Source: Bradyrhizobium sp. SK17
GTDB lineage: Bacteria > Pseudomonadota > Alphaproteobacteria > Rhizobiales > Xanthobacteraceae
Reading direction: 5' to 3'
DNA: 64,000 nt
NCBI RefSeq assembly: GCF_002831585.1
Contig: NZ_CP025113.1
Span: forward strand, 5,285,001-5,349,000
Shown piece by piece: positions 1-64,000 of the stretch. The translations under genes and the position numbers were made by a program. The first letter of the stretch is position 1. Every line of letters starts with the position of its first letter. Below the pieces are notes generated by a model. That model worked only from the letters and a program-made list of their open reading frames with translations, did no database searches and was not told the origin of the DNA.

Positions 1-97
1 GGGTATCGAGCGTTGGCGAGGTGATCGACTGGTTCACAGGTTCAACGTCGGTTGCATCGCGTCGATCGGGTTCAGGTCTTGCCGTGTCAGGTCGCAT
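1..97 (-). CDS. Possible N-terminus of a protein, cut by the left edge
   Basis: Downstream of the peptide-binding protein gene and on the same strand, an ATG preceded by CCAGGTG opens a frame that stays open for 32 codons to the window edge. The visible start is MRPDTARPEPDRR. It is rich in charged residues and proline and shows no signal peptide. The stop codon of the upstream gene lies 12 bp away, so the two could be co-transcribed. I do not recognise the family. With only 97 bases visible, chance openness in high-GC DNA is a real alternative. Confidence 0.35.
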   Translation of the reverse strand, partial: MRPDTARPEPDRRDATDVEPVNQSITSPTLDT

Positions 98-108
98 CAC
101 CTGGCAGA

Positions 109-2061
109 TCACTTGGATCGCGCGCCGGGTTTCTGCCACCAGGTCTCCGGCAGATAGCCCGTCAACGCCGTGGTCGAAGGCCGTTCTATCCGATTCCAGC
201 GCGCGATCCATTGCTCTCCCAAGTTAAATAGGGGGATAGCGTAGAAGCCCGACATCAGGGCGCGGTCCAGCGCGCGCACCGCAGAGACGAAGGCCGGCCG
301 CTCCCGTGCTGCCAGCAGCGCCGCGATCATGGCGTCGATCGCCGGATCCCTGGCGCCCATGTAGTTGCGGGTGCCCGGCGTATCGGCGGCCTGGCTGCTC
401 CAGTAGAACCACTGCTCGTTGCCCGGCGACAGCGACTGGTCCCAGCGAACCGGGATCATGTCGAAATCATAGGCGAGCCTGCGCTGCTCGAACTGCACCG
501 CGTCGACCACCCGGACCGTGCCCTCGATGCCGGCGCGCTTGAGGTCACGCTGATAGGCGAGGGCGAGCCGTTCATGCTCGCGCGTCGTCACCAGGATCTC
601 GATGCGGAGCGGCGTGCCGGTCGATTGCTGCTTCAAGACCGTGCCGTCGAGCGCATAGCCGGCCTCGGACAGCAGCGCCAGCGCATTGCGCAGGATGGTG
701 CGGTCGCGTCCCGAGCCGTCGCTGACCGGCAGGTGATACTTGCCCTCGAGAATGTCGGGCGGAATGTGCGCGAGATACGGTTTCAGCAATTCGCGCTCGC
801 GATCGTCGGCCGGGCGGCCATATGCCGACAGGTCCGAGCCGGCGAAATAGCCGCCGGCGCGCGAGAACAGCCCGAAATAATAGTTGCGGTTGACCCATTC
901 GAAATCGAACAGCATCGCCAGCGCCTGCCGCACCCGGGGGTCGGCGAATTTCGGCCGGCGGCTGTTGAACACCAGGAATTCGGACGGCCGCGGCGTGCCG
1001 ATCTTGATGGTGTCGCGGATCACGTCGCCGCTGCGCGCCGCCGGGAAGTCGTAGCCCTCGTGCCAGCGCAGCGGCTCGGTCTCGGTCCGGAAATCATACA
1101 GGCCGCGCTTGAAGGCCTCGAACATGCCGTTGGCCTCGCGGTAGTAATCGAGCCGGATCTCGTCGAAATTCCAGAGGCCGCGATTCACCGGCAGGTCGCG
1201 GCCCCAATAATCGGGATCGCGGGTGAAGGTCACGCTGGCGCCCGGCTTCACGGCCGTGACGCGGTAGGGGCCGGAGCCGATCGGCGGCGCCAGCGTCGTC
1301 TCCTCGAACTTGTCCGGGTCGATGGCGTGCCGCGGCAGGATCGGCATCAGGCCGAGGATCAGCGGCAATTCACGATCCGCCACGCCGCCGAAATCGAACC
1401 GCACCGTCAACGGGTCGAGCGCCTCGGCCTTTGCGACTTTCGAATAATACTGATGGTGCATCGGACGGCCGTGGTCGCGCAGCAAGGCCAGCGAGAACAG
1501 CACGTCGTCGGCCAGCACCTTCTGGCCATCCGAGAAGTGCGCGCGCGGATCGATGTGGAAGGTGACGTAGCTCCTGGCATCGTCGGTCTCGACGCTGCGC
1601 GCGAGCAGGCCGTACAGGGTGAACGGCTCGTCATTGCCGCGCGCCATCAGGCTCTCATAGACATAGCCGCGCTCATAGCCATAGCCGCGGACCTGCTGCA
1701 CCGGAACGCCCCTGATGATCATGGGATTGAGGCTGTCGAAGGTGCCGATCACGCCCTGGACCAGCCGGCCACCCTTGGGGGCGTCGGGGTTGGCATAGGG
1801 CATGTGGGTGAAGTCGGCCGGCAGCGCCGGCGCGCCGTGCATCGCGATCGCGTGGCTCTCGCCGGCCGCGGCAAGCCCACAGGTCAGGAACGCCAGCACA
1901 AATGCTAAGGCGAGCCAGACGGCGGCCAATGCGGCGCGGCCAACGCGCCCGGGAACGCATGTGCGAGGCGCCGGATTTGATTCGCGAAACGTCACACCGG
2001 GAGGTTTATCACAGGCTGCTGAAACCCGCCGTCCAGCGTGGCCAAATACTCTTGTCGGCAT
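109..2061 (-). CDS. Extracellular solute-binding protein family 5 (YejA-like)
   Basis: This is the periplasmic binding component of a peptide/oligopeptide-type ABC importer. A hydrophobic segment around residues 45-65, ending near AAAGESHA, is the probable signal peptide. The mature part opens with family-5 sequence (MPYANPDAPKGGRLVQG, then GTFDSLNPM) and continues through the typical DPDYWGRDLPV region to the C-terminus. At 650 residues it fits the long YejA/MppA-type branch. The start at 2061 has GGAAAGA 4 bases upstream; the resulting n-region is unusually long, and GTG at 1995 is an alternative. No permease or ATPase genes are visible next to it. Substrate is not predictable; peptides or microcin-C-like compounds are the family precedent. 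Confidence 0.85.
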   Translation of the reverse strand: MPTRVFGHAGRRVSAACDKPPGVTFRESNPAPRTCVPGRVGRAALAAVWLALAFVLAFLTCGLAAAGESHAIAMHGAPALPADFTHMPYANPDAPKGGRLVQGVIGTFDSLNPMIIRGVPVQQVRGYGYERGYVYESLMARGNDEPFTLYGLLARSVETDDARSYVTFHIDPRAHFSDGQKVLADDVLFSLALLRDHGRPMHHQYYSKVAKAEALDPLTVRFDFGGVADRELPLILGLMPILPRHAIDPDKFEETTLAPPIGSGPYRVTAVKPGASVTFTRDPDYWGRDLPVNRGLWNFDEIRLDYYREANGMFEAFKRGLYDFRTETEPLRWHEGYDFPAARSGDVIRDTIKIGTPRPSEFLVFNSRRPKFADPRVRQALAMLFDFEWVNRNYYFGLFSRAGGYFAGSDLSAYGRPADDRERELLKPYLAHIPPDILEGKYHLPVSDGSGRDRTILRNALALLSEAGYALDGTVLKQQSTGTPLRIEILVTTREHERLALAYQRDLKRAGIEGTVRVVDAVQFEQRRLAYDFDMIPVRWDQSLSPGNEQWFYWSSQAADTPGTRNYMGARDPAIDAMIAALLAARERPAFVSAVRALDRALMSGFYAIPLFNLGEQWIARWNRIERPSTTALTGYLPETWWQKPGARSK

Positions 2062-2220
2062 TGATCTTTCCGCGCGCCGCTGTATTGAAGGCGTGCAATT
2101 CGAAGGCGGGAACGCCTGTCACGTATCCGCCTCAATTGACTAGGAGACAGCCGCCCAAACGGCTATGTGTCGGCGCCTGCAGCGGTTTCGGGCGCTGCCG
2201 TTCAGAAAGGGTTTTCCGCA

Positions 2221-3045
2221 ATGAATTTCCGTATCTTGGCCGCCCCGGTCCGGCCGCATGGGCGGGTTGTCGCCCTGATGGCGGCGACGGCTCTGTCTGC
2301 AGCGCTCCTGGTTCCTGCCGCTCAGGCCCAGCAGCCGGCAGCGCCCGCGGCACCGAAGGCAGCGCCCAAGGCGGCACCCAAGGCAGCGCCGAAGGCGCCG
2401 GCCCCGGCAGCCCAGGCTGCTCCGCAGGCCCCGGCCGGTCAGCCACCTGCCGCTGCGGCCGGCCAGCAGCCGCCCCAGGATCAACAAATTCAACTCATCT
2501 ACGCCCCCTGGACCAAGTTCTGCCTGAAGGGCCAGGAAGCCAACGCCAAGCAGGTCTGCTTCACCGGCAAGGACGGCCGCATCGAGTCCGGCCAGCCCGT
2601 GATTGCCGCCGTGATCATCGAGCCGGAAGGCGAGCCGAAGAAGATCCTGCGCGTCACGCTGCCGCTCGGCATGCAGCTCGTCCACGGCACCCGGATCATC
2701 GTCGACGGCAACCCGCCGCAGCAGGCGCCCTATGTGATCTGCTTCCAGAACGGCTGCATGTCCGACTATGAGGCCACCCCCGAGTTGATCGCCGCCATGA
2801 AGAAGGGCCAGAACCTCGTCGTTCAGGCAATCAATTCGAACGGCGCGCCGCTGACGCTGCCGCTGCCGCTCAACACCGAATTCGCCAAGGCCTATGACGG
2901 CCCGCCGACCGATCCGAAGGTGTTCGAGGAAAACTCGAAGAAGCTGCAGGAAGAGTTGCAGAAGCGCGCCGAAGAGCAGCGCAAGAAGCTGGAAGGCGCG
3001 GGCGGTGGTGCTGCGCCGGCTCCGGCCAACCCGGCGGCCAAGTAA
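2221..3045 (+). CDS. Invasion-associated locus B (IalB) family protein
   Basis: This is a secreted or periplasmic protein of the IalB family, 274 residues. After a signal peptide (cleavage near AQAQQ, residue 35-38) comes a low-complexity Ala/Pro/Lys linker with AAPK repeats to about residue 80. The IalB domain follows (WTKFCLKG, QVCFTGKDGR, PYVICFQNGCMSDYEA) with four cysteines that could form two disulfides. The C-terminus is a Lys/Glu-rich helix and an Ala/Pro tail. The ATG at 2221 was chosen because AGAAAGGG lies just upstream and the signal peptide starts there; an in-frame upstream extension to 2167 looks non-coding. A strong terminator follows. The family is named from Bartonella, but in rhizobia it is usually an envelope protein of unknown role. 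Confidence 0.88.
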   Translation: MNFRILAAPVRPHGRVVALMAATALSAALLVPAAQAQQPAAPAAPKAAPKAAPKAAPKAPAPAAQAAPQAPAGQPPAAAAGQQPPQDQQIQLIYAPWTKFCLKGQEANAKQVCFTGKDGRIESGQPVIAAVIIEPEGEPKKILRVTLPLGMQLVHGTRIIVDGNPPQQAPYVICFQNGCMSDYEATPELIAAMKKGQNLVVQAINSNGAPLTLPLPLNTEFAKAYDGPPTDPKVFEENSKKLQEELQKRAEEQRKKLEGAGGGAAPAPANPAAK

Positions 3046-3084
3046 GTCGTCATCAAGTAACTCGTCACAAGATCATCGCAATCG

Positions 3085-3111
3085 AAAGGCGCCCGGAAGG
3101 GCGCCTTTCTT
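3085..3111 (+). terminator. Rho-independent terminator after the ialB-like gene
   Basis: A perfect 10-bp stem (AAAGGCGCCC / GGGCGCCTTT) with a GGAA loop sits 39 bases after the stop codon and is followed by a short T-rich stretch. Confidence 0.85.
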
Positions 3112-3381
3112 GTCATGCGATATGGTCTGGCTGATGGCAGCTGGCCGCGCTGGTGAAGCTGCGGTTGACGTGCGATGTTCGTGACACGGCATTTCGATCG
3201 CGCCGAGTCGCGTGCGCGTCGCTGATGCTGGGTCCGGACAGTTCCGGCGTCGAAGCACAATCATAACACCGGTACGGGAGGCCAGACGAACGCGCGGAGA
3301 GCGCCTTCGATGCGCGAACCTGCGTGCGTGGTTCCCTGCGAACCCTGGCCGTCCACCGTTCGCAGCCATGGAAGTCGTGCA

Positions 3382-4656
3382 ATGTCCCAGCAAGTCAACA
3401 CGCAGCCGCGGGAACCGGTTTTCCGGCCTTCGGCGCAGCCGATCGGCGGTTCCTCGGTTGCTGCTGGTGGCCACGTCAACCAGGACAATGCCCCCGGGGC
3501 GTTCCATCCGGGCATCGTCCATCTCGCGCTGGCGGTGGGCGGATTTGCGATCGGCATCGCCGAATTCGCGACCATGAGCCTGCTGCCGTACTTCGCCCAC
3601 GATCTCAACGTCAGCGAACCCGCGGCCGGCCACGCGATCAGCGCCTATGCCCTCGGCGTCGTGGTGGGCGCGCCGGTGATTGCGGTGCTGTCGGCACGCA
3701 TGGCGCGGCGGACGCTGCTGATCGCGCTGATGGGCTTCTTCGCGCTGATGAACGGTCTGTCCGGGCTCGCGCCCGACTATCACACCATGCTGGTGCTGCG
3801 CTTCCTCGCCGGCCTGCCGCATGGCGCCTATTTCGGCATCGCCATGCTGGTCGCGGCCTCGCTGGTGCCGATGGACAAGCGCACGGCGGCGGTCGGCCGC
3901 GTGCTGCTGGGCCTCACCATCGCGACGACGATCGGCGTGCCGCTCGCCAACGGCGTGGGGCAGGCGATCGGCTGGCGCTGGGCGTTCGCGATCGTCGCCG
4001 GCCTCGCGCTCCTGACCGCCATACTGGTGCTGCTGTTCGCTCCGCGTGATGCCGCCAACACCAACGCGAGCCCGTTGCGCGAATTGTCGGCGCTGGGGCG
4101 CAAGCATGTCTGGCTGACGCTGGCGATCGGCGCCATCGGCTTCGGCGGGCTGTTCTCGGTGTACACCTACCTGGCTTCGACCATGCTCGCTGTCACCCAC
4201 GCCTCGCCCGCGCTGGTGCCGGTGACGCTGTGCGTGTTCGGGGCAGGCCTCACCGCCGGCAACATCATCGTGCCGCGCTTTGCCGACCGTGCGCTGATGG
4301 CGACCGCCGGCGGCCTGCTGCTGTGGTCGGCGGCGACGCTGGCGCTCTATCCGCTGGCGGCGGGGAATTTCTGGACCCTGAGCGCCGATGTGTTCCTGAT
4401 CGGGCTGGGCGGCGCGCTTGCGACGGTGTTGCAGACCCGGCTGATGGATGTCGCGGGCGAGGCGCAGAGCCTGGCTGCGGCGCTCAACCATTCCGCCTTC
4501 AACGTCGCCAATGCGCTGGGGCCGTGGCTCGGCGGAATGGCGGTTGCGGCCGGCTACGGCTGGACGTCGACCGGTCTTGTCGGCGCCGGACTGGCGCTGA
4601 CGGGTTTTGCCGTCTGGGTGATCGCGGTGGTGCTGGCGAAGCGTGAGGGCGTCTGA
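3382..4656 (+). CDS. MFS transporter, probable sugar/drug exporter (AraJ-like)
   Basis: This is a 12-helix major facilitator protein of 424 residues in the inner membrane. After a hydrophilic tail of about 40 residues, the hydrophobic segments begin at LALAVGGFAIGIAEFATMS, the TM1 pattern of the AraJ/YdhP-type efflux branch. It continues with the TM2-3 loop (SARMARRTLL) and the typical LPHGAYFGIA in TM4. The ATG at 3382 is preferred over upstream codons because GGAAG precedes it and orthologue-like sequence begins there. It is transcribed alone, downstream of a terminator. Substrate unknown; sugar or drug efflux is the family precedent. The 336 bases before it hold only the terminator and no other clear feature. 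Confidence 0.85.
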   Translation: MSQQVNTQPREPVFRPSAQPIGGSSVAAGGHVNQDNAPGAFHPGIVHLALAVGGFAIGIAEFATMSLLPYFAHDLNVSEPAAGHAISAYALGVVVGAPVIAVLSARMARRTLLIALMGFFALMNGLSGLAPDYHTMLVLRFLAGLPHGAYFGIAMLVAASLVPMDKRTAAVGRVLLGLTIATTIGVPLANGVGQAIGWRWAFAIVAGLALLTAILVLLFAPRDAANTNASPLRELSALGRKHVWLTLAIGAIGFGGLFSVYTYLASTMLAVTHASPALVPVTLCVFGAGLTAGNIIVPRFADRALMATAGGLLLWSAATLALYPLAAGNFWTLSADVFLIGLGGALATVLQTRLMDVAGEAQSLAAALNHSAFNVANALGPWLGGMAVAAGYGWTSTGLVGAGLALTGFAVWVIAVVLAKREGV

Positions 4657-4670
4657 CCGCCGGGCGGCCG

Positions 4671-5003
4671 TCAGTTCAGCGACGGATTGCGCGGACGGTA
4701 GCCGCCCGACTTGTCCTTCACGAAGATCTCGGCCACCTGCGAATGCCGGATCGGCTCGCCGGAATCATCCGGCAGCAGGTTCTGCTCGGAGACATAGGCG
4801 ACGTACTCGGTCTCCGAGTTCTCCGCGAGCAGATGATAGAACGGCTGGTCCTTGTGGGGCCGCATGTCCTCGGGGATCGACAGCCACCATTCCTCGGTGT
4901 TGTTGAACTCCGGATCGATATCAAAAATCACGCCCCGGAAGGAGAACACCCGGTGACGGACGATCTGCCCGATCTGAAACTTGGCGGTGCGCGCTTTGAT
5001 CAT
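4671..5003 (-). CDS. hspQ: Heat shock protein HspQ / hemimethylated-DNA-binding family
   Basis: A 110-residue cytoplasmic protein of the HspQ (YccV) family. The family signature is clear: KFQIGQIVRHRVFSFRGVIF at the N-terminus, DIDPEFNNTEEWW, then DQPFYHLLAEN and YVAYVSEQNL. In enterobacteria HspQ is a small heat-shock factor that modulates Lon-type proteolysis; the older name refers to binding of hemimethylated oriC DNA. The ATG at 5003 begins the conserved domain; an upstream in-frame extension to 5045 adds unconserved residues. The gene converges on the MFS gene, with 14 bp between the stops. Confidence 0.92.
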   Translation of the reverse strand: MIKARTAKFQIGQIVRHRVFSFRGVIFDIDPEFNNTEEWWLSIPEDMRPHKDQPFYHLLAENSETEYVAYVSEQNLLPDDSGEPIRHSQVAEIFVKDKSGGYRPRNPSLN

Positions 5004-5124
5004 GGTTCGTCGATAGACCAACATTGTGGCCGATGCTAGGGGCAAGGCGGCGAATTAACCCCCGGTTTACCGATTCTAGCCGGGCGAAAACGACCCGAAA
5101 TCCGGCCGAGAAACTACTTTCAGA

Positions 5125-6078
5125 ATGATCGATATCCTCAATCTGGCGTTGCCGTATTTCGGCCTGATCTTCATTGGCTACGCGTGTGGAAAGGCCAAGG
5201 GTTTGCCCGAGAGCGGGCTCGCCTGGATGAATTTCTTCCTGCTTTACGTTTCGTTGCCGGCGCTGCTGTTCGGGATCATGTCGAAGACGCCGTTCGCCGA
5301 GCTGAACAACCCGCCATTCCTGATCGCCACCACGCTCGGAACCGTGATCGCGTTCTTCCTCGCGATGGTCGCAGGCAAGATGATGGGACGCCTGACGCTG
5401 CGCGAGGCCACGCTTGCGGGCCTGTCGGGCGCCTACGGCAATATCGGCTATATGGGTCCGGGACTGGCGCTGGCCGTGCTCGGCACCAAGGCGGCGGCGC
5501 CGACCGCGCTGATCTTCTGCTGCGACAGCATCTTCCTGTTCTCGATCGTGCCGCTCCTGATCGAGCTCACCGATCGCGACCATCCCTCGCTGCTGCACGC
5601 CTTCGGCGTGGTGCTCAGGCAGATCGTGCAGAACCCGCTGATCATGTCGGCCGTGTTCGGTGCGTTGGTCGCCGCGTTCCACATTCCGCTGCCGACGGCG
5701 CTCGACCACACCATCCAGTTCCTGCAAAACGCCGCCGCGCCGATGGCGCTGTTCGTGCTCGGCGTCACCGTGGCGCTGCGTCCGTTCAAGCGGGTGCCGT
5801 GGGAGGTCCCGGGCGTGGTTGCGATCAAGCTCCTGATCCATCCGCTGCTGGCGTTCGGACTGATGCTGCTGTTCGGGCCATTCGCGCAGCCCTGGGCGGC
5901 GACCGCGGTGCTGATGGCCTCGCTGCCGCCGGCGCTCAACGTGTTCGTGATCGCCCGGCAGAACGACACCTGGATCGAGCCGGCGTCGGTCGCGGTGCTG
6001 ATCGGCACCTTCGCGTCCGTGGTCACGCTGACCAGCGTGATGTGGTTCATCCAGAGCGGGCGGCTGGTGTTTCCTTAA
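5125..6078 (+). CDS. AEC family transporter (auxin efflux carrier / MdcF-like permease)
   Basis: This is a 317-residue inner-membrane permease with about ten hydrophobic segments, of the auxin efflux carrier (AEC) superfamily that includes malonate transporter MdcF. Typical features are the N-terminal IDILNLALPYFGLIFIGY helix, the central AYGNIGYMGPGLAL crossover region and the C-terminal ASLPPALNVFVIA motif. It is divergent from hspQ with a 121-bp spacer that holds no obvious operator. Bacterial AEC proteins usually move small organic anions; the substrate here is not predictable. It ends a few bases before an inverted dispersed repeat. Confidence 0.85.
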   Translation: MIDILNLALPYFGLIFIGYACGKAKGLPESGLAWMNFFLLYVSLPALLFGIMSKTPFAELNNPPFLIATTLGTVIAFFLAMVAGKMMGRLTLREATLAGLSGAYGNIGYMGPGLALAVLGTKAAAPTALIFCCDSIFLFSIVPLLIELTDRDHPSLLHAFGVVLRQIVQNPLIMSAVFGALVAAFHIPLPTALDHTIQFLQNAAAPMALFVLGVTVALRPFKRVPWEVPGVVAIKLLIHPLLAFGLMLLFGPFAQPWAATAVLMASLPPALNVFVIARQNDTWIEPASVAVLIGTFASVVTLTSVMWFIQSGRLVFP

Positions 6079-6082
6079 GAGG

Positions 6083-6142
6083 AGATTCTTGGTTGACGCG
6101 TTTTCTTAACGCGAACCGGTACTCACTTCGCTTGAAAACGCT
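6083..6142. repeat. Dispersed palindromic repeat, family A (inverted copy)
   Basis: This 60-bp stretch fills the gap between two convergent genes. Read on the minus strand it matches the repeat at 8917 over almost its whole length (GCGTTTTC, AGCGAAGTG, ACCGGTTCGCGT, AGAAAACGCGTCAA, AAGAATCT). Its ends pair (GCGTTTTC / GAAAACGC), so the RNA would fold and could serve as a bidirectional transcript end. Confidence 0.75.
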
Positions 6143-6145
6143 TGG

Positions 6146-7330
6146 TTACCGCCGCCATGACGGCGCGAGCCCCTCGCGCATCGCGAGCCGCCGCAGCGGG
6201 CCGAATGCGCCGAGCAAATGCAGGCCGGCGGCGCGCGCCGTCTGCACGCCGAGGAAATCGCTCAGCAGCGAGCGGTTGGCGATGTCGATCGCCCAGGTCC
6301 GGCTCGCAACGTCCGGCCGCCGCGCGGCGTGATAGCGCGCCAGCACGTTGGGCGCGCCGGGATCCTCGCCGCGGCCGAGCGCCTGGCCCACGATCTCGGC
6401 AATGTCGGCCGCGTCGCGCAGTCCCATGTTGAGGCCCTGCGCGCCGATCGGCGGCAGCACATGGGCGGATTCGCCGACCAACGCGATACGGTCCCTGGCG
6501 AATTGCCGGGGTCGCTCGATCGCCAGCGGAAATACATGCCGTCCGGGCTGCACCTCGACGCGGCCGAGAATCGAATGCGATTGCCGCTCCGCCGCGCCAG
6601 ACAATTCGTCATCGTCGAGCGCCATCAGCCGTTCGGCCTCCTTGGGTGCCGAGACCCAGACCACGCTGCTCCGGTTGCCGCTGAGCGGCACGAACACGCA
6701 CGGACCGTGCCCGGTGTGAAACTCGGTCGAGATGTTGTTGTGGGGCCGGCTATGCCTGATGTTGAAGGTGAGGGCGGATTGCCCGAGTTCGCGGCTTGTG
6801 ACCGCGATCCCGGCGGCCTCGCGGCACATTGAGTTGCGCCCGTCGGCTCCGACCACCAGCCGGGCCGAAAGGGACTGGCCCTGCCGTGTCACCACGGTGA
6901 CCGCGGCACTCTCCGGCTGGACCGACGCTGCCTCGTCATCGAACCGCGTCAGCGCGGCGATTTCGGCGGCGCGATCCTCGAGCGCTGCGACCAGCGAGCG
7001 GTTGTCGATGTTGAAGCCGAACTGCTCGCGGCCGATCTCGTCGGAGGAGAACCGCACTTCCGGCGCGCGGATCACTCGCCCGGTGTCGTCGACCAGGCGC
7101 ATCGTCTTGAGTGCCGCCGCGCTATCGCCGCAGCGCCGCCAGACGTCCAGCCGCTCCAGGACCTCGGTCGAGGCGCCGAGCAGCGCGGTGGTCCGGTTGT
7201 CGGCATAAGGCACGCGGCGCGCCAACAGCGCGGTCCGTGCGCCGGCGTCGGCGAGGGCGATCGCGGCCGTCAATCCGGCCGGGCCGCCGCCTATTACGAT
7301 AACGTCATAATCGAGCGAGCTGTCGGTCAT
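6146..7330 (-). CDS. UbiH/UbiF/Coq6-family FAD-dependent monooxygenase
   Basis: A 394-residue class A flavoprotein hydroxylase, of the family that hydroxylates the ubiquinone ring. The N-terminal dinucleotide fold (VIGGGPAGLTAAIALADAG) binds FAD, the middle DG motif is VVGADGRNS, and the third FAD motif is ALVGESAHVLPPIGAQGLN. That third motif has Glu where most members have Asp. The ATG at 7330 starts exactly before the FAD fold, so a longer reading to 7432 is not needed. In Bradyrhizobium this type is usually annotated as UbiH/UbiM-like; which ring position it attacks cannot be told from sequence alone. It converges on the AEC gene across a dispersed repeat. Confidence 0.87.
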   Translation of the reverse strand: MTDSSLDYDVIVIGGGPAGLTAAIALADAGARTALLARRVPYADNRTTALLGASTEVLERLDVWRRCGDSAAALKTMRLVDDTGRVIRAPEVRFSSDEIGREQFGFNIDNRSLVAALEDRAAEIAALTRFDDEAASVQPESAAVTVVTRQGQSLSARLVVGADGRNSMCREAAGIAVTSRELGQSALTFNIRHSRPHNNISTEFHTGHGPCVFVPLSGNRSSVVWVSAPKEAERLMALDDDELSGAAERQSHSILGRVEVQPGRHVFPLAIERPRQFARDRIALVGESAHVLPPIGAQGLNMGLRDAADIAEIVGQALGRGEDPGAPNVLARYHAARRPDVASRTWAIDIANRSLLSDFLGVQTARAAGLHLLGAFGPLRRLAMREGLAPSWRR

Positions 7331-7464
7331 ATCAGGACATTTGACACGCTTGGCCCGATTTTCAAGTGATCGGTAACCAGCAAAGCTTTCCAGTGATTTG
7401 CGCGGCGGAACGCCGCAAGACTGCATATGCAAACGGCACCGATTCCTGATAGCACTGGCCGCCT

Positions 7465-8193
7465 ATGGAGCAGACCGGCCAGCCTGACGCCTTGCCAGAA
7501 CGGATGCGGACCGCCGCATTCTCCGTTCATATTTTCACGGCGCTCGGCGCCGGGGTGGCACTGCTGGCGATGCTGGAAGCGGTGCGCGAGCACTGGGCCA
7601 ACATGTTCGCCTGGCTCGGGGTTGCGCTGATCATCGACGGGATCGACGGCCCGTTGGCGCGCCGGCTCGATGTGGTGCGGCTGCAACCGAACTGGTCGGG
7701 CGAGGTGCTCGATCTGGTGGTCGATTTCGTCACCTATGTGTTCGTTCCGGCCTATGCGATCACGGCGAGCGGCATGCTGCTGCCGCTGGCGGCGCCGATC
7801 CTCGGCATCGGCATCGTGGTCTCCAGCGCGCTGTATTTCGCCGACCGCCGCATGAAGGCCGACGACAATCATTTCCGCGGCTTCCCGGCGCTGTGGAATG
7901 CCGCGGCATTCTATCTGTTCCTGCTGCACCTGCCGCCGGTGCTGTCGACGATCGTGGTCGCGCTGCTGATCGCCTTGACCTTTGCACCGTTCCACGTGCT
8001 GCACCCGTTCCGCGTGGTGCGGCTGCGCTGGCTGACGCTGTGGCTGCTCGCCGCCTGGGCGGTGCTTGCCGGATATGCGCTGGCCAACGACTTCGTGGTC
8101 GGCGCGCCCGTCACTTTCGGGCTCTGCATCATCGCGGCCTACATTGTCGGCAGCGATACCCTGATCCGCCGGATGAAAGCCTTTAGAGCATGA
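7465..8193 (+). CDS. pcs: Phosphatidylcholine synthase
   Basis: This inner-membrane enzyme condenses CDP-diacylglycerol with choline to make phosphatidylcholine (EC 2.7.8.24), the Pcs pathway of plant- and animal-associated alphaproteobacteria. The 242-residue sequence carries the CDP-alcohol phosphotransferase motif in its Pcs form: DGxxxxAR-like DGIDGPLARRLD near residue 55, then the Gly and paired Asp residues of SGEVLDLVVDFVTYV. About eight hydrophobic segments follow. The FRGFPALWN and HPFRVVRLRWLT segments are typical of Pcs. It shares an ATGA overlap with the next gene, so translation is probably coupled. Phosphatidylcholine is needed for full symbiosis in Bradyrhizobium (established for the family, not shown here). 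Confidence 0.93.
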   Translation: MEQTGQPDALPERMRTAAFSVHIFTALGAGVALLAMLEAVREHWANMFAWLGVALIIDGIDGPLARRLDVVRLQPNWSGEVLDLVVDFVTYVFVPAYAITASGMLLPLAAPILGIGIVVSSALYFADRRMKADDNHFRGFPALWNAAAFYLFLLHLPPVLSTIVVALLIALTFAPFHVLHPFRVVRLRWLTLWLLAAWAVLAGYALANDFVVGAPVTFGLCIIAAYIVGSDTLIRRMKAFRA

Positions 8194-8915
8194 TGGAATT
8201 GATCAGTAGCCCGGAAGCCTGGGCCGCGCTGTTGACGCTGACGGCGCTCGAGATCGTGCTCGGCATCGACAACGTGATCTTCCTGTCGGTGCTGGTGTCA
8301 CGGATCCCGCAGCCACAGGCCAACCGCGCGCGGCAGATCGGGCTGTTGCTGGCGCTGGTGTTCCGCATCCTGCTTCTCTCGATCCTGGTCTGGCTGATCG
8401 GCCTGACCCAACCGGTGATCACCATCCAGAGCGTCGCGCTGTCGTGGCGCGATATCATCCTGATCGGCGGCGGCCTGTTCCTGATCGCCAAGGCGACCCA
8501 CGAGATCCACGCCGAAGTCGAGGTACGCGACGCCGAGGAGAAGACCAAGCCGAGCCCCAACGCGTTCTTCTGGGTGATCGTGCAGATCATCATCGTCGAT
8601 CTGGTGTTCTCGCTGGACTCGATCATCACCGCGATCGGCATGGCGCAGGACCTCGAGATCATGATCGCGGCGGTCGTGATCGCCTGCATCGTGATGTACG
8701 TGTCGTCGGGACCGGTGGCGCGGTTCGTCGCGGAGCACCCGACCACCAAGATGCTGGCGCTGGCGTTCCTGGTCCTGATCGGCGTGGCGCTGGTGGCCGA
8801 CGGCTTCAAATTCCACATCCCGCGCGGCTACATCTACTTCGCAATCGCGTTCTCGGCGGCGGTCGAGATGTTCAACGTGCTGGCCCGGCGCAACCGCGGC
8901 AAGGTTGCGCGCTAA
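8190..8915 (+). CDS. TerC family integral membrane protein
   Basis: A 241-residue inner-membrane protein with about seven hydrophobic segments. The two acidic TerC signatures are present: LEIVLGIDNVIFLSVL near the N-terminus and LVFSLDSIITAIGMA in the middle. TerC/Alx proteins export manganese or act in metal-ion protection of secreted proteins. A cytosolic loop rich in Glu/Asp (HAEVEVRDAEE) follows the third segment. The start overlaps the pcs stop codon (ATGA; a second ATG follows directly), so the two genes form a tightly coupled operon. The link between phosphatidylcholine synthesis and a metal exporter is not obvious. Confidence 0.88.
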   Translation: MMELISSPEAWAALLTLTALEIVLGIDNVIFLSVLVSRIPQPQANRARQIGLLLALVFRILLLSILVWLIGLTQPVITIQSVALSWRDIILIGGGLFLIAKATHEIHAEVEVRDAEEKTKPSPNAFFWVIVQIIIVDLVFSLDSIITAIGMAQDLEIMIAAVVIACIVMYVSSGPVARFVAEHPTTKMLALAFLVLIGVALVADGFKFHIPRGYIYFAIAFSAAVEMFNVLARRNRGKVAR

Positions 8916-8916
8916 G

Positions 8917-9015
8917 GCGTTTTCCAGCGAAGTGGGCACCGGTTCGCGTGGAGAAAACGCGTCAAAGCAAGAATCTGGAGCCTCGTTCCGATCCAATCGG
9001 AGCGCAAAGGCGCTA
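8917..9015. repeat. Dispersed palindromic repeat, family A
   Basis: Directly after the terC stop, GCGTTTTC...GAAAACGC encloses AGCGAAGTG and ACCGGTTCGCG. It is followed by a second small palindrome, GTTCCGAT / ATCGGAGC. The first part is the same element as the inverted copy at 6083-6142. Both copies sit at gene ends. Confidence 0.75.
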
Positions 9016-9099
9016 GGCCGCGGTTCCGGGCCGCTTGGTTGACAAGGCGGTGCCGATGGCCTTCGCTCGCATGATACGAATTTGAGGGGAGTGATCGAG

Positions 9100-10074
9100 A
9101 TGACCAAGGCCGTGCGCGTGCACCAGGTGGGGGGCCCGGAGGTCCTGACCTATGAGGACGTCGAGGTGGGCCCGCCCGGCAATGGCGAGGTCCGCATCCG
9201 CCAGCATGCGGTCGGGCTGAACTTCATCGACGTCTATTTCCGCACTGGCCTCTACAAGGCGCCCGGCCTGCCGTTCATCGCCGGCAACGAGGCCGCCGGC
9301 GAGGTCCTGGCGGTAGGGCCGGGGGTGACCAACTTCCATCCTGGGGACCGCGTCGCCTATTACTTCAACCTCGGCGGCTACGCCTCCGAGCGCGTCATCC
9401 CGGCCGACAAGCTCGTCAAGCTGCCCGACCACATCACCTATGAGCAGGGCGCCGTGCTGATGCTCAAGGGGCTCACGGTCTGGTACCTGCTGCACAAGAC
9501 CTTCAAGGTCGAGCAGGGCCATCGCGTCTTGATCCACGCCGCGGCCGGCGGCATCGGGCTGCTGGCCTGCCAGTGGGCGCGGGCGCTCGGTGCGCATGTC
9601 ATCGGCACCGTCGGCTCGAAGGCCAAGGCCGATCTCGCGCTCGCCAATGGCTGCGATCACGTCATCCTCTACAACGAGGAGAACTTCGTCGAGCGCGTCA
9701 AGCAGATCAGCCGCGGCGAGCTCTGCGACGTGGTCTATGACGGCGTCGGCAAGACCACCTTCCCAGGATCGCTGTCCTGCCTCAGGCCGCGCGGCCTGTT
9801 CGTGTCGTTCGGCAATGCGTCGGGGCCGGTGCCGCCGTTCCCGCTCGCCGAGCTCAACAACCATGGCTCGCTGTTCGCGACACGGCCCAAGCTCAACGAC
9901 TACGTCGGCACCCGCAAGGAGCTGCTCGAAGGCGCCGACACGCTGTTCGCCGCCGTGATCAACGGCAAGCTGCACGTGCCGATCAACCACGCCTATGCGC
10001 TGAAGGATGCGGCAAAGGCGCATATCGATCTGGAGAGCCGGGCGACCACCGGTGCGGCGATTCTCAGGCCGTAA
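9100..10074 (+). CDS. NADPH:quinone oxidoreductase (zeta-crystallin type)
   Basis: A 324-residue medium-chain reductase that reduces quinones with NADPH. The GroES-like N-terminal half contains VGLNFIDVYFRTGLYK, typical of the Qor group, and lacks the zinc-ligand cysteines of alcohol dehydrogenases. The Rossmann fold carries HAAAGGIGLLACQWARALGA. The C-terminal SFGNASGPVPPF and LFATRPKL segments are conserved in Qor. The ATG at 9100 was chosen over the upstream TTG because GAGGGGAG precedes it at good spacing. It stands alone, followed by a palindromic repeat. Confidence 0.9.
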   Translation: MTKAVRVHQVGGPEVLTYEDVEVGPPGNGEVRIRQHAVGLNFIDVYFRTGLYKAPGLPFIAGNEAAGEVLAVGPGVTNFHPGDRVAYYFNLGGYASERVIPADKLVKLPDHITYEQGAVLMLKGLTVWYLLHKTFKVEQGHRVLIHAAAGGIGLLACQWARALGAHVIGTVGSKAKADLALANGCDHVILYNEENFVERVKQISRGELCDVVYDGVGKTTFPGSLSCLRPRGLFVSFGNASGPVPPFPLAELNNHGSLFATRPKLNDYVGTRKELLEGADTLFAAVINGKLHVPINHAYALKDAAKAHIDLESRATTGAAILRP

Positions 10075-10082
10075 CTCTCGCC

Positions 10083-10164
10083 GTCATTGCGAGGCGCGAA
10101 GCGACGAAGCAATCCATCTATCCCCGAGCGGTGATGTGGATTGCTTCGCTTCGCTCGCAATGAC
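10083..10164. repeat. Dispersed palindromic repeat, family B (GTCATTGCGAG type)
   Basis: A long inverted repeat begins GTCATTGCGAG and ends CTCGCAATGAC, with inner arms GAAGCAATCCA / TGGATTGCTTCG. It lies between the convergent quinone oxidoreductase and aminotransferase genes and could end transcription from both sides. Elements of this type are common in Bradyrhizobium genomes. Confidence 0.85.
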
Positions 10165-10178
10165 GCGCGTGTCGGCGC

Positions 10179-11375
10179 TTACGCCACCCGCCTTGCTGCG
10201 CCGACCTTGGTCAGCACCGTATCCAGGCAGTCGACGACAGCGGATATCTCCTCCCGCGTGACATTGAGCGCCGGCATGAAGCGCAGCGTGTCCGGCTGCG
10301 GCGAGTTGATCAGCACGCCGGCTGCGAACGCTTCGGCGACGATGGCGGCGCCGATCGGCATCTTGAGATCGAGCGCGAGCAGCAGGCCGCGGCCTCTGAT
10401 CTCGCCGAGTCCATGCCGCGCCGACAGCCGCTGCAATTCGCGCTCGAGCAGCAGGCCTGCGTCGACCACCGATTTCAGGAATTCGGGCCGGCTGACCTGA
10501 TCGAGCACGGCGAGTCCGGCGGCGCACATCAGCGGATTGCCGTTGAAGGTGCCACCCTGATCGCCGTGGTCGAAGCACGAGGCGTGGTCGGTCGCGAGCA
10601 GGGCCGCGAGCGGCACGCCGCCGCCGATGCCCTTGCCGAGCGTCATGATGTCGGGCGCGATCTCGGCATGCTCATAGCCGAACAGCTTGCCGGTCCGGCC
10701 GATGCCGGTCTGGATCTCGTCGACGATCAGCAGCAGGCCACGCTGCTGGGTCAGTGCGCGCAACTCCTTCAGGAACGCGTCCGTCGCGGGCCAGACGCCG
10801 GCCTCACCCTGGATCGGCTCCAGCATGACCGCGACCGTCGACGACGAGATCAACTTCCGCACCGACTCGATGTCGTTCAGCCGCGCTTTCCGGAAGCCCG
10901 AGACCTTCGGCTCGAACAGCGGCTCGAATGCCTTCTTGCCCGAGGCCGACATGGTCGCGAGCGTCCGGCCGTGGAAGCCGCCTTCGAAGGTAATGATCTC
11001 GTGCGCGCCACCCTTGTACTTGGCACCAAATTTGCGCGCGAGCTTGATCGCGCCCTCGTTGGCTTCCGCGCCGGAATTGGCGAAGAACACCTGATCGAAG
11101 CAACTGTTGTCGACCAACAGTTTTGCCAGTTTCAGGCTCTGCTCGTTGTAGAAGGCCGGGCTCGGGGTGAGCAGCCGCCGGGCCTGGGCCGCCAGCGCAT
11201 CGGCGACGATGACGGGCGAATGGCCGAGTGGGTTCACGGCCCAACCCTGCACGAAATCGAGATAGCGGTTGCGGTTGTCGTCCCACAAATACGAGCCGGC
11301 GCCGCGCACGAACACGACCTCGGGGCGGGCGGTGATGTCCATCAGCGCGTCGAACGGATGGGGAGCATTGGTCAT
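10179..11375 (-). CDS. argD: ArgD-type acetylornithine aminotransferase (class III)
   Basis: This cytoplasmic PLP enzyme is predicted to convert N-acetylglutamate semialdehyde to N-acetylornithine in arginine synthesis. The 398 residues show the class-III landmarks in order: [23 protein letters not shown], the Asp-bearing [15 protein letters not shown], the Schiff-base lysine in [12 protein letters not shown], and [14 protein letters not shown]. The length fits ArgD (about 400). The ATG at 11375 follows AGGAGAAC. The gene lies alone, 196 bases downstream of a strongly Arg-rich leader ORF and behind an intrinsic terminator. That arrangement argues for arginine-controlled attenuation and supports the ArgD assignment over other aminotransferases. 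No argF is adjacent; a catabolic ornithine or GABA aminotransferase remains possible. Confidence 0.8.
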
Positions 11376-11419
11376 GTCGTTCTCCTCTTGGGGGCAGTCG
11401 TTGGGGAAAAAGCAGGCCG

Positions 11420-11457
11420 AAAAAGCAAGAAGGCCGCGCTTTGGGGGCGCGGCCTTC
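11420..11457 (-). terminator. Attenuator terminator between the leader peptide and argD
   Basis: On the minus strand a perfect 11-bp GC-rich stem (GAAGGCCGCGC / GCGCGGCCTTC, loop of 7) is followed by TTGCTTTTT. On the plus strand there is no T-tract, so it acts for leftward transcription only. The only leftward ORF between promoter and hairpin is the 29-codon leader at 11485-11574. Eighteen bases upstream of the terminator stem, a smaller hairpin (GCTGAT / ATCAGC, 11470-11489) spans the leader stop codon. Confidence 0.8.
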
Positions 11458-11484
11458 TCGAAAACCTTGGCTGATTTGATCGGA

Positions 11485-11574
11485 TCAGCGATGGCGTCGG
11501 ACACGGCGCAGCCCAGCATCGTCGCGGGTGCGACGACGGTTGATGGCGCGGCGGTGGGTCCGGTTCAGCTTCAT
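11485..11574 (-). CDS. Arginine-rich leader peptide (29 aa), probable attenuation sensor
   Basis: The ORF reads [15 protein letters not shown], then [14 protein letters not shown] and TGA. Twelve of its 29 residues are Arg, including runs RR, RRR, RR and RR, and the penultimate sense codons are Arg-His-Arg. It lies between a promoter-like TTGACA-N18-TATGGG and the attenuator hairpin, upstream of an argD-type gene. I infer a ribosome-mediated attenuator: stalling at Arg codons when charged tRNA-Arg is scarce would disturb the terminator. No Shine-Dalgarno is visible, and the predicted transcript start lies only 1-5 bases before the ATG, so translation may be leaderless. I could not find a convincing antiterminator by eye. 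The ORF is too short to be significant on length alone; composition and position carry the call. Confidence 0.7.
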
Positions 11575-11582
11575 GGCGCAGG

Positions 11583-11612
11583 CCCATACAGCCGAACGGC
11601 CGGCGGTGTCAA
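11583..11612 (-). promoter_or_regulatory. Sigma-70-like promoter for the argD leader
   Basis: On the minus strand TTGACA (11607-11612) is followed after 18 bases by TATGGG (11583-11588). Transcription would begin near 11576, just before the leader ATG at 11574. The -35 is a perfect consensus; the -10 is moderate. Confidence 0.55.
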
Positions 11613-11688
11613 GCGGGAGCTGCTATCGTGACCGAGCGGCGCCCCGGAGCGTGTTAGGCTGCGGCGAGGCAATCCTGGAGGTGGAGCC

Positions 11689-11985
11689 ATGATCAAGCTT
11701 CTGATCGAACGAGATCTTCCGGCCAATTTCGATGTGACCGATGATGCCCAGGCGGCGCGTCATGCGCGGATTGCGTTGGACGCCATCGTTGCAACGCAGG
11801 GCAAGATGCACTGGCTGTGCACCTACGCCACCGATGACCGCAAGCTGTTCGGCCTCGTGGTGGTCGAGAGCGAGGAGGTCATCGATGCCTATGTGCGCAA
11901 CGCCGGCATCGGCAGCTCGGTGCGTATCCATCGCGTGCTGCGCACGCTGGACCCGGCGCTCGCCGCGCCGCCGACGGCCAACTAA
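11689..11985 (+). CDS. DUF4242-like small protein
   Basis: A 98-residue cytoplasmic protein. The pattern of an N-terminal IERDLPANF strand, a helix with two alanine-rich turns, MHWLCTYATDDRKLFGLVVVES and a final helix resembles the ferredoxin-like DUF4242 family (some members bind nickel). Family membership is a judgement from pattern, not a search. The ATG at 11689 has CTGGAGGTGGAG upstream. The gene is divergent from the argD leader, with a 114-bp shared region. No enzymatic function can be proposed. Confidence 0.65.
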   Translation: MIKLLIERDLPANFDVTDDAQAARHARIALDAIVATQGKMHWLCTYATDDRKLFGLVVVESEEVIDAYVRNAGIGSSVRIHRVLRTLDPALAAPPTAN

Positions 11986-11993
11986 AACATGAT

Positions 11994-12193
11994 GAGATTA
12001 GGTTGAGATGGAACGGCGTCGAAAGTTCACCTCTCCCTCGGGAGAGGTCGATTTGCGTAGCAAATCGGGTGAGGGGGTACGGTCTATCGAGGGAGCAATA
12101 GCCCTCACCCGGCGCTCCGCGCCGACCTCTCCCCGACGGGGAGAGGTGGACCGAGAGCGCGCCAAGCCGATTCAACCAAAACTCATCCCGCTT
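11994..12193. repeat. Composite palindromic repeat element
   Basis: The core at 12028-12148 is a long imperfect palindrome. CACCTCTCCC...GGGAGAGGT with ATTTGCGTAGCAAAT and GGGTGAGGG is mirrored by CCCTCACCC, GGCGCTCCGCGCC and ACCTCTCCCC...GGGGAGAGGTG. Outside it, GATGAGATTAGGTTGAGAT on the left pairs roughly with GATTCAACCAAAACTCATC on the right, so one repeat family seems nested inside another. The 318-bp gap between flanking genes otherwise holds nothing recognisable. Confidence 0.75.
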
Positions 12194-12303
12194 AGTGGTT
12201 CATCACAGCAATCTTCACTGCATCAAGACGTCAAAATCAATGTGATGAAACGGCTCTTGGCGTGGTTCGCCGGAACGGAAACAGCGCATCCGCGAGGGAC
12301 GCG

Positions 12304-12711
12304 ATGAACAGTCTCGAGATCGTCAGGCCCGCGATCGTGTTGGCGTTGTTCACGCTGGCGATCTTGCTTCTGATGGGGATCAGGAGGGGCTTGTCCAAGG
12401 AAACAACCGCCGACGACTACCGGCTCGGCGAATCGCATCGGGTTCCGCCTGCGGTCAGCGTCATCAACCGCAACTACATGAACCTGCTGGAATCGCCGGT
12501 ACTGTTCTACACGGCCAGTCTCCTGATCCTCATCCTCCAGAGGTCCGACACTGTTTTTGTGAGACTGGCCTGGGCCTATGTTGCGCTGCGTATCGTTCAC
12601 AGCGCCGTCCACCTGACGTATAACAGCGTACTTCACCGGCTGCTGATTTTCGTAGCGAGCAATGTCGTGCTCGTCGTCATGTGGCTGCGCATCCTGTTCA
12701 TGACCTGGTGA
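12304..12711 (+). CDS. MAPEG family membrane protein
   Basis: A 135-residue inner-membrane protein with four hydrophobic helices and the MAPEG pattern: a first helix followed by RVPPAVSVINRNYMNLLESPVLFYT. The Arg, Asn and Glu of the Nx3ESPxxF-like segment match the family that includes microsomal glutathione transferases. The RIVHSAVHLTYN segment in the third helix is also typical. The ATG at 12304 is preferred because hydrophobic sequence begins soon after it. Bacterial MAPEG proteins are mostly uncharacterised. It converges on rimO. Confidence 0.82.
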   Translation: MNSLEIVRPAIVLALFTLAILLLMGIRRGLSKETTADDYRLGESHRVPPAVSVINRNYMNLLESPVLFYTASLLILILQRSDTVFVRLAWAYVALRIVHSAVHLTYNSVLHRLLIFVASNVVLVVMWLRILFMTW

Positions 12712-12733
12712 AAAATCGAACCACCAGGCGACG

Positions 12734-14059
12734 TCAGAATCCGGCGACGGTCCCGTGCAGATCGTATTCGTCGGAGCGCTCGATCTTGGCGGTGACGATC
12801 TCGCCGACCTTGAGCGGGCGGCGGCTGGTCAGATAGACGGCGCCGTCGATGTCAGGCGCGTCGGCCTTTGACCGGCCCTTGGCCACGGTCGGTCCGACCT
12901 CGTCGATGATCACCTGCTGGCGGGTGCCGACCTTGCGCTTGAGGCGGCGGGCCGAAATCTTCTGCTGCCGTGCCATCAGCGCATTCCAGCGCTCCTGCTT
13001 GACCTCGTCCGGCACGGCATTGGGAATCGAGTTCGACGTCGCGCCGGCCACCGGCTCATATTTGAAGCAGCCGAGACGGTCGATCCCGGCTTCATCGAGC
13101 CAGTCGAGCAGATAGGCGAAATCGGCATCGGTCTCGCCGGGGAAGCCGACGATGAAGGTCGAGCGCAGCGTCAGCTCGGGGCATTGCTCGCGCCATTTCT
13201 GGATCCGCGCCAGCGTCTTCTCCTGCGCGGCCGGGCGCTTCATCGCGCGCAGCACGTCTGGGCTCGCATGCTGGAACGGGATGTCGAGATAGGGCAGCAC
13301 CTTGCCTTCGGTCATCAGCCCAATGACCTCATCGACATGCGGGTAGGGGTAGACGTATTGCAGCCGCACCCAGGCGCCGAGCTCGCCGAGCTCTTTTGCC
13401 AGATCGTAGAACTTGGCGCGGACGCTGCGATCCTGCCAGGGGCTCTCGGCATATTTCAGGTCGACGCCATAGGCCGACGTGTCCTGCGAGATGACGAGCA
13501 ATTCCTTGACGCCGGCCTTCACCAGCTTCTCGGCTTCGCGCAGCACGTCGTTGGCCGGCCGCGACACCAGGTCGCCGCGCAGCTTCGGGATGATACAGAA
13601 GCTGCAACGGTTGTTGCAGCCCTCGGAAATCTTCAAATAGGCGTAGTGGCGCGGCGTCAGCTTGACGCCCTGCGGCGGCACCAGGTCGATGTGCGGATTG
13701 TGCGCCGGCGGCAGCGCGCGGTGCACGGCGTCCAGCACGCTCTCATATTGCTGCGGCCCGGTGATGGACAGCACGCCCGGATAGGCGCTTTCGATTTGCT
13801 CCGGCTCGGCGCCCATGCAGCCGGTGACGATGACCTTGCCGTTTTCGGCCATGGCTTCGCCAATCGCAGCGAGCGATTCCTGCTTGGCGCTGTCGAGGAA
13901 GCCGCAGGTGTTGACGATGACGATGTCGGCGCCGTCGTGCTTGCGCGCGAGCTCATAGCCCTCCGCGCGCAGCCGGGTGATGATGCGCTCGGAATCGACC
14001 AGCGCCTTGGGGCATCCCAAGGACACGAAGCTCACTTTCGGCGCGGCGGCCTCTTGCAT
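12734..14059 (-). CDS. rimO: Ribosomal protein S12 methylthiotransferase RimO
   Basis: This radical-SAM enzyme adds a methylthio group to the conserved Asp of ribosomal protein S12. The 441 residues contain the N-terminal UPF0004 domain with its three cluster cysteines ([28 protein letters not shown]). The radical-SAM loop is [15 protein letters not shown] (CxxxCxxC), and a C-terminal TRAM domain ends at [23 protein letters not shown] distinguishes RimO from MiaB. The length is normal. It is divergent from nasT; the 118-bp spacer shows no clear operator. Confidence 0.96.
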
Positions 14060-14177
14060 ATCTTCCCAAATCTGCCTGATTGATGGGCAGGAGCTAGTCC
14101 CAATTGCCGAGAATTACAACCCTTTCCCGAGGCTTCCGTCATGATATGGATGCTCTGCCGGGCCCTAAGAGTTGTCG

Positions 14178-14768
14178 ATGAGCGCTGAGTCGTCTCCCAA
14201 AATCGTCATAGTCGACGAGAGCCCGATCCGTGCGGCCATCCTGGAGGAGGGACTGCGGGAGGCTGGCTACACGGACGTGGTCCATATCAGCGAGATGCAG
14301 AGCCTGCTGTCGCGGATCTATGCGCTCGACCCCGAGATCATCGTGATCGACCTCGAGAACCCCAGCCGCGACGTGCTGGAACAAATGTTCCAGGTCAGCC
14401 GGGCGGTCCGCCGGCCGATCGCGATGTTCGTCGACCAGAGCGACGCCGCATCGATCCAGGCATCTGTGGAGGCCGGTGTTTCCGCCTACATCGTCGACGG
14501 TCTCAAGAAGGAGCGCATCAAGCCGATCCTCGATCTCTGCGTCTCCCGCTTCAATGCGTTCTCCAAGCTGCAGGACGAGCTCGACCGCACCAAGCACGCG
14601 CTGGAGGAGCGCAAGGTGATCGACCGCGCCAAGGGCATCCTGATGAAGGTCAAGGGGCTGACCGAGGAGGAGGCCTATGTGCTGATGCGTTCGACCGCGA
14701 TGCGCGAGAAGAAGAAAATCGGGGAGATCGCGCAATCGATCCTGACGGCGTCGGAGCTGCTGAAATGA
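14178..14768 (+). CDS. nasT: ANTAR-domain antiterminator NasT
   Basis: A 196-residue response-regulator-like RNA-binding protein. Residues 8-125 form a receiver domain (KIVIVDESPIRAAIL; the phosphoacceptor-region motif reads IVIDLENP). The C-terminal ANTAR domain has KVIDRAKGILMKVKGLTEEE and KKKIGEIAQSIL. In alphaproteobacteria NasT binds paired hairpins in nitrate-gene leaders to block termination and is held inactive by NasS. An upstream in-frame TTG at 14172 exists, but ATG at 14178 is a better start. Its stop overlaps the nasS start (ATGA), so the pair is translationally coupled. No nitrate assimilation genes lie next to it in this window. Confidence 0.9.
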   Translation: MSAESSPKIVIVDESPIRAAILEEGLREAGYTDVVHISEMQSLLSRIYALDPEIIVIDLENPSRDVLEQMFQVSRAVRRPIAMFVDQSDAASIQASVEAGVSAYIVDGLKKERIKPILDLCVSRFNAFSKLQDELDRTKHALEERKVIDRAKGILMKVKGLTEEEAYVLMRSTAMREKKKIGEIAQSILTASELLK

Positions 14769-15922
14769 CCACACAATTGCGCATCGGATTCATTCCGCTG
14801 GTCGATGCCGCTGCGTTGATCACAGCCGTCGACAAGGGATTCACCGCGGCCGAAGGTCTCGACGTCACGCTGGTGCGCGAGGTGTCGTGGTCGAATGTCC
14901 GCGACAAGCTCAATATCGGGCTGTTCGATGCCGCCCATCTGCTGGCGCCGGTGGCGATCGCCTCGAGTCTCGGGCTCGGTCACGTCAGGGTACCGATCGC
15001 GGCACCGTTCAATCTCGGGCTCAACGGCAACGCCATCACGGTGTCGCCGGCGCTGCACGCCGCGCTGATGGCGGAGCTCGACGGCGATCGCGTCGATCCG
15101 ATGGCCACCTCGCGTGCACTGGCGCGCGTGGTCGCGAAGCGGCGGCAGAGCGGGGCGGAGCCACTGACGTTCGGCATGACGTTCCCGTTCTCGACGCACA
15201 ATTATCAACTGCGGTTCTGGATGGCGGCCGGCGGCGTCGATCCCGACGAGGATGTCCAGCTCGTGGTGCTGCCACCGCCCTACATGGTCGACAGCCTCGC
15301 CAACGGCCATATCGATGCGTTCTGCGTCGGCGCGCCCTGGAATTCGATCGCGGTCGATCTCGGCATCGGTCACATCCTGCACTTCGTGTCCGACATCCTG
15401 CTCAGCGCGGTGGAGAAGGTGCTGGCGGTGCGCCAGACCTGGTCGGAGGCACATCCCGACGTGGTGGCCGCGCTGGTGCGTGCGCATCTGCGCGCCGCCG
15501 AGTTCATCGAGCAGCCCGAGAACCGGCCCGAGGTAGCACGCATCCTGAGCTCACCGGAACGGATCGGCGTCGATGCCAGCGTCATCCAGCGCACGCTCGA
15601 CGGCCGGCTCAAGATCTCGCCAGACGGCACCATGCGCGAGAGCGGCCGCTACCTCCTGGTCGGGCGCGAGGCGGCGGCACGGCCCGATCCGGTGCAGGCG
15701 GCCTGGCTCTATGCCCAGATGGTTCGCTGGGGCCAGACGCCGTTCCGGCCCGAGGCGCTGAAGGCCGCCATGGCCGTGTTCAGGCCTGACCTGTACGACG
15801 CCGCATCGGGACAGCCGGCGGGCGCCGCCAATGCCATCGGCGCGTTCGCCGGTCCTCCGTTCGATCCCGCCGACGTTCAGGGGCATCTGGCTGCATTCAA
15901 GATCGGGCGCTGGAAGCCCTGA
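14765..15922 (+). CDS. nasS: Nitrate/nitrite sensor NasS (NrtA-like, cytoplasmic)
   Basis: A 385-residue protein of the CmpA/NrtA binding-protein family. It starts directly with TTQLRIGFIPLVDAAALI and has no signal peptide, which marks the cytoplasmic NasS sensor rather than a transporter subunit. Typical NrtA-family motifs are FDAAHLLAPVA, FPFSTHNYQLRFWMAAGG and DAFCVGAPWNS. In the known system NasS binds and sequesters NasT when nitrate and nitrite are absent, and releases it when they bind. The ATGA overlap with nasT is usual. The 253 bases after it contain an exact palindrome GAGGAATATTCCTC (16054-16067) and no clear gene. Confidence 0.9.
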   Translation: MTTQLRIGFIPLVDAAALITAVDKGFTAAEGLDVTLVREVSWSNVRDKLNIGLFDAAHLLAPVAIASSLGLGHVRVPIAAPFNLGLNGNAITVSPALHAALMAELDGDRVDPMATSRALARVVAKRRQSGAEPLTFGMTFPFSTHNYQLRFWMAAGGVDPDEDVQLVVLPPPYMVDSLANGHIDAFCVGAPWNSIAVDLGIGHILHFVSDILLSAVEKVLAVRQTWSEAHPDVVAALVRAHLRAAEFIEQPENRPEVARILSSPERIGVDASVIQRTLDGRLKISPDGTMRESGRYLLVGREAAARPDPVQAAWLYAQMVRWGQTPFRPEALKAAMAVFRPDLYDAASGQPAGAANAIGAFAGPPFDPADVQGHLAAFKIGRWKP

Positions 15923-16175
15923 AGGCGGCGCGGCGGCGGCACCTCCGGCTGCTTTGCATGGGGTTGTTTTCAGGATTTTCGATTGGCTCCGGACCGGCGC
16001 GGTTCCCGGTACCTCGAATTGCAGCGAATGGAATTCTCGGGCGAACCCGCGGGGAGGAATATTCCTCTCGGAACCGAGTGCCTCGAGGTGGCGGCGTCGC
16101 TATTTTCGCCGCCCGCTTGAATCCGCCAGCGAACGATATTCCATATCCACGACAATGGGGCGTTGGAGATCGACC

Positions 16176-16328
16176 ATGCGCGAACTATCGGCGGAGGCCC
16201 GCCTGCACTTTTACGCGCGACAGATTGCAAGGAAGTCCGGGAGCGGAATTCACACCGTGGCGCTCTACAGCGCCTTCGCGGTGATCGCGGCCATCGTGTT
16301 CGGCACGCTGTCCGTCCGCCCGTTCTGA
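16176..16328 (+). CDS. Small hypothetical membrane protein (50 aa)
   Basis: The ORF encodes 50 residues: a charged N-terminal helix (MRELSAEARLHFYARQIARK) followed by one transmembrane helix (VALYSAFAVIAAIVFGTLSV). GGAGAT lies 5 bases before the ATG. A strong terminator follows 16 bp after the stop, which supports it as a real single-gene unit. An in-frame ATG at 16155 is an alternative start. The function is unknown. Confidence 0.55.
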   Translation: MRELSAEARLHFYARQIARKSGSGIHTVALYSAFAVIAAIVFGTLSVRPF

Positions 16329-16344
16329 CCCCTCAAACAATTCA

Positions 16345-16384
16345 AAAGCCGCCGTCTGATAGCCTCAGGCGGCGGCTTTGTGTT
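16345..16384 (+). terminator. Rho-independent terminator
   Basis: A 15-bp stem (AAAGCCGCCGTCTGA / TCAGGCGGCGGCTTT, one G-T pair) with a short loop is followed by TGTGTT. It may also serve the convergent gene at 16402. Confidence 0.8.
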
Positions 16385-16401
16385 GGCTGGATACCCAGAG
16401 C

Positions 16402-16815
16402 TCAGTAGCCGTAACCGTATCCGTAGCCCTGTCCATAGCCGCCGCAGGTGTTGCAGGTCTGCTGGACCGGCGCGTAGTAGGAATAGCCCGGCGAGACCAT
16501 CTGGGTGCGTTCCTGGGTGGCGTATTGCGGCGGGATGCGCTCATAGGCGACGCCTTCGGGCGCGACCATCACGGTCTTCGGCACCATCACGGTGCGATAC
16601 TGCGCCGGCGTGCGATGCGCGACGACGCGGCCCGGCGCGACCATCACGGTTTCCTGCACGGTGCGATATTGCGGCGGCACGGTCTGCACCTGATAGCAGG
16701 TCGTGCAGGGTTGCGGCGGCGGCGTATAGCAGCTGTAGCAGCCGGCCGAGGCCGCGCTGGTGAAGGCGGCGGTGGCAACCGCGGCAATGGCGAGGGAGAG
16801 CGTGGTGCGGAACAT
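16402..16815 (-). CDS. Secreted cysteine-containing repeat protein, hypothetical
   Basis: A 137-residue exported protein. A clear signal peptide (MFRTTLSLAIAAVATAAFTS, cleavage near SAASA) is followed by GCYSCYTPPPQPCTTCYQVQ with two CxxC pairs. The mature part has an internal repeat of the form PPQYRTVxxTVMVAPxxV, seen twice fully and once in degraded form (PQYATQERTQMVSPG). The C-terminus is CNTCGGYGQGYGYGYGY. The Cys pairs and Gly-Tyr tail could mean metal binding or surface cross-linking, but this is inference. The start at 16815 is chosen for the signal peptide. Confidence 0.75.
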   Translation of the reverse strand: MFRTTLSLAIAAVATAAFTSAASAGCYSCYTPPPQPCTTCYQVQTVPPQYRTVQETVMVAPGRVVAHRTPAQYRTVMVPKTVMVAPEGVAYERIPPQYATQERTQMVSPGYSYYAPVQQTCNTCGGYGQGYGYGYGY

Positions 16816-16966
16816 GCTTTCGTACCCAATTTCCTGAGAGGACAATCAAAGGCTCGGAAGCAGCACCTAGCAATCAAACGGCAAGTTTGGGTTTAAGAAG
16901 ACTCTTAACGGAATCTAAAGGGGCCGGCACGGCGACCGGCCCACGTCAATGCTGCGGATCGGCGGC

Positions 16967-17740
16967 TCAGTGCGCGGTCTTGAACGGTGCGACTGTGATA
17001 CCGGCTTGCTTCAGCGCCTCACGCACATTGCGGGCGATCTCCACGGCGCCGGACGTGTCGCCATGGATGCAGACGGTATCGGTCTGCATCTTGATCACCT
17101 TGCCGGTGACCGAGACGACGGCGCCGTCCTGCACCATCCGTACCACGCGATCGGCGATCACCCTCGGGTCATGCAGCACCGCGCCGGGCTTCTTGCGCGA
17201 CACCAGATTGCCGTCGTCCTCATAGGCGCGGTCGGCGAACACCTCGTGCGCCATTCGAAGATTGGCGGCTTCGCCGGCGCGCACCAGTTTCGAATTGGCG
17301 AGCACCACGAACACGAGACTGGCGTCGACCGCCTTGATCGCGCTGGCGATCGCCTTCGCGGTCATGTCGTCTTCGCAAGCGACGTTGGAGATCGCACCAT
17401 GCGCCTTCACATGGGTCACCTTGTGGCCGGCCGCGGTGGCGATCGCCTGCAAGGCGCCGATCTGATAGGCGATCAGGTTCTCGATCTCCGAAGATGTCAG
17501 TCCCGGCATCGGACGGCGGCCAAAGCCGTGCAGGTCGCGATAGCCGGGGTGCGCGCCGACGCTGACACCGCGCGCCTTCGCCAACTCGACCGTGCGTCGC
17601 ATGATATCGGCATCGCCGGCATGAAAGCCGCAGGCGACGTTGACCGAGGTCGCAAGCTCGATCATCGCGGCATCATTGCCCATCTCCCAGGGGCCGAAGC
17701 TTTCGCCGAGATCGCAATTGAGGTCGATGGTTGAGGTCAT
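16967..17740 (-). CDS. pxpA: 5-oxoprolinase subunit PxpA (LamB/YcsF family)
   Basis: This is one of three subunits of the ATP-dependent 5-oxoprolinase, which hydrolyses the by-product 5-oxoproline (pyroglutamate) to glutamate. The 257 residues begin with the family signature [14 protein letters not shown] and include [27 protein letters not shown] and [11 protein letters not shown]. The length is standard. It is last in the leftward cluster pxpB-pxpC-pxpA, 32 bp after pxpC, so it is very likely co-transcribed. Confidence 0.94.
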
Positions 17741-17772
17741 GACGATCGATCCGCTTGTTGTTGGTATTTGCT

Positions 17773-18807
17773 TCAGGGTAGCGCAACTTGCCAGGTCGAC
17801 ACATCGACGGCGCTGATGGCCTGACCCGCGACATTCGCATCCCGCAGCGCCTCGATGTTGAGGCCGAAATCGTCGATGCCGCGGAGCCGGTCGGGGAGCG
17901 AACGCAACAGCTCATGGTACTTGATCGCCTCAGCCTGCGCCTCTGCGATCGTGAGAGCCTTGAAGCGAAACGGCCGGCCGGCGGAGATCTGCGCGAAGCG
18001 GCCGAAATCGGCGGTAATGACGGTCGCGATCTTGGGATAGCCTCCGCTGGTGCCGCGGTCCGCCATCAGCACGATCGGCTGGCCATTGCCGGGCACCTGG
18101 ATGCTGCCGTTCACGGTGCCGTCGGAGACGATGTTGTGGCCGTCAAGATGCTTGATGACCGGACCTTCGAGGCGGTAGCCCATGCGGTCGCTGGTGGCCG
18201 AGATCTTCCACTCGCCGTCGACGAGCAGCTTCTTGTGCTCCTCTGCGAACTCGTCGTCCTGCGGCCCGAACACGATGCGGATCGGTGCATCGCTGGCAGC
18301 CGGCAATTCGATACGGCGCTCGGGCGCGCCGCTGGCGGCCTGCGTCTTCAACGTATCACCGCTTTGCAGCGGGCGCGGGTAGGGACTGCCGAGCCCGGCG
18401 CGGGCGTTGACGGCGAGGCTGCCGAACATCGGCTCGCCCTCGATGCCGTGCTCGATCGCGAGGTAACTGAACGATCCGCCGCGCGCAAAGCCGAGACTGA
18501 GGGTCTCGCCTTCGGCGAGGGTCGCCGAGCTGTCGAACGCGACAGTGCGGCCCCCGATATCGGCATTGCGCGAGGCGCCGGCGAGGCTGATGCGCACAGC
18601 GCCGCCGCGTGCGGTGAACGTGGCGCCGAACGGGCCGATTTCCACCGCGGCGGCAAACGGGTCATTGCCGACCAGCGTATTCGCGGCAGCGAGCGAAAGC
18701 CGGTCCATCGCGCCGCTCGGCGTCAGGCCGTAGCGTTGCGAGCCCGGACGTCCGCCGTCCTGCACCGAGCTCGCAGGGCCGATCGAGGTGACCACCAGAC
18801 TGCTCAT
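17773..18807 (-). CDS. pxpC: 5-oxoprolinase subunit PxpC (biotin-dependent carboxyltransferase family)
   Basis: A 344-residue protein of the allophanate hydrolase subunit 2/KipA family, the PxpC subunit of 5-oxoprolinase. Family motifs are [20 protein letters not shown] at the N-terminus, then [28 protein letters not shown] and [18 protein letters not shown]. The ATG at 18807 overlaps the pxpB stop by four bases (ATGA), which fixes the start and indicates coupled translation. Together with PxpB it forms the activating half of the complex. Confidence 0.93.
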
Positions 18808-19535
18808 GGCGTCACCAATTCGGCGACGAACTCGCCGGCTTCGGCGGCGCGGTCCTGTTCCGCGAAGGTCTTGGCGTCGATCGCCGTGAAGGTGATGGCG
18901 TCGCCCGGCTCCAGCAGGAAGGTCGGATCGCGATGCAACTGGTAGGTCCTCACGGGGGTACGGCCGAGCAGGTGCCAGCCGCTCGGGCCGGCCAGGCATT
19001 GCACGCCGGTCTGGATTCCACCGATCGAGATGGTGCCCGCCGGGGTGACGAGCCGCGGCTCCTTGCGCCGGGGCAGGTGCAGGGTGCTGTCCAGGCCGCT
19101 GAGATAGGACCAGCCGGGCGTGAAGCCGATCATGGCGACGCGATAGTCGCTGGCGACATGGCGCGCCACGATCTGGTCGGGCGTGGTCTGGAGCGCCTTC
19201 GCCACATCCTCGAGGTCGATGCCGTGCTCGCCGCCATAGGTGACGGGAATTCGCCAGCGCCGCGTTCCGGTCTCAGACGGCGGTGCCTTGGCGGCACGCG
19301 CGAGCAGCTGCTCGCCGAGCGCATCGAAGCTGATCTGCACGGGATCGTAATGTACCAGCAGCGACCGATAGGTCGGCACGGTCTCGGTAATGCTTGCGAT
19401 CGGCTCGGCCGAGATCACGCGGTCGAGCGCGAGCACCCGCCGGTTCGCGGCGTCGTCGATGGTGCGGCTGAATTCCACCGTGATGGCGCTGTCGCCACTC
19501 GGCAAAAGGCGGGGGAGACTTAAGGGTTCGGCCAT
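18804..19535 (-). CDS. pxpB: 5-oxoprolinase subunit PxpB (KipI family)
   Basis: A 243-residue protein of the allophanate hydrolase subunit 1/KipI family. Recognisable motifs are LLPSGDSAITVEF near the N-terminus, then IGFTPGWSYLSGLD, GTISIGGIQTGVQ, PSGWHLLGRTP and FLLEPGDAITF. It is the first gene of the leftward pxp operon and is divergent from an RraA-fold/cupin operon, with an operator-like inverted repeat between them. The PxpABC assignment is stronger than an allophanate hydrolase assignment because pxpA is in the same operon. Confidence 0.92.
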   Translation of the reverse strand: MAEPLSLPRLLPSGDSAITVEFSRTIDDAANRRVLALDRVISAEPIASITETVPTYRSLLVHYDPVQISFDALGEQLLARAAKAPPSETGTRRWRIPVTYGGEHGIDLEDVAKALQTTPDQIVARHVASDYRVAMIGFTPGWSYLSGLDSTLHLPRRKEPRLVTPAGTISIGGIQTGVQCLAGPSGWHLLGRTPVRTYQLHRDPTFLLEPGDAITFTAIDAKTFAEQDRAAEAGEFVAELVTP

Positions 19536-19575
19536 GGGGTCAAAGCGGACTTGGTCGGAGCATCAAGCTAGCGTG

Positions 19576-19609
19576 TTTTGCATCGAAACGGAATTCGCTT
19601 CGTGCAAAA
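19576..19609. promoter_or_regulatory. Candidate operator between pxpB and the RraA-family gene
   Basis: An imperfect inverted repeat has outer arms TTTTGC and GCAAAA and inner CGAA / TTCG half-sites around GGAATTCG. It lies 40 bp upstream of pxpB in the shared 215-bp divergent region, which is AT-richer than its surroundings. A regulator is not identifiable here. Confidence 0.35.
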
Positions 19610-19750
19610 TGATGCAGCAACTTCAATAAATTAATCGGCATGCGATCGATAAATTGGGCTGATCGCAGGTTTTTCTCGCAGCCCTTGACGCAACGCCTTC
19701 GCCCGGCAACATGCGGCGGTCTTTTCCTCCCATCGGAGCAAGCTTTCCAG

Positions 19751-20449
19751 ATGTCACTGTCCACTGAGGCGATCGCGACGCTGTCGCACGTGTCCACCGC
19801 CACCATCACCACGGTCCTGCTCAAGAAGGGGCTTCGCAACATCTGGATGCGCGGCACCAAGCCCTTGAAGCCGGGGCAGGAGCGGCTGGTCGGGCCTGCT
19901 TTCACGTTGCGCTTCGTGCCGGCCCGCGAGGATCTGGCGACGCCGGAATCCTGGTCGTCGCCGATCTCGACCCGGACCGCGATCGAGGCGATGCCGGCGG
20001 GCTGCATCGCGGTGGTCGATGCGATGGGCATCACCGATGCCGGCATCTTCGGCGACATCCTGTGCGCGCGCATGGTCAAGCGCGGAGTGACGGCGCTGAT
20101 CACCGACGGTGTGGTGCGCGACGTCGAGGGCGTGCTCGGCACCGGCCTGCCGGTGTGGTGCGATGGCTACGCGGCGCCGCCGTCGGTCGCAGGGCTGACC
20201 TTCGTCGGCTGGGGTGAACCGATCGGTTGCGGCGGCGTTGCCGTGTTTCCGAACGACGTGGTGGTGGCGGACCAGGACGGTGCGGTGCTGATCCCGCAGG
20301 CATTCCTCGAGCACGTGCTGGCCGAAGGGCCCGAGCAGGAGCGGATGGAGGCCTGGATCGTCAACGAGGTCAACAACGGCGCCCAGCTGCCCGGCCTGTA
20401 CCCGATGAATGCCGAGACCAAGGCGCGCTACGCCGCGACCAAGAAATAA
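19751..20449 (+). CDS. RraA-fold protein (HMG aldolase / RraA family)
   Basis: A 233-residue protein of the RraA-like superfamily. The metal/substrate segment GDILCARMVKRGVTALITDG followed by VRD matches the GDx..G..DG..RD pattern of 4-hydroxy-4-methyl-2-oxoglutarate/4-carboxy-4-hydroxy-2-oxoadipate aldolases; the later VAVFPNDVVVADQDGAVLIP is also typical. Members with this pattern are usually aldolases or decarboxylases and not RNase E inhibitors, so the RraA name should not be taken as function. The ATG at 19751 starts the conserved sequence. The next gene follows after 23 bp with its own strong ribosome site. Confidence 0.83.
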   Translation: MSLSTEAIATLSHVSTATITTVLLKKGLRNIWMRGTKPLKPGQERLVGPAFTLRFVPAREDLATPESWSSPISTRTAIEAMPAGCIAVVDAMGITDAGIFGDILCARMVKRGVTALITDGVVRDVEGVLGTGLPVWCDGYAAPPSVAGLTFVGWGEPIGCGGVAVFPNDVVVADQDGAVLIPQAFLEHVLAEGPEQERMEAWIVNEVNNGAQLPGLYPMNAETKARYAATKK

Positions 20450-20472
20450 CGTCAAGAAAGGGAGGTAACCCC

Positions 20473-20877
20473 ATGGATATCCACGTTTCCGGCTCGCGGC
20501 CGACCCGCCGCGCGCCGAAGGAAAATTTCACCGGCAGCGTGCTGCAGGACCCGATCAACATGGCGCCGGCGCCGGCCCGGCTGAACGCCTCGCGCGTGTC
20601 GTTCGAACCCGGCGCGCGCACCGCCTGGCACACCCATCCGCTCGGGCAGACGCTGTACGTGATCTCCGGCATCGGTCGCGTGCAGGCCAAGGGCGGCCCG
20701 ATCCGGGAAATCCGTCCCGGTGACGTGGTCTGGATTCCGCCGAACGAGAAGCACTGGCACGGCGCCTCGCCGGACAACAGCATGACCCACATCGCCATGC
20801 AGGAGGCGCTCGACGGCGTGTTCTCGACCTGGATGGAGCACGTCACCGACGAGGAATACAACGACAAGGTCGGTTGA
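20473..20877 (+). CDS. Cupin-domain protein ((R)-mandelonitrile lyase-like)
   Basis: A 134-residue single-domain cupin. Metal-ligand candidates are the histidines in TAWHTHPLGQTLYV and the later KHWHGA, with the Gly-rich turn SGIGRVQ between. The overall pattern matches small cupins annotated as (R)-mandelonitrile lyase or carboxymuconolactone-associated cupins. GGGAGGTAA precedes the ATG at 20473. It forms a two-gene operon with the RraA-fold gene and ends before a strong terminator. A role in a shared catabolic step is inference. Confidence 0.85.
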   Translation: MDIHVSGSRPTRRAPKENFTGSVLQDPINMAPAPARLNASRVSFEPGARTAWHTHPLGQTLYVISGIGRVQAKGGPIREIRPGDVVWIPPNEKHWHGASPDNSMTHIAMQEALDGVFSTWMEHVTDEEYNDKVG

Positions 20878-20898
20878 GACGCTGCTGCTCTACAAATG

Positions 20899-20930
20899 AA
20901 AGCCCCGCTCTCGAGCGGGGCTTTCTGTCT
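20899..20930 (+). terminator. Rho-independent terminator (possibly bidirectional)
   Basis: A perfect 11-bp stem (AAAGCCCCGCT / AGCGGGGCTTT) with a CTCG loop is followed by CTGTCT. It lies 22 bp after the cupin stop and 35 bp from the stop of the convergent gene. Confidence 0.88.
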
Positions 20931-20964
20931 CTGGGGCTTGCCGCATGCGCATATTCGCCGCGCG

Positions 20965-21738
20965 CTATTCGAACCACGCAGCGTAGATCTTCGCGTAGCT
21001 GCCATCCTCGCGCGCGATGTGGAGCCACTGGTCGACGAACGCCTTCAGGGCGACGTCTCGCTGCATCCAGTAGGCCTTTTCCGCGAAGTCGAACGGCTTG
21101 TCGGGATGCACGGCGCACAGCACGCCGGGATGCAGCTTCTGCTGATAGCGCGTCTCGGATGCGTCGGTCATCATCAGGTCGGCGTCGCCCTTGGCGATCT
21201 CGTCGAAGATTTTGGTGTTGTCGCCGAAGACGCGGATATCGGCCGCCTTCACGTTGGCGCGGGCAAACCGCTCGTTGGTGCCGCCGGGATTGACGATGAC
21301 GCGGGTGCCGGGCCTGTCGATCTCGGCGAGCGTGTCGTACTTGCCCTGGTCGGCGCAACGCGCGATCGGCGTCTTGCCCTCGCGCATGATCGGCGTCGAG
21401 AACAAGCCCTTCTTCTGCCGGTCGAAGGTGATCGAGATGCCGCCCATCGCGATGTCGAAATTGTCGGCCTCGAAATCCTTCATCATCTGCGGCCAGGAGG
21501 TCGGGACGAATTCGACCTTGACGCCGAGCGCCTTGCCGAGCGACTGCGCCATGTCGACATCGAAGCCGCGGAAGGCCTTGGTCTCCTTGTCGAGGGAAGT
21601 GAAGGGCAGGTAGTCGCCGGTCATGCCGACGCGCAGCGTGCCGCGCTTGACGATCTCGTCGAGCCGCGACGGGGCCTGCTGCGCATGCGCGGCGGATAGC
21701 AGAAATGCGAGAGCGAGGCCGGCCAGCGCGCGAAGCAT
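20965..21738 (-). CDS. Periplasmic cyclohexadienyl dehydratase-type protein (PheC-like)
   Basis: A 257-residue exported protein with a family-3 solute-binding fold. The signal peptide ends near SAAHAQQ. The sequence tracks the PheC type closely: GTLRVGMTGDYLPFTS, GFDVDMAQSLGKALG, DFEADNFDIAMGGISIT, VNPGGTNERFARANVK, DLMMTDASETRYQQ and KPFDFAEKAYW. In PheC, the Glu of the FAEKAY segment is catalytic, converting prephenate or arogenate to phenylpyruvate or phenylalanine. I infer enzyme rather than transporter because the whole motif set is kept and no ABC partner genes adjoin. The start at 21738 follows GGAGAAC; an upstream ATG at 21753 lacks a usable site. Confidence 0.75.
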   Translation of the reverse strand: MLRALAGLALAFLLSAAHAQQAPSRLDEIVKRGTLRVGMTGDYLPFTSLDKETKAFRGFDVDMAQSLGKALGVKVEFVPTSWPQMMKDFEADNFDIAMGGISITFDRQKKGLFSTPIMREGKTPIARCADQGKYDTLAEIDRPGTRVIVNPGGTNERFARANVKAADIRVFGDNTKIFDEIAKGDADLMMTDASETRYQQKLHPGVLCAVHPDKPFDFAEKAYWMQRDVALKAFVDQWLHIAREDGSYAKIYAAWFE

Positions 21739-21807
21739 TCGAGTGTTCTCCATCCCACTTTTTTTGCAGCGGCTGTGTTTTCGCAGCGCCTGTAATGTCG
21801 TCGTGGC

Positions 21808-22476
21808 TCAGACGTCGTTGCTATCCCTGCGCGCCTGCAACAGGGACGCGCTGCGGCTGATCATCTCGTGCTTGAAATGCTCAAAGCGCTGCCGTGCTTC
21901 GGCCTCGCGATCGTCGACGAATTTGATCGCGGCGTCGCTGTCCATCGGGCCGTTGACGAGCGGGGTCGATCCCTGACCGACGGTCTCGTCGACATAGTAT
22001 TGGCCGTTGTCCTCGCGCACCGTCCAGTGGAAGCGCAGTGCCGCCATCGGGCCGGGGCCGGATTTGGAATAGCCGTTGGCCTCGACGGGGGCTTGCGGTT
22101 GAATCGGCTCCGGCTCGCTCGACTCCGGCTCGGTCACTGCTGCTTCGACGAATAGCGGTTCGCTGGCTTCGGGTTCGTTCGGCTCGGCCTGTTCGGCTGG
22201 CTCGGCTTGTTCGATCGGCGGCGGCTCGGCCGCCGATGGCTCGGCGGGCGCAGCCTCGGTGGTGGACACGGTCGTAATGGACGCGGCTTCGACCGTAACG
22301 ATCTCGACCGACGTTGGTAGGGGCGGCGGCATCGCGATGGAGACCGGCGGATCCCCGGCTGGTTCGGCTGCCTTGTCTGCCGTCCTGTCGGTTGGCTTGG
22401 CCTTCTCGGGAGGTGTCCTCGTCTGATCGAGAATGCTCGCGATCGTAGCAAGCGCATCGTCGGTCGGGTCGCTCAC
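21808..22476 (-). CDS. Glu/Pro/Ala-rich hypothetical protein
   Basis: A 222-residue protein with a GTG start after GGGAGACC. Residues 1-20 form a helix (DALATIASILDQTR). Residues 25-135 are low complexity with repeats of EPxxxEP and PxEP and many acidic residues. A conserved-looking C-terminal domain (FHWTVREDNGQYYVDETVG, VNGPMDSDAAIKFVDDREAE) ends in a charged helix. No signal peptide or membrane segment is present. I do not recognise the family; the C-terminal part may be the functional unit. Confidence 0.65.
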   Translation of the reverse strand: MSDPTDDALATIASILDQTRTPPEKAKPTDRTADKAAEPAGDPPVSIAMPPPLPTSVEIVTVEAASITTVSTTEAAPAEPSAAEPPPIEQAEPAEQAEPNEPEASEPLFVEAAVTEPESSEPEPIQPQAPVEANGYSKSGPGPMAALRFHWTVREDNGQYYVDETVGQGSTPLVNGPMDSDAAIKFVDDREAEARQRFEHFKHEMISRSASLLQARRDSNDV

Positions 22477-22600
22477 GGTTCGGTCTCCCAGTCATGACGC
22501 CGACGGAATCGTGCCGACGCCATTCCTATCTACCTGATCCAACTACCCTTTGTCAGCCCGGCGTCGCCCTTTGGTTAGCTCGGGCGACGCTGCCAAATTG

Positions 22601-24025
22601 TCAGGCGCAGACCGGCGGCCGCTTGTCCTTCCAGGGGCGCGCCTGCTCAAGCTGGGCGGCGAGACGGAACAGCAGCCCTTCCTCCCCAAGCTTGGCCGCG
22701 AACATCATGCCGAGCGGCAGACCCGCCTTGTTCCAGGCCAGCGGCATCGACATTGCGGGTTGGCCGGACATGTTGAACATCGAGGTCCCCGGCATGTAGC
22801 GGCGCAGCACCGGCGCGATATGGGTCAAGTCCTCGGACATCGTGTTCAGCTCGCCGAGACGGAGCGGCGGCGCACACAGCGTAGGGCTCAGGAAGATGTC
22901 GCAACCTTCGAAGAAGGTGGCAAGTGCACGCGAGATCTGGAATGCCGCGAGCTGTGCGGCGACGTAGTCGGCGGGGGTCATCTTGGCTGAGTTCTGGCCG
23001 CTGGCGAGCGTCAGCCGCTCGACATCGTCCGAGGTCAGAGTGCGGCCGACGCGCTGCTCGAGCAGGCGGATGGTCAGCGCGGTGTTGCCGCCAACGATCG
23101 TGGTCATGACCGCGGCCGGATCCGCCGCAAGCGGCGGGGCGCGCTCCTCGACATGATGGCCGAGGCCCGCGAGCAGTTTGGCGATGTCGCGCACCGCTTC
23201 CGCGATCTCGGGATCGATCGCGTCGCCATAGGGCGACTTGTCGGTGAAGCTGATGCGGAGCTGGCCGGGATCGCGGCCGACCTCCTGGGAAAACGGCCGC
23301 TCGGGCGGTGGCGCGACATAGATGCTCGACGGCTCCGGACCGTGGATCGCGTCCATCATGACCGCGCTGTCGCGGACGCTGATGCTGAGCACGTGGCCGA
23401 CGGAGAAGCCGCCCCAGCCTTCGCCGCGATCGGGGCCGCAGGGATTGCGGGCGCGCGTCGGCTTCATGCCGAACACGCCGGAGGCGGATGCGGGAATGCG
23501 GATCGAGCCGCCGCCGTCGCTGGCATGCGCGACCGGCAGGATGCGAGCCGCGACCGCGGCACCGGCGCCGCCTGACGAGCCGCCCGAGGAATGGTCGAGA
23601 TTCCAGGGATTGCGGGTCGGGCCGAACAGGCGGGATTCCGTGGTCGGCATCAGGCCGAATTCCGGGCTCGAGCTCTTGCCGAAGATGGTGAGGCCGGCGT
23701 CGAGGAAGCGCTGCGCCAGGGTGCCGTTGTGGTCGGCGACGAAGTCCTTCAGCAGGCTGGCGCCCGAGGTGGTGCGGGTGCCCGCGAGCAGGTCGAGATC
23801 CTTCAGCAGGAACGGAACGCCGGTGAACGGGCCGTCAGGCAACCCCTTGGCGATCTGGCGCTCGGCGTAGTCGTAGTGCTTGACGACGACCGCATTGATC
23901 TTGGGGTCGACGGCGGCGGTGCGCGCGATCGCTTCGTCGAGCAGCTCCTTTGCCGTCACGTCCTTGTTGCGGACGAGCTCGGCGAGACCGACCGCATCGT
24001 AGTTGCCGAATTCCTTGAAGGCCAT
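22601..24025 (-). CDS. Amidase (amidase-signature family)
   Basis: A 474-residue amidase-signature hydrolase. The Ser-cisSer-Lys triad is intact: Lys75 in PFLLKDLD, cis-Ser150 in SSGGSSGGAGAA and nucleophile Ser174 in SDGGGSIRIPAS. The spacings of 75 and 24 residues are those of the family. No signal peptide is visible, so it acts in the cytoplasm. The ATG at 24025 opens the conserved sequence. Substrate is not predictable; candidates range from aliphatic amides to 6-aminohexanoate-type compounds. It lies downstream of the hydroxyacid dehydrogenase across a dispersed repeat and is probably a separate unit. Confidence 0.9.
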   Translation of the reverse strand: MAFKEFGNYDAVGLAELVRNKDVTAKELLDEAIARTAAVDPKINAVVVKHYDYAERQIAKGLPDGPFTGVPFLLKDLDLLAGTRTTSGASLLKDFVADHNGTLAQRFLDAGLTIFGKSSSPEFGLMPTTESRLFGPTRNPWNLDHSSGGSSGGAGAAVAARILPVAHASDGGGSIRIPASASGVFGMKPTRARNPCGPDRGEGWGGFSVGHVLSISVRDSAVMMDAIHGPEPSSIYVAPPPERPFSQEVGRDPGQLRISFTDKSPYGDAIDPEIAEAVRDIAKLLAGLGHHVEERAPPLAADPAAVMTTIVGGNTALTIRLLEQRVGRTLTSDDVERLTLASGQNSAKMTPADYVAAQLAAFQISRALATFFEGCDIFLSPTLCAPPLRLGELNTMSEDLTHIAPVLRRYMPGTSMFNMSGQPAMSMPLAWNKAGLPLGMMFAAKLGEEGLLFRLAAQLEQARPWKDKRPPVCA

Positions 24026-24093
24026 TTGAGTACTCCGCATCGCCGGGCCGATCCTGCCGATCGGCCGCGGCGCGAACGAGGAAGGCTGGAAGC

Positions 24094-24198
24094 TAGAGCG
24101 CGATGCGATCAGGTTGAACCGTCATCGCGCTCTTGTTTCTTGTTTGCGCATGATCTTTTCGGAAAACCGCTTTCGCACTTTTCCGGATCATGCTCTAG
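24094..24198. repeat. Dispersed palindromic repeat, family C
   Basis: An element bounded by TAGAGC and GCTCTA contains GCGCGATG...CATCGCGC and the palindrome GCATGATC...GGATCATGC with GGAAAACCGC. Its right edge overlaps the last codon and stop of the dehydrogenase gene. This type is frequent in Bradyrhizobium intergenic DNA. Confidence 0.75.
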
Positions 24199-25184
24199 CC
24201 GAGGACGTCCTGGTTGATGACATTCTGGCGCAGCGGATTGCCGTCCAGCACGCTCAGAATGTTGCGCGCAGTCTGCTCGCTCATGCGATCGACCGCCTCG
24301 ACGGTCACGCCGGCCACATGCGGTGCCATGATCACGTTCGGCAGCGCGTGCAGCGGCTGGCCGACCGGCGGCGGCTCGACCTCGAACACATCGAGGCCGG
24401 CGCCGGCGAGCTTGCCCGACACCAGCGCGTCGTGCAGCGCCTTCTCATCGACGATGCCGCCGCGGGCAGTGTTGATGAGATAGGCGGTCGGCTTCATCAG
24501 CCCGATCCGCGCCGCGTTGAACAGGCCGACCGTCTCGGGGTTCTTCGGGCAGTGGATGGTGACGAAATCCGCACGCGGCAGCGCCGCTTCCAGGCTCGAC
24601 ACCGGCTCGCAGCCTGCCGCGGTGATCTCGCTGGCCGGCTTGTAGGGATCATAGACCAGCACGTTCATTTCCATCGCCAGACAGCGTTTGGCGGTGCGGG
24701 TGCCGATGCGGCCGAAGCCTATGATCAGCACGGTCTTGCCGTAGAGATCGAACGGCAGCACCCCGAGCCGGCTCGCCCAGGTGCCGTCCTTGACCATCGT
24801 GTGCATTTCCTGCGCGCGCTTGGCGAGCGTCAGCATCATGAACAGCGCCTGTTCGGCGACCGAGGGCGAGTTCGCGGTGCCTGCGACCATCAGCGGCACC
24901 TTGCGGCGGGACAGCGCCGGTACGTCGACGGCGTCGTAGCCGACGCCGATCCGGGTCACCACCATCATGCCCTTGGAGGCCTCGAGCTCGGCCTCGCCAA
25001 ATCGGGTCGCACCGAGCGCAACACCATGGACCGGCGCGTGCTGCTCCAGCATCGCCTGGAAGTCCTTGGCGGAGATCAGATTGGGAAATTCGATGAGTTC
25101 TACGTCGTCCCGCTGGTCGAGGAGCACCCGTGCCCCCGGCGACAGAGTCTGGGTGATGAAAATCTTCTTCTTGTTGATGGCCAT
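24195..25184 (-). CDS. D-isomer-specific 2-hydroxyacid dehydrogenase
   Basis: A 329-residue NAD-dependent dehydrogenase of the D-2-hydroxyacid/phosphoglycerate dehydrogenase family. The NAD fold has VLIIGFGRIGTRTAKR. The catalytic Arg lies in LINTARGGIVDE, the paired acid in the GLDVFEVEPPP region, and the His in VIMAPHVAGVT. There is no regulatory ACT domain, so it is not a full SerA. Start at 25184 follows GCAGGA closely. It is the last gene of the leftward ABC-importer cluster, 29 bp after the ATPase, which suggests that it oxidises the imported compound or a product of it. Confidence 0.88.
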   Translation of the reverse strand: MAINKKKIFITQTLSPGARVLLDQRDDVELIEFPNLISAKDFQAMLEQHAPVHGVALGATRFGEAELEASKGMMVVTRIGVGYDAVDVPALSRRKVPLMVAGTANSPSVAEQALFMMLTLAKRAQEMHTMVKDGTWASRLGVLPFDLYGKTVLIIGFGRIGTRTAKRCLAMEMNVLVYDPYKPASEITAAGCEPVSSLEAALPRADFVTIHCPKNPETVGLFNAARIGLMKPTAYLINTARGGIVDEKALHDALVSGKLAGAGLDVFEVEPPPVGQPLHALPNVIMAPHVAGVTVEAVDRMSEQTARNILSVLDGNPLRQNVINQDVLG

Positions 25185-25213
25185 TTCCTGCCCTTGCGGT
25201 TTCTTGTACGCCG

Positions 25214-26314
<1,101 letters not shown>

Positions 26315-26318
26315 CCGT

Positions 26319-27230
26319 TCAACCCTTTGTCGCGCCGGCGGTGAGGCCGGCAATGTAGTAGTCCATCAGGAACGCGTAGATGATCAGCGGCGGCGCGGCG
26401 CCGAGCAGGGCGCCGGTCATGATCTGTCCCCAGTTGAACACGTCACCCTTGATCAGCGTCGTGATGATGCCGACCGGCAGCACGAGCTGGTCGGTCGAGG
26501 TGGTGAACACCAGCGGATACAGGAACTGGGCCCAGGACACGGTGAAGGCGAAGATCGTCGCCGCGATCAGGCCGGGCAGCGCGACCGGGATGAAGATGCG
26601 GGTCAGCGTCTGGAACCAACTCGCGCCGTCGATGATCGCGGCCTCGTCGAGCTCCTTCGGGATCGAGGCGAAATAGCCGATCATGATCCAGGTGCAGAAC
26701 GGCACCGTCAGCGTCGGATAGATGAACACCAGCACATACCACCGATTGATGAGCTGAATACCGGTCCAGTCGCCGAACACCGCGAACATCTTGAACAACG
26801 GAATGAACAGCAGGCTGTCCGGAATGAGATAGGTGAGAAAGACGCCGGTCGCGAGTGTCGCCGAGCCCCAGAACTTCATCCGCGCCAAGGCAAAGGCCGC
26901 CGGCACACTGATCAACATCGTGATGGTGACGACGATGATGGAGACCCAGGCCGAATTCCAGAAGAAGCGCAGGAACTGGTTCGACGTCAGGAGCTCGACG
27001 TAGTTCTCGAGTGTGGGGTGGTATACCCACCACGGATTGGTCGCCGCGGAAATCTCCGCGCTGCCCTTCAACGACGTGATCAGCATGTAGAGCGGCGGCG
27101 TCAGCGAGAAGATCGCGAACAGCACCAGGAAGAAATAGGACCAGCGTAGGGCCCAGGTCCGATCGCGGCTCATGCTGCCGTATTTGACCTTGCGGGTCGG
27201 CCCGGACTTGTCGATCGTCATCGTGCTCAT
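26319..27230 (-). CDS. Carbohydrate ABC transporter permease (MalG type)
   Basis: A 303-residue inner-membrane permease with six hydrophobic segments. The EAA loop that contacts the ATPase is [20 protein letters not shown] followed by PVALPGL. The first segment ([20 protein letters not shown]) begins after a 30-residue cytoplasmic tail. The start codon overlaps the stop of the preceding permease (TGATG), so the pair is translationally coupled. Length and helix number fit the MalG group. Confidence 0.92.
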
Positions 27231-28168
27231 CAGGATTCGTTCCCGCGTTTGGTGATGTCGCGCAGGATGAAGATCGCCGCGACCGCGAGGATCGGCACCA
27301 TGAATAGCGAGACGCTGGCGCCGAGCGGGATGTCGCTGCCCTCGATGCCGACGCGGAACGCCCAGGTCGCGAAGATGTGGGTATGATCGAGTGGCCCGCC
27401 GGCGGTCAGGATGCGCACGATGTCGAAATTGGCAAAGGTGACGATCAGCGAGAACAGCGTGGTAATCGCGATGATGTTGCGCATCATCGGCAGCGTCACG
27501 TACCAGATGCGCTGCCACCAATTGGCGCCGTCGATCGCTGCCGCTTCATAGAGCTGCTCGGGCACCGATTTCAACGCCGCCAGATACATGATCATGAAGA
27601 ACGGCGCGCCGTACCAGACGTTGACCAGGATCACCGAGAAGCGCGCCCACATCGCATCGCCGGTCCACGGGATCGGCCCGATGCCGAAGAAGGACAGCGT
27701 GTAGTTGAAAGCGCTGTAGGAGGGATCGAACAGCCATAGCCAGGCCAGCGTGCTCATTGCCGGCGGGATCACCCATGGCACCAGCAGCATGCCGCGCCAT
27801 TTGCGCTGCTTGTTGGCGGGCACGTTGTGCACGAAATGCGCGACGATGAAGCCGATCAGCGCCTTGAAGACCACCGCGGAGATCGCGAAAATGCAGGACT
27901 GCTTGACCACCAGCCAGAAGGTGTCGCGCTTGAACAGGAACTCGAAATTGCCGAAGCCGACGAACTTCGTCATCGCCTTGTTCAGCGTCGCCAGATGCAG
28001 CGAATACAGCGCCGGGTAGAGCACGAGAACCGCGATCAGGACGATCAGCGGCAACGTCATCAGGAACGCGGCCATCGATTTGCGCCGCAGCGCGTTGCGC
28101 AGGCCGCCGCGTCTTCGCCCAGGCTGGGCCACCGCCGCGCGGTTGGATTGGAATGCGACATCAACCAT
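27230..28168 (-). CDS. Carbohydrate ABC transporter permease (MalF/UgpA type)
   Basis: A 312-residue inner-membrane permease with six hydrophobic segments. A basic N-terminal tail (QPGRRRGGLRNALRRKS) precedes the first helix. The EAA loop is QLYEAAAIDGANWWQRIWYV followed by LPMM. Phe/Trp-rich periplasmic loops are typical of the family. It lies between the binding-protein gene (115 bp upstream) and the second permease (one-base overlap). Confidence 0.92.
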   Translation of the reverse strand: MVDVAFQSNRAAVAQPGRRRGGLRNALRRKSMAAFLMTLPLIVLIAVLVLYPALYSLHLATLNKAMTKFVGFGNFEFLFKRDTFWLVVKQSCIFAISAVVFKALIGFIVAHFVHNVPANKQRKWRGMLLVPWVIPPAMSTLAWLWLFDPSYSAFNYTLSFFGIGPIPWTGDAMWARFSVILVNVWYGAPFFMIMYLAALKSVPEQLYEAAAIDGANWWQRIWYVTLPMMRNIIAITTLFSLIVTFANFDIVRILTAGGPLDHTHIFATWAFRVGIEGSDIPLGASVSLFMVPILAVAAIFILRDITKRGNES

Positions 28169-28283
28169 AACGCAGGTCCCTCGCGCGGGTCGGTTGCACA
28201 GTTCGCCGGTTCAGCGGCAGGAATGCAAAGACGAGACTGCGCGCGGCCGGCACTATCGGCGGCCGCGCGAAGCTCGCTTGCCG

Positions 28284-29624
28284 TCAGCTTCGCATGAAGC
28301 CTTCGCACTCGCCCTCGGCCCAGGTGAGGGTCTTCTCCATGCTTTCACCCTGGTAGTATCTGAGGCACATCTTGGTCAGAGTGGCTTGGAAATAGATCTG
28401 CTGGGCAATCTTCGGCGGCGCAGGTGACGCGGCGATCGACAGGATTTGGTGGTTGTTGGGGTTGGGGTAATGGTAGAGCGTGCCCTTAGGCGGCGACTGC
28501 TCTTGCCATATCTTCAACGTGGTCAAATTGGCGAAGGCGGGAAGATCGTAGCCGCCACTGGCGTTGACCAGCCGCTCGATCGATGCCGGCTGCGACAGAT
28601 GCGTCAGCAGGCTCTTTGCGGCTTCCTTGTTCTTGGAGAAATTCCAGAGCGACAGGAAGTAGGGCAGGAACGGTGCGAAGCGGCCCTTGGGACCGGCCGG
28701 GAAACCGTGGGTCCAGCACTGCTCGGCGATCTGAGGCGCATCGCGCTTGGCGACGGCCCATGCGCTTGGCGGGTTCATGATCATCGCGCCCTTGCCGGCC
28801 ACCAGCCATTTGTTGTTGGAGGCGTCGTCCCATGCCGCCACGTCGGGCGGCAGGAAGGCGATCAGCTTCTTGTAGAAGTCGACCGCCTGGCGGACCGCGT
28901 CGGTCTTGACCGTCAGGTTACCCTTGGCGTCGACCAACTCGGCCCCGAATGACTGGAAGATCGCGCCGGCGGTATCGACACTGTCGCTGGTCTCACCAAG
29001 CCCGATCCCGAACGGGAAGCCAGCCTTCTGACACGCCTCGGCCGCCTTCAGGAAGCTATCCAGCGTCCAACTGTCAGCCTTCGCCGGGCTGCCTGCCGGA
29101 TACATCTCCTGCACGTCGATGCCGGCGTACTTCTTCATCAGGTCGATACGAGAGCAAGGCCCCTTGATCTGGCTGCCGAGACAAGTGGGAACACCGAGCC
29201 ATTTGCCGTTCGCCTGGCCGAGGTATTTGACCGTGCCGTTGACCTCGCCATTCTGCTTGATGAGCGGCTCCATGACGTCGTTGACCGGCTCGAGCTGCTC
29301 GGCATTGGAGTGCACCCACCACGTTGGCATCGCGAAGATGTCGTGGCCTGTCTTCGCCTGCGCTTCGGCCGCGATCGTAACGAGGTTCTTGTTGCCCACG
29401 CTGGTGATATAGTCGATCTGGACCTCGACCTTCTCCTTCTCGGCCCACTCCTTGACCAGCGCGGTCGACTCGTTGTTGGCGCCGGGCACCCAGTGATCCC
29501 AGAAGCCGATAGAGAGCTTTCCGGCTGCGTGCGCGCCACGTACGTAAGGAGCTGTGATCAGTGCGGCCGATGACAGCGCTGTCGCTGCAACGAATTGTCG
29601 GCGTGAAAGCGTCTTCCGTGACAT
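28284..29624 (-). CDS. ABC transporter substrate-binding protein (family 1), Tat-type signal
   Basis: A 446-residue periplasmic binding protein, first gene of the importer cluster. The N-terminus MSRKTLSRRQFVAATALSS carries a twin-arginine motif (SRRQFVA) and ends near GAHAAG, so folded export is likely. There is no lipobox. The mature chain has the family-1 pattern of LSIGFWDHWVPG, GHDIFAMPTWW and a Trp/Tyr-rich ligand cleft. GGGAGGG precedes the ATG at 29624. Polyols, sugars or sugar acids are plausible; the neighbouring hydroxyacid dehydrogenase hints at a hydroxy acid. Confidence 0.88.
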   Translation of the reverse strand: MSRKTLSRRQFVAATALSSAALITAPYVRGAHAAGKLSIGFWDHWVPGANNESTALVKEWAEKEKVEVQIDYITSVGNKNLVTIAAEAQAKTGHDIFAMPTWWVHSNAEQLEPVNDVMEPLIKQNGEVNGTVKYLGQANGKWLGVPTCLGSQIKGPCSRIDLMKKYAGIDVQEMYPAGSPAKADSWTLDSFLKAAEACQKAGFPFGIGLGETSDSVDTAGAIFQSFGAELVDAKGNLTVKTDAVRQAVDFYKKLIAFLPPDVAAWDDASNNKWLVAGKGAMIMNPPSAWAVAKRDAPQIAEQCWTHGFPAGPKGRFAPFLPYFLSLWNFSKNKEAAKSLLTHLSQPASIERLVNASGGYDLPAFANLTTLKIWQEQSPPKGTLYHYPNPNNHQILSIAASPAPPKIAQQIYFQATLTKMCLRYYQGESMEKTLTWAEGECEGFMRS

Positions 29625-30070
29625 GGCGTTCCCTCCCTGGCGAGCCACCGGACAAAAGACTTTCGGATCCCGTTGTTGTTTGTGCGTCGCGTCGGCGCGA
29701 TCTCTCGGGATTTCGTTGTGTCCGATCAGAACAGAATTGCCGTCGTCTGTCGAGAAACGAGATGCCCGTGCCACGTAGTACTAACGTTGTGGTCAAATCG
29801 CAGGCAGCGTGGTTCGTGGCATTGCGGTTGCAGGTTGTTTGCAACGGTTTTCGCGATCATGCTGCGACGCACGCAGCGCGCGACGCGGACAGGTCCGGCG
29901 GGCGCGTGCGCCGTTGAGCCGCAGGTTTCCAGCCGGACCTGCTCGAACCGTCTTCGTCATGTTGATGCCCAGCGCGATCGATAGACTTGCCGAAGCCAGA
30001 GAAGATAAAGTCCAGACCAGTCCCACCTGCGTTAACTCCTCAATCCACCATCGATCACGGAGACCCGATC
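29625..30070. other. Divergent intergenic region, no gene seen
   Basis: This 446-bp region separates the ABC importer from the LTXXQ gene and should hold both promoters. I see no convincing ORF. A small inverted repeat GTTGCAGGTTGTTTGCAAC lies at about 29826-29844 and could be a regulator site, but it matches no family consensus well. Confidence 0.4.
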
Positions 30071-30823
30071 ATGCTCATTCCGGTAGCGAAGCTGCGAGCA
30101 CGGCGGAAATTGTGCGTCGCGGTTGCGGCCGCCATTGTCGCGTTGTTCGCACTGCCTCACATCGTCAATGCGCAGCTCGTGCAGGGCGTCGAGAAGGGCG
30201 CGCGTGAGGGCAACAAGGCCGCCGGACCGGTCGGCGGCGTGTTGGGCGGCGCGATCGGCGGCGTGGTTGGCGTGGTGACGGGCGTGACCGGGGTGTTCAC
30301 CGGCAACAATCCCAACAACACCAGTCCCAATCCCGGCAATGGCAAGAACGCTCAGGCGCCGGCGTCCGGCGACAAGCAGGGCGCGAGGGGGACCAAATCG
30401 GCGAAGGCCGCCGCCAAGAATGCGAAACAGCAGACGGCGGTGCTGACCCAGGATGGGGCGCCGCAACTGACGGCGGAGCAAATGGTCGCCAACAGCGATG
30501 CCAACATCGAGCGGATCAAGAAGGAGCTGAACCTCACACCGGAGCAGGAGAAGCACTGGGCTGGCTTCAACAGCGCGATGCACTATCTCGGCCACAACGG
30601 CGCCGACCGCCTCAACTTGAGGATCGCCCGGGCGCAGCGCGATCCGCCCGACGACATCATCGAGCAGATGCGCAACGAGGCCCAGTTCCTCAACGACCGC
30701 GCGGTCGATCAGCGCGGCGTCGCCGACGCGGCGGAGCCGCTCTATGCGAGCCTCGACGACAAGCAGAAACAAATCTTCATCAACGAGATGGTCCGCCTCA
30801 GCCACGAACGCGGGCTCGATTGA
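30071..30823 (+). CDS. LTXXQ-motif periplasmic protein (Spy/CpxP-like)
   Basis: A 250-residue exported protein. The signal peptide ends near HIVNAQ. Then a Gly/Val-rich stretch (GPVGGVLGGAIGGVVGVVTG) and a low-complexity Asn/Pro/Lys linker lead to a helical C-terminal domain with the LTPEQEKHW form of the LTXXQ motif. This domain resembles the Spy/CpxP chaperone-like family that senses or buffers envelope stress, though many alphaproteobacterial members are uncharacterised. The ATG at 30071 starts the signal peptide; a longer frame to 29987 is unlikely. Confidence 0.82.
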   Translation: MLIPVAKLRARRKLCVAVAAAIVALFALPHIVNAQLVQGVEKGAREGNKAAGPVGGVLGGAIGGVVGVVTGVTGVFTGNNPNNTSPNPGNGKNAQAPASGDKQGARGTKSAKAAAKNAKQQTAVLTQDGAPQLTAEQMVANSDANIERIKKELNLTPEQEKHWAGFNSAMHYLGHNGADRLNLRIARAQRDPPDDIIEQMRNEAQFLNDRAVDQRGVADAAEPLYASLDDKQKQIFINEMVRLSHERGLD

Positions 30824-30922
30824 CGATCGGTTGCCGCTGTTTGGGATGGTGGGTTCAAAGCAAGCGCTGGACGGACATGTGTGTGAGGCCTCCATGCCGC
30901 TAGTTGAGTGAGGATCGCCGGG

Positions 30923-31645
30923 ATGTTTCGCTGGTTCCGACGTGCTGGCGCAGCGCCGACCGAAGAGCAATTGCTCCTAAGTCAGGCACTGATCGGCTAT
31001 CCGCAATATGCGCCGCCTGACTGGGATATGGTTTCCTCGGACGATGACGAGGACAGGAAGAGATGGGCTGAGTCCAGCAAGAAATACGCACAGTTCTTCC
31101 ACGATAGCAGAGCTCCGCGTCTGGATGCGTTGCGCGGCTTCCTTGCGCGCTTCGAAATCGTAGCCGGTTTGGACGATGCAGGCGTGATGGCCGTGTCCTC
31201 TTGGTTGCCACGATATGCGGACCTGCTCGTCGGCGGTTTCGACCAGAATGTCGTAGATGCGTACAAGGGGCTCAAGGTGCCTTGGACCGGGCCCCTGAAC
31301 GGCCTGAATCCAATCTTCGATCTCGGGGTTTACTATGCGGAATGCCTTTGGTGTCGAAGGACGAAACTGAAATGGATAGTCCTTCGTGCGCCCGGCTCGG
31401 GTGTAGCGTCTCACCTGATTTCCGGCCTTCCGGGCGGAAAACTGTTCGATCCAATTTCGTGGATGCGCGTGCATTGCAGCAACGTCCGCGCTTCAAAGAA
31501 CTCGGTCAATAAGATGAACTCCATCGAACCGTGGGAACTCAGGGCGGAGAGCTTCTATAGAAAAGTGCTCTCTGATGCTCCCCCGGGCCGCAGGAGTCGA
31601 ACGGCACACGCCGACCCGCGCCAATTGCGGAGTGGGGACGAATAG
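30923..31645 (+). CDS. Hypothetical protein, atypical composition
   Basis: A 240-residue protein without signal peptide or membrane segment. The N-terminus is basic (MFRWFRRAG) and followed by an acidic region (SSDDDEDRKRW) and Trp/Tyr-rich sequence. The last 30 residues (from about DAPPGRRSRTA) look like read-through of non-coding sequence, so an original stop may have been lost or frameshifted. Codon use is less GC-rich at third positions than in neighbours. AGGATCGCCGGG precedes the ATG. I do not recognise it. The 249 bp after it contain nothing identifiable. Confidence 0.5.
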   Translation: MFRWFRRAGAAPTEEQLLLSQALIGYPQYAPPDWDMVSSDDDEDRKRWAESSKKYAQFFHDSRAPRLDALRGFLARFEIVAGLDDAGVMAVSSWLPRYADLLVGGFDQNVVDAYKGLKVPWTGPLNGLNPIFDLGVYYAECLWCRRTKLKWIVLRAPGSGVASHLISGLPGGKLFDPISWMRVHCSNVRASKNSVNKMNSIEPWELRAESFYRKVLSDAPPGRRSRTAHADPRQLRSGDE

Positions 31646-31894
31646 CCGGGCCACCATGCCCTGGGGTAGGTTAAAGGCGCAGCACCCGGCTATTCTGCCG
31701 CAGCGGCGCGGCTTGGTTAGCTCGTCATTCAATGTTGAAGAAAAACGGACCGGATCACGCCCGACTGATGGCCGAGTCTGGGCCTTGTCGGGAACCGATT
31801 GCTCGACGTGAATGAGACATGAAAATGCCGGGCAGGCGCGCCGGCCAATTGTTGAGCAGACCGGTTCAGCGCGGGCGGTCCAGCACTCGTCGGC

Positions 31895-32296
31895 TCAGAC
31901 CTTCGGGAAGTTCAGCTCCACGCCGACGCCATCGGGATCGTAGAGGAATATCTGGGTGTCGCCGGTGCGCGGCACGATCTGTTCGCGGAAGCTGACGTTC
32001 TTCGCCTGCAAGCGCTTGCGCACACCTTCGACATCGGTGGCGGCAAAGGCGATATGGTCGAGGCGGCCGGTGTCCTGATATTTCTTCTTGGTGCCGCGCA
32101 CGACGATGCCGTCGCGCGGCTCGCGGGTGCCCATCAGATGAACGGTGGCCTGACCGCCGGAATACAGCCAGTAGCCGGGGAAATCGAGCGGCGGCCGGTC
32201 GCCATTCTCGAGCCCGAGCTCGTCGCAATAGAACTCCTTGGTCTTTTCCAGGTCCTGCGGCTCGATGGTGAAATGCTGTAGTCCACCCAATGGCAT
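31895..32296 (-). CDS. VOC family (glyoxalase/dioxygenase fold) protein
   Basis: A 133-residue vicinal-oxygen-chelate protein with two beta-alpha-beta-beta-beta modules. Candidate metal ligands are His8 (GGLQHFTIEP), His in LDHIAFAATD and Glu in GVGVELNFP. This matches single-chain members that work as dimers, such as ring-cleavage dioxygenases or glyoxalases. It lies 24 bp downstream of the flavin monooxygenase-like gene, which suggests a role in the same catabolic step. Confidence 0.85.
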   Translation of the reverse strand: MPLGGLQHFTIEPQDLEKTKEFYCDELGLENGDRPPLDFPGYWLYSGGQATVHLMGTREPRDGIVVRGTKKKYQDTGRLDHIAFAATDVEGVRKRLQAKNVSFREQIVPRTGDTQIFLYDPDGVGVELNFPKV

Positions 32297-32320
32297 GGTT
32301 CTTCTCCCTGAGAATTTAGA

Positions 32321-33508
32321 TCAAACGAAGCTGAGGTCGGCATCGACGCCCAGCATCCAGGCGCCGACGGTCTCGAAATGGCTGAAGCGGCCCTGCAATT
32401 GCTGGGTCACGGTGTGGATGTCGCGGAAGCGCCGCTCCAGCGGATGGCCATCGAAGATCGCGGTGGCGCCCGCGGTGCTGTAGGCGAAGTCGACCGCCTC
32501 GCGCGCCTTGTGGATGGCATGGGTTGCCGCCATCCGGATCGTCATGCGTTGCGCGACCGTGATGCTGTGGCCGGCGACCAGATCCTTCCAGATGTCGGCC
32601 ATCGATTGCAGCAGGAAGGCGCGGGCGGCGCGCAGGTTGACTTCGGCCTGGGCGAGCCCGGACTGCACCACGGCGTTGTCGCGCAGCGTCTTCGTCATGC
32701 CGCGCGGCACCTTGTTGCGGGCGACGTCGACGAAATTGTCCAGCGCGCTGCGCGCAATGCCGCAGGCGACGCCGGCAAAGCCGACCTGGTAGCAGGTGTG
32801 GTTGCTCATCCGGTACAGCGGGCCGTCTTCGCGGCACTCGCGGTCGAATTCGCGGGTGATCGAATGATCGGCACGAACGAAGAAGTCGTTGAGCGCGAAC
32901 TGGTCGCTGGCGGTGCCGCGCAGCCCGACCGTATTCCAGATGTCGGTCCATTCGACGTCTTCGGTCCGCACCAGCATGGTGCGCTCGGCCTGCTCGCCAT
33001 TGGCATCGCGGCGTGGCGAGCCGTCCGCGGCGTAGATCGGGCAGTGGGCGCCGAGCCAGGTGGCGTGCCGTCCGCCTGACGCGAACGACCAGGTCCCGGT
33101 GACGCGGTAGCCGCCCTCGCACTCGACCGCCTTGACCTTCGGGCCAGGCCCCCATGCGAGCACGGCGCGCGGGTCGGCGAACACTTCCTGCGCGACCGGC
33201 AGGTCGAGATAGGCGGCCGACATCGCGCAGCCGCCGGCCTGGCTCAGGCACCACGCCGTCGAGGCGTCGGCCCTGGCGATGGTCTCGATGGCATGGAAGA
33301 AGGTGACGGGATCGGTTTCGATCCCGTCGGTCGAGCGCGGCAGCAGCAGTCGGAACAGCCGGGCCTCATGCAGCCGGTCGAGCAGGTCGCGCGGCAGCCG
33401 GCGTGTCGTCTCGATCTCGTCGGACGCCGCGGCGACCGCGTCCCTGATCGCGTCGGCGCGGGCGATCACCTCGCGATCGCCGGCAATGTCAGCTGAAGTC
33501 AGATTCAT
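32321..33508 (-). CDS. Acyl-CoA dehydrogenase-fold flavoprotein (monooxygenase-like)
   Basis: A 395-residue protein of the acyl-CoA dehydrogenase superfamily. Sequence blocks such as ARADASTAWCLSQAGGCAMS, VTGTWSFASGGRHATWLGA and GLRGTASDQFALNDFFV match the HpaB/DszC-like branch, which includes flavin-dependent monooxygenases using reduced flavin. The catalytic Glu typical of true acyl-CoA dehydrogenases is not evident. The gene order MFS transporter, this gene, VOC protein (all leftward, gaps 11 and 24 bp) suggests uptake, hydroxylation and cleavage of an aromatic or related compound. Confidence 0.82.
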   Translation of the reverse strand: MNLTSADIAGDREVIARADAIRDAVAAASDEIETTRRLPRDLLDRLHEARLFRLLLPRSTDGIETDPVTFFHAIETIARADASTAWCLSQAGGCAMSAAYLDLPVAQEVFADPRAVLAWGPGPKVKAVECEGGYRVTGTWSFASGGRHATWLGAHCPIYAADGSPRRDANGEQAERTMLVRTEDVEWTDIWNTVGLRGTASDQFALNDFFVRADHSITREFDRECREDGPLYRMSNHTCYQVGFAGVACGIARSALDNFVDVARNKVPRGMTKTLRDNAVVQSGLAQAEVNLRAARAFLLQSMADIWKDLVAGHSITVAQRMTIRMAATHAIHKAREAVDFAYSTAGATAIFDGHPLERRFRDIHTVTQQLQGRFSHFETVGAWMLGVDADLSFV

Positions 33509-33519
33509 GGTCGCCTCCC

Positions 33520-34926
33520 TCAGGCGCGCCGGATCGTCGCCGGGGCCTCGACGTCAGCCGCCGCATTGAGCTCCTTGTCGATCTGCTCGATCGACTTGCC
33601 GCGGGTCTCGAGCCCGAAGAGCAGATAGACCGCGCCGGCCATCAGGAACCAGCAACCGAGATAGACGAAGGCGGTCGGAATCTGGGTCAGCGGCACGTCC
33701 GGCTTGAGATAATTGTTCGAGCCGACGATCAGGGCAAGGCCGACCGGGCCGATGATCTTGCCGATGCCGCCGAAGCCGTAGGCCGACCCCATGCCGGTGG
33801 TGCGCAGATGCGAAGGCCAGACCTCCGCCGCATACGGACCGACGATCGCAAAGCCGCCGTCCGCGAAGAAGAAGGCTGCACCGAGCAGCAGCCAGAATGC
33901 CGACATCCCGAACAGCGTCGCGTCGTAGTGATAGCCGGCAATGATCGTCAACGCCCCGGCGCCGAGGCCGAGCAGGCCGCCGGCGACGCGCCGCCCCAGC
34001 AGCTCGGAGAACCAGGAGAACGAGATGCGGCCGAGGAAGCCGGTGACGCTGAGCAGGATCATCATCTTGGCGGCCTCCTGCGGCGTCACCTTCAGCAACA
34101 ACACGAACAGCGCGGGCGCCCACAGCGTGATGCCATAGACGCCGGTCTGCGCCCCGGCGTTGCCGAGCCAGGAGACGATCAGGCTGCGCGGATATTTGAA
34201 CAGGTCGAACCAGCTCGTCTTGACGACCGGACCGGCGTCGGCGGCGCTCGGCAAGGGCAGTTCGGACGGCTCGACCTGCAAGGCCCAGGCGAGCGACCTG
34301 CGCGCTTCGTCATAGCGTCCTTGCCGGCACAGCCAGCGCGGCGACTCCGGGACCCAGAGCCTGACCAGCAGCACCAGCACCGCCGGCAGCACGCCGATCG
34401 CAAACAGCAGCCGCCACTGGTCGGTACCCATGATCGCTCCCAGCACCGCGCCGAGACCGACACCGAGCGGGATCACGCAGGTGACGAGCCCGCCGACCCA
34501 GCCACGCTTGTGCGAGGGCATGAATTCCTGCACCAGCGGCAGGTCGACACAATAAAGGCCGCCAACGCCAGTGCCGACGAAGAAGCGCAGGATCGCCAGA
34601 TAGACCCAGCCATTGTCGGGGGTGAAGTAGAGCAGGCCGGTCGCGATCGAGAAGTTCAGCACGGTGCCGATGAAGACGACACGGCGTCCGATCCGGTCGG
34701 CGAGCCAACCCCAGAGATAGGCGCCGACGATGGCGCCGATGCCGGAACTCATCAGCACGGTGGCCGACTGGCCGAAGGTGAGTTTCCACGGACCGATCAG
34801 GAATGCGAGCACGAAGCCGATCAGGAAGTAGTCGAAGAATTCCAGCGCATCGCCGATGATGGCCGCCGCAAGGATCTTGATCTGGTTGCCGGTCAGAGTC
34901 GTCCGGCGATCGAGAATCTCGAACAT
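33520..34926 (-). CDS. MFS transporter (sugar/aromatic acid:proton symporter type)
   Basis: A 468-residue 12-helix transporter. Typical sequence: IIGDALEFFDYFLIGFVLAF in helix 1, WLADRIGRRVVFIG in the 2-3 loop, the VPESPRWLCRQGRYDEA motif before the central loop, and a C-terminal PRWL-less half with LFGLETRGKSIEQ. The ESPRW and ETRGKS motifs place it near the sugar porter/niacin-shikimate group. The start at 34926 is the first Met of conserved sequence. It is the first gene of a three-gene leftward operon; the 269 bp upstream, shared with the PilZ gene, show no clear operator. Confidence 0.88.
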   Translation of the reverse strand: MFEILDRRTTLTGNQIKILAAAIIGDALEFFDYFLIGFVLAFLIGPWKLTFGQSATVLMSSGIGAIVGAYLWGWLADRIGRRVVFIGTVLNFSIATGLLYFTPDNGWVYLAILRFFVGTGVGGLYCVDLPLVQEFMPSHKRGWVGGLVTCVIPLGVGLGAVLGAIMGTDQWRLLFAIGVLPAVLVLLVRLWVPESPRWLCRQGRYDEARRSLAWALQVEPSELPLPSAADAGPVVKTSWFDLFKYPRSLIVSWLGNAGAQTGVYGITLWAPALFVLLLKVTPQEAAKMMILLSVTGFLGRISFSWFSELLGRRVAGGLLGLGAGALTIIAGYHYDATLFGMSAFWLLLGAAFFFADGGFAIVGPYAAEVWPSHLRTTGMGSAYGFGGIGKIIGPVGLALIVGSNNYLKPDVPLTQIPTAFVYLGCWFLMAGAVYLLFGLETRGKSIEQIDKELNAAADVEAPATIRRA

Positions 34927-35195
34927 GGCGCGTCTCCCCATGGCGCCAGTTCATTGTTGTTCGGAGCGAGCGTCGCGCCAGCGCATCGCTGATGGAAGGA
35001 GGCTATCCTCCCGCGCTTGCGACCGACAAGCCCGGGCCGACGCGGGGCTCGTCTGCACCGACGCGATAAGCAATTCGGCTTACTGCCGCGCACAAATCGC
35101 GGTGCGAAAACCCGATGCGAGCCGCCGGAGCCGTTGACTCCCGCGGGGCCGATCCTCAAGGGTTTGCCTCGGGGAAATGCTGAGGGGCATACTGG

Positions 35196-35447
35196 ATGGA
35201 CGAGAAGCGCAGGCATCCGCGAACCGAGGTCAATGAACCCGGCTATGTCTCGTCGGGCGGTTCGGTCATGCATTGCACGATCGTGAACATTTCGCCGGAA
35301 GGAGCGGCCATCGAAGTCGAGAATCCCGCCTTCGTCCCGCATCGCTTCCGCCTGGTGAGGGCCAACGACGCCTCGGTTGTCTACGAATGCCAGGTGATCT
35401 GGAGCAAGAAGACGCGGATTGGCCTGAGCTTCGTGCCGACGGCCTGA
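35196..35447 (+). CDS. PilZ-domain protein
   Basis: An 83-residue single-domain PilZ protein. The c-di-GMP-binding RxxxR is present as KRRHPRTEV at the N-terminus, and the second motif, normally D/NxSxxG, is VNISPEGAAIEV. Binding of cyclic di-GMP is therefore likely. Such stand-alone PilZ proteins act through protein partners, commonly in motility or polysaccharide control. GGGGCATACTGG precedes the ATG at a loose spacing. It is monocistronic. Confidence 0.88.
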   Translation: MDEKRRHPRTEVNEPGYVSSGGSVMHCTIVNISPEGAAIEVENPAFVPHRFRLVRANDASVVYECQVIWSKKTRIGLSFVPTA

Positions 35448-35528
35448 GCATGCCACACCGGTTCCGACCACGTTCCGAATAGCCTCGACCGGCCTGTCAC
35501 GCGTCCTTCGCGCGGCCTGACGCGGCGC

Positions 35529-35568
35529 AAAAAAAAGACGGCTCCGCGCTTGCGCGCCGAAGCCGTCT
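35529..35568 (-). terminator. Rho-independent terminator of the helicase gene
   Basis: On the minus strand AGACGGCTTCGGCGCG pairs with CGCGGAGCCGTCT and is followed by eight T. It lies 90 bp beyond the stop of the leftward helicase gene. Confidence 0.88.
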
Positions 35569-35658
35569 GGGATGGTCGTTTGCCGATTACGAACACCGCT
35601 TCAACGCGAGGCCGACGGCTTCGTTCCGGGTGGCTTGGAAAATCTGTCCGGGCCGGTG

Positions 35659-37728
35659 TCAGCGCCACATGCCACGCATCCGGGCACCGATGTCGATCGG
35701 CGGTGCCCGATTGGCGGATGAAGCCTGTCCGGCGGCGGCGCGCGGCCAGGTGGTCCGCTCGAATATCGGAAGCAGCCGCTCCGGGATAAAGCGGGTGCGC
35801 GAGGCGTACATGTGGCGGTCGCCTTTGGCGGCCTGGCCGTGGACGAAAAAGCGCTGCGGCACCATGAGATGCAGATCATCCTTGGCCCGGGTCATTGCGA
35901 CATAGAGCAGGCGCCGCTCTTCCTCGAGCTCGGCTGATGTGCCGGCACCGAGGTCGGACGGCATGCAGCCGTCGACGACGTTGAGCACATAGACCGATTT
36001 CCACTCCTGCCCCTTGGCGGAGTGGATCGTCGACAGGATCAGATAATCTTCGTCGAGCAGCGGCACGCCGGCCTGGTCGCTGGTCGCGTCGGGCGGATCG
36101 AGTGTGAGCTCGGTGAGGAAGCGCTCGCGTGACGGATAGCCGGCGGCGATCTGTTCGAGTTGAATGAGGTCGGCGCGGCGAACTTCGCTGTCCTCGTGAA
36201 TGCGGTCGAGATGCGGCTCGTACCAAAGCCGGGCGCGCTCGATGTCGACAGGCCATTCAGAGTAGCGGAGGTTCTCGATCGCCTCGACGAACAACCGCCA
36301 GTCGGCGCCTGCACGGGGCGGCGCGGGCAGCGCCGTGAGCGCGGCGATCGGATCGGCGGCTTCGGCCATGCGGTCGAGCACGCGCTGCGCGGAGGCCGGC
36401 CCGACGCCGGGCAGCAGATGCAGGATACGAAAGCCGGCGACCCGGTCGCGCGGATTGGCGGTGAAGCGCAGCAGCGCCAGCATGTCCTTGACGTGCGCGG
36501 CATCGAGGAATTTAAGGCCGCCGAATTTCACGAATGGGATGTTGCGGCGGGTCAGCTCGACCTCGAGCGGGCCGCTGTGCGACGAGGTGCGGAACAGCAC
36601 GGCCTGGTGCTTCAACAGCGCGCCTTCCTCACGGTTCGCCAGCACCTGCTCGACGATGTAGCGGGCCTGATCGGCCTCGTCGCGCACCGTCACGAGCAGC
36701 GGCTTGCGGGTCGAGGTGCGGTCGGTCCACAGGTTCTTGGTGAAGCGTTCCTTGGCGAGCGAGATCACGCCATTGGCCGCCGACAGGATCGGCTGCGTCG
36801 AGCGATAATTGCGGTCGAGCGTGACGATCTCAGCCGCCGGGCTGAACTGGTTCGGGAAGTCGAGGATATTGCGCACCGTGGCGGCGCGGAATGAATAGAT
36901 CGACTGCGCGTCGTCGCCGACCACGGTCAGTCCGCGCCCTCCGGGCTTGAGCGCGAGCAGGATCGAGGACTGCAAGCGGTTGGTGTCCTGATATTCGTCG
37001 ACCATCACATGGTCGAAACGGCCGCCGATCTCTTCGGCCAGCGCCGTGTCCGTCACCATCTGTGCCCAGTAGAGCAGCAGGTCGTCGTAATCGAGCACGC
37101 TCTGCCGCTGCTTGGCTTCGACATAGGCCCCGAACAGCTGTTTCAATTGATCAGCCCAGCCGGAGCACCAAGGAAAGAACTGGCCGAGCACGGCCTCGAT
37201 CAGCATCTCCGCGTTCACGCAGCGCGAATAGATCGCAAGGCAGGTGCCCTTGGTGGGGAACCGGCTTTCGGTGCGTGAGAAACCAAGATCGTGGCGGACC
37301 AGATTCATCAGATCGGCGGAGTCCTCGCGATCATGGATCGTGAACGCCGGGTCGAGGGCGATGCGTTCCGCGAATTCGCGCAACAGCCGCGCGCCGATGC
37401 CGTGGAACGTGCCGGTCCAGTTCAGCGCGTCGGTCATGACGGAGGCGCGGTCACCGAGCACCCGCCGTGCGATGCGCGCGACGCGGCCAGCCATCTCGGC
37501 GGCCGCGCGGCGCGAAAAGGTCATCAACAGGATACGACGCGGATCGGCGCCTGCGACGATCAGATGCGCGACACGGTGGGCGAGCGTATTGGTCTTGCCG
37601 GAGCCAGCGCCGGCGATCACCAGCAGCGGGGCGCCGACGGTGCAATCCTTGCCGACCCCGTGCTCAACGGCGCGGCGTTGCTCGGAGTTGAGCGCATCGA
37701 GATAGGCTGTGTTGGCTGGATCAGGCAC
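35659..37728 (-). CDS. UvrD/PcrA-family 3'-5' DNA helicase
   Basis: A 689-residue superfamily 1A helicase. Motifs in order: Q-motif LNSEQRRAV, Walker A VIAGAGSGKTNTLAHR, Ia ILLMTFSRRAAAEM, motif II VDEYQDTNRLQ, motif III VGDDAQSIYSFRAA, motif IV LDRNYRSTQPIL, motif V STIHSAKGQEWKSV, motif VI RRLLYVAMTRAKDDL. At 689 residues it is shorter than the major UvrD of Bradyrhizobium (over 800) and lacks the long C-terminal extension, so it may be a second, accessory helicase. The C-terminal 40 residues are poorly conserved. It is monocistronic with its own terminator. Confidence 0.93.
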   Translation of the reverse strand: MPDPANTAYLDALNSEQRRAVEHGVGKDCTVGAPLLVIAGAGSGKTNTLAHRVAHLIVAGADPRRILLMTFSRRAAAEMAGRVARIARRVLGDRASVMTDALNWTGTFHGIGARLLREFAERIALDPAFTIHDREDSADLMNLVRHDLGFSRTESRFPTKGTCLAIYSRCVNAEMLIEAVLGQFFPWCSGWADQLKQLFGAYVEAKQRQSVLDYDDLLLYWAQMVTDTALAEEIGGRFDHVMVDEYQDTNRLQSSILLALKPGGRGLTVVGDDAQSIYSFRAATVRNILDFPNQFSPAAEIVTLDRNYRSTQPILSAANGVISLAKERFTKNLWTDRTSTRKPLLVTVRDEADQARYIVEQVLANREEGALLKHQAVLFRTSSHSGPLEVELTRRNIPFVKFGGLKFLDAAHVKDMLALLRFTANPRDRVAGFRILHLLPGVGPASAQRVLDRMAEAADPIAALTALPAPPRAGADWRLFVEAIENLRYSEWPVDIERARLWYEPHLDRIHEDSEVRRADLIQLEQIAAGYPSRERFLTELTLDPPDATSDQAGVPLLDEDYLILSTIHSAKGQEWKSVYVLNVVDGCMPSDLGAGTSAELEEERRLLYVAMTRAKDDLHLMVPQRFFVHGQAAKGDRHMYASRTRFIPERLLPIFERTTWPRAAAGQASSANRAPPIDIGARMRGMWR

Positions 37729-37847
37729 GAATCACCCCCACGAAACGCTAACAGACATTGCGATTCAGAGGGGCGAACACGCCGGGGTGTGGGCCGAGAA
37801 ATTAGATTGACATTAACGCGGTGCGGAGCACAACCGCGCCATGGGTG

Positions 37848-38111
37848 ATGTTTATGGGTGAAGTATCCAAATCCGACACGCCGCTGAAGGCGACGTTCAA
37901 GGTGCGGCTGAACGGCGAGACGGTAACGCTCGCGACCGTCGGCCAGGCCTACCGCTTCATCAGCAATCTCAGTGCTGTCGAATGGATGGAGTTCCGCTCG
38001 CTGCATGGCGACGCCGTGGCTGCGTTGGAGAGAGCGGCCGGCAATGCCATGCTGACGGTGCAGGCGACGAATGCGCTGCGGACGCTGTTCGTCCGCGCAA
38101 AATTGCTTTGA
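37848..38111 (+). CDS. Small DUF982-like protein
   Basis: An 87-residue cytoplasmic protein with a beta-hairpin start (FKVRLNGETVTLATVGQAYR) followed by helices. The TLATVGxAxxxxxxL block recurs in the protein encoded at 38291-38545, so the two are distant paralogues; the overall pattern resembles DUF982. Two ATG codons (37848 and 37854) are possible starts. No function is known. It is divergent from the helicase gene and followed by a GC-rich hairpin. Confidence 0.65.
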   Translation: MFMGEVSKSDTPLKATFKVRLNGETVTLATVGQAYRFISNLSAVEWMEFRSLHGDAVAALERAAGNAMLTVQATNALRTLFVRAKLL

Positions 38112-38138
38112 AAAGACAAGATTGCCTTGAAAAGAAAT

Positions 38139-38166
38139 GGGCCGCCTTGGCCCTCCGAGGCGGCCC
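38139..38166 (+). terminator. GC-rich hairpin after the small gene
   Basis: A 9-bp stem (GGGCCGCCT / AGGCGGCCC) with a short loop lies 27 bp after the stop codon. No T-tract follows, so it is a weak terminator at best. Confidence 0.35.
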
Positions 38167-38290
38167 GAGAGTGCGGCCAAAGCGTATCAGCGCCCAGCCG
38201 TCGCGTGTACCGCCGTTACCTTGTTTGCGGCCATAACGACCAGCGCGTTACGCAACGGCCGTCGATTCGGCTGTAGCTGCCACGCCACAA

Positions 38291-38545
38291 TCACAAGCCA
38301 AGGTCGTCGACGAGGCGGTCATACACAAGGGCAGAGCGGAGATTCATGGTCGCGATCTTCAGATAGCTGGGTTCGCGCATGGCGTTGTTGAACATCATGA
38401 TCGCCGACTTCCAATAACCGCGCTCGCGCTGATCAACATTGAGCTTGGACAGGTAGTCCGCGGCGTCGCCGACGGTCGCGAGCGTTCGTCCATCCTTCAG
38501 CGTGATCGTGAACGCAAGCGGCGATCGCTTCTCCAGCTCCAGCAC
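38291..38545 (-). CDS. Small DUF982-like protein, paralogue of 37848-38111
   Basis: An 84-residue protein sharing LATVGxAxxxxSxL and the strand-helix layout with the neighbour at 37848. GTG at 38545, after GGGGGGCC, is the likely start. A longer reading from a TTG at 38593 would add a Leu-rich hydrophobic segment (SLLLLLLCLW), making it a membrane-anchored protein, so the start matters. The function is unknown. Confidence 0.55.
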   Translation of the reverse strand: MLELEKRSPLAFTITLKDGRTLATVGDAADYLSKLNVDQRERGYWKSAIMMFNNAMREPSYLKIATMNLRSALVYDRLVDDLGL

Positions 38546-38656
38546 GTGGGCCCCCCAAAGGCAAAGCAGCAACAGCAATAATGAAACAACCAACTGTGCC
38601 GCTATATCAAAGCCTAAAGTGGGTGTCCGGACCGAACCGCATGCGCGGCCCGGAAT

Positions 38657-38857
38657 TCAGAATGAGTCCGCAAGCGCGATCTCGGCCCTCAGGGCATCGA
38701 TGCGTCGTTCCGCTTCCTCTGACGTCAGGTCGCGCGCGTACTGGTTTGGCTGGTAGGCCTCCTCGGCGAGGCTCCTCAACCGCAACGCCTGGGCGCGGCT
38801 CATCAGACCGCTCATGCGCTCTGCAACCCCGCCAAATCTCACCGCTGCCATGCTCAT
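38657..38857 (-). CDS. DUF3072-like small protein
   Basis: A 66-residue protein with a basic helical start and the DUF3072 pattern: QALRLRSLAEEAYQPNQY, then LTSEEAERRIDALRAEI. GAGGTGA precedes the ATG at 38857. The family is frequent in rhizobia and actinobacteria and has no known function. It is divergent from the next small gene. Confidence 0.7.
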   Translation of the reverse strand: MSMAAVRFGGVAERMSGLMSRAQALRLRSLAEEAYQPNQYARDLTSEEAERRIDALRAEIALADSF

Positions 38858-38918
38858 CGCTCACCTCGCTTGCCGGATCGTGACTTGACAATATGTTCTA
38901 TTTTTGTTCTAACAAGCC

Positions 38919-39251
38919 ATGGACAACAAAATCAATGAAATTCGGCGTCGGATCAGCACCTTGCGGGCGGAAATGACCCTGGTCGAGGCAACGATCCGGG
39001 ATCAGGTCAATCACGATCTTGATTGCACTGAAGCGTCCTATCGACTGCTCGCGATGCGCGCAGAAGTGGCTGAATTGATCGGCCGGTGGAGGGCGGCCGG
39101 CGGCGGCGATCGGCTCCCGACGGTCCGGGAGCGGCTGAGCCGAAGCTACGGGGATCGCCCGGTAGCGCCGGCAAAATCAGACAAGGCCAAACCCGTGCCG
39201 GGCCAGGAGAGCGCCAAGGTGCGCCCCGAACGGCCGGTCGACAGGGTCTGA
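38919..39251 (+). CDS. Small coiled-coil hypothetical protein
   Basis: A 110-residue protein. Residues 1-60 form helices with heptad-like spacing (INEIRRRISTLRAEMTLVEA, AMRAEVAELIGRWRAA). The C-terminus is a Lys/Pro/Arg-rich tail. ATG at 38919 follows an AT-rich stretch (ATATGTTCTATTTTTGTTCT) that may be its promoter. There is no signal peptide or membrane segment. Family not recognised. Confidence 0.55.
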   Translation: MDNKINEIRRRISTLRAEMTLVEATIRDQVNHDLDCTEASYRLLAMRAEVAELIGRWRAAGGGDRLPTVRERLSRSYGDRPVAPAKSDKAKPVPGQESAKVRPERPVDRV

Positions 39252-39392
39252 GGGAAACGCGGATCGCGCCCAAATGAGGTTTCGGGGCAGGAACCCGATC
39301 CGCAGGATCTGCATTTTGTTGTGGTGAGAGCCAACACCACAGCATCGCCCAGCGCCATGATCGCCGACCCGACCGCGCCGCCGCGGGTATCG

Positions 39393-39575
39393 ATGAATGA
39401 CGATCGCAGTCCGCTGTTGACGCTGATCTCCTGCGTCAGCTGCATCAGGACGATGCGGCTCGAGAGCAGTCATCCGGGCAGCGAGGGCAGGGATATTCTC
39501 CAATACCGCTGCGAACAATGCAGCCACATCGAGCGGGTGCAATTGGTGCGGCGAAGCTGGCCAGCGGACCGCTAG
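39393..39575 (+). CDS. Small CxxC protein, probable zinc ribbon
   Basis: A 60-residue protein with two CxxC knuckles, SCVSCIRTM and YRCEQCSHIE, spaced about 27 residues apart, as in small zinc ribbons. The end is basic (VQLVRRSWPADR). The ATG at 39393 starts MNDDRSPLL; the upstream in-frame extension to 39321 seems unconserved. Short single-ribbon proteins of this kind are common in Bradyrhizobium. The function is unknown. Confidence 0.6.
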   Translation: MNDDRSPLLTLISCVSCIRTMRLESSHPGSEGRDILQYRCEQCSHIERVQLVRRSWPADR

Positions 39576-39951
39576 TCTTTCGATCGTGAATCAAGATCGT
39601 ACAATCGGCGCGAGCATGCGGGTGGCGTCGTCAACCAGCTCTTCAGCCCGCAAGAGAGATTTGCATTCGCGGCGAACATGCTTCGTTTTCGTCGCTTCGA
39701 ATCCTTAACCATCGCCACACACGCAATGTTGCAGGCGAATGACGAGCAACGGGAGCGCTGATCAGGTTCAGCGAAAAAGTTCCACCATTGGTTGGAACTT
39801 TTGGTTCCGGTCGCGATTAACGCACTCGGTTTGCGTCACAAATCGCGGTTTTGACGTTTTCCCGCTTGAATACATCTAGGGCAATCATTCTTATGACCAC
39901 ACTGGCTGCTCCGAGTCCCTGGATTCGCGGCCAGCGCGTAGGGGAAATTTC
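39576..39951. other. Control region upstream of the HAMP-array kinase, with a perfect inverted repeat
   Basis: This 376-bp gap contains no convincing ORF. At 39775-39802 a perfect 10-bp inverted repeat (AAAAGTTCCA / TGGAACTTTT) overlaps a second one (GGAAC TTTTG GTTCC). It could be an operator or a bidirectional terminator. About 50 bp further, TTGACG (near 39853) may be a -35 element, but no good -10 follows. Confidence 0.5.
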
Positions 39952-42900
39952 ATGACCGATCTCGGTTCGCCGCCTCGTCCCCGTGCTCAGACACGCCGCG
40001 GCCAACCATCGAACGAAAGCCTCGATTCCTCGCACGATCTGCTGCAATCCCTGCAGGCGATGCGCGGTGGCGACTTCTCGGTACGGATGCGTGGCGACTA
40101 TCTCGGCATCGACGGCAAGATCGCGGATGCCTTCAATGAAATCGCTGCGGCGAACGAGCGCATGGCGCAGCAATTGGCGCGCGTCGGCCAAGTCGTCGGC
40201 CGCGAGGGGCAAACCCGCCAGCGCGTCAATTTCGGCCTCGCCAGCGGCGCCTGGGCTGACATGGAAAGTTCGGTCAACACCCTGATCGACGATCTGTTGT
40301 GGCCGACCCGCGAAGTGACCCGCGCGGTGGCGGCGGTGGCGCAGGGCGACCTGCTGCAAACCGTGCAGCTCGACGTCGAGGGCCGGCCGCTGCGCGGCGA
40401 ATTCCTGCAATCGGCCAACATCGTCAACACGATGATCAAGCAACTCTCGGTGTTCACCTCGGAGGTCACGCGCGTGGCCCGCGAAGTCGGCACCGAGGGC
40501 AAGCTCGGCGGCCAGGCCCAGGTGCCGGAGGTGACCGGCGTCTGGAAGGACCTGACCGAGAGCGTCAACTCGATGGCCAACAATTTGACCGGCCAAGTCC
40601 GCAACATCGCCGAGGTGACGATCGCGGTTGCCAACGGCGACCTGTCCAAGAAGATCACGGTCGACGTCCGCGGCGAGATCCTGCAGCTGAAGGAAGCCAT
40701 CAACACGATGGTCGATCAGCTGCGTTCATTCGCCTCCGAAGTGACGCGCGTGGCGCGCGAGGTCGGCACCGACGGCAAGCTCGGCGGCCAGGCCATCGTG
40801 CCCGGCGTCGCCGGCACCTGGAAGGATCTGACCGACTCGGTGAATGCGATGTGCGGCAACCTGACCGCCCAGGTCCGCAACATCGCCAACGTCACCACGG
40901 CGGTGGCGCGCGGCGACCTGTCGCGCAAGATCACGGTCGACGTCAGCGGCGAGATCCTCGAGCTGAAGGACACCATCAACACGATGGTCGACCAGCTCAA
41001 CTCGTTCGCCTCGGAAGTGACCCGCGTGGCGCGCGAAGTCGGCACCGAGGGCAAGCTCGGCGGCCAGGCCCAGGTGCCGGGCGTCGCCGGCACCTGGAAG
41101 GACCTGACCGACAACGTCAACTTCATGGCATCGAACCTGACCGCGCAGGTTCGCAACATCGCCGAGGTCGCGAGCGCGATCGCCGGCGGCGACCTGTCGA
41201 AGAAGATCACGGTGAACGTGTCGGGCGAAATCCTTCAGCTGAAGGAAACGCTCAACACCATGGTGGACCAGCTCAACGCCTTCGCCTCGGAAGTGACGCG
41301 CGTGGCGCGCGAGGTCGGTACCGAGGGCAAGCTCGGCGGCCAGGCCAATGTGCTCGGCGTCGCGGGCACCTGGAAGGACCTGACCGACAACGTCAACTTC
41401 ATGGCGTCGAACCTGACCGCCCAGGTCCGCAATATCGCGGGCGTCACCACCGCCGTTGCCAATGGCGACCTGTCGAAGAAGATCACGGTCGACGTGCGCG
41501 GCGAGATCCTCGAGCTGAAGGACACCATCAACACGATGGTCGACCAGCTCAACGCCTTCGCCGGCGAGGTGACGCGCGTCGCGCGCGAGGTCGGCACCGA
41601 AGGCAAGCTCGGCGGCCAGGCCGAAGTGCGCGGCGTCGCCGGCACCTGGAAGGACCTGACCGACAGCGTCAACTCGATGGCGTCGAACCTGACCGCCCAG
41701 GTCCGCAACATTGCCGAGGTCGCGACCGCGGTGGCGAAGGGCGACCTGTCGAAGAAGATCACGGTGAACGTGTCGGGCGAAATCCTTCAGCTGAAGGAAA
41801 CGCTGAACACGATGGTGGACCAGCTCAACGCCTTCGCGGGCGAAGTGACGCGCGTGGCGCGCGAGGTCGGCACCGACGGCAAGCTCGGCGGCCAGGCCGA
41901 GGTGCCCGGCGTCGCCGGCACCTGGAAGGATCTGACCGACAGCGTCAATTCGATGGCCGGCAATCTGACCGCGCAGGTCCGCAACATCGCCGAGGTCGCG
42001 ACCGCGATCGCCGGCGGCGACCTGTCGCGCAAGATCACGGTCGACGTGCGCGGCGAGATCCTTCAGCTGAAGGAAACGCTCAACACGATGGTCGACCAGC
42101 TCAACCGCTTCGCGGGCGAGGTGACGCGCGTGGCGCGCGAGGTCGGTACCGACGGCAGCCTCGGCGGCCAGGCCAACGTGCCCGGCGTTGCCGGCACCTG
42201 GAAGGACCTCACTGATAACGTCAACTCGATGGCCGGCAACCTCACGGCCCAGGTCCGCAACATCGCCGAGGTGACCACCGCGGTGGCGCGCGGCGACCTG
42301 TCGCGCAAGATCACGGTCGACGTGAAGGGCGAGATCCTCGAGCTGAAGAACACCATCAACACGATGGTCGACCAGCTCAACGCCTTCGCCGGCGAGGTGA
42401 CGCGCGTGGCGCGCGAGGTCGGCACCGAAGGCAAGCTCGGCGGCCAGGCCGAGGTGCCCGGCGTCGCCGGCACCTGGAAGGACCTGACCGACAACGTCAA
42501 CTTCATGGCGTCGAACCTGACCGCGCAGGTCCGCAACATCGCCGAGGTGGCGAGCGCGATCGCCGGCGGCGACCTCTCGAAGAAGATCACGGTGGACGTC
42601 CGCGGTGAGATCCTGCTGCTCAAGGACACCCTGAACACGATGGTCGAGCAGCTGCGCTCGTTCGCCGCCGAAGTGACGCGCGTGGCGCGCGAGGTCGGTA
42701 CCGAAGGGCGGCTGGGCGGCCAGGCCGTGGTGCCCGGCGTCGGCGGCACCTGGAAGGATCTCACCGACAACGTCAACCTGCTGGCTGCGAACCTGACGAC
42801 GCAAGTCCGCAACATCGCCGAGGTGACCACGGCGGTGGCGCGCGGCGACTTGTCGCGCAAGATCACGGTCGACGTGAAGGGCGAAATCCTCGAGTTGAAG

Positions 42901-45900
42901 AACACCATCAACACGATGGTCGATCAGCTCAACGCCTTCGCCGGCGAGGTGACGCGCGTGGCGCGCGAAGTCGGCACCGAGGGCAAGCTCGGCGGTCAGG
43001 CCGAGGTGCGCGGCGTCGCCGGCACCTGGAAGGATCTCACCGACACCGTCAACGTGATGGCGGCGAACCTGACCGAGCAGGTGCGTGGCATCGTCAAGGT
43101 GGTGACCGCGGTCGCCAACGGCGACCTGAAGCAGAACCTGACCGTGAAGTCGAAAGGCGAGGTGGCCGCGCTCGCCGACACCATCAACAACATGACCGAG
43201 ACGCTCGCGACCTTCGCCGAACAGGTCACCAGCGTGGCGCGCGAGGTCGGCGTCGAGGGACGGCTCGGCGGTCAGGCCAACGTGCCCGGCACCGCCGGCA
43301 CCTGGAAGGATCTGACCGGCAACGTCAATCTGCTGGCGGCCAACCTGACCTCACAGGTGCGCGCGATCGCCGAAGTGGCGACCGCCGTGACCAAGGGCGA
43401 TCTGACGCGTTCGATCCAGGTCGACGTCCGCGGCGAAGTCGCCGAGCTCAAGGACAACATCAACACGATGATCGGCAACCTCCGTCTCACCACGGAGCGC
43501 AACACCGAGCAGGACTGGTTGAAGACCAATCTGGCGCGCTTCACCAACATGTTGCAGGGCCAGCGCGATCTTGCGACCGTGGGTCGTCTGCTGCTGACCG
43601 AGCTGGCGCCGCTGATCAACGCGCATATGGGCGTGATCTACCAGGTCGACAATCCGGAGAATGCGCAGTTGCGCCTGCTGTCGGCCTACGCCAGCGACAG
43701 CAGCAACCCGCATCCGCAGATCGTGCAGTTCGGCGAGGGATTGATCGGCCAGTGCGCGCTCGACAAGCGCCAGCGCCTGGTCGCGGATATCCCCCGCGAT
43801 GCGGTGCCGATCAATTCGGCGCTGATGCGGATCATGCCGAAGAATCTCGTCGTGCTTCCGGTGCTGTTCGAGAACCAGGTCAAGGCCGTGATCGAGCTGT
43901 CCTCGGTCGCGTCGTTCACGACGTCGCAGATCACCTTCCTCGAGCAGCTGACCGACAGCATCGGCATCGTGCTCAACAGCATCGAAGCGACGATGCAGAC
44001 CGAGGCGCTGCTCAAGCAGTCGCAGCAGCTCGCCGGTGAGTTGCAGACCCAGCAGAAGGAGTTGCAGCAGACCAACGACCAGCTCGAGCAGAAAGCCCAG
44101 CAGCTCGCCGAGCGCAATGTCGACGTCGAGCGCAAGAACCAGGAGATCGAGCAGGCGCGGCGCGCGCTGGAAGAGAAGGCGACCGAGCTGTCGTTGACCT
44201 CGAAGTACAAGTCCGAGTTCCTCGCCAACATGTCGCACGAATTGCGGACGCCGCTGAACTCGATCCTGATCCTGGGCCAGCAGCTCACGGAAAATCCGGA
44301 CGGCAATCTGACCGGCAAGCAGGTCGAATTCGCCCGCACCATCCACGGCGCCGGCACCGACCTGCTGAACCTGATCAGCGATATTCTCGATCTGTCCAAG
44401 ATCGAGTCCGGCACTGTCACGGTCGATGCCGAGGAGATTCTCACCTCGAGCCTGCTCGAGACCGTCGGGCGGCCGTTCCGGCACGAGGCGGAGAACCGGC
44501 ATCTGTCGTTCAGCATCGACGTCGATGCCAACCTCGCGCGCAGCATGGTCACCGATTCCAAGCGGCTGCAGCAGGTGCTGAAGAACCTGCTGTCGAATGC
44601 GTTCAAGTTCACCGCCGATGGCGGCGTCAGCCTGACCGTGTCGGCCGCGCTCGGCGGCTGGAGCGCGGAGCATCCGATCCTCAACGCCGCGCCCGCCGTC
44701 GTGGCGTTCGAAGTATCGGACACCGGTATCGGCATTCCCCAGGACAAGCAGAAGCTGATCTTCGAGGCGTTCCAGCAGGCCGATGCCGGCACCAGCCGCA
44801 AGTATGGCGGCACCGGTCTCGGGCTTGCCATCAGCCGCGAACTGGCGGGCCTGCTCGGGGGCGAAATCCATCTGCGCAGCGCGCCGGGCAGGGGCTCGAC
44901 TTTCATACTTTATCTGCCGTTGAAATATGCCGGGCCGTCGGCGGGGCTGCGCCCGCAGCCTCAATCGGCGCCGATGCCGCACAGTCCGGCGCCGTCGCTG
45001 CAAGCATCGGGCGTACAGGAGCGCGCGATCGAGCAGCTTCCTGACGACCGGCTCGACCTCGAGCCCGGCGACACCATTCTGCTGATCGTCGAGGACGATC
45101 CGCATTACGCGCGGGTCCTGATCGATCTGGCGCGCGACAAGGGCTTCAAGGTGCTGGTCGCCAGCCGCGGCGCCGAGGCGCTCGATCTGGCCAAGCAGTT
45201 CCAGCCGAGCGCGGTCTCGCTCGATGTGTTCCTGCCCGACATGCTCGGCTGGAGCGTCCTGAGCCAGCTCAAGCACAATCCGCTGACCCGTCACATTCCG
45301 GTCCAGATCATCACGCTGGACGAAGACCGGCAGCATGCGCTGGCGCGCGGCGCCTTCTCGTTCGTCAACAAGCCGACCACGACCGAGGGCGTCAGCGCGG
45401 CATTATCGCAGATCAAGGAGTATGCGCGACCGCGCCGCAAGCGTCTGCTGATCGTGGAGGACAACGCCGCGGAGCAGCTCAGCATCACCGAATTGCTTGG
45501 CCACGAAGATATCGAGATCGTGACCAGCGGCACCGGGGCAGGGGCCCTGTCGACGCTGCGCGAAAATCCTTGCGATTGCGTCGTGCTCGACCTTCGGCTG
45601 CCCGACATGAGCGGTTTCGAGGTGCTGGATCAGATCCGCAAGGATGAGACGCTGTCCAGTGTTCCCGTTGTCGTGTTCACGGGTCGGGAACTTTCAGCCG
45701 AAGAGGACGCGGAACTGCATACGATGGCGCGCAGCATCGTCGTCAAGGGTGTGGAGTCGCCGGAACGGCTGCTCGACGAAACGTCACTGTTCCTGCACCG
45801 TGTGATCACGGAATTGCCTGCCGAAAAACAAAGGATGCTGGAGAAGCTCAATAGTTCCGACGAAGACCTGATCGGCAAGACAGCACTGCTGGTCGACGAC

Positions 45901-46242
45901 GACGCGCGCAACATCTTCGCGCTATCGAGCGTGCTGGAACGGCGAGGTATGAAGGTGCTGACTGCGACAACCGGTCACGAGGCGATCTCGCTGGTCGAAT
46001 CCAACCCGAAGATCGCGATCGTGCTGATGGACATCATGATGCCGCAGATGGACGGTTACCAGACCATCGGCGCGATCCGGCAAAACCCCGCCTTTGCGCG
46101 GTTGCCGATCATCGCGTTGACCGCGAAGGCGATGAAAGGCGACCGTGAGAAATGCCTGGAGGCAGGCGCATCCGACTATCTGGCGAAACCCGTCAACACC
46201 GAGCAACTGCTGCTGGCGATCCGCATGTGGCTGCACCGCTGA
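39952..46242 (+). CDS. Giant soluble hybrid histidine kinase: HAMP array, GAF, HisKA, HATPase, three receivers
   Basis: A 2096-residue cytoplasmic kinase with no membrane segment. Residues 20-171 hold divergent HAMP-like units. Residues 172-1183 are eleven repeats of exactly 92 residues, each a pair of HAMP domains (VTRVAREVG, then NTMVDQL at the end). A GAF domain follows (about 1200-1345), then a Gln/Glu-rich coiled coil. HisKA has phospho-acceptor His1429 ([11 protein letters not shown]), and the ATPase has [17 protein letters not shown] and GGTGLGLAI. Three receivers carry Asp1758, Asp1880 and Asp2027. The layout resembles fungal group III (Nik1/Os-1) kinases, whose HAMP arrays sense osmotic or cell-wall stress; the ligand here is unknown. 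The next gene starts 13 bp after the stop. Confidence 0.95.
40465..43500 (+). repeat. Tandem 276-bp repeat, 11 copies, encoding the HAMP array
   Basis: From the codon of Val172 to the end of residue 1183 the coding sequence divides into eleven units of exactly 276 bases (3036 bases). Units 3-9 are nearly identical in long stretches also at synonymous sites, for example CTGACCGACAACGTCAACTT and GCGCGCGAGGTCGG. Units 1, 10 and 11 are more divergent. The pattern suggests growth by unequal crossover and gene conversion in the centre of the array. Confidence 0.95.
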
Positions 46243-46255
46243 TCGGCGATCGAAC

Positions 46256-47752
46256 ATGATGGACCACGAAAAAGTAAACATCCTTCTGGTCGATGACCAG
46301 CCGGCGAAGCTGCTGGCCTACGAGGTCATCCTGAAGGAGCTGGGCGAGACGCTGGTCGCGGCATCGTCGGGCCGCGAGGCGCTCGAGTTCCTGCTCAAGA
46401 ACGAAGTCGCGGTCATCCTGGTCGATGTCTGCATGCCCGAACTCGACGGCTTCGAGCTTGCGGCGATGATCCGCGAGCACCCGCGTTTTCAGAAGACCGC
46501 GATGATCTTCATCTCGGCCATCCAGGTCAGCGACATCGACCGGCTGCGTGGCTACGAGATGGGCGCGGTCGATTACGTGCCCGTGCCGGTCGTGCCCGAG
46601 GTGCTGCGGGCAAAGATCCGCGTGTTCGCCGAACTCTACCGCAAGACACGGCAACTCGAACGCCTCAATGCCGAGCTCGAGGACCGGGTACGTGCGCGAA
46701 CCGCCGAACTCGAGCAGTCGACCACGCGCCTGGTCGAGAGCGAGGCCCGCCGCAGCATGGCGATTGCCGCGGGCAAGATGGGCTCGTGGGACTGGGACTG
46801 GGTCAACGGCGACTGGATGTGGGACGAAGGCCAGTACAAGATCTGCGGCGTCGATCCGAAGTCCTTCGCGCTGACCTCGGAGAATATCCAGGGGCTGTTT
46901 CACCCCGACGATGTCGAAGAGTTGCGGCAAGCCTGGGCCGGGTTCGGCAAGGGCCAGACATCCTACGAAGCCGAATTCCGCGTGATGCGGCCGGATGGCG
47001 AGGTGCGCTGGTGCGTCGGCACGGCGGCGGCCACCAGCGACCGGAGCGGCAAGGTGGTGCGGGTGAGCGGCGTCACCGTCGACATCACCGACCGCAAGAA
47101 GGCCGAGGAGCGGCAGAGCCTCTTGACCCGCGAGGTCGATCATCGCGCCAAGAATGCGCTCGCACTCGCGCAATCGATCGTGCGGCTGACACGGGCGCAG
47201 AACGTGACCGCCTATGTGCGGGCGGTCGAGGGCCGGATCACGGCGCTGGCGCGCGTCCACACCGTGCTGTCGCTGTCGAGCTGGCAGGGAGCGGAAATCC
47301 GGCGGCTGGTGACCGAGGAGATCGCACCCTATTCGGAGGCCGGACAGATCCAGATCGATGGCGGCGAGGTGCAGTTGCAGCCCGCGACCGCGCAGACGCT
47401 GGCGCTCGCACTGCATGAACTCGTCACCAACTCCGCCAAATATGGCAGCCTGTCGGTGCTGCCGGGCCGGCTCGCGATCACCTGGGAGGTGCATGACGAT
47501 ACGCTGATCCTGGTGTGGGTGGAATCCGGCGGGCCGCCGGTGACCAAGCCGAAGCAGAAGGGGTTCGGCACTAGGAGCGTGATCGCCAGCATCGAGACCC
47601 AGCTCGGCGGACGGGCCGATTTCGATTGGCGCGCCGAGGGCCTGATTTGCCGGCTTACGGTACCTCTCAAGGCGCTCGTCGGAGAGACGACGGCCTACCG
47701 CGATCTGTCGGCGGCCGCGCGCAAGCCGATGATCAGTTCCAGGGCTGTGTAG
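46256..47752 (+). CDS. Receiver-PAS-HWE histidine kinase
   Basis: A 498-residue cytoplasmic protein. Residues 5-125 form a receiver (LLVDDQPAK; phospho-acceptor Asp57 in VILVDVCMPELDG). A coiled linker (ERLNAELEDRVRARTAELEQ) leads to a PAS domain with PAC ending at DITDRKKAEE. The HWE kinase core has the phospho-His296 in TREVDHRAKNALALAQ, the H-N box ALHELVTNSAKYGSL and GFGTRSVI. HWE kinases pass phosphate to separate receivers. It follows the giant kinase by 13 bp, so the two are probably co-transcribed and the HAMP kinase's receiver chain may feed this protein's receiver. No EcfG/PhyR genes adjoin. Confidence 0.93.
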   Translation: MMDHEKVNILLVDDQPAKLLAYEVILKELGETLVAASSGREALEFLLKNEVAVILVDVCMPELDGFELAAMIREHPRFQKTAMIFISAIQVSDIDRLRGYEMGAVDYVPVPVVPEVLRAKIRVFAELYRKTRQLERLNAELEDRVRARTAELEQSTTRLVESEARRSMAIAAGKMGSWDWDWVNGDWMWDEGQYKICGVDPKSFALTSENIQGLFHPDDVEELRQAWAGFGKGQTSYEAEFRVMRPDGEVRWCVGTAAATSDRSGKVVRVSGVTVDITDRKKAEERQSLLTREVDHRAKNALALAQSIVRLTRAQNVTAYVRAVEGRITALARVHTVLSLSSWQGAEIRRLVTEEIAPYSEAGQIQIDGGEVQLQPATAQTLALALHELVTNSAKYGSLSVLPGRLAITWEVHDDTLILVWVESGGPPVTKPKQKGFGTRSVIASIETQLGGRADFDWRAEGLICRLTVPLKALVGETTAYRDLSAAARKPMISSRAV

Positions 47753-47898
47753 CCGCAGCCAAGTCGACGGGCTGCTCGCGGCATTTCGCGTGGAGCTGAT
47801 CGAGCCACTCAAGCCCGATAGATGCAGACGACATTGTGAACGCCGCCGGCGGTCGAACCGCGCTATCACATGCCTGACCGACCCCATACGAGGCGCAT

Positions 47899-49242
47899 AT
47901 GCCCAGGACCAATCTTGCCGGCGTGAGCATGTCGGTCGTTATTCTCGTCGCGATCGGCGTCACCCGATCGGGCGCCGAACCCGTGCTGAAGGGGACGGAA
48001 GCCTTCGGCGATTGGCAGCGCGACAAGCCAGGCGTGGTCCGCTTGATCACGCCGCAGGACTTGCCGAAACCCGGAGCGACGGCCTCCAGCAGCAATTCGT
48101 CGCGCGTCGTGCCGCGACCTGCCTCGGCAGTGCCGCAGGTGCCGGCCGGTTTCAAGATCGAGCTGTTCGCCAGCGGCCTGAGCGGGCCGCGGATCATCCG
48201 TACCGCGCCCAATGGCGATGTCTTCGTCGCGGAAACCAGCTCCGGCCGAATCCTCGTCTTGCGCAGCGGCGAGGGGGCCGCGAAGCGTCTGACCAACGAA
48301 GTCTACGCATCCGGACTGAACCGGCCGTTCGGCATCGCGTTCTTCCCGAACGGCGACAATCCGCAGTGGCTCTATGTTGCCAACACCGACAGCGTGGTGC
48401 GCTTTGCCTACCGCAACGGCGATCTCAAGGCGTCGGCAAAGCCCGAGACGATCGTCGCCCGCCTGCCGCACGGCTATGGCCACTCCACGCGCGACATCGT
48501 GTTCACACCGGACGACAAGCGGATGCTGGTGTCGGTGGGCTCCGCCGGCAACGCAGGCGAGGGCCTTGGCCGCCCGCCGGAAGGCATCGAGGCCTGGAGT
48601 CGCGATCGCGCGCTCGGCGCGGCCTGGGGAACCGAGACCGACCGCGCCGCGGTGCTCGCGTTCGATCCCGACGGCAAGAACCAGAAGCTGTTTGCCACCG
48701 GCATCCGCAATTGCGTCGGCCTTGCGATCCAGCCTGGAAGCGGCACGCCGTGGTGCTCGACCAATGAGCGCGACGGCCGCGGCGACAATCTGGTGCCTGA
48801 CTATGTGACGCGGATCCGCGAGGGCGCATTCTACGGCTGGCCCTGGTACTACATCGGCGCCAACGAAGACCCCGCGCATGCCGGAGAGCGGCCGGACCTG
48901 AAGGACAAGGTGACCGTTCCCGACGTCTTGTTGCAGGCCCACTCGGCCTCGCTCGGGCTGACTTTCTACACCGGCAGCAGCTTCCCGCCGGACTATCGCG
49001 GCGATGCCTTCGCTGCCGAGCACGGCTCGTGGAATCGGTCGAAGCGCACCGGCTACAAGGTCATTCGCATCCGGCTGAAGGACGGCGTGCCGACCGGCGA
49101 GTACGAGGATTTCGTTACCGGCTTTGTGATCAGCGACAACGAGGTCTGGGGCCGTCCGGTCGGTGTCACCGTGGCGCGCGATGGTGCGTTGCTGGTCTCC
49201 GAAGACGGCAATGGCACGATCTGGCGCGTCAGCCGCGAGTAG
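47899..49242 (+). CDS. PQQ-type sorbosone/glucose dehydrogenase family protein, exported
   Basis: A 447-residue beta-propeller protein of the soluble glucose/sorbosone dehydrogenase family. The N-terminus has a hydrophobic signal segment (SVVILVAIGVTRSGA). Propeller motifs include VPAGFKIELFASGL, GPRIIRTAPNGDVFVAETSS, NRPFGIAFFPNG and AEHGSWNRSKRTGYKV; the last is characteristic of L-sorbosone dehydrogenases. It should oxidise a sugar or sugar aldehyde in the periplasm using PQQ, although many family members remain untested. The 146-bp gap before it holds no clear promoter. It stands alone. Confidence 0.87.
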   Translation: MPRTNLAGVSMSVVILVAIGVTRSGAEPVLKGTEAFGDWQRDKPGVVRLITPQDLPKPGATASSSNSSRVVPRPASAVPQVPAGFKIELFASGLSGPRIIRTAPNGDVFVAETSSGRILVLRSGEGAAKRLTNEVYASGLNRPFGIAFFPNGDNPQWLYVANTDSVVRFAYRNGDLKASAKPETIVARLPHGYGHSTRDIVFTPDDKRMLVSVGSAGNAGEGLGRPPEGIEAWSRDRALGAAWGTETDRAAVLAFDPDGKNQKLFATGIRNCVGLAIQPGSGTPWCSTNERDGRGDNLVPDYVTRIREGAFYGWPWYYIGANEDPAHAGERPDLKDKVTVPDVLLQAHSASLGLTFYTGSSFPPDYRGDAFAAEHGSWNRSKRTGYKVIRIRLKDGVPTGEYEDFVTGFVISDNEVWGRPVGVTVARDGALLVSEDGNGTIWRVSRE

Positions 49243-49257
49243 TCGTGCGAGCCGCCT

Positions 49258-49515
49258 CTACCCAAGTCCATCTTTGAGGCCGTACTCCTCGTAGATCGTC
49301 AGGGGATTGGTATCCGGAAAAAGCCGGCACTTGGCCTGCGCCAGATGCAGCGTGACGGCTCCAGCCTCGCATCTCGCGGTCAGGAGCTTCCGGACATCCT
49401 CCATATGCGCACGCGGCTGATGCCTCGCCGGCAATTGTTCGAGGGCGACCAGCGCAGTCGCCAGGGCCTCCGTGACCACCCAATCGTCGTGCCCGGTAAT
49501 TCCCTTTCGCGGCAT
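49258..49515 (-). CDS. Small hypothetical protein (85 aa)
   Basis: An 85-residue protein. ATG at 49515 follows CGGAGGG. The sequence is mostly helical with His/Cys residues (LPARHQPRAHMEDVRKLLTA, LAQAKCRLFPDTNP). A longer frame to 49665 adds unlikely N-terminal sequence. There is no signal peptide. It converges on the dehydrogenase gene (15 bp). I do not recognise the family. Confidence 0.55.
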   Translation of the reverse strand: MPRKGITGHDDWVVTEALATALVALEQLPARHQPRAHMEDVRKLLTARCEAGAVTLHLAQAKCRLFPDTNPLTIYEEYGLKDGLG

Positions 49516-49711
49516 CGCCACACCCTCCGTACACCGGCTGCGGCATTGTAGCGCGAGATGGGTAGGGGCTGTCATCAAGCAACATGGCCAGGGCATGAGG
49601 GAACAAATTCCAGAGATCCTGCCACGATGCGCCGCAGGAACCGCCGTGGCAGTGTGCGCAGCCAATGACTAGAACAACAACCGTCACACTCTATCCGGAT
49701 CGGCTCGCCCG

Positions 49712-50530
49712 ATGTTCGAACCCTACCTCTCTGCCTGGAGCCTCATCCCTGACGGTGCTCCCGTCGTGACGCGCGCCGCACGGCTGCTGCCGGTGCGACG
49801 GCACGGCGAGCCGGCCGTGCTGAAGATCTCCCACGAGCCGGACGAGCGGTTCGGCGCCATCGTCATGGAGTGGTGGGATGGAGACGGCGCGGCGCGGGTT
49901 CTCGCCCATGACGGCGACGCGCTGCTGCTTGAAAGGGCGATGGGTGCGGCTTCGCTCAGCGCGATGGCGCACACCGGCCAGGACGATGCGGCCTGCGGAA
50001 TCCTCTGTGCAACCGCCAATCGGCTTCACGCCCCGCGAGCGAAATCGCCGCCGGATTTGACGCCGCTGACGCACTGGTTTCGCGAGCTGTGGCCCGCCGC
50101 GCGGACGCGCGGCGGCATCCTGATCCGGTCGGCCGAAACCGCCGAGGCACTGCTCGCCGATCAGCGTGAGATCGTGGTGCTGCATGGCGACCTGCACCAC
50201 GACAACGTGCTCGACTTCGGAGCGCGTGGCTGGCTCGCGATTGATCCCAAGCATCTCATCGGCGAGCGTGGTTTCGACTTCGCCAACATCTTCACCAATC
50301 CGGATCTGGCCGATCCGACACGACCGGTCGCGACCGAGCCCGGACGATTTGCGCGGCGTCTCGAGATCGTTGTGGAGGCGGCACGGCTCGATCGCCGGCG
50401 CCTGCTGTCATGGATTGTCGCCTGGACCGGCCTGTCGGCTGCATGGTTCCTCGGCGATGAGGATCCGCTTGCCGAAATCGACTTGCAGATTGCAAGTCTC
50501 GCAGCGGCCGAGCTCGACCGGATGGCGTAG
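49712..50530 (+). CDS. Aminoglycoside 6-phosphotransferase-type kinase (APH(6)/StrB-like)
   Basis: A 272-residue kinase-fold protein. The catalytic loop is VVLHGDLHHDNVLDFG and the metal-binding segment AIDPKHLIGERGFDFANIF, both close to the APH(6) streptomycin kinases. The N-lobe Lys is in PAVLKISHEP and the helix-C Glu region follows in AIVMEWWDGDGAARVL. The chromosomal context has no mobile-element or resistance-gene signature, so a housekeeping small-molecule kinase is as likely as real antibiotic resistance. Confidence 0.85.
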   Translation: MFEPYLSAWSLIPDGAPVVTRAARLLPVRRHGEPAVLKISHEPDERFGAIVMEWWDGDGAARVLAHDGDALLLERAMGAASLSAMAHTGQDDAACGILCATANRLHAPRAKSPPDLTPLTHWFRELWPAARTRGGILIRSAETAEALLADQREIVVLHGDLHHDNVLDFGARGWLAIDPKHLIGERGFDFANIFTNPDLADPTRPVATEPGRFARRLEIVVEAARLDRRRLLSWIVAWTGLSAAWFLGDEDPLAEIDLQIASLAAAELDRMA

Positions 50531-50590
50531 ACTCTGTCGAACGCACCGCGCCGACATCACGATGTCAGCAGTAGTGACGACGGCGCCTCG

Positions 50591-50710
50591 CTACTTCAGG
50601 CCCACTATGTCGATGATGGCGGCCGCGGCGGTGAATATCCCGGCCCCAAACGACCTAGCCTATAGATCGTCATAGCGGCGAGCCTGATTTCGTCCAAGAG
50701 ACTTCTGGGC
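50591..50710 (-). pseudogene. C-terminal remnant of an IS5/IS427-type transposase
   Basis: On the minus strand one frame reads RNQARRYDDL, a TAG stop, then ARSFGAGIFTAAAAIID before its final TAG. This resembles the C-terminal TRYDKLARNFLAAI-like end of IS5-family transposases, with an internal stop. No upstream transposase sequence is visible, so it is a short scar. The rest of the 345-bp gap between the kinase and IclR genes shows only the operator and promoter below. Confidence 0.45.
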
Positions 50711-50811
50711 AAACGGCGCCCGCGGCCGAGCCCTTGATCTCCCTGACACTCCTGTCCTCGACGACATGACGACACCGCCCGTGGCCGGCAGACGATGCCT
50801 CGCGTGGTCCC

Positions 50812-50839
50812 TTGACAAAAATAATTTCATATAGTGGAA
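50812..50839 (+). promoter_or_regulatory. Candidate promoter and IclR operator
   Basis: TTGACA (50812-50817) is followed by the near-palindrome TTTCATATAGTGGAA (50825-50839), of the form TTYCAYATAGTGRAA. It lies 36 bp upstream of the IclR gene. Position and symmetry suit autoregulation by the IclR protein and control of the operon that follows it. No well-spaced -10 hexamer is obvious. Confidence 0.5.
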
Positions 50840-50875
50840 TTGAATTACACGTATAAGAATTGATACAGGGTGGAC

Positions 50876-51700
50876 ATGGCGCGGCTCACTTCCATTCAGC
50901 GCAAGGCGGACACCGACGGTCTCGATCATGCGGGCGATGACACGCGGGTCGTGCAGGGACTATCGCGCGGGCTGACCGTGCTGCGTGCGTTTCGGCCTGG
51001 CGAAACCTCACTCAGCAACAGCGAGCTCGCGGCGCGTACCGGACTTGCCAAGGCCACGATCTCTCGGTTGACGCAGACGCTAACCGCGCTCGGTTACCTT
51101 TCCTACGCGCCGCGACTCGGCCGCTATCAGCTCGGCGCCGGCGTGGTCGCGTTGTGTCACTCGCTGCTTGCCGGCATGCCGCACCGCATCGCCGCTCGTC
51201 CGCTCTTGCAGGAAATCGCCGACTTCGCTCGCATCCCGGCTTCGCTTGGCATGCGTGACCAGTCCGAGTTGGTCACGATCGAGACGGCGCGGCATCCTCA
51301 CATGCGCCCGATGCGCTTCGATCTCGGATCAAAGCTGCCGATCGAGACCACCGCGATGGGACGCGCCTATTTGTTCGGCCTTCCCGTCGAGGAGCGCGAG
51401 CTGCTGCTCAAGCGCCTCCGCATGCAGCACACGCGCGAGGAGTGGCGCGATATCCGTTCCGGCCTCGACAAGGCCTTTGAGCAGCTCGCCGATCGTGGGT
51501 TCTGTGTATCGCTCGGCGACCGGCGTCCCGACATATTCGCCGTTGGCGCGCCGCTGGTGACGCCCGAAGGCATTGTGCTTGCGATCAATTGCGGTGGCAT
51601 GCCGTCCGAGGTCAGTGCCGAGCGGCTCGAGCACGAGATCGGTCCGCGGATCGCGCAGGCCGCAGCCCAGATTTCCGCGGAGCCAGCGTCCCATGCGTGA
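50876..51700 (+). CDS. IclR-family transcriptional regulator
   Basis: A 274-residue regulator. The N-terminal winged helix has [20 protein letters not shown] and [20 protein letters not shown]. The C-terminal effector domain shows [11 protein letters not shown] and the GVNCxxG-like end [10 protein letters not shown] pattern ([14 protein letters not shown]). The ATG at 50876 has AGGGTGG before it; a GTG six bases upstream is possible. Its last 8 bases overlap the start of the gamma-glutamyltransferase gene, so it is the first gene of the catabolic operon and probably regulates it. Confidence 0.93.
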
Positions 51701-53276
51701 TTTCACCAAACCTGGCCGGTCCGAGGCCATCAGTTCGCACGGTATGGTCTGTAGTTCACATCCGGCGGCCTCGCTTGCCGGCGTCGATATCCTCCGCGCT
51801 GGCGGCAATGCGATCGATGCGGCGATCGCCGCTATCGCCGTGCAGGGCGTCGTCGAGCCGCACATGACCGGTATCGGCGGCGACTGTTTTGCATTGTTCG
51901 CGCGAAACGGCGGAAAGCCCATTGCGCTCGATGGCTCGGGTCGCGCGCCGCGCGCCGCCGATGCCGCCTGGTATGCCGAGCGAGGTTTCGACGCTATTCC
52001 CGCGGAATCGCCGCATGCAGTCACGATTCCCGGCGCGCCGGCGGCCTGGTGCGCGCTCAATCGCGATCACGGCAGAAAGCACCTCGCCGAGGTCCTCGCG
52101 CCGGCAATTCGGCTCGCCGAAGACGGTATGTGCGTCACTCCGCGTGTCGCCTGGGATTGGGGACGGCAGATCGAGAAGCTGTCGCGTGATCCCGACACGC
52201 GCGCCAAGTTCCTGCCCGACGGTCAGGCTCCGGGAAAGGGCGACACCTTCCGCAACCCCGCGCTCGCGGCGACGCTACGCAAGGTCGCGCACGAGGGCGC
52301 CGGTGCCTTCTATCAGAATGGCATCGCTTCCGCGCTGACGCGCAAGCTCAAGGCGCTCGGCGGCCTGCATGAAATGGACGATTTCGCGCAAGAGCAGAGC
52401 GACTACGTCGAGCCGATCAGCGCACCGTATCGCGGTTACACCGTCTACGAATGCCCACCGGCAGGACAGGGCCTGGCAGCGCTGATGATCCTGCGCACGA
52501 TCGAAGGGCTTGCCCTTGGCGATACGGGGCATTCCGAGGCCGACCGCATCCATCTGCTCGCAGAAGCCACCAAGGCGGCCTATCGCGCACGCGATGCCTA
52601 CTTTTGCGATCCAGCGCACCGGCCGACGGCGACCAACGAATTCCTGTCGGACGCGTGGACAGCGCGGACCCGCGCGCTCATCGCCCCGGACCGTGCCAGC
52701 GCTCCTGCCTACTGGCACGACGCCGAGCACAAGGACACTACGCTGGTCACAGTGGTCGATCGCGATCTCAACGCAGTCTCGTTGATCAACTCGCTGTTTG
52801 CGCCGTTCGGTAGCGGCATCTACGAGCCCGAAACCGGCGTGCTGCTGCATAATCGCGGCATGGGTTTCCGCACCAATCCGGATCATCCAAGCGCGATCGC
52901 GGCCGGCAAGCGGCCGATGCACACCATCATTCCGGCGCTGCTTTACCGCGACGACAAGCCGGTGATGCCGTTCGGCGTGATGGGCGGACACTATCAAGCG
53001 GCCGGACATGCGCATTTCATCTCGCAGATCCTGGATCGAGGTCTCGGTCTTCAGGAAGCCAGCGACATGCCGCGCTCGTTCGCTTTCGACGGCAAGTTAT
53101 CGCTCGAGACGACGATCTCGCCGGCGGTCAAGGCCGACCTCGAGGCGCGCGGGCACATGGTCGAGTGGTCGGATTTTCCGATCGGCGGTGCTCAGGCGGT
53201 CTGGATCGATTGTGATCGCGGTGTGCTGACCGGGGCCTCCGATCATCGCAAGGATGGGATGGCGTTAGGTCTGTAG
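51693..53276 (+). CDS. Gamma-glutamyltransferase family protein
   Basis: A 527-residue Ntn-hydrolase of the gamma-glutamyltranspeptidase family, which cleaves or transfers gamma-glutamyl groups. Self-cleavage is expected before Thr349 in [12 protein letters not shown], the nucleophile of the small subunit. Family motifs: [42 protein letters not shown] and [12 protein letters not shown]. No signal peptide is evident, unlike secreted GGT; this fits the intracellular cephalosporin-acylase-like or YwrD-like branch. The ATG at 51693 overlaps the iclR stop. Together with an importer and an aminotransferase downstream it suggests hydrolysis of an imported gamma-glutamyl compound. Confidence 0.92.
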
Positions 53277-53342
53277 TGCAGGACGAACCAGCCTGCCACA
53301 AATCGCGGGCAGGCGAGCATACCGGCGCGGATGGAGTATCTG

Positions 53343-54173
53343 ATGACTTCACGAGACCACAGAGCTGCACAGCGCGCGTTGGCCGAGCGGGCCACCGAAG
53401 CAACGCAGCCGGCGATCCGGCTCGCTGGCGTCAACAAGGCCTACGGCATCGGCGATGCGAGTCTGTTGGCGCTGCATGATGTCAACCTCGATATCCGCGG
53501 CGGCGAGTTCGTGGCCGTGGTCGGTCCATCCGGGTGTGGCAAGTCGACGATGCTGCGGGTCGTAGCGGGACTGATTCCACCCGGCAGCGGCGAAGTGTGG
53601 ATCGGCGGTAGTCGGGTGCGCGGCACGCGGCGCGACATCGGCATCGTGTTCCAGTCACCTGTGCTGTTCCCCTGGCGCACCGTATTGGAAAACGTGCTGT
53701 TGCCGATCGATGTGCAGGAGCTTCATCGCAGGGACAATCTCGCGAAAGCCCGCGAGCTGTTGGCGCTGGTTGGCTTGCGCGATTTCGAGACGCGCTATCC
53801 CGCGGAACTGTCTGGCGGCATGCAGCAACGCGTCGGCATTGCGCGGGCGCTGGTGCACGATCCGTCGATCCTGCTGATGGACGAGCCGTTCGGCGCGCTG
53901 GATGCGATGACGCGGGAGCACATGAATGTCGAGCTGCAGCGGCTGTGGCAATCCCGCACCAAGACAGTCCTGTTCATCACCCACTCGATCTCGGAAGCCG
54001 TATTCCTCGCGGATCGCGTCGTGGTGATGACGCCACGACCTGGACGCATCGCCGAGGTGATCGAGATCACGCTGCCACGGTCGCGCAGCCTAGACATGAT
54101 GAGCACCGCGCCGTTCGGCGACTATGTACGGCGCATCCGCAACCATTTTGGCGCATTGGGAGTGACCGACTGA
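53343..54173 (+). CDS. ABC transporter ATP-binding protein (SsuB/TauB type)
   Basis: A 276-residue ATPase of the nitrate/sulfonate/taurine importer group. Walker [12 protein letters not shown]-loop FQSPVLFPWRTV, signature ELSGGMQQRVGIARAL, Walker B ILLMDEPFGALDAM, switch His FITHSISEAVFLA. GGAG lies 6 bases before ATG 53343; an ATG at 53331 is an alternative. The stop overlaps the permease start (TGATG). Confidence 0.93.
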   Translation: MTSRDHRAAQRALAERATEATQPAIRLAGVNKAYGIGDASLLALHDVNLDIRGGEFVAVVGPSGCGKSTMLRVVAGLIPPGSGEVWIGGSRVRGTRRDIGIVFQSPVLFPWRTVLENVLLPIDVQELHRRDNLAKARELLALVGLRDFETRYPAELSGGMQQRVGIARALVHDPSILLMDEPFGALDAMTREHMNVELQRLWQSRTKTVLFITHSISEAVFLADRVVVMTPRPGRIAEVIEITLPRSRSLDMMSTAPFGDYVRRIRNHFGALGVTD

Positions 54174-55015
54174 TGGACAGCTCCGTCGACACCACGCAGA
54201 ACCGGCTGCTCAGCATCGTACTGCTGGTCGCAGCACTAGCAATCTGGGAGCTAGCCGTGCGCTTGCTCGGCGTTCCTTCGTTCGTGCTGCCATCGCCGTC
54301 GGCGGTGGCCGCTGGGCTGTGGCGGGGGTTTTCCACCGGGCTCTATTTGCAACACATCGGCGTCACCGTGTTCGAAGTGCTGCTCGGATTCGCGCTCGGC
54401 TGCAGCCTTGGGTTCGTGCTCGGCGTCGCGGTGGCGCTCAATCGCCATGTCGCCTATTTTCTCTACCCTTATATCGTCATGTTTCTGTCGATGCCGAAGG
54501 TGGCGCTAGCACCGCTGATTGTCCTGTGGTTCGGCCTCGGCATGACCTCAAAGATCGTGACCGCGGCGCTGGTCTCGTTCTTTCCGTTGATGGTCAACAC
54601 CATCGCCGGGCTGAATTCGGCGGATGCCGACCGCGTCGACCTGATCCGCTCGCTCGGCGGCACCGAGCGGCAGATATTCACCATGCTGCGGCTGCCGACG
54701 GCGCTGCCGATGGTAATCGCGGGGCTCGAGATCGCGATCACGTTATCCCTGATCGGCACCGTGGTCGCCGAGTTTCTCGGAGCCGAGCAGGGTCTCGGCA
54801 TGCTGATGCAGAGCATGAATTTCTCGATGGATATCGCAGGGTCGTTCTCGGTGCTGATCGTGCTCGCAGTCGTTGGCCTCGTCCTTAACCAGACGCTGCT
54901 CGCGATCCGGCACCGCGTTCTGTTTTGGGAGCGCCTCGGGCGTGGTGCGTCGGGCGCGACGACAGCCTCACCAATCGCAGGTGCGACGGCGGAAGCAAAG
55001 CAGATCACGTCCTGA
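54173..55015 (+). CDS. ABC transporter permease (SsuC/TauC type)
   Basis: A 280-residue inner-membrane permease with six hydrophobic segments. The family hallmark PKVALAPLIVLWFGLGMTSK is present, as are the coupling loop LIRSLGGTERQIFTMLRLP and the C-terminal VVAEFLGAEQGLGMLM. The start overlaps the ATPase stop by one base. It pairs with itself to form the channel of the importer. Confidence 0.93.
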   Translation: MDSSVDTTQNRLLSIVLLVAALAIWELAVRLLGVPSFVLPSPSAVAAGLWRGFSTGLYLQHIGVTVFEVLLGFALGCSLGFVLGVAVALNRHVAYFLYPYIVMFLSMPKVALAPLIVLWFGLGMTSKIVTAALVSFFPLMVNTIAGLNSADADRVDLIRSLGGTERQIFTMLRLPTALPMVIAGLEIAITLSLIGTVVAEFLGAEQGLGMLMQSMNFSMDIAGSFSVLIVLAVVGLVLNQTLLAIRHRVLFWERLGRGASGATTASPIAGATAEAKQITS

Positions 55016-55058
55016 CCACCAGCCGAGATCATCCAGGCCTTTCAAGCGGGAGGATGCC

Positions 55059-56129
55059 GTGAAGCAACGTTGCAGACGCCACCGTCTTACTGGTGCGATC
55101 ATGATTGCCGCCGCGCTTGCAGGCTTCGCTCCTGCTGCCGCGGCGCAGACGAAAGTCCGCGTCGGCTGGTGCACCAGCGTATTGACGCTTGGCGTCGTGC
55201 CGTTCGCGGTGGCGATCAAGATGGGTTGGTACAAGCAACTCGGGATCGATGTCGCGCTTGTGAACCTGCCGGGCTCCTCCGACTGTGTACGCAATGTCGC
55301 GACCGGCGAAGTCCTGGTCGCCGTTCCCACCGTCGAGCCGGTCGCGATCCTGTCGCTGACTGGCGTCAAAACGCAGGTGTTCTACACCGCGTTCCGTCGC
55401 AATATCTTCGGCCTTGCCGTGCCCGCAGGCAGCCCCATCGCCAGCTACGGAAATCTCAAGGACAAGAAAATCGGAGTGACGTCGATGGCGTCGGCCGGCG
55501 TGGTCGTCGCCCGTTCGGTCGCGACCTCGGCAGGGCTCGATCCCGACCGCGACATCAAGATCGTCGTTTCAGGTCAGCCGGCGCAGACCGCTTTGCTGCT
55601 AAAACGTGGCGACATCGACGCCGTATCGCAGTGGGACGTGCAGTACACGCTGATGGAGCTCGCGGGCGTGCCGATGCGCCCACTGGCCGATCGCGAGTTG
55701 GAGTCGTTCCCCTCCAATAGTTTTGTGGCTCGCCCCGACACCATTCAGACCAAGGGCGAGTTGCTGGCGCGGCTGGTGCGCGGCTATGCCATGGGCACGC
55801 TTTTCGCCCTGCGCGATCCGCGGGCGGCTGCCGAGATGTATCACGCGGTGTACCCGCAAGTGGTGCCAACGGGCATGGACCCGGATCGGGCGCTTGACCA
55901 GACCATCGCGCTGCTGAAGACGGTGACGCCGAAGATGTCGTTGGAAGCCAGCGCGGACAAATGGGGCTCCAGCAATTTCGATACGTATCAGGCCTACCTC
56001 GACTGGCTGTTGAAGGCCGGTGTGCTGAAGGACCACGTCGATGCGCACGAGATCGTCACCAATGCGCTCGTCGACCAGGTCAATGATGATCTCGACGTAA
56101 AGGCCGTCGAGGCTGCTCTGTCCCGCTAA
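55059..56129 (+). CDS. ABC transporter substrate-binding protein (NMT1/SsuA type)
   Basis: A 356-residue periplasmic binding protein. GTG at 55059, after GCGGGAGGATG, starts a basic n-region and a signal peptide ending near AAAAQTK. The mature chain begins VRVGWCTSVLTLGVVPFAVA and has the NMT1-type GWYKQLGIDVAL and GNLKDKKIGVTSMASAGVVV segments. The last 60 residues include a DHVDAHEIVTNALVDQVN helix as in taurine/sulfonate or pyrimidine-precursor proteins. The ligand is unknown; the operon context favours an amino compound. Confidence 0.9.
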   Translation: MKQRCRRHRLTGAIMIAAALAGFAPAAAAQTKVRVGWCTSVLTLGVVPFAVAIKMGWYKQLGIDVALVNLPGSSDCVRNVATGEVLVAVPTVEPVAILSLTGVKTQVFYTAFRRNIFGLAVPAGSPIASYGNLKDKKIGVTSMASAGVVVARSVATSAGLDPDRDIKIVVSGQPAQTALLLKRGDIDAVSQWDVQYTLMELAGVPMRPLADRELESFPSNSFVARPDTIQTKGELLARLVRGYAMGTLFALRDPRAAAEMYHAVYPQVVPTGMDPDRALDQTIALLKTVTPKMSLEASADKWGSSNFDTYQAYLDWLLKAGVLKDHVDAHEIVTNALVDQVNDDLDVKAVEAALSR

Positions 56130-56172
56130 AGCTCTCGTCATCCCCAAGCCGCCCCAACGTCAGGAACCTCCA

Positions 56173-57513
56173 ATGTCTGACATGATTGCGCTCGATACAC
56201 CACCCAACGACCTCGAAGCCTACTGGATGCCAATGACACCGAACCGGCGCTTCAAGAAGACACCGATATTCTTCTCCGCCGCGAGTGGCATGCATTACCA
56301 GACGCCCGACGGACGACGCGTGCTGGATGCGATCGCAGGATTGTGGTGCGTCAACGCCGGTCATTGCCATCCGAAGGTGGTTGAGGCGATCCGCGACCAG
56401 GCTGGCAAGCTCGACTACGCCTCGAGCTTCGGCGTCGGCCATCCGCTTGCCTTCCACTACACCAATCGGCTCATGACGATCGCGCCGGAAGGATTCAATC
56501 ACGTCTTCCTGGCTGGCTCCGGTTCCGAGGCGGTCGACACCGCGCTGAAGATCGCGCTTGCGTGTCAACGCGCTCGGGGGCAGGGCCACCGTCAGCGCCT
56601 GATCGGTCGCCAGCGCAGCTATCACGGTATGGGCTTTGGCGGGCTGTCGGTCTCAGGGATCGGCTGGCATCGCGCGCAATTCGGCGTCCTGATGCCTGGC
56701 GTCTCGCATCTGCCACATACCCACGACCTGACGCGCAATGCCTTCAGTCGTGGCCAGCCCGACCACGGTGCAGAGTTTGCCGATGCCCTGGAAGGCATTC
56801 TCGCAGCCTGCGATCCCTCGACCGTTGCGGCCGTGATCGTCGAGCCGGTTGCGGGAGCCGGCGGCGTGCTACCGCCGCCGCGTGGCTATCTCGAGCGGCT
56901 GCGCGCCACCTGTGATCGTCACGGCATCCTTCTGATCTTCGACGAGGTGGTCACGGGCTTCGGCCGGCTCGGCGCGCCTTTCGCCGCGCAGGCCTTGGGC
57001 GTGCTGCCCGACTTGATCACCTGCGCCAAGGGCATGACCAACGGCGCGGTGCCGATGGGCGGGGTGCTGGTGCGGGACACTGTTCATGAGTCGCTCGGCC
57101 AGGGCTCCGAGGCCAGCGTGGAGCTCGCCCACGGCTACACCTATTCCGGTCATCCGCTCGCTTGCGCCGCGGCGCTCGCGACGCTTGATTGCTATCTGAA
57201 CGAGGGCCTGTTTGAGCGCGCGAACAACCTGGCACCGCTTTGGGAAGATGCGCTGCACAGCCTGCGTGACCGACCGCATGTGAGGGACATCCGCAATCTC
57301 GGCCTGCTCGGTGCGGTCGAGATCGAATCGACCGCGGAAATGCCCGGGCAGCGCGCACGCAAATGCGCCGACGTCTGCCTGGACCGTGGCGTTTTCGTCC
57401 GCGCGCTCGGCGACACGCTGGTGCTCTCGCCGCCACTGATCATTGAGCAGCGCCAGATCAGCGAGATCTGTGATGCGATCGCATCGGGACTCGAAGCGGC
57501 GGCAACGCTTTGA
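56173..57513 (+). CDS. Omega-amino acid:pyruvate aminotransferase (class III)
   Basis: A 446-residue PLP enzyme. Features: YWMPMTPNRRFKKTP at the N-terminus, typical of omega-amino-acid:pyruvate transaminases; GSGSEAVDTALKIA; HGMGFGGLSVSG; the Asp of LLIFDEVVTGFGRLG; the Schiff-base Lys in LITCAKGMTNGAVPMGG; and YTYSGHPLACAAALA. It should transfer an amino group from beta-alanine, taurine or another omega-amino compound to pyruvate. As the last gene of the IclR-GGT-ABC operon, 43 bp after the binding protein, it probably acts on the product released by the gamma-glutamyltransferase. Confidence 0.93.
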   Translation: MSDMIALDTPPNDLEAYWMPMTPNRRFKKTPIFFSAASGMHYQTPDGRRVLDAIAGLWCVNAGHCHPKVVEAIRDQAGKLDYASSFGVGHPLAFHYTNRLMTIAPEGFNHVFLAGSGSEAVDTALKIALACQRARGQGHRQRLIGRQRSYHGMGFGGLSVSGIGWHRAQFGVLMPGVSHLPHTHDLTRNAFSRGQPDHGAEFADALEGILAACDPSTVAAVIVEPVAGAGGVLPPPRGYLERLRATCDRHGILLIFDEVVTGFGRLGAPFAAQALGVLPDLITCAKGMTNGAVPMGGVLVRDTVHESLGQGSEASVELAHGYTYSGHPLACAAALATLDCYLNEGLFERANNLAPLWEDALHSLRDRPHVRDIRNLGLLGAVEIESTAEMPGQRARKCADVCLDRGVFVRALGDTLVLSPPLIIEQRQISEICDAIASGLEAAATL

Positions 57514-57520
57514 CTTGCGA

Positions 57521-57682
57521 CTAGGCCGCCATCGCGGTGGTCGGCGACACGCTCAGGATCCGCCACTTCGATATGTCGAAGAAGTACGCAGCCTTGATGC
57601 GCGCGGACGCTGGATCCGGCGCCTGAATCGCCGTGTGGAATTTTCGCGTACCATCACTCAGCGAAATCCGGAATGTCTGCAT
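57521..57682 (-). CDS. Small hypothetical protein (53 aa)
   Basis: A 53-residue protein starting MQTFRISLSDGTRKFHTAIQ, with GGAGG 8 bases upstream of its ATG. The pattern (strand, charged turn, helix ASARIKAAYFF, strand KWRILSV) suggests a small alpha/beta fold. It ends 8 bp from the convergent aminotransferase stop. The function is unknown. Confidence 0.55.
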   Translation of the reverse strand: MQTFRISLSDGTRKFHTAIQAPDPASARIKAAYFFDISKWRILSVSPTTAMAA

Positions 57683-57768
57683 TGGTCGAACCTCCACGCG
57701 CGGATGCTGCGGCAAGGAGGGTTAATATCCGGTTCCTATCAGCGATTCTCACGCGGCCGCGCGTGCCT

Positions 57769-58239
57769 TCACGCGGTCCCTCGCTCGCGTAAATCGGAGG
57801 GCAGTTGGACCGTCGTGTCTTCCGCACCGACGACGCGTCCGTCCTGCGCGCGCAGTTCGAGCCGGCGTACCGGCAGTCCGCTCTTGCGATCGACCAGCAG
57901 CACATGCGCCTCGTCGGGCGCGAAGAAGAAATCCTCGCCCCATTGCCGGAGCGCGACGAGGAGCGGGAAGAGACCGCGGCCCTTTTCGGTCAGCACGTAT
58001 TCCTGATAGGGGCTGCCGTCCGCGGCGGGCACGGTCTCCATGATGCCGTGCGCCAGCAGATTGCGTAGCCGCGCCGAGAGGATGTTCTTGGCGAGCCCGA
58101 GGCTCTTCTGAAATTCGCCGAACCGGCGCAACCCGTCGAACGCATCGCGGACGATCAACAGCGACCACCAGTCGCCGATCGCATCCAGCGGCCGGGCCAC
58201 GCCGCACATCGAGTCCTTGTGGCTCACTCTCTTGGCCAT
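57769..58239 (-). CDS. HxlR-family transcriptional regulator
   Basis: A 156-residue winged-helix regulator. The HxlR core is clear: CGVARPLDAIGDWWSLLIVR, then FGEFQKSLGLAKNILSARLR, YVLTEKGRGLFPLLVALRQW. The ATG at 58239 begins MAKRVSH. The C-terminal 40 residues extend beyond the usual domain. It is divergent from a haloalkane-dehalogenase-like gene and separated by 149 bp holding two similar 17-bp operator candidates, so it probably represses both genes. Confidence 0.92.
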   Translation of the reverse strand: MAKRVSHKDSMCGVARPLDAIGDWWSLLIVRDAFDGLRRFGEFQKSLGLAKNILSARLRNLLAHGIMETVPAADGSPYQEYVLTEKGRGLFPLLVALRQWGEDFFFAPDEAHVLLVDRKSGLPVRRLELRAQDGRVVGAEDTTVQLPSDLRERGTA

Positions 58240-58324
58240 CGCGATCTGCCTGTAGCTCCACGGTGCGTTTGCCGATCCCGGGTGGCGTCCCGACGCACCC
58301 GTCCGATCACAAATCCGATATATC

Positions 58325-58377
58325 GGTTGCAAACTAAAACCTCAAGCGGTACACGATGGTTTCAAATTAAAACCATC
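58325..58377. promoter_or_regulatory. Twin operator candidates for the HxlR regulator
   Basis: GGTTGCAAACTAAAACC (58325-58341) and GGTTTCAAATTAAAACC (58358-58374) agree at 15 of 17 positions and start 33 bp apart, about three helical turns. The second lies in a longer inverted repeat, GATGGTTT / AAACCATC (58355-58377), ending 11 bp before the hydrolase start. Confidence 0.65.
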
Positions 58378-58388
58378 CGAGGTTTGCC

Positions 58389-59309
58389 ATGATCCAACCC
58401 GACGCCATGTTCGACGGCACGTTTCCGTTCACGCCGCATTTCAGCACCGCGCCGGGCTTCAGGATGCACTACGTCGACGAGGGCCCGCGGGACGGCGAGA
58501 CGGTGCTTTGCCTGCATGGCGAACCGACCTGGGGCTATCTGTTCCGCCACCTGGTGCCGCTCCTGAGCGCGACGCACCGCGTGGTCGTCCCGGATCACAT
58601 GGGCTTCGGCAAGAGCGCGACGCCGGCGCAGCGCAGCTACTGGCTACAGGACCACGTCGACAATCTCGCAGCCCTGGTCCTCGCACTGGATCTCACCGAC
58701 ATCACCCTCGTGATGCATGATTTTGGCGGTCCGGTCGGCATGGGGCTGGCTGCGCGCCACCCGGATCGCATCCGCCGCATCATTTCGGCCAACGGGCCGA
58801 CGCCGTTCGGGCAGAGCGATCTGTTCGAACGCCTCACTGCGAATGCACAGGTCTCGCCTTGGTTTCGGTGGATCGCGCAGGCCGAGGCAAACGGCGAGCT
58901 TGAGCCGGTGCTCGGCCAACTCGGCTTCAACATCCTGAGCACACTGAAACTCAACGGCTTCGAGAACAATGCCGCGATCACCGACGCCTGGCTCACCGCT
59001 TACGGCGCACCGTTCGCGCGACCGTCCGACTGCCTCGGTGCGATCGGATGGGCCAAGGGGTTTGCGACCGGCGCCCACCAATTCGAGACGCCGGATCCGG
59101 CGGCCGATCGTGCGATCCGCAGCAAGCCTGCGCTCGCGATCTGGGGCGAGGCGGATCGCACGCTGCGCGCAGAGCACTTCCTGCCGCTGTTTTCGGAGCT
59201 ATTCCCCGCGGCGCCGATTGAGCGTCTCGCCGGCGTCGGGCATTACTGCTTCGAGGATGCGCCGGAGCAGATCGGCGGCCTGATCGCCGAGTTCATCCGG
59301 CACGGCTGA
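58389..59309 (+). CDS. Alpha/beta hydrolase, haloalkane dehalogenase-like
   Basis: A 306-residue alpha/beta hydrolase. The oxyanion motif HGEPTW (43-48) and nucleophile Asp111 in VMHDFGGPVGMGLA are those of haloalkane dehalogenases, and the catalytic His lies in GVGHYCFEDAP. In confirmed dehalogenases the residue after the nucleophile is a halide-binding Trp (HDWGG); here it is Phe112. Activity on haloalkanes is thus uncertain, and an epoxide or ester substrate is possible. The gene starts 11 bp after an HxlR-type operator candidate. Confidence 0.85.
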   Translation: MIQPDAMFDGTFPFTPHFSTAPGFRMHYVDEGPRDGETVLCLHGEPTWGYLFRHLVPLLSATHRVVVPDHMGFGKSATPAQRSYWLQDHVDNLAALVLALDLTDITLVMHDFGGPVGMGLAARHPDRIRRIISANGPTPFGQSDLFERLTANAQVSPWFRWIAQAEANGELEPVLGQLGFNILSTLKLNGFENNAAITDAWLTAYGAPFARPSDCLGAIGWAKGFATGAHQFETPDPAADRAIRSKPALAIWGEADRTLRAEHFLPLFSELFPAAPIERLAGVGHYCFEDAPEQIGGLIAEFIRHG

Positions 59310-59369
59310 CGGCACGCTCGGCAATTGGGCAGCGGGCCTCGCAGCGCGCTCGCCCGTTGGCCTCCGGCG

Positions 59370-59477
59370 TTAGCCTTGAAACGCCCACGCGACCACGTCC
59401 GCCAGCAGCCAGATCCAACCCAGAGCGGCGATGGCGATGGCGGTCAGATAGGTCTTGCGGCGAAGCTGAGGGGTCAT
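59370..59477 (-). CDS. Very small membrane protein (35 aa)
   Basis: The frame encodes MTPQLRRKTYLTAIAIAALG and then WIWLLADVVAWAFQG. A basic N-terminus is followed by one transmembrane helix rich in Ala, Ile and Trp. There is no strong ribosome site, but the composition is typical of short single-pass proteins in Bradyrhizobium. The function is unknown. Confidence 0.45.
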   Translation of the reverse strand: MTPQLRRKTYLTAIAIAALGWIWLLADVVAWAFQG

Positions 59478-59531
59478 GGCGAAACCGATACCCCATCGCC
59501 GCGGCGGCGGTGACGACGGCTTGGCTTCACC

Positions 59532-59648
59532 TTACCGTGCGCGGGCTCGACGGCGGCGGGAAATGGCCGCGCGGACCGCGTAGCCAACAACAAATCCCGC
59601 GACGAACATGAAGATCAGCGAGGCGGTGAGAGCAATCGGGTCTGTCAT
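59532..59648 (-). CDS. Very small membrane protein (38 aa)
   Basis: The frame encodes MTDPIALTASLIFMFVAGFV, then VGYAVRAAISRRRRARAR. One hydrophobic helix is followed by a strongly basic tail, so the C-terminus should face the cytoplasm. The ribosome site is weak. It lies 54 bp upstream of the small protein at 59370-59477 on the same strand and may share its transcript. Confidence 0.5.
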   Translation of the reverse strand: MTDPIALTASLIFMFVAGFVVGYAVRAAISRRRRARAR

Positions 59649-59721
59649 GCGACAAACTATGGCGCGCGGTGCTGACGTCAGCCTTACGGAACCAGGCGCA
59701 ACGAAGCTGCCAAGCGATCGC

Positions 59722-61022
59722 TGTGAGCGGCCCGAGAGATAGGTGACAGAACGTACCGGACACATGGGTTACACTTTCCGCTTTTGTTCTGCGGGAGGTG
59801 TGGATGCCGTGGAAAGCGAGTTCGGTAATGGAAGAGCGCCTTCGCTTTGTCGCCCGCCTGCTGGATGGAGAGGCGATGACCGAGGTTTGCCGGGAGTTCG
59901 GCATCTCGCGGAAGACCGGGTACAAGATTTTCGATCGATACAAGGAGCACGGGCTCGAAGCGCTGAGCGACCGGTCGCGCCGGCCGGTGCGTTATGCCAA
60001 CCAGCTCCCGCAGCCGCTTGAAGCCCTGATTGTCCGGCTGAAGGCCGAGAAGCCGCACTGGGGAGCCCGCAAGATCCGCGAACTTTTGGTACGGCGGCTC
60101 GATGGCGATATCCGCGTTCCGGCCAAAAGCACCATCCATGCGGTACTCGACCGCCACGGTCTGGTCAGGCGCGGAGGCGGGCCGCGCCACCGCGCGCGCG
60201 GCACGCCGCTGTCGCCAGGCGCCGTGCCCAATGATCTGTGGTGCACCGACTTCAAGGGCGAGTTCAAGCTCGGCAACGGCCGGTACTGCTATCCCTTGAC
60301 CGTCACCGATCATGCCTCGCGCTTTCTGCTCTTATGCGAAGCACTCGATTCAACGCGCGAGGAGCCTGCAATTGATGCCTTCGAGCGCCTGTTCCGTGAA
60401 CGCGGCCTGCCGCTTGCCATCCGATCCGACAATGGCGTGCCCTTTGCCAGTCCCAATGCCTTGTTCAATCTCTCAAAGCTGTCGGTGTGGTGGCTCCGGC
60501 TCGGCATCGCGATCGAGCGCATCAAACCTGGCCATCCGCAGCAAAATGGCCGCCATGAACGCATGCACCTGACGCTCAAGAAGGAAGCCACCCGTCCGCC
60601 CGGCTCCAACAGTTTACAGCAGCAGGACCGCTTCGACGCCTTCATCCGCGAGTTCAATACCGAACGACCTCATGAGGCGCTCGACATGAAGTGCCCGGCC
60701 GAGCTCTACGGCGCTTCACCACGTCGTTATGCAGGCCTGCCTGAGCTGACCTATCCGTTCCACGACCGCGACGTCCTCGTCACCGCCTGCGGACGCCTCT
60801 GCCTACTCCGCAAGAGAATCAACATCTCCACCGTCCTGGCCGGCCAGAAACTCGGCATCAAGGAGGTCGACGACGGCATTTGGCTCGCCAGCTTCATGCA
60901 CTATGATTTGGGATACTTTGACCTGGAGCAGAAAACCCTGCAACCACTCGACAACCCGTTCGGCACGAGGTTGTCACCCATGTCTTAGGTACGATCTGTT
61001 ACCCATCTGTCTGGGCCGGACA
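59722..61022 (+). mobile_element. IS481-family insertion sequence, apparently complete
   Basis: The element is about 1.3 kb. Left end TGTGAGCGGCCC and right end, read inward, TGTCCGGCCC open imperfect terminal inverted repeats of roughly 50 bp that match at most positions, for example GTACC and ACATGGGT at the same offsets. One intact transposase fills it. No target duplication is evident (left flank ATCGC, right flank CTGGT), so either the ends are slightly misplaced or flanking DNA was rearranged. The right end is 9 bp from tRNA-Ser. Confidence 0.85.
59804..60988 (+). CDS. IS481-family transposase
   Basis: A 394-residue DDE transposase. An N-terminal helix-turn-helix ([20 protein letters not shown]) is followed by an rve integrase core with Asp in [10 protein letters not shown], Asp in [11 protein letters not shown] and Glu in [18 protein letters not shown] lies 7 bases before ATG 59804, giving MPWKASS as start. 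All catalytic residues are present and the frame is intact, so it may be active. It ends 34 bp inside the right terminus. Confidence 0.93.
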
Positions 61023-61031
61023 CTGGTAATC

Positions 61032-61121
61032 TGGCGGAAGGGGTGGGATTCGAACCCACGGTACCCTTGCGGGCACGCCGGTTTTCAAGACCGGTGCCTT
61101 AAACCACTCGGCCACCCTTCC
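61032..61121 (-). tRNA. tRNA-Ser(TGA)
   Basis: The minus strand folds as a class II tRNA: acceptor GGAAGGG / CCCTTCC, anticodon stem CCGGT / ACCGG around CTTGAAA (anticodon TGA), a long variable arm (GCCCGCAAGGGT), T-arm GTGGG-TTCGAAT-CCCAC, and a genomically encoded CCA. It reads UCA codons. Its 3' end faces the IS481 element and its 5' end faces the integrase gene. Confidence 0.96.
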
Positions 61122-61193
61122 AAACCAACGATTTCAAGTGCTTAGCGGTCATTCCGAATAGAACAAATCACGAAATTGGCACCCGAATGGCAC

Positions 61194-62324
61194 CTAAAGC
61201 GCGAGCGCCGCGTTTATCGCCGCTGCTGCCTTAGTGTCGTCGTTCCTAAACAAGTGGGCGTAGACACGCAAGGTGATGTCCGGCTTTGCATGCCCAAGCC
61301 TCTTGGAAATCGTGACTATGTCCACCCCGGCGTCGATCAGTTGTGATGCATGGGTGTGCCGAAGGTTGTGGAACCCCATGTGAGGCTGGAAGTCGCTCCA
61401 CGCCTTGCTGTAGCGCTTCTGGGACGGCAGGGAGCCATCTAGACCCGCGAATAGCAGCGCATCGTCGGGCAGCTTGCCGGCGCCGAGCTTCAATCGCAGT
61501 TCAAGGTGCTCTTTGCGGAAGTCGCGAAGGGTTTCAACCAGAAGATCGGGCAGGGTGATGTCCCGCCGGCCTGCCTTCGTCTTAGGAGGCTTGAGCCGGA
61601 TACCATGCGCCTTGGTTTCCTCGATCGCTTCTCGGACCTGGACGACCTTTTTGTCCATATCGAGCCGGCCCCAACGGAGGCCCAGCACTTCGCCAAGACG
61701 CATACCGGTGAACAGTGAAATCATAGCCGGAACAAACAAGCGGTGTCCACGCAAGGTATCGATGAAGGCTCTTACGTCCTTCACGATCATCATCTCTTCG
61801 TCTTCAACCTTGGGCGCCGATTCGGCTGCGACAACGTTCTTGACGATCAGCTCGTTTTTCACGGCGTCGCGCAGTGCTTTTCCCAACACGCGGTGCGCGT
61901 GACCGATCGTCCGGGGCGCCAGGCCACCTTTACTATCGGCGCGCCCGCTGTTTCGGAGCGTGGTGTGCCATTCCTCGATGTCGAGCGTGCGAAGTCTTTG
62001 GAGTGGCTTTGCGCCGAGATGAGGCACGATCTGGTTTTCGACCAGTTCGCGGTAGCGTTCGGCAGTTCTGGCGCTGATGTCGCCAGCCGCCTCCCAGTGA
62101 TCGACACGAGCGCGAACAAACTCGGTGACTGTGATCTTATTCGGCTCAACGTATTTCGCCTGAGCAACTGATGCGATCAGTTCAGCTAGCTTAATCTGAG
62201 CCTGTCGCTTGTTGCCGCGGAACGTGTGAAATTGGGTCTTCCGCTTACCGGTTCTCTCGTCACGACCCGCATCGAATTTCAATCGCCAAGAATTCTTGCC
62301 GCGTTGCTGGATGTGGCCTTTCAT
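61194..62324 (-). CDS. int: Tyrosine recombinase / integrase
   Basis: A 376-residue phage-type integrase. An N-terminal arm-binding domain (MKGHIQQRGKNSWRLKFDAG) and a core-binding SAM-like domain (VTEFVRARVDHWEAAG) precede the catalytic domain. Catalytic residues: Arg in FTGMRLGEVLGLRW, Lys in KTKAGRRDITL, His-x-x-Arg in HNLRHTHASQ, His in KRLGHAKPDI and Tyr in RVYAHLF. It is transcribed towards tRNA-Ser, 72 bp away. That spacer carries a short direct repeat (GGCACC twice within ATTGGCACCCGAATGGCACC). The upstream gene overlaps it by four bases. Confidence 0.94.
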   Translation of the reverse strand: MKGHIQQRGKNSWRLKFDAGRDERTGKRKTQFHTFRGNKRQAQIKLAELIASVAQAKYVEPNKITVTEFVRARVDHWEAAGDISARTAERYRELVENQIVPHLGAKPLQRLRTLDIEEWHTTLRNSGRADSKGGLAPRTIGHAHRVLGKALRDAVKNELIVKNVVAAESAPKVEDEEMMIVKDVRAFIDTLRGHRLFVPAMISLFTGMRLGEVLGLRWGRLDMDKKVVQVREAIEETKAHGIRLKPPKTKAGRRDITLPDLLVETLRDFRKEHLELRLKLGAGKLPDDALLFAGLDGSLPSQKRYSKAWSDFQPHMGFHNLRHTHASQLIDAGVDIVTISKRLGHAKPDITLRVYAHLFRNDDTKAAAAINAALAL

Positions 62325-62572
62325 GGCTTTCCGCCGCGCTCAATGATCACGCGGTTGTTCTCGCTAACGACAACTTTGCCAACCTTCTCCGCGAGCTTGT
62401 CCGCCAATGCTTCGAGGTTCTGCATCATGTCTTCTTTGGCGAAGGACTGTTCCAATCGTTGTATGATTTCGCCGGTCAATGTGCGCCCGTTCTTTTCGGC
62501 CGCCTTTTCCAAGCGAGCCAGTAATGCAGTCTCGACCCTGAGACGTAGGTGCGAAGTCTCCTTAGCCGCCAT
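62321..62572 (-). CDS. Arc/ribbon-helix-helix DNA-binding protein
   Basis: An 83-residue protein with an Arc-like ribbon-helix-helix at residues 8-45 (HLRLRVETALLARLEKAAEK, then TLTGEIIQRLEQSF). A second helix and a short strand follow (VSENNRVIIERGG). AAGGGAA precedes the ATG at 62572. The stop overlaps the integrase start (ATGA), so repressor and integrase are translationally coupled. It is divergent from an excisionase-like gene, and the nested palindrome between them is a plausible binding site. Confidence 0.85.
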   Translation of the reverse strand: MAAKETSHLRLRVETALLARLEKAAEKNGRTLTGEIIQRLEQSFAKEDMMQNLEALADKLAEKVGKVVVSENNRVIIERGGKP

Positions 62573-62626
62573 TTCGGATTCCCTTTCTGCCGAGGCGGGA
62601 CCATATACCACAGCCCAGACCTTGAC

Positions 62627-62663
62627 GGAACAAAAATGTACCTTTAAGGTACAAAACTGTTCC
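62627..62663. promoter_or_regulatory. Nested palindromic operator in the int/xis control region
   Basis: Outer half-sites GGAACA and TGTTCC flank an inner 17-bp palindrome, TGTACCTTTAAGGTACA, perfect apart from the central base. The whole spans 37 bp and lies between the divergent repressor-integrase and excisionase-like genes. On the minus strand TATATG lies just downstream of it and may be a -10 element. Confidence 0.7.
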
Positions 62664-62687
62664 CGACAACATAAGGGATGGTCGATT

Positions 62688-62888
62688 ATGAATGAAGAGT
62701 TACTAAAACTGCTTTCCCGGCCGACTGCATCTGTGCCCGATGTTGGTCGGATCGTCTTCGGTCTTGGCCGCAACGCGAGCTACGATGCTGCTAGGCGAGG
62801 CGACATCCCGACAATCGAGATCGGCCGGTTGAAGAAAGTGCCAACGGCCATGCTACGAAAGCAACTCGGCCTGGAGACCGCGGCGTGA
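62688..62888 (+). CDS. Excisionase-like HTH protein
   Basis: A 66-residue protein. The middle (VGRIVFGLGRNASYDAARRG, then DIPTIEIGRLKKVPTAML) is the winged-helix pattern of excisionase/HTH_17 proteins, in which the wing follows an xPxxxIGxxxxVP block. AAGGGATGG precedes the ATG at 62688. It overlaps the next gene by GTGA. A role in excision or in controlling int is inferred from family and position. Confidence 0.8.
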   Translation: MNEELLKLLSRPTASVPDVGRIVFGLGRNASYDAARRGDIPTIEIGRLKKVPTAMLRKQLGLETAA

Positions 62889-63055
62889 CCGACCAACGTC
62901 TCAACATCCGCAAGACTGACCTTGCTGTCATCACGCGTATCGCTGTGGACGCTGGTGAGATTCAGTCGAAGATCGCCGGCTTGCTTCTGCTCCAAGAGGA
63001 GCGACTGAAGGAGCTGCGTGAAGTGCTGGAAGAGTGGCGTAAACCGCTCGCTTAA
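62885..63055 (+). CDS. Small helical protein (56 aa) coupled to the excisionase-like gene
   Basis: GTG at 62885 overlaps the preceding stop (GTGA). The product begins MTDQRLNIRKTDLAVITRIA and ends LREVLEEWRKPLA, with a central amphipathic helix (EIQSKIAGLLLLQEERLKEL) that could form a coiled coil. No family is recognised. Coupled translation supports it as a real gene. Confidence 0.6.
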   Translation: MTDQRLNIRKTDLAVITRIAVDAGEIQSKIAGLLLLQEERLKELREVLEEWRKPLA

Positions 63056-63171
63056 ACGAAGAACCGCCCCCACGGGCCAACGTGAAGGCGGTCAAACTTC
63101 GTGGTCAGGCTTATGTCCGGCAAGACTTAACCTGTCTAGCATAGTTCGACAGTCATCGCAATATGCTCGTG

Positions 63172-63200
63172 GGGCTCCACCAAAGAATTTTTTGGAGCCC
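63172..63200 (+). promoter_or_regulatory. Hairpin that would hide the ribosome-binding site of the next gene
   Basis: GGGCTCCA (63172-63179) pairs perfectly with TGGAGCCC (63193-63200). The 3' arm contains the GGAG ribosome site of the ATG at 63203, so the folded mRNA would block initiation. No T-tract follows, so it is not a terminator. Confidence 0.5.
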
Positions 63201-63202
63201 GA

Positions 63203-64000
63203 ATGTCCAACGCTCTATTTGACGAACCGCGCCTCAACGAATGGTTCTCGATCCCGCTAGACGAGCGCCTCGCGATTCCGATCGACGCGAGTGAGATCGA
63301 TTTCAACCTTGACGGAGAATGGCTCCCGATCCCAGCCGCGTTGCGTAGCGAAGAAGTCGGTTGGGATTGCTATCGCCTCGATCCAGAAGGACTCGGATTC
63401 GACTTTTTCTATCAACTGGCGATTGAAGCTGGAGACATGCGCTCAACGCAACAGCTGAGCGAACTGTGGCCCAGCTTCGATCGGGATAGGGCACCACACG
63501 ACGTGCTGCTGATCGACCTGTTCGCTTATTTGCGGGGGCAGTGCTGCGCGATCCACAGTGGCTTATCTGCCAAGATGGATGCGGCACTAGAAGACTGGAG
63601 GCATCGCAGATTTCGGGCTCACGGCGCCAAGGTGTGCGCTGAGTACGGGGAAGCGATCAAGCTTTTCGAGGCGGCCCAACAAGCTGTTGCGCGCCTTCCT
63701 AAGGTGATCCCAACCGATCGAATGCCCGACGAGGCGCGCGCGACGTTCGAAGCCATGACGTCTGCGCCAGCACGAGCGTACAGCTCCGAACAAATGCGGG
63801 CGTTTGCTGAGTTCGTTCACGAGTGTCTTCAGTGGCACAACACGAAATCCGAGATGGAAGGACTTCCAGAAATGACGAAGCTCGCGGCAAGTGCGTTCGA
63901 TGCCGAGGTAATGCGCGCGATCGCAGCCGAGCGGGCGCCTGGTTTTATTTCCGACGCAAAAGGGCACAAAGCCGAACCGCAGCACCCTCATAACGTTCGG
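63203..64000 (+). CDS. Hypothetical protein, runs off the right edge
   Basis: An open frame of at least 266 codons begins MSNALFDEPRLNEWFSIPLD and has no stop before the window end. It is acidic, with no signal peptide or membrane segment, and contains several Trp/Asp blocks (WDCYRLDPEGLGFDFFYQLA). Long helices dominate after residue 130. TTTGGAGCCC precedes the ATG. Codon use is less GC-biased than in the chromosomal genes, as expected inside an integrated element. The family is not recognised. Confidence 0.7.
   Translation, partial: MSNALFDEPRLNEWFSIPLDERLAIPIDASEIDFNLDGEWLPIPAALRSEEVGWDCYRLDPEGLGFDFFYQLAIEAGDMRSTQQLSELWPSFDRDRAPHDVLLIDLFAYLRGQCCAIHSGLSAKMDAALEDWRHRRFRAHGAKVCAEYGEAIKLFEAAQQAVARLPKVIPTDRMPDEARATFEAMTSAPARAYSSEQMRAFAEFVHECLQWHNTKSEMEGLPEMTKLAASAFDAEVMRAIAAERAPGFISDAKGHKAEPQHPHNVR

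Follow-up and report, generated by a model that had tools for sequence, protein, structure and literature searches.

The argD gene of Bradyrhizobium sp. SK17 is preceded by a short leader that very probably acts as a ribosome-mediated transcription attenuator specific for arginine, as judged from sequence comparison and folding models. The leader lies in a window of 64,000 nucleotides, the whole stretch of DNA that was analyzed, and window coordinates below refer to this stretch. A sequence-only reading of the window had proposed attenuation for arginine, and the proposal gains support from the linkage of the leader to argD, the conservation of its Arg codons, the joint change of terminator and antiterminator, and the spacing of its promoter.

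Anatomy and genomic setting of the argD leader

All elements of the leader are on the minus strand. The promoter that the sequence-only reading described as TTGACA-N18-TATGGG is present at 11612-11583: the -35 box TTGACA (11612-11607) is separated by an 18-nt spacer from a weak -10 box, TATGGG (11588-11583; 3 of 6 positions by eye), which ends 8 nt before the leader ATG at 11574. A generic promoter scan called no promoter at the leader. The open reading frame (ORF) at 11574-11485 has 29 codons, 12 of them for Arg, as had been reported, and its main Arg run, CGT CGT CGC, occupies codons 13-15 (11538-11530). The small hairpin over the stop codon was also read correctly (GCTGAT/ATCAGC, 11489-11470). 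Downstream of it is an intrinsic terminator stem-loop (3:4) with a T-rich tail (11460-11426), whose GC stem, previously given as 11 bp, is counted here as 14 pairs. The folding energy of the leader RNA is -76.2 kcal/mol (z = -4.7 against 200 shuffles). The gene argD itself (398 aa, 11375-10179) starts with the ATG at 11375, behind a Shine-Dalgarno sequence of its own, AGGAGAAC (11386-11379; duplex energy -8.4 kcal/mol).

The product had been taken for an ArgD-type aminotransferase, and it matches the acetylornithine transaminase model NF002985 at 637.9 bits (curated cut-off 568; NF002985/PRK03715 subfamily); the gene downstream of the leader belongs to the arginine pathway. Among the best 80 of 591 related loci, the nearest named argD loci are from Bradyrhizobium, with 94% identity. 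The 8.29 Mb genome has 15 stretches that match the ArgD protein, and the second-best of them (C1:2193263, L002) heads an argD-argF-hslO cluster, where argD is followed by genes for an ornithine carbamoyltransferase-type protein and Hsp33 (Pfam). Because this cluster is also present, the leader-borne argD is a second argD of the genome. No such leader occurs in the 360 nt preceding the canonical argD of the cluster, and inspection of each upstream region revealed no similar leader at argG, argC, argH or argJ.

Several other genes were noted in the window. A rimO gene (12734-14059) lies about 1.1 kb off, with a MAPEG-family gene and a 98-aa ORF in between; at the related loci L015, L016, L023, L037, L042, L052, L053 and L055, the end of a rimO-like gene directly abuts the leader promoter (by eye). 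An ANTAR response-regulator gene (PF03861, PF00072) and a gene for an NMT1-like substrate-binding protein (PF13379) follow each other at 14172-15922 with a 4-base overlap. On the plus strand, two stretches at 56266-57492 match ArgD with 28 and 36% identity and probably belong to another class-III aminotransferase. The sole Rfam match above cut-off in the window is a tRNA gene on the minus strand (61035-61121).

Conservation and linkage to argD

The sequence-only reading had made its case dependent on the presence of the leader in related species, and there it was found: the same leader can be read in the sequence at 46 of the 48 loci L009-L056, which are the first 48 of the best 80 among 591 related loci. 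The two exceptions are L054, which has a different, shorter Arg-run leader, and L039, where integrase-like sequence (by eye) stands in place of the promoter and nearly all of the ORF, up to position 370. This part of L039 (1-370) is a natural disruption, with terminator and argD left intact. At the other 47 loci of L009-L056, TTGACA is kept and lies 30-33 nt from the ATG. The leader start was taken as the ATG 29-33 nt after TTGACA, and a first-ATG rule chose other ATGs in L021, L031, L042 and L052. One of the related loci, L022, is titled Frankia sp. and yet has a Bradyrhizobium-type argD (81% identity) with the leader, so its label may be wrong.

The window leader and those of the 46 loci make up alignment A1 (47 sequences). 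Such an alignment upstream of argD orthologues had been recommended as a search for conserved Arg codons, and it contains eight alignment positions (5, 9, 14-16, 24, 27 and 28) with Arg in 46-47 of the 47 sequences; in the main run (positions 14-16), the counts are 46, 47 and 46. The ORFs measure 84, 87 or 90 nt with indels of whole codons and the stop codon aligned in 47/47, and the spacer between stop and terminator ranges from 26 to 32 nt in any phase. The stop-codon hairpin keeps GCTGA...TCAGC in all 47, with loops of 8-12 nt. Outside the Arg positions many residues drift, and Asp-Asp, Val and others are steady, a constancy that partly reflects RNA pairing. Variation at third codon positions barely exceeds that at the first and second, a weak coding signal.

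Linkage was assessed with a covariance model built from A1 (R1), scanned over 296 family genomes. R1 gave 36 matches of at least 104 bits, one per genome, and all other listed matches scored at most 38 bits; ArgD was found at E <= 1e-150 in 37 of the same 296 genomes. In 36 of the 37 family genomes with an orthologue, the leader lies 33-71 nt upstream of argD on the same strand, and among the matches listed these 36 genomes have no second strong copy. The 37th (G037, locus L154; ArgD 63% identity) has a diverged Arg-run leader, MQYASTNARRRRRARRFSAGAWDMRTR, and a terminator (by eye). Twelve weak R1 matches, considered as second leaders, were rejected as ordinary terminators after inspection by eye.

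Could such a leader be a product of chance? Arg-rich ORFs and strong hairpins are common in GC-rich DNA, and the terminator might merely end upstream transcription. Consistent with this explanation, 4 of the 275 ATG ORFs of 20-40 codons in the window, the leader included, are equally Arg-rich, and the twelve weak R1 matches inspected are ordinary terminators. We nevertheless regard chance as extremely unlikely in view of the conservation across genera, the maintained frame, the co-variation and the fixed promoter distance. A strict detector found the leader in 33 of 55 Bradyrhizobium-type argD upstream regions, where 0.9 were expected from dinucleotide shuffles, and in 32 of 53 other argD upstream regions, where 0.83 were expected; these sets include three pairs of identical regions (L042/L113, L049/L112 and L059/L145). 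Among the 22 Bradyrhizobium-type regions that it missed is L039 with its truncated leader; the other misses probably stem from the strict U-run rule, given that direct reading of the sequence reveals the leader at 46 of the 48 loci L009-L056. On this comparative evidence, it is conservation, not anatomy alone, that raises the leader above chance.

Predicted alternative folds and a probable leaderless start

The attenuator would operate as follows. Transcription would begin with the leader AUG or 1-2 nt ahead of it, and a ribosome would initiate on the bare 5' end, provided that the leader is translated, as we infer. With ample Arg-tRNA, the ribosome would pass the Arg codons to the stop, and the RNA behind it would refold into a protector hairpin (1:2); with the protector formed, the terminator would form and transcription would end after about 150 nt. 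With scarce Arg-tRNA, the ribosome would stall on the Arg run and prevent the protector, so that the antiterminator strand GGGCUGCG (11514-11507) could pair with CGCGCCC (11451-11445). Transcription would then continue into argD, which would be translated from its own Shine-Dalgarno sequence.

The RNAalifold consensus of A1 contains the protector fold over the Arg codons (11562-11498 in the window) and the terminator, with 27 pairs. The protector pairs CGGAC (11562-11558) with GTCCG (11502-11498), CGCG (11550-11547) with TGCG (11510-11507), and GTCGC (11534-11530) with GCGAC (11525-11521). For the 25 consensus pairs that were counted, 98.7% of cells are paired, and changes on both sides occur in 4 pairs and 15 cells, compared with 1.6 and 2.5 for shuffles; in further pair types the alignment has no excess, 471 of 500 shuffles doing as well.

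Folding the leader for an antiterminator had been suggested as a check, and it yielded one that the sequence-only reading had not named: segment 2 (GGGCUGCG / GGGCTGCG, 11514-11507) can pair with segment 3 (CGCGCCC, 11451-11445) in the terminator 5' arm. In the alignment this corresponds to a GGGYUGCG strand in the ORF that is pairable with CGCRCCC. Compensatory changes in the terminator, also anticipated, are found at pair 134-145 (38 of the 47 sequences with A-U, 9 with G-C), and the antiterminator follows: an A in column 134 is faced by U in the strand and a G by C, directly or with a one-base bulge moved, the exception being L021. Nine sequences keep seven antiterminator pairs in a shifted register (AGGGTGCG, AGGGUGCG), and L037 keeps six. 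In the commonest register alone, 92.7% of A1 cells pair; one pair shows two-sided changes, a count that 427 of 500 shuffles reach (in cells, 7 compared with 1.6 for shuffles), and the further pair types are reached by 420 of 500. As read from the alignment, the co-variation support rests on few columns. The duplex between antiterminator strand and terminator arm has an energy of -16 to -20 kcal/mol in 47/47; about 7% of letter-shuffled strands bind the arm as well, and in 33 of the 47 sequences one other 15-mer binds it better. The stop-codon hairpin may serve to shorten the antiterminator loop and be opened by the terminating ribosome.

The effect of ribosome position was modeled by folding RNA that stops short of the terminator 3' arm and in which the bases covered by the ribosome cannot pair; the footprint and the RNA end were assumed, and kinetics were ignored. 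Over the 47 sequences, the terminator 5' arm was paired with RNA upstream of it to 0.746 for a ribosome stalled on the Arg run, 0.579 for ribosome-free RNA and 0.362 for a ribosome at the stop. The corresponding values for 32 other leaders were 0.751, 0.316 and 0.438 (33 were given, L065 having no called terminator), and those for shuffled leaders were about 0.56, 0.57 and 0.53-0.54. Stalled pairing exceeded at-stop pairing in 47/47 and 27/32 leaders, and exceeded pairing without a ribosome in 41/47 and 28/32, with no gain in 6/47 and 4/32. Of the shuffled draws for the two sets, 74 of 564 and 65 of 384 attained the pairing of the real leader in the stalled state; the gap between stalled and at-stop pairing was matched in 36 of 564 and 84 of 384. 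In untranslated RNA of the Bradyrhizobium set, the terminator arm is already paired to 0.58. According to the model, stalling on the Arg run would keep the terminator from forming and so lead to read-through, i.e. induction by shortage of Arg-tRNA. Alignment and modeled folding both point to a mutually exclusive antiterminator governed by ribosome position.

The leader ORF is probably translated without a 5' UTR. Promoter spacing predicts that transcripts begin with the leader AUG or a few nt away from it, and comparison strengthens the earlier view of an apparently leaderless ORF. All 47 A1 sequences have a -35-like hexamer 29-33 nt upstream of the leader ATG, compared with 0.83 expected from shuffles. 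Among 33 other leaders, which include L065, accepted by eye, 31 have a -35-like hexamer matching at least 5 of 6 positions, and in 30 of the 33 it ends 29-33 nt before the ATG (shuffles 0.57); six further leaders accepted by eye were checked at this distance, and the hexamer is present in five and absent in L152. Shine-Dalgarno energies for leader and argD are -2.4 and -8.4 kcal/mol in the window and average -2.77 and -7.7 in A1, where argD is stronger in 47/47; in the 33 other leaders, the means are -0.06 and -6.5 kcal/mol, with the best of several nearby starts used. A duplex of -4 kcal/mol or lower between the anti-Shine-Dalgarno and the 20 nt preceding the ATG is calculated for 12 of the 47 A1 leaders, in part owing to -10 boxes of the form TAGGGA or TAGGAG, which resemble a weak Shine-Dalgarno, and this weakens the leaderless part of the proposal a little. 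According to passages of a start-site map of B. japonicum, 320 starts fall 0-10 nt ahead of a start codon and 192 of these coincide exactly with it; the main text of that study does not mention attenuation, arginine or leader peptides (PMC4842269).

Wider distribution and known systems

Beyond the Bradyrhizobium-type loci, the survey took in 57 additional argD loci of the same subfamily: L054 and L057-L088, drawn from the best 80 of 591 related loci; L121-L130, L140 and L142-L153, from the 23 genomes outside the genus in an evenly drawn phylum sample; and L154. An Arg-run leader with terminator is present in 39 of the 57, 32 being called by the detector (53 given) and seven accepted by eye (L065, L067, L148, L149, L151, L152 and L154); the other 18 genes have no such leader. 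In the phylum sample it is present in 12 and absent in 11 of the 23, and the upstream regions of L059 and L145 are identical. The leaderless promoter spacing also occurs at argD loci titled Beta- and Gammaproteobacteria. Two of the loci are MAGs with labels that may be wrong, L061 (titled Bordetella parapertussis) and L078 (titled Klebsiella pneumoniae). L126, L127, L128 and L130, which belong to a clade with small genomes of 1.7-2.1 Mb, have kept the argD subfamily and have no leader, and another coding region seems to reach close to argD there (by eye). In a tree of 69 ArgD proteins made by a quick method, leaders also occur near the root (L067, L075, L147 and L150), and the leader label needs 8-10 changes, with a very long outgroup branch and gain not separable from loss; an old origin with several losses is plausible from these sequences.

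The leader peptides differ (MNRIQSELRRRRSPLP, MDLLTRTCSASRRRRHFARSPSLVPR, MFTNLSLKRAAAAATRRRRAVDGSAREVVIG), but Arg codons in a run are common to them. This bears on the idea that ribosome stalling is caused by the leader peptide itself, which would bind arginine or ornithine within the exit tunnel while it is being made, with excess ligand inducing argD. TnaC, SpeFL and the fungal arginine attenuator peptide are arrest-peptide sensors of this kind, Arg-rich nascent peptides can slow ribosomes, and the enzyme could serve arginine breakdown. A ligand-binding peptide would be expected to keep other residues, whereas little besides the Arg run is shared across clades (by eye), and an in-frame loss of one Arg codon in L074 and varied C-termini are tolerated. 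We therefore consider a peptide sensor unlikely, and Arg-codon sensing by attenuation remains our preferred reading.

Five of the further loci (L069, L070, L073, L074 and L083), all five of those tested with titles naming Paraburkholderia or Caballeronia, match the Rfam family RF02884 (BcKCsr7) at 76.5-144 bits (cut-off 59); the eight other loci of the 13 tested have no match. RF02884 resembles the window leader in its position before the same argD subfamily and in having an Arg-run ORF (CGA CGT CGC CGC), a predicted antiterminator and a terminator before argD, and it differs in being filed as an sRNA. Since the window leader has no RF02884 match, and no Rfam family reaches its cut-off there, it is taken as an analogue or distant homologue rather than a member. 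Passages of PMC10987360 list Bc_KC_sr7 (also RIT34 and nc5U30) as expressed in B. cenocepacia J2315, with 147 nt by coordinates, and describe the set that holds it as not functionally characterized. Passages of PMC5688073 report 82 5' UTRs that yield short RNAs by processing or attenuation, and its main text does not mention arginine. By comparison with L121, in which ATG through T-run measures about 153 nt, a length of 147 nt would be consistent with transcription from near the AUG. On sequence grounds, RF02884 appears to be the Burkholderiales counterpart of the leader, and its Rfam type should probably be cis-regulatory leader.

The filing of RF02884 as an sRNA gene and its listed expression (PMC10987360) could also be read differently, namely that the terminated transcript of about 150 nt is the product and works in trans as a small RNA, perhaps joined by a short Arg-rich protein, and that its place before argD is secondary. 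In S. meliloti, rnTrpL and peTrpL act in trans, according to passages of PMC7298713 and PMC10117765. We judge this very unlikely as the main function: in 36 of the 37 family genomes the leader accompanies argD, the matches listed include no further strong copy, and the switch-like pairings and Arg codons that are kept would not be needed for a role in trans. Such a function could exist alongside attenuation.

The usual model for arginine biosynthesis is control by the repressor ArgR. The ArgR family PF02863 has no match in the window's genome or in 18 other genomes, several of them MAGs and 17 with the leader, and it is found in 8 of 14 control genomes. In the phylum sample, it is found in 53 of 398 genomes, 1 of the 33 with the argD subfamily vs 52 of the 365 without (Fisher p = 0.10). 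The attenuator occurs mostly where ArgR is missing. We do not claim that it replaces ArgR, given this p value, the confounding by ancestry and the absence of ArgR from most of the sample. The sole phylum-sample genome with both the argD subfamily and ArgR (G500, locus L152) has a leader-like ORF, MQPDACFTRLTQYRRLLWCRG, and a terminator, and no TTGACA-like hexamer at 29-33 nt.

A broader picture can be drawn tentatively, and we think it possible rather than probable. An ancient arginine attenuator with an obligately leaderless ORF, spanning Alpha-, Beta- and Gammaproteobacteria, may be the ancestral control of the argD subfamily, repeatedly lost and found mostly without ArgR; its terminated leader (BcKCsr7 in Burkholderia) and Arg-rich peptide may also act in trans, as rnTrpL and peTrpL do. 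If the attenuator is real, arginine joins the amino acids sensed by leader-peptide attenuation, a genome without ArgR by Pfam search is supplied with arginine control, and a Burkholderia "sRNA" with an Rfam family gains a function. The leaders of the different genomes would also form a natural series in which to study how the ribosome is coupled to RNA polymerase within the first 150 nt when initiation is leaderless.

The sequence-only reading knew of no description of such an arrangement. For an arginine attenuator this holds in the open-access literature as judged by titles, abstract openings and passages, where no arginine-specific ribosome-mediated transcription attenuator was found, and the passages of PMC3616915, PMC4603805, PMC6321483 and PMC1262725 contain nothing on one. 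For the leaderless start it does not hold: passages of PMC7298713 and PMC10117765 describe the trpL leader of another alphaproteobacterium, Sinorhizobium meliloti, as a leaderless ORF at the first AUG of the transcript. That leader senses Trp, whereas the argD leader would sense Arg and has its spacing also in loci titled Beta- and Gammaproteobacteria. The argD leader shares with the his, trp, leu, thr and phe attenuators an ORF rich in the end product, protector, antiterminator and terminator, and a downstream gene of the same pathway; it differs in using arginine and probably in having no 5' UTR. The Rfam models Leu_leader (RF00512; 23.9 of 50 bits) and Thr_leader (RF00506; 22.1 of 55) stay below their cut-offs at the leader.

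Related principles are seen in other leaders, as far as passages of the respective papers describe them. In the speF leader of Salmonella, two consecutive Arg codons of orf34 sense low arginine by ribosome pausing; this leader controls a polyamine gene via RNA stability, access to the ribosome-binding site and Rho, unlike an intrinsic terminator before an arginine gene (PMC6386406). Similarly, the leader peptide of rbfL in Staphylococcus aureus involves pausing at Arg codons under low arginine, but it blocks translation initiation of a biofilm regulator, with no terminator described (PMC13009471). In Rhodobacterales, which are also Alphaproteobacteria, uORFC-8-2 before cysS combines an amino-acid-specific leader ORF with a terminator and predicted attenuation, but has cysteine codons and precedes a tRNA synthetase gene (PMC8632094). 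The parts of the argD leader have separate precedents, the leaderless start in trpL and the sensing by Arg codons in speF and rbfL; as far as sequence can say, their combination before argD extends a known class of regulators by a new family, specific for arginine and with conserved leaderless promoter spacing.
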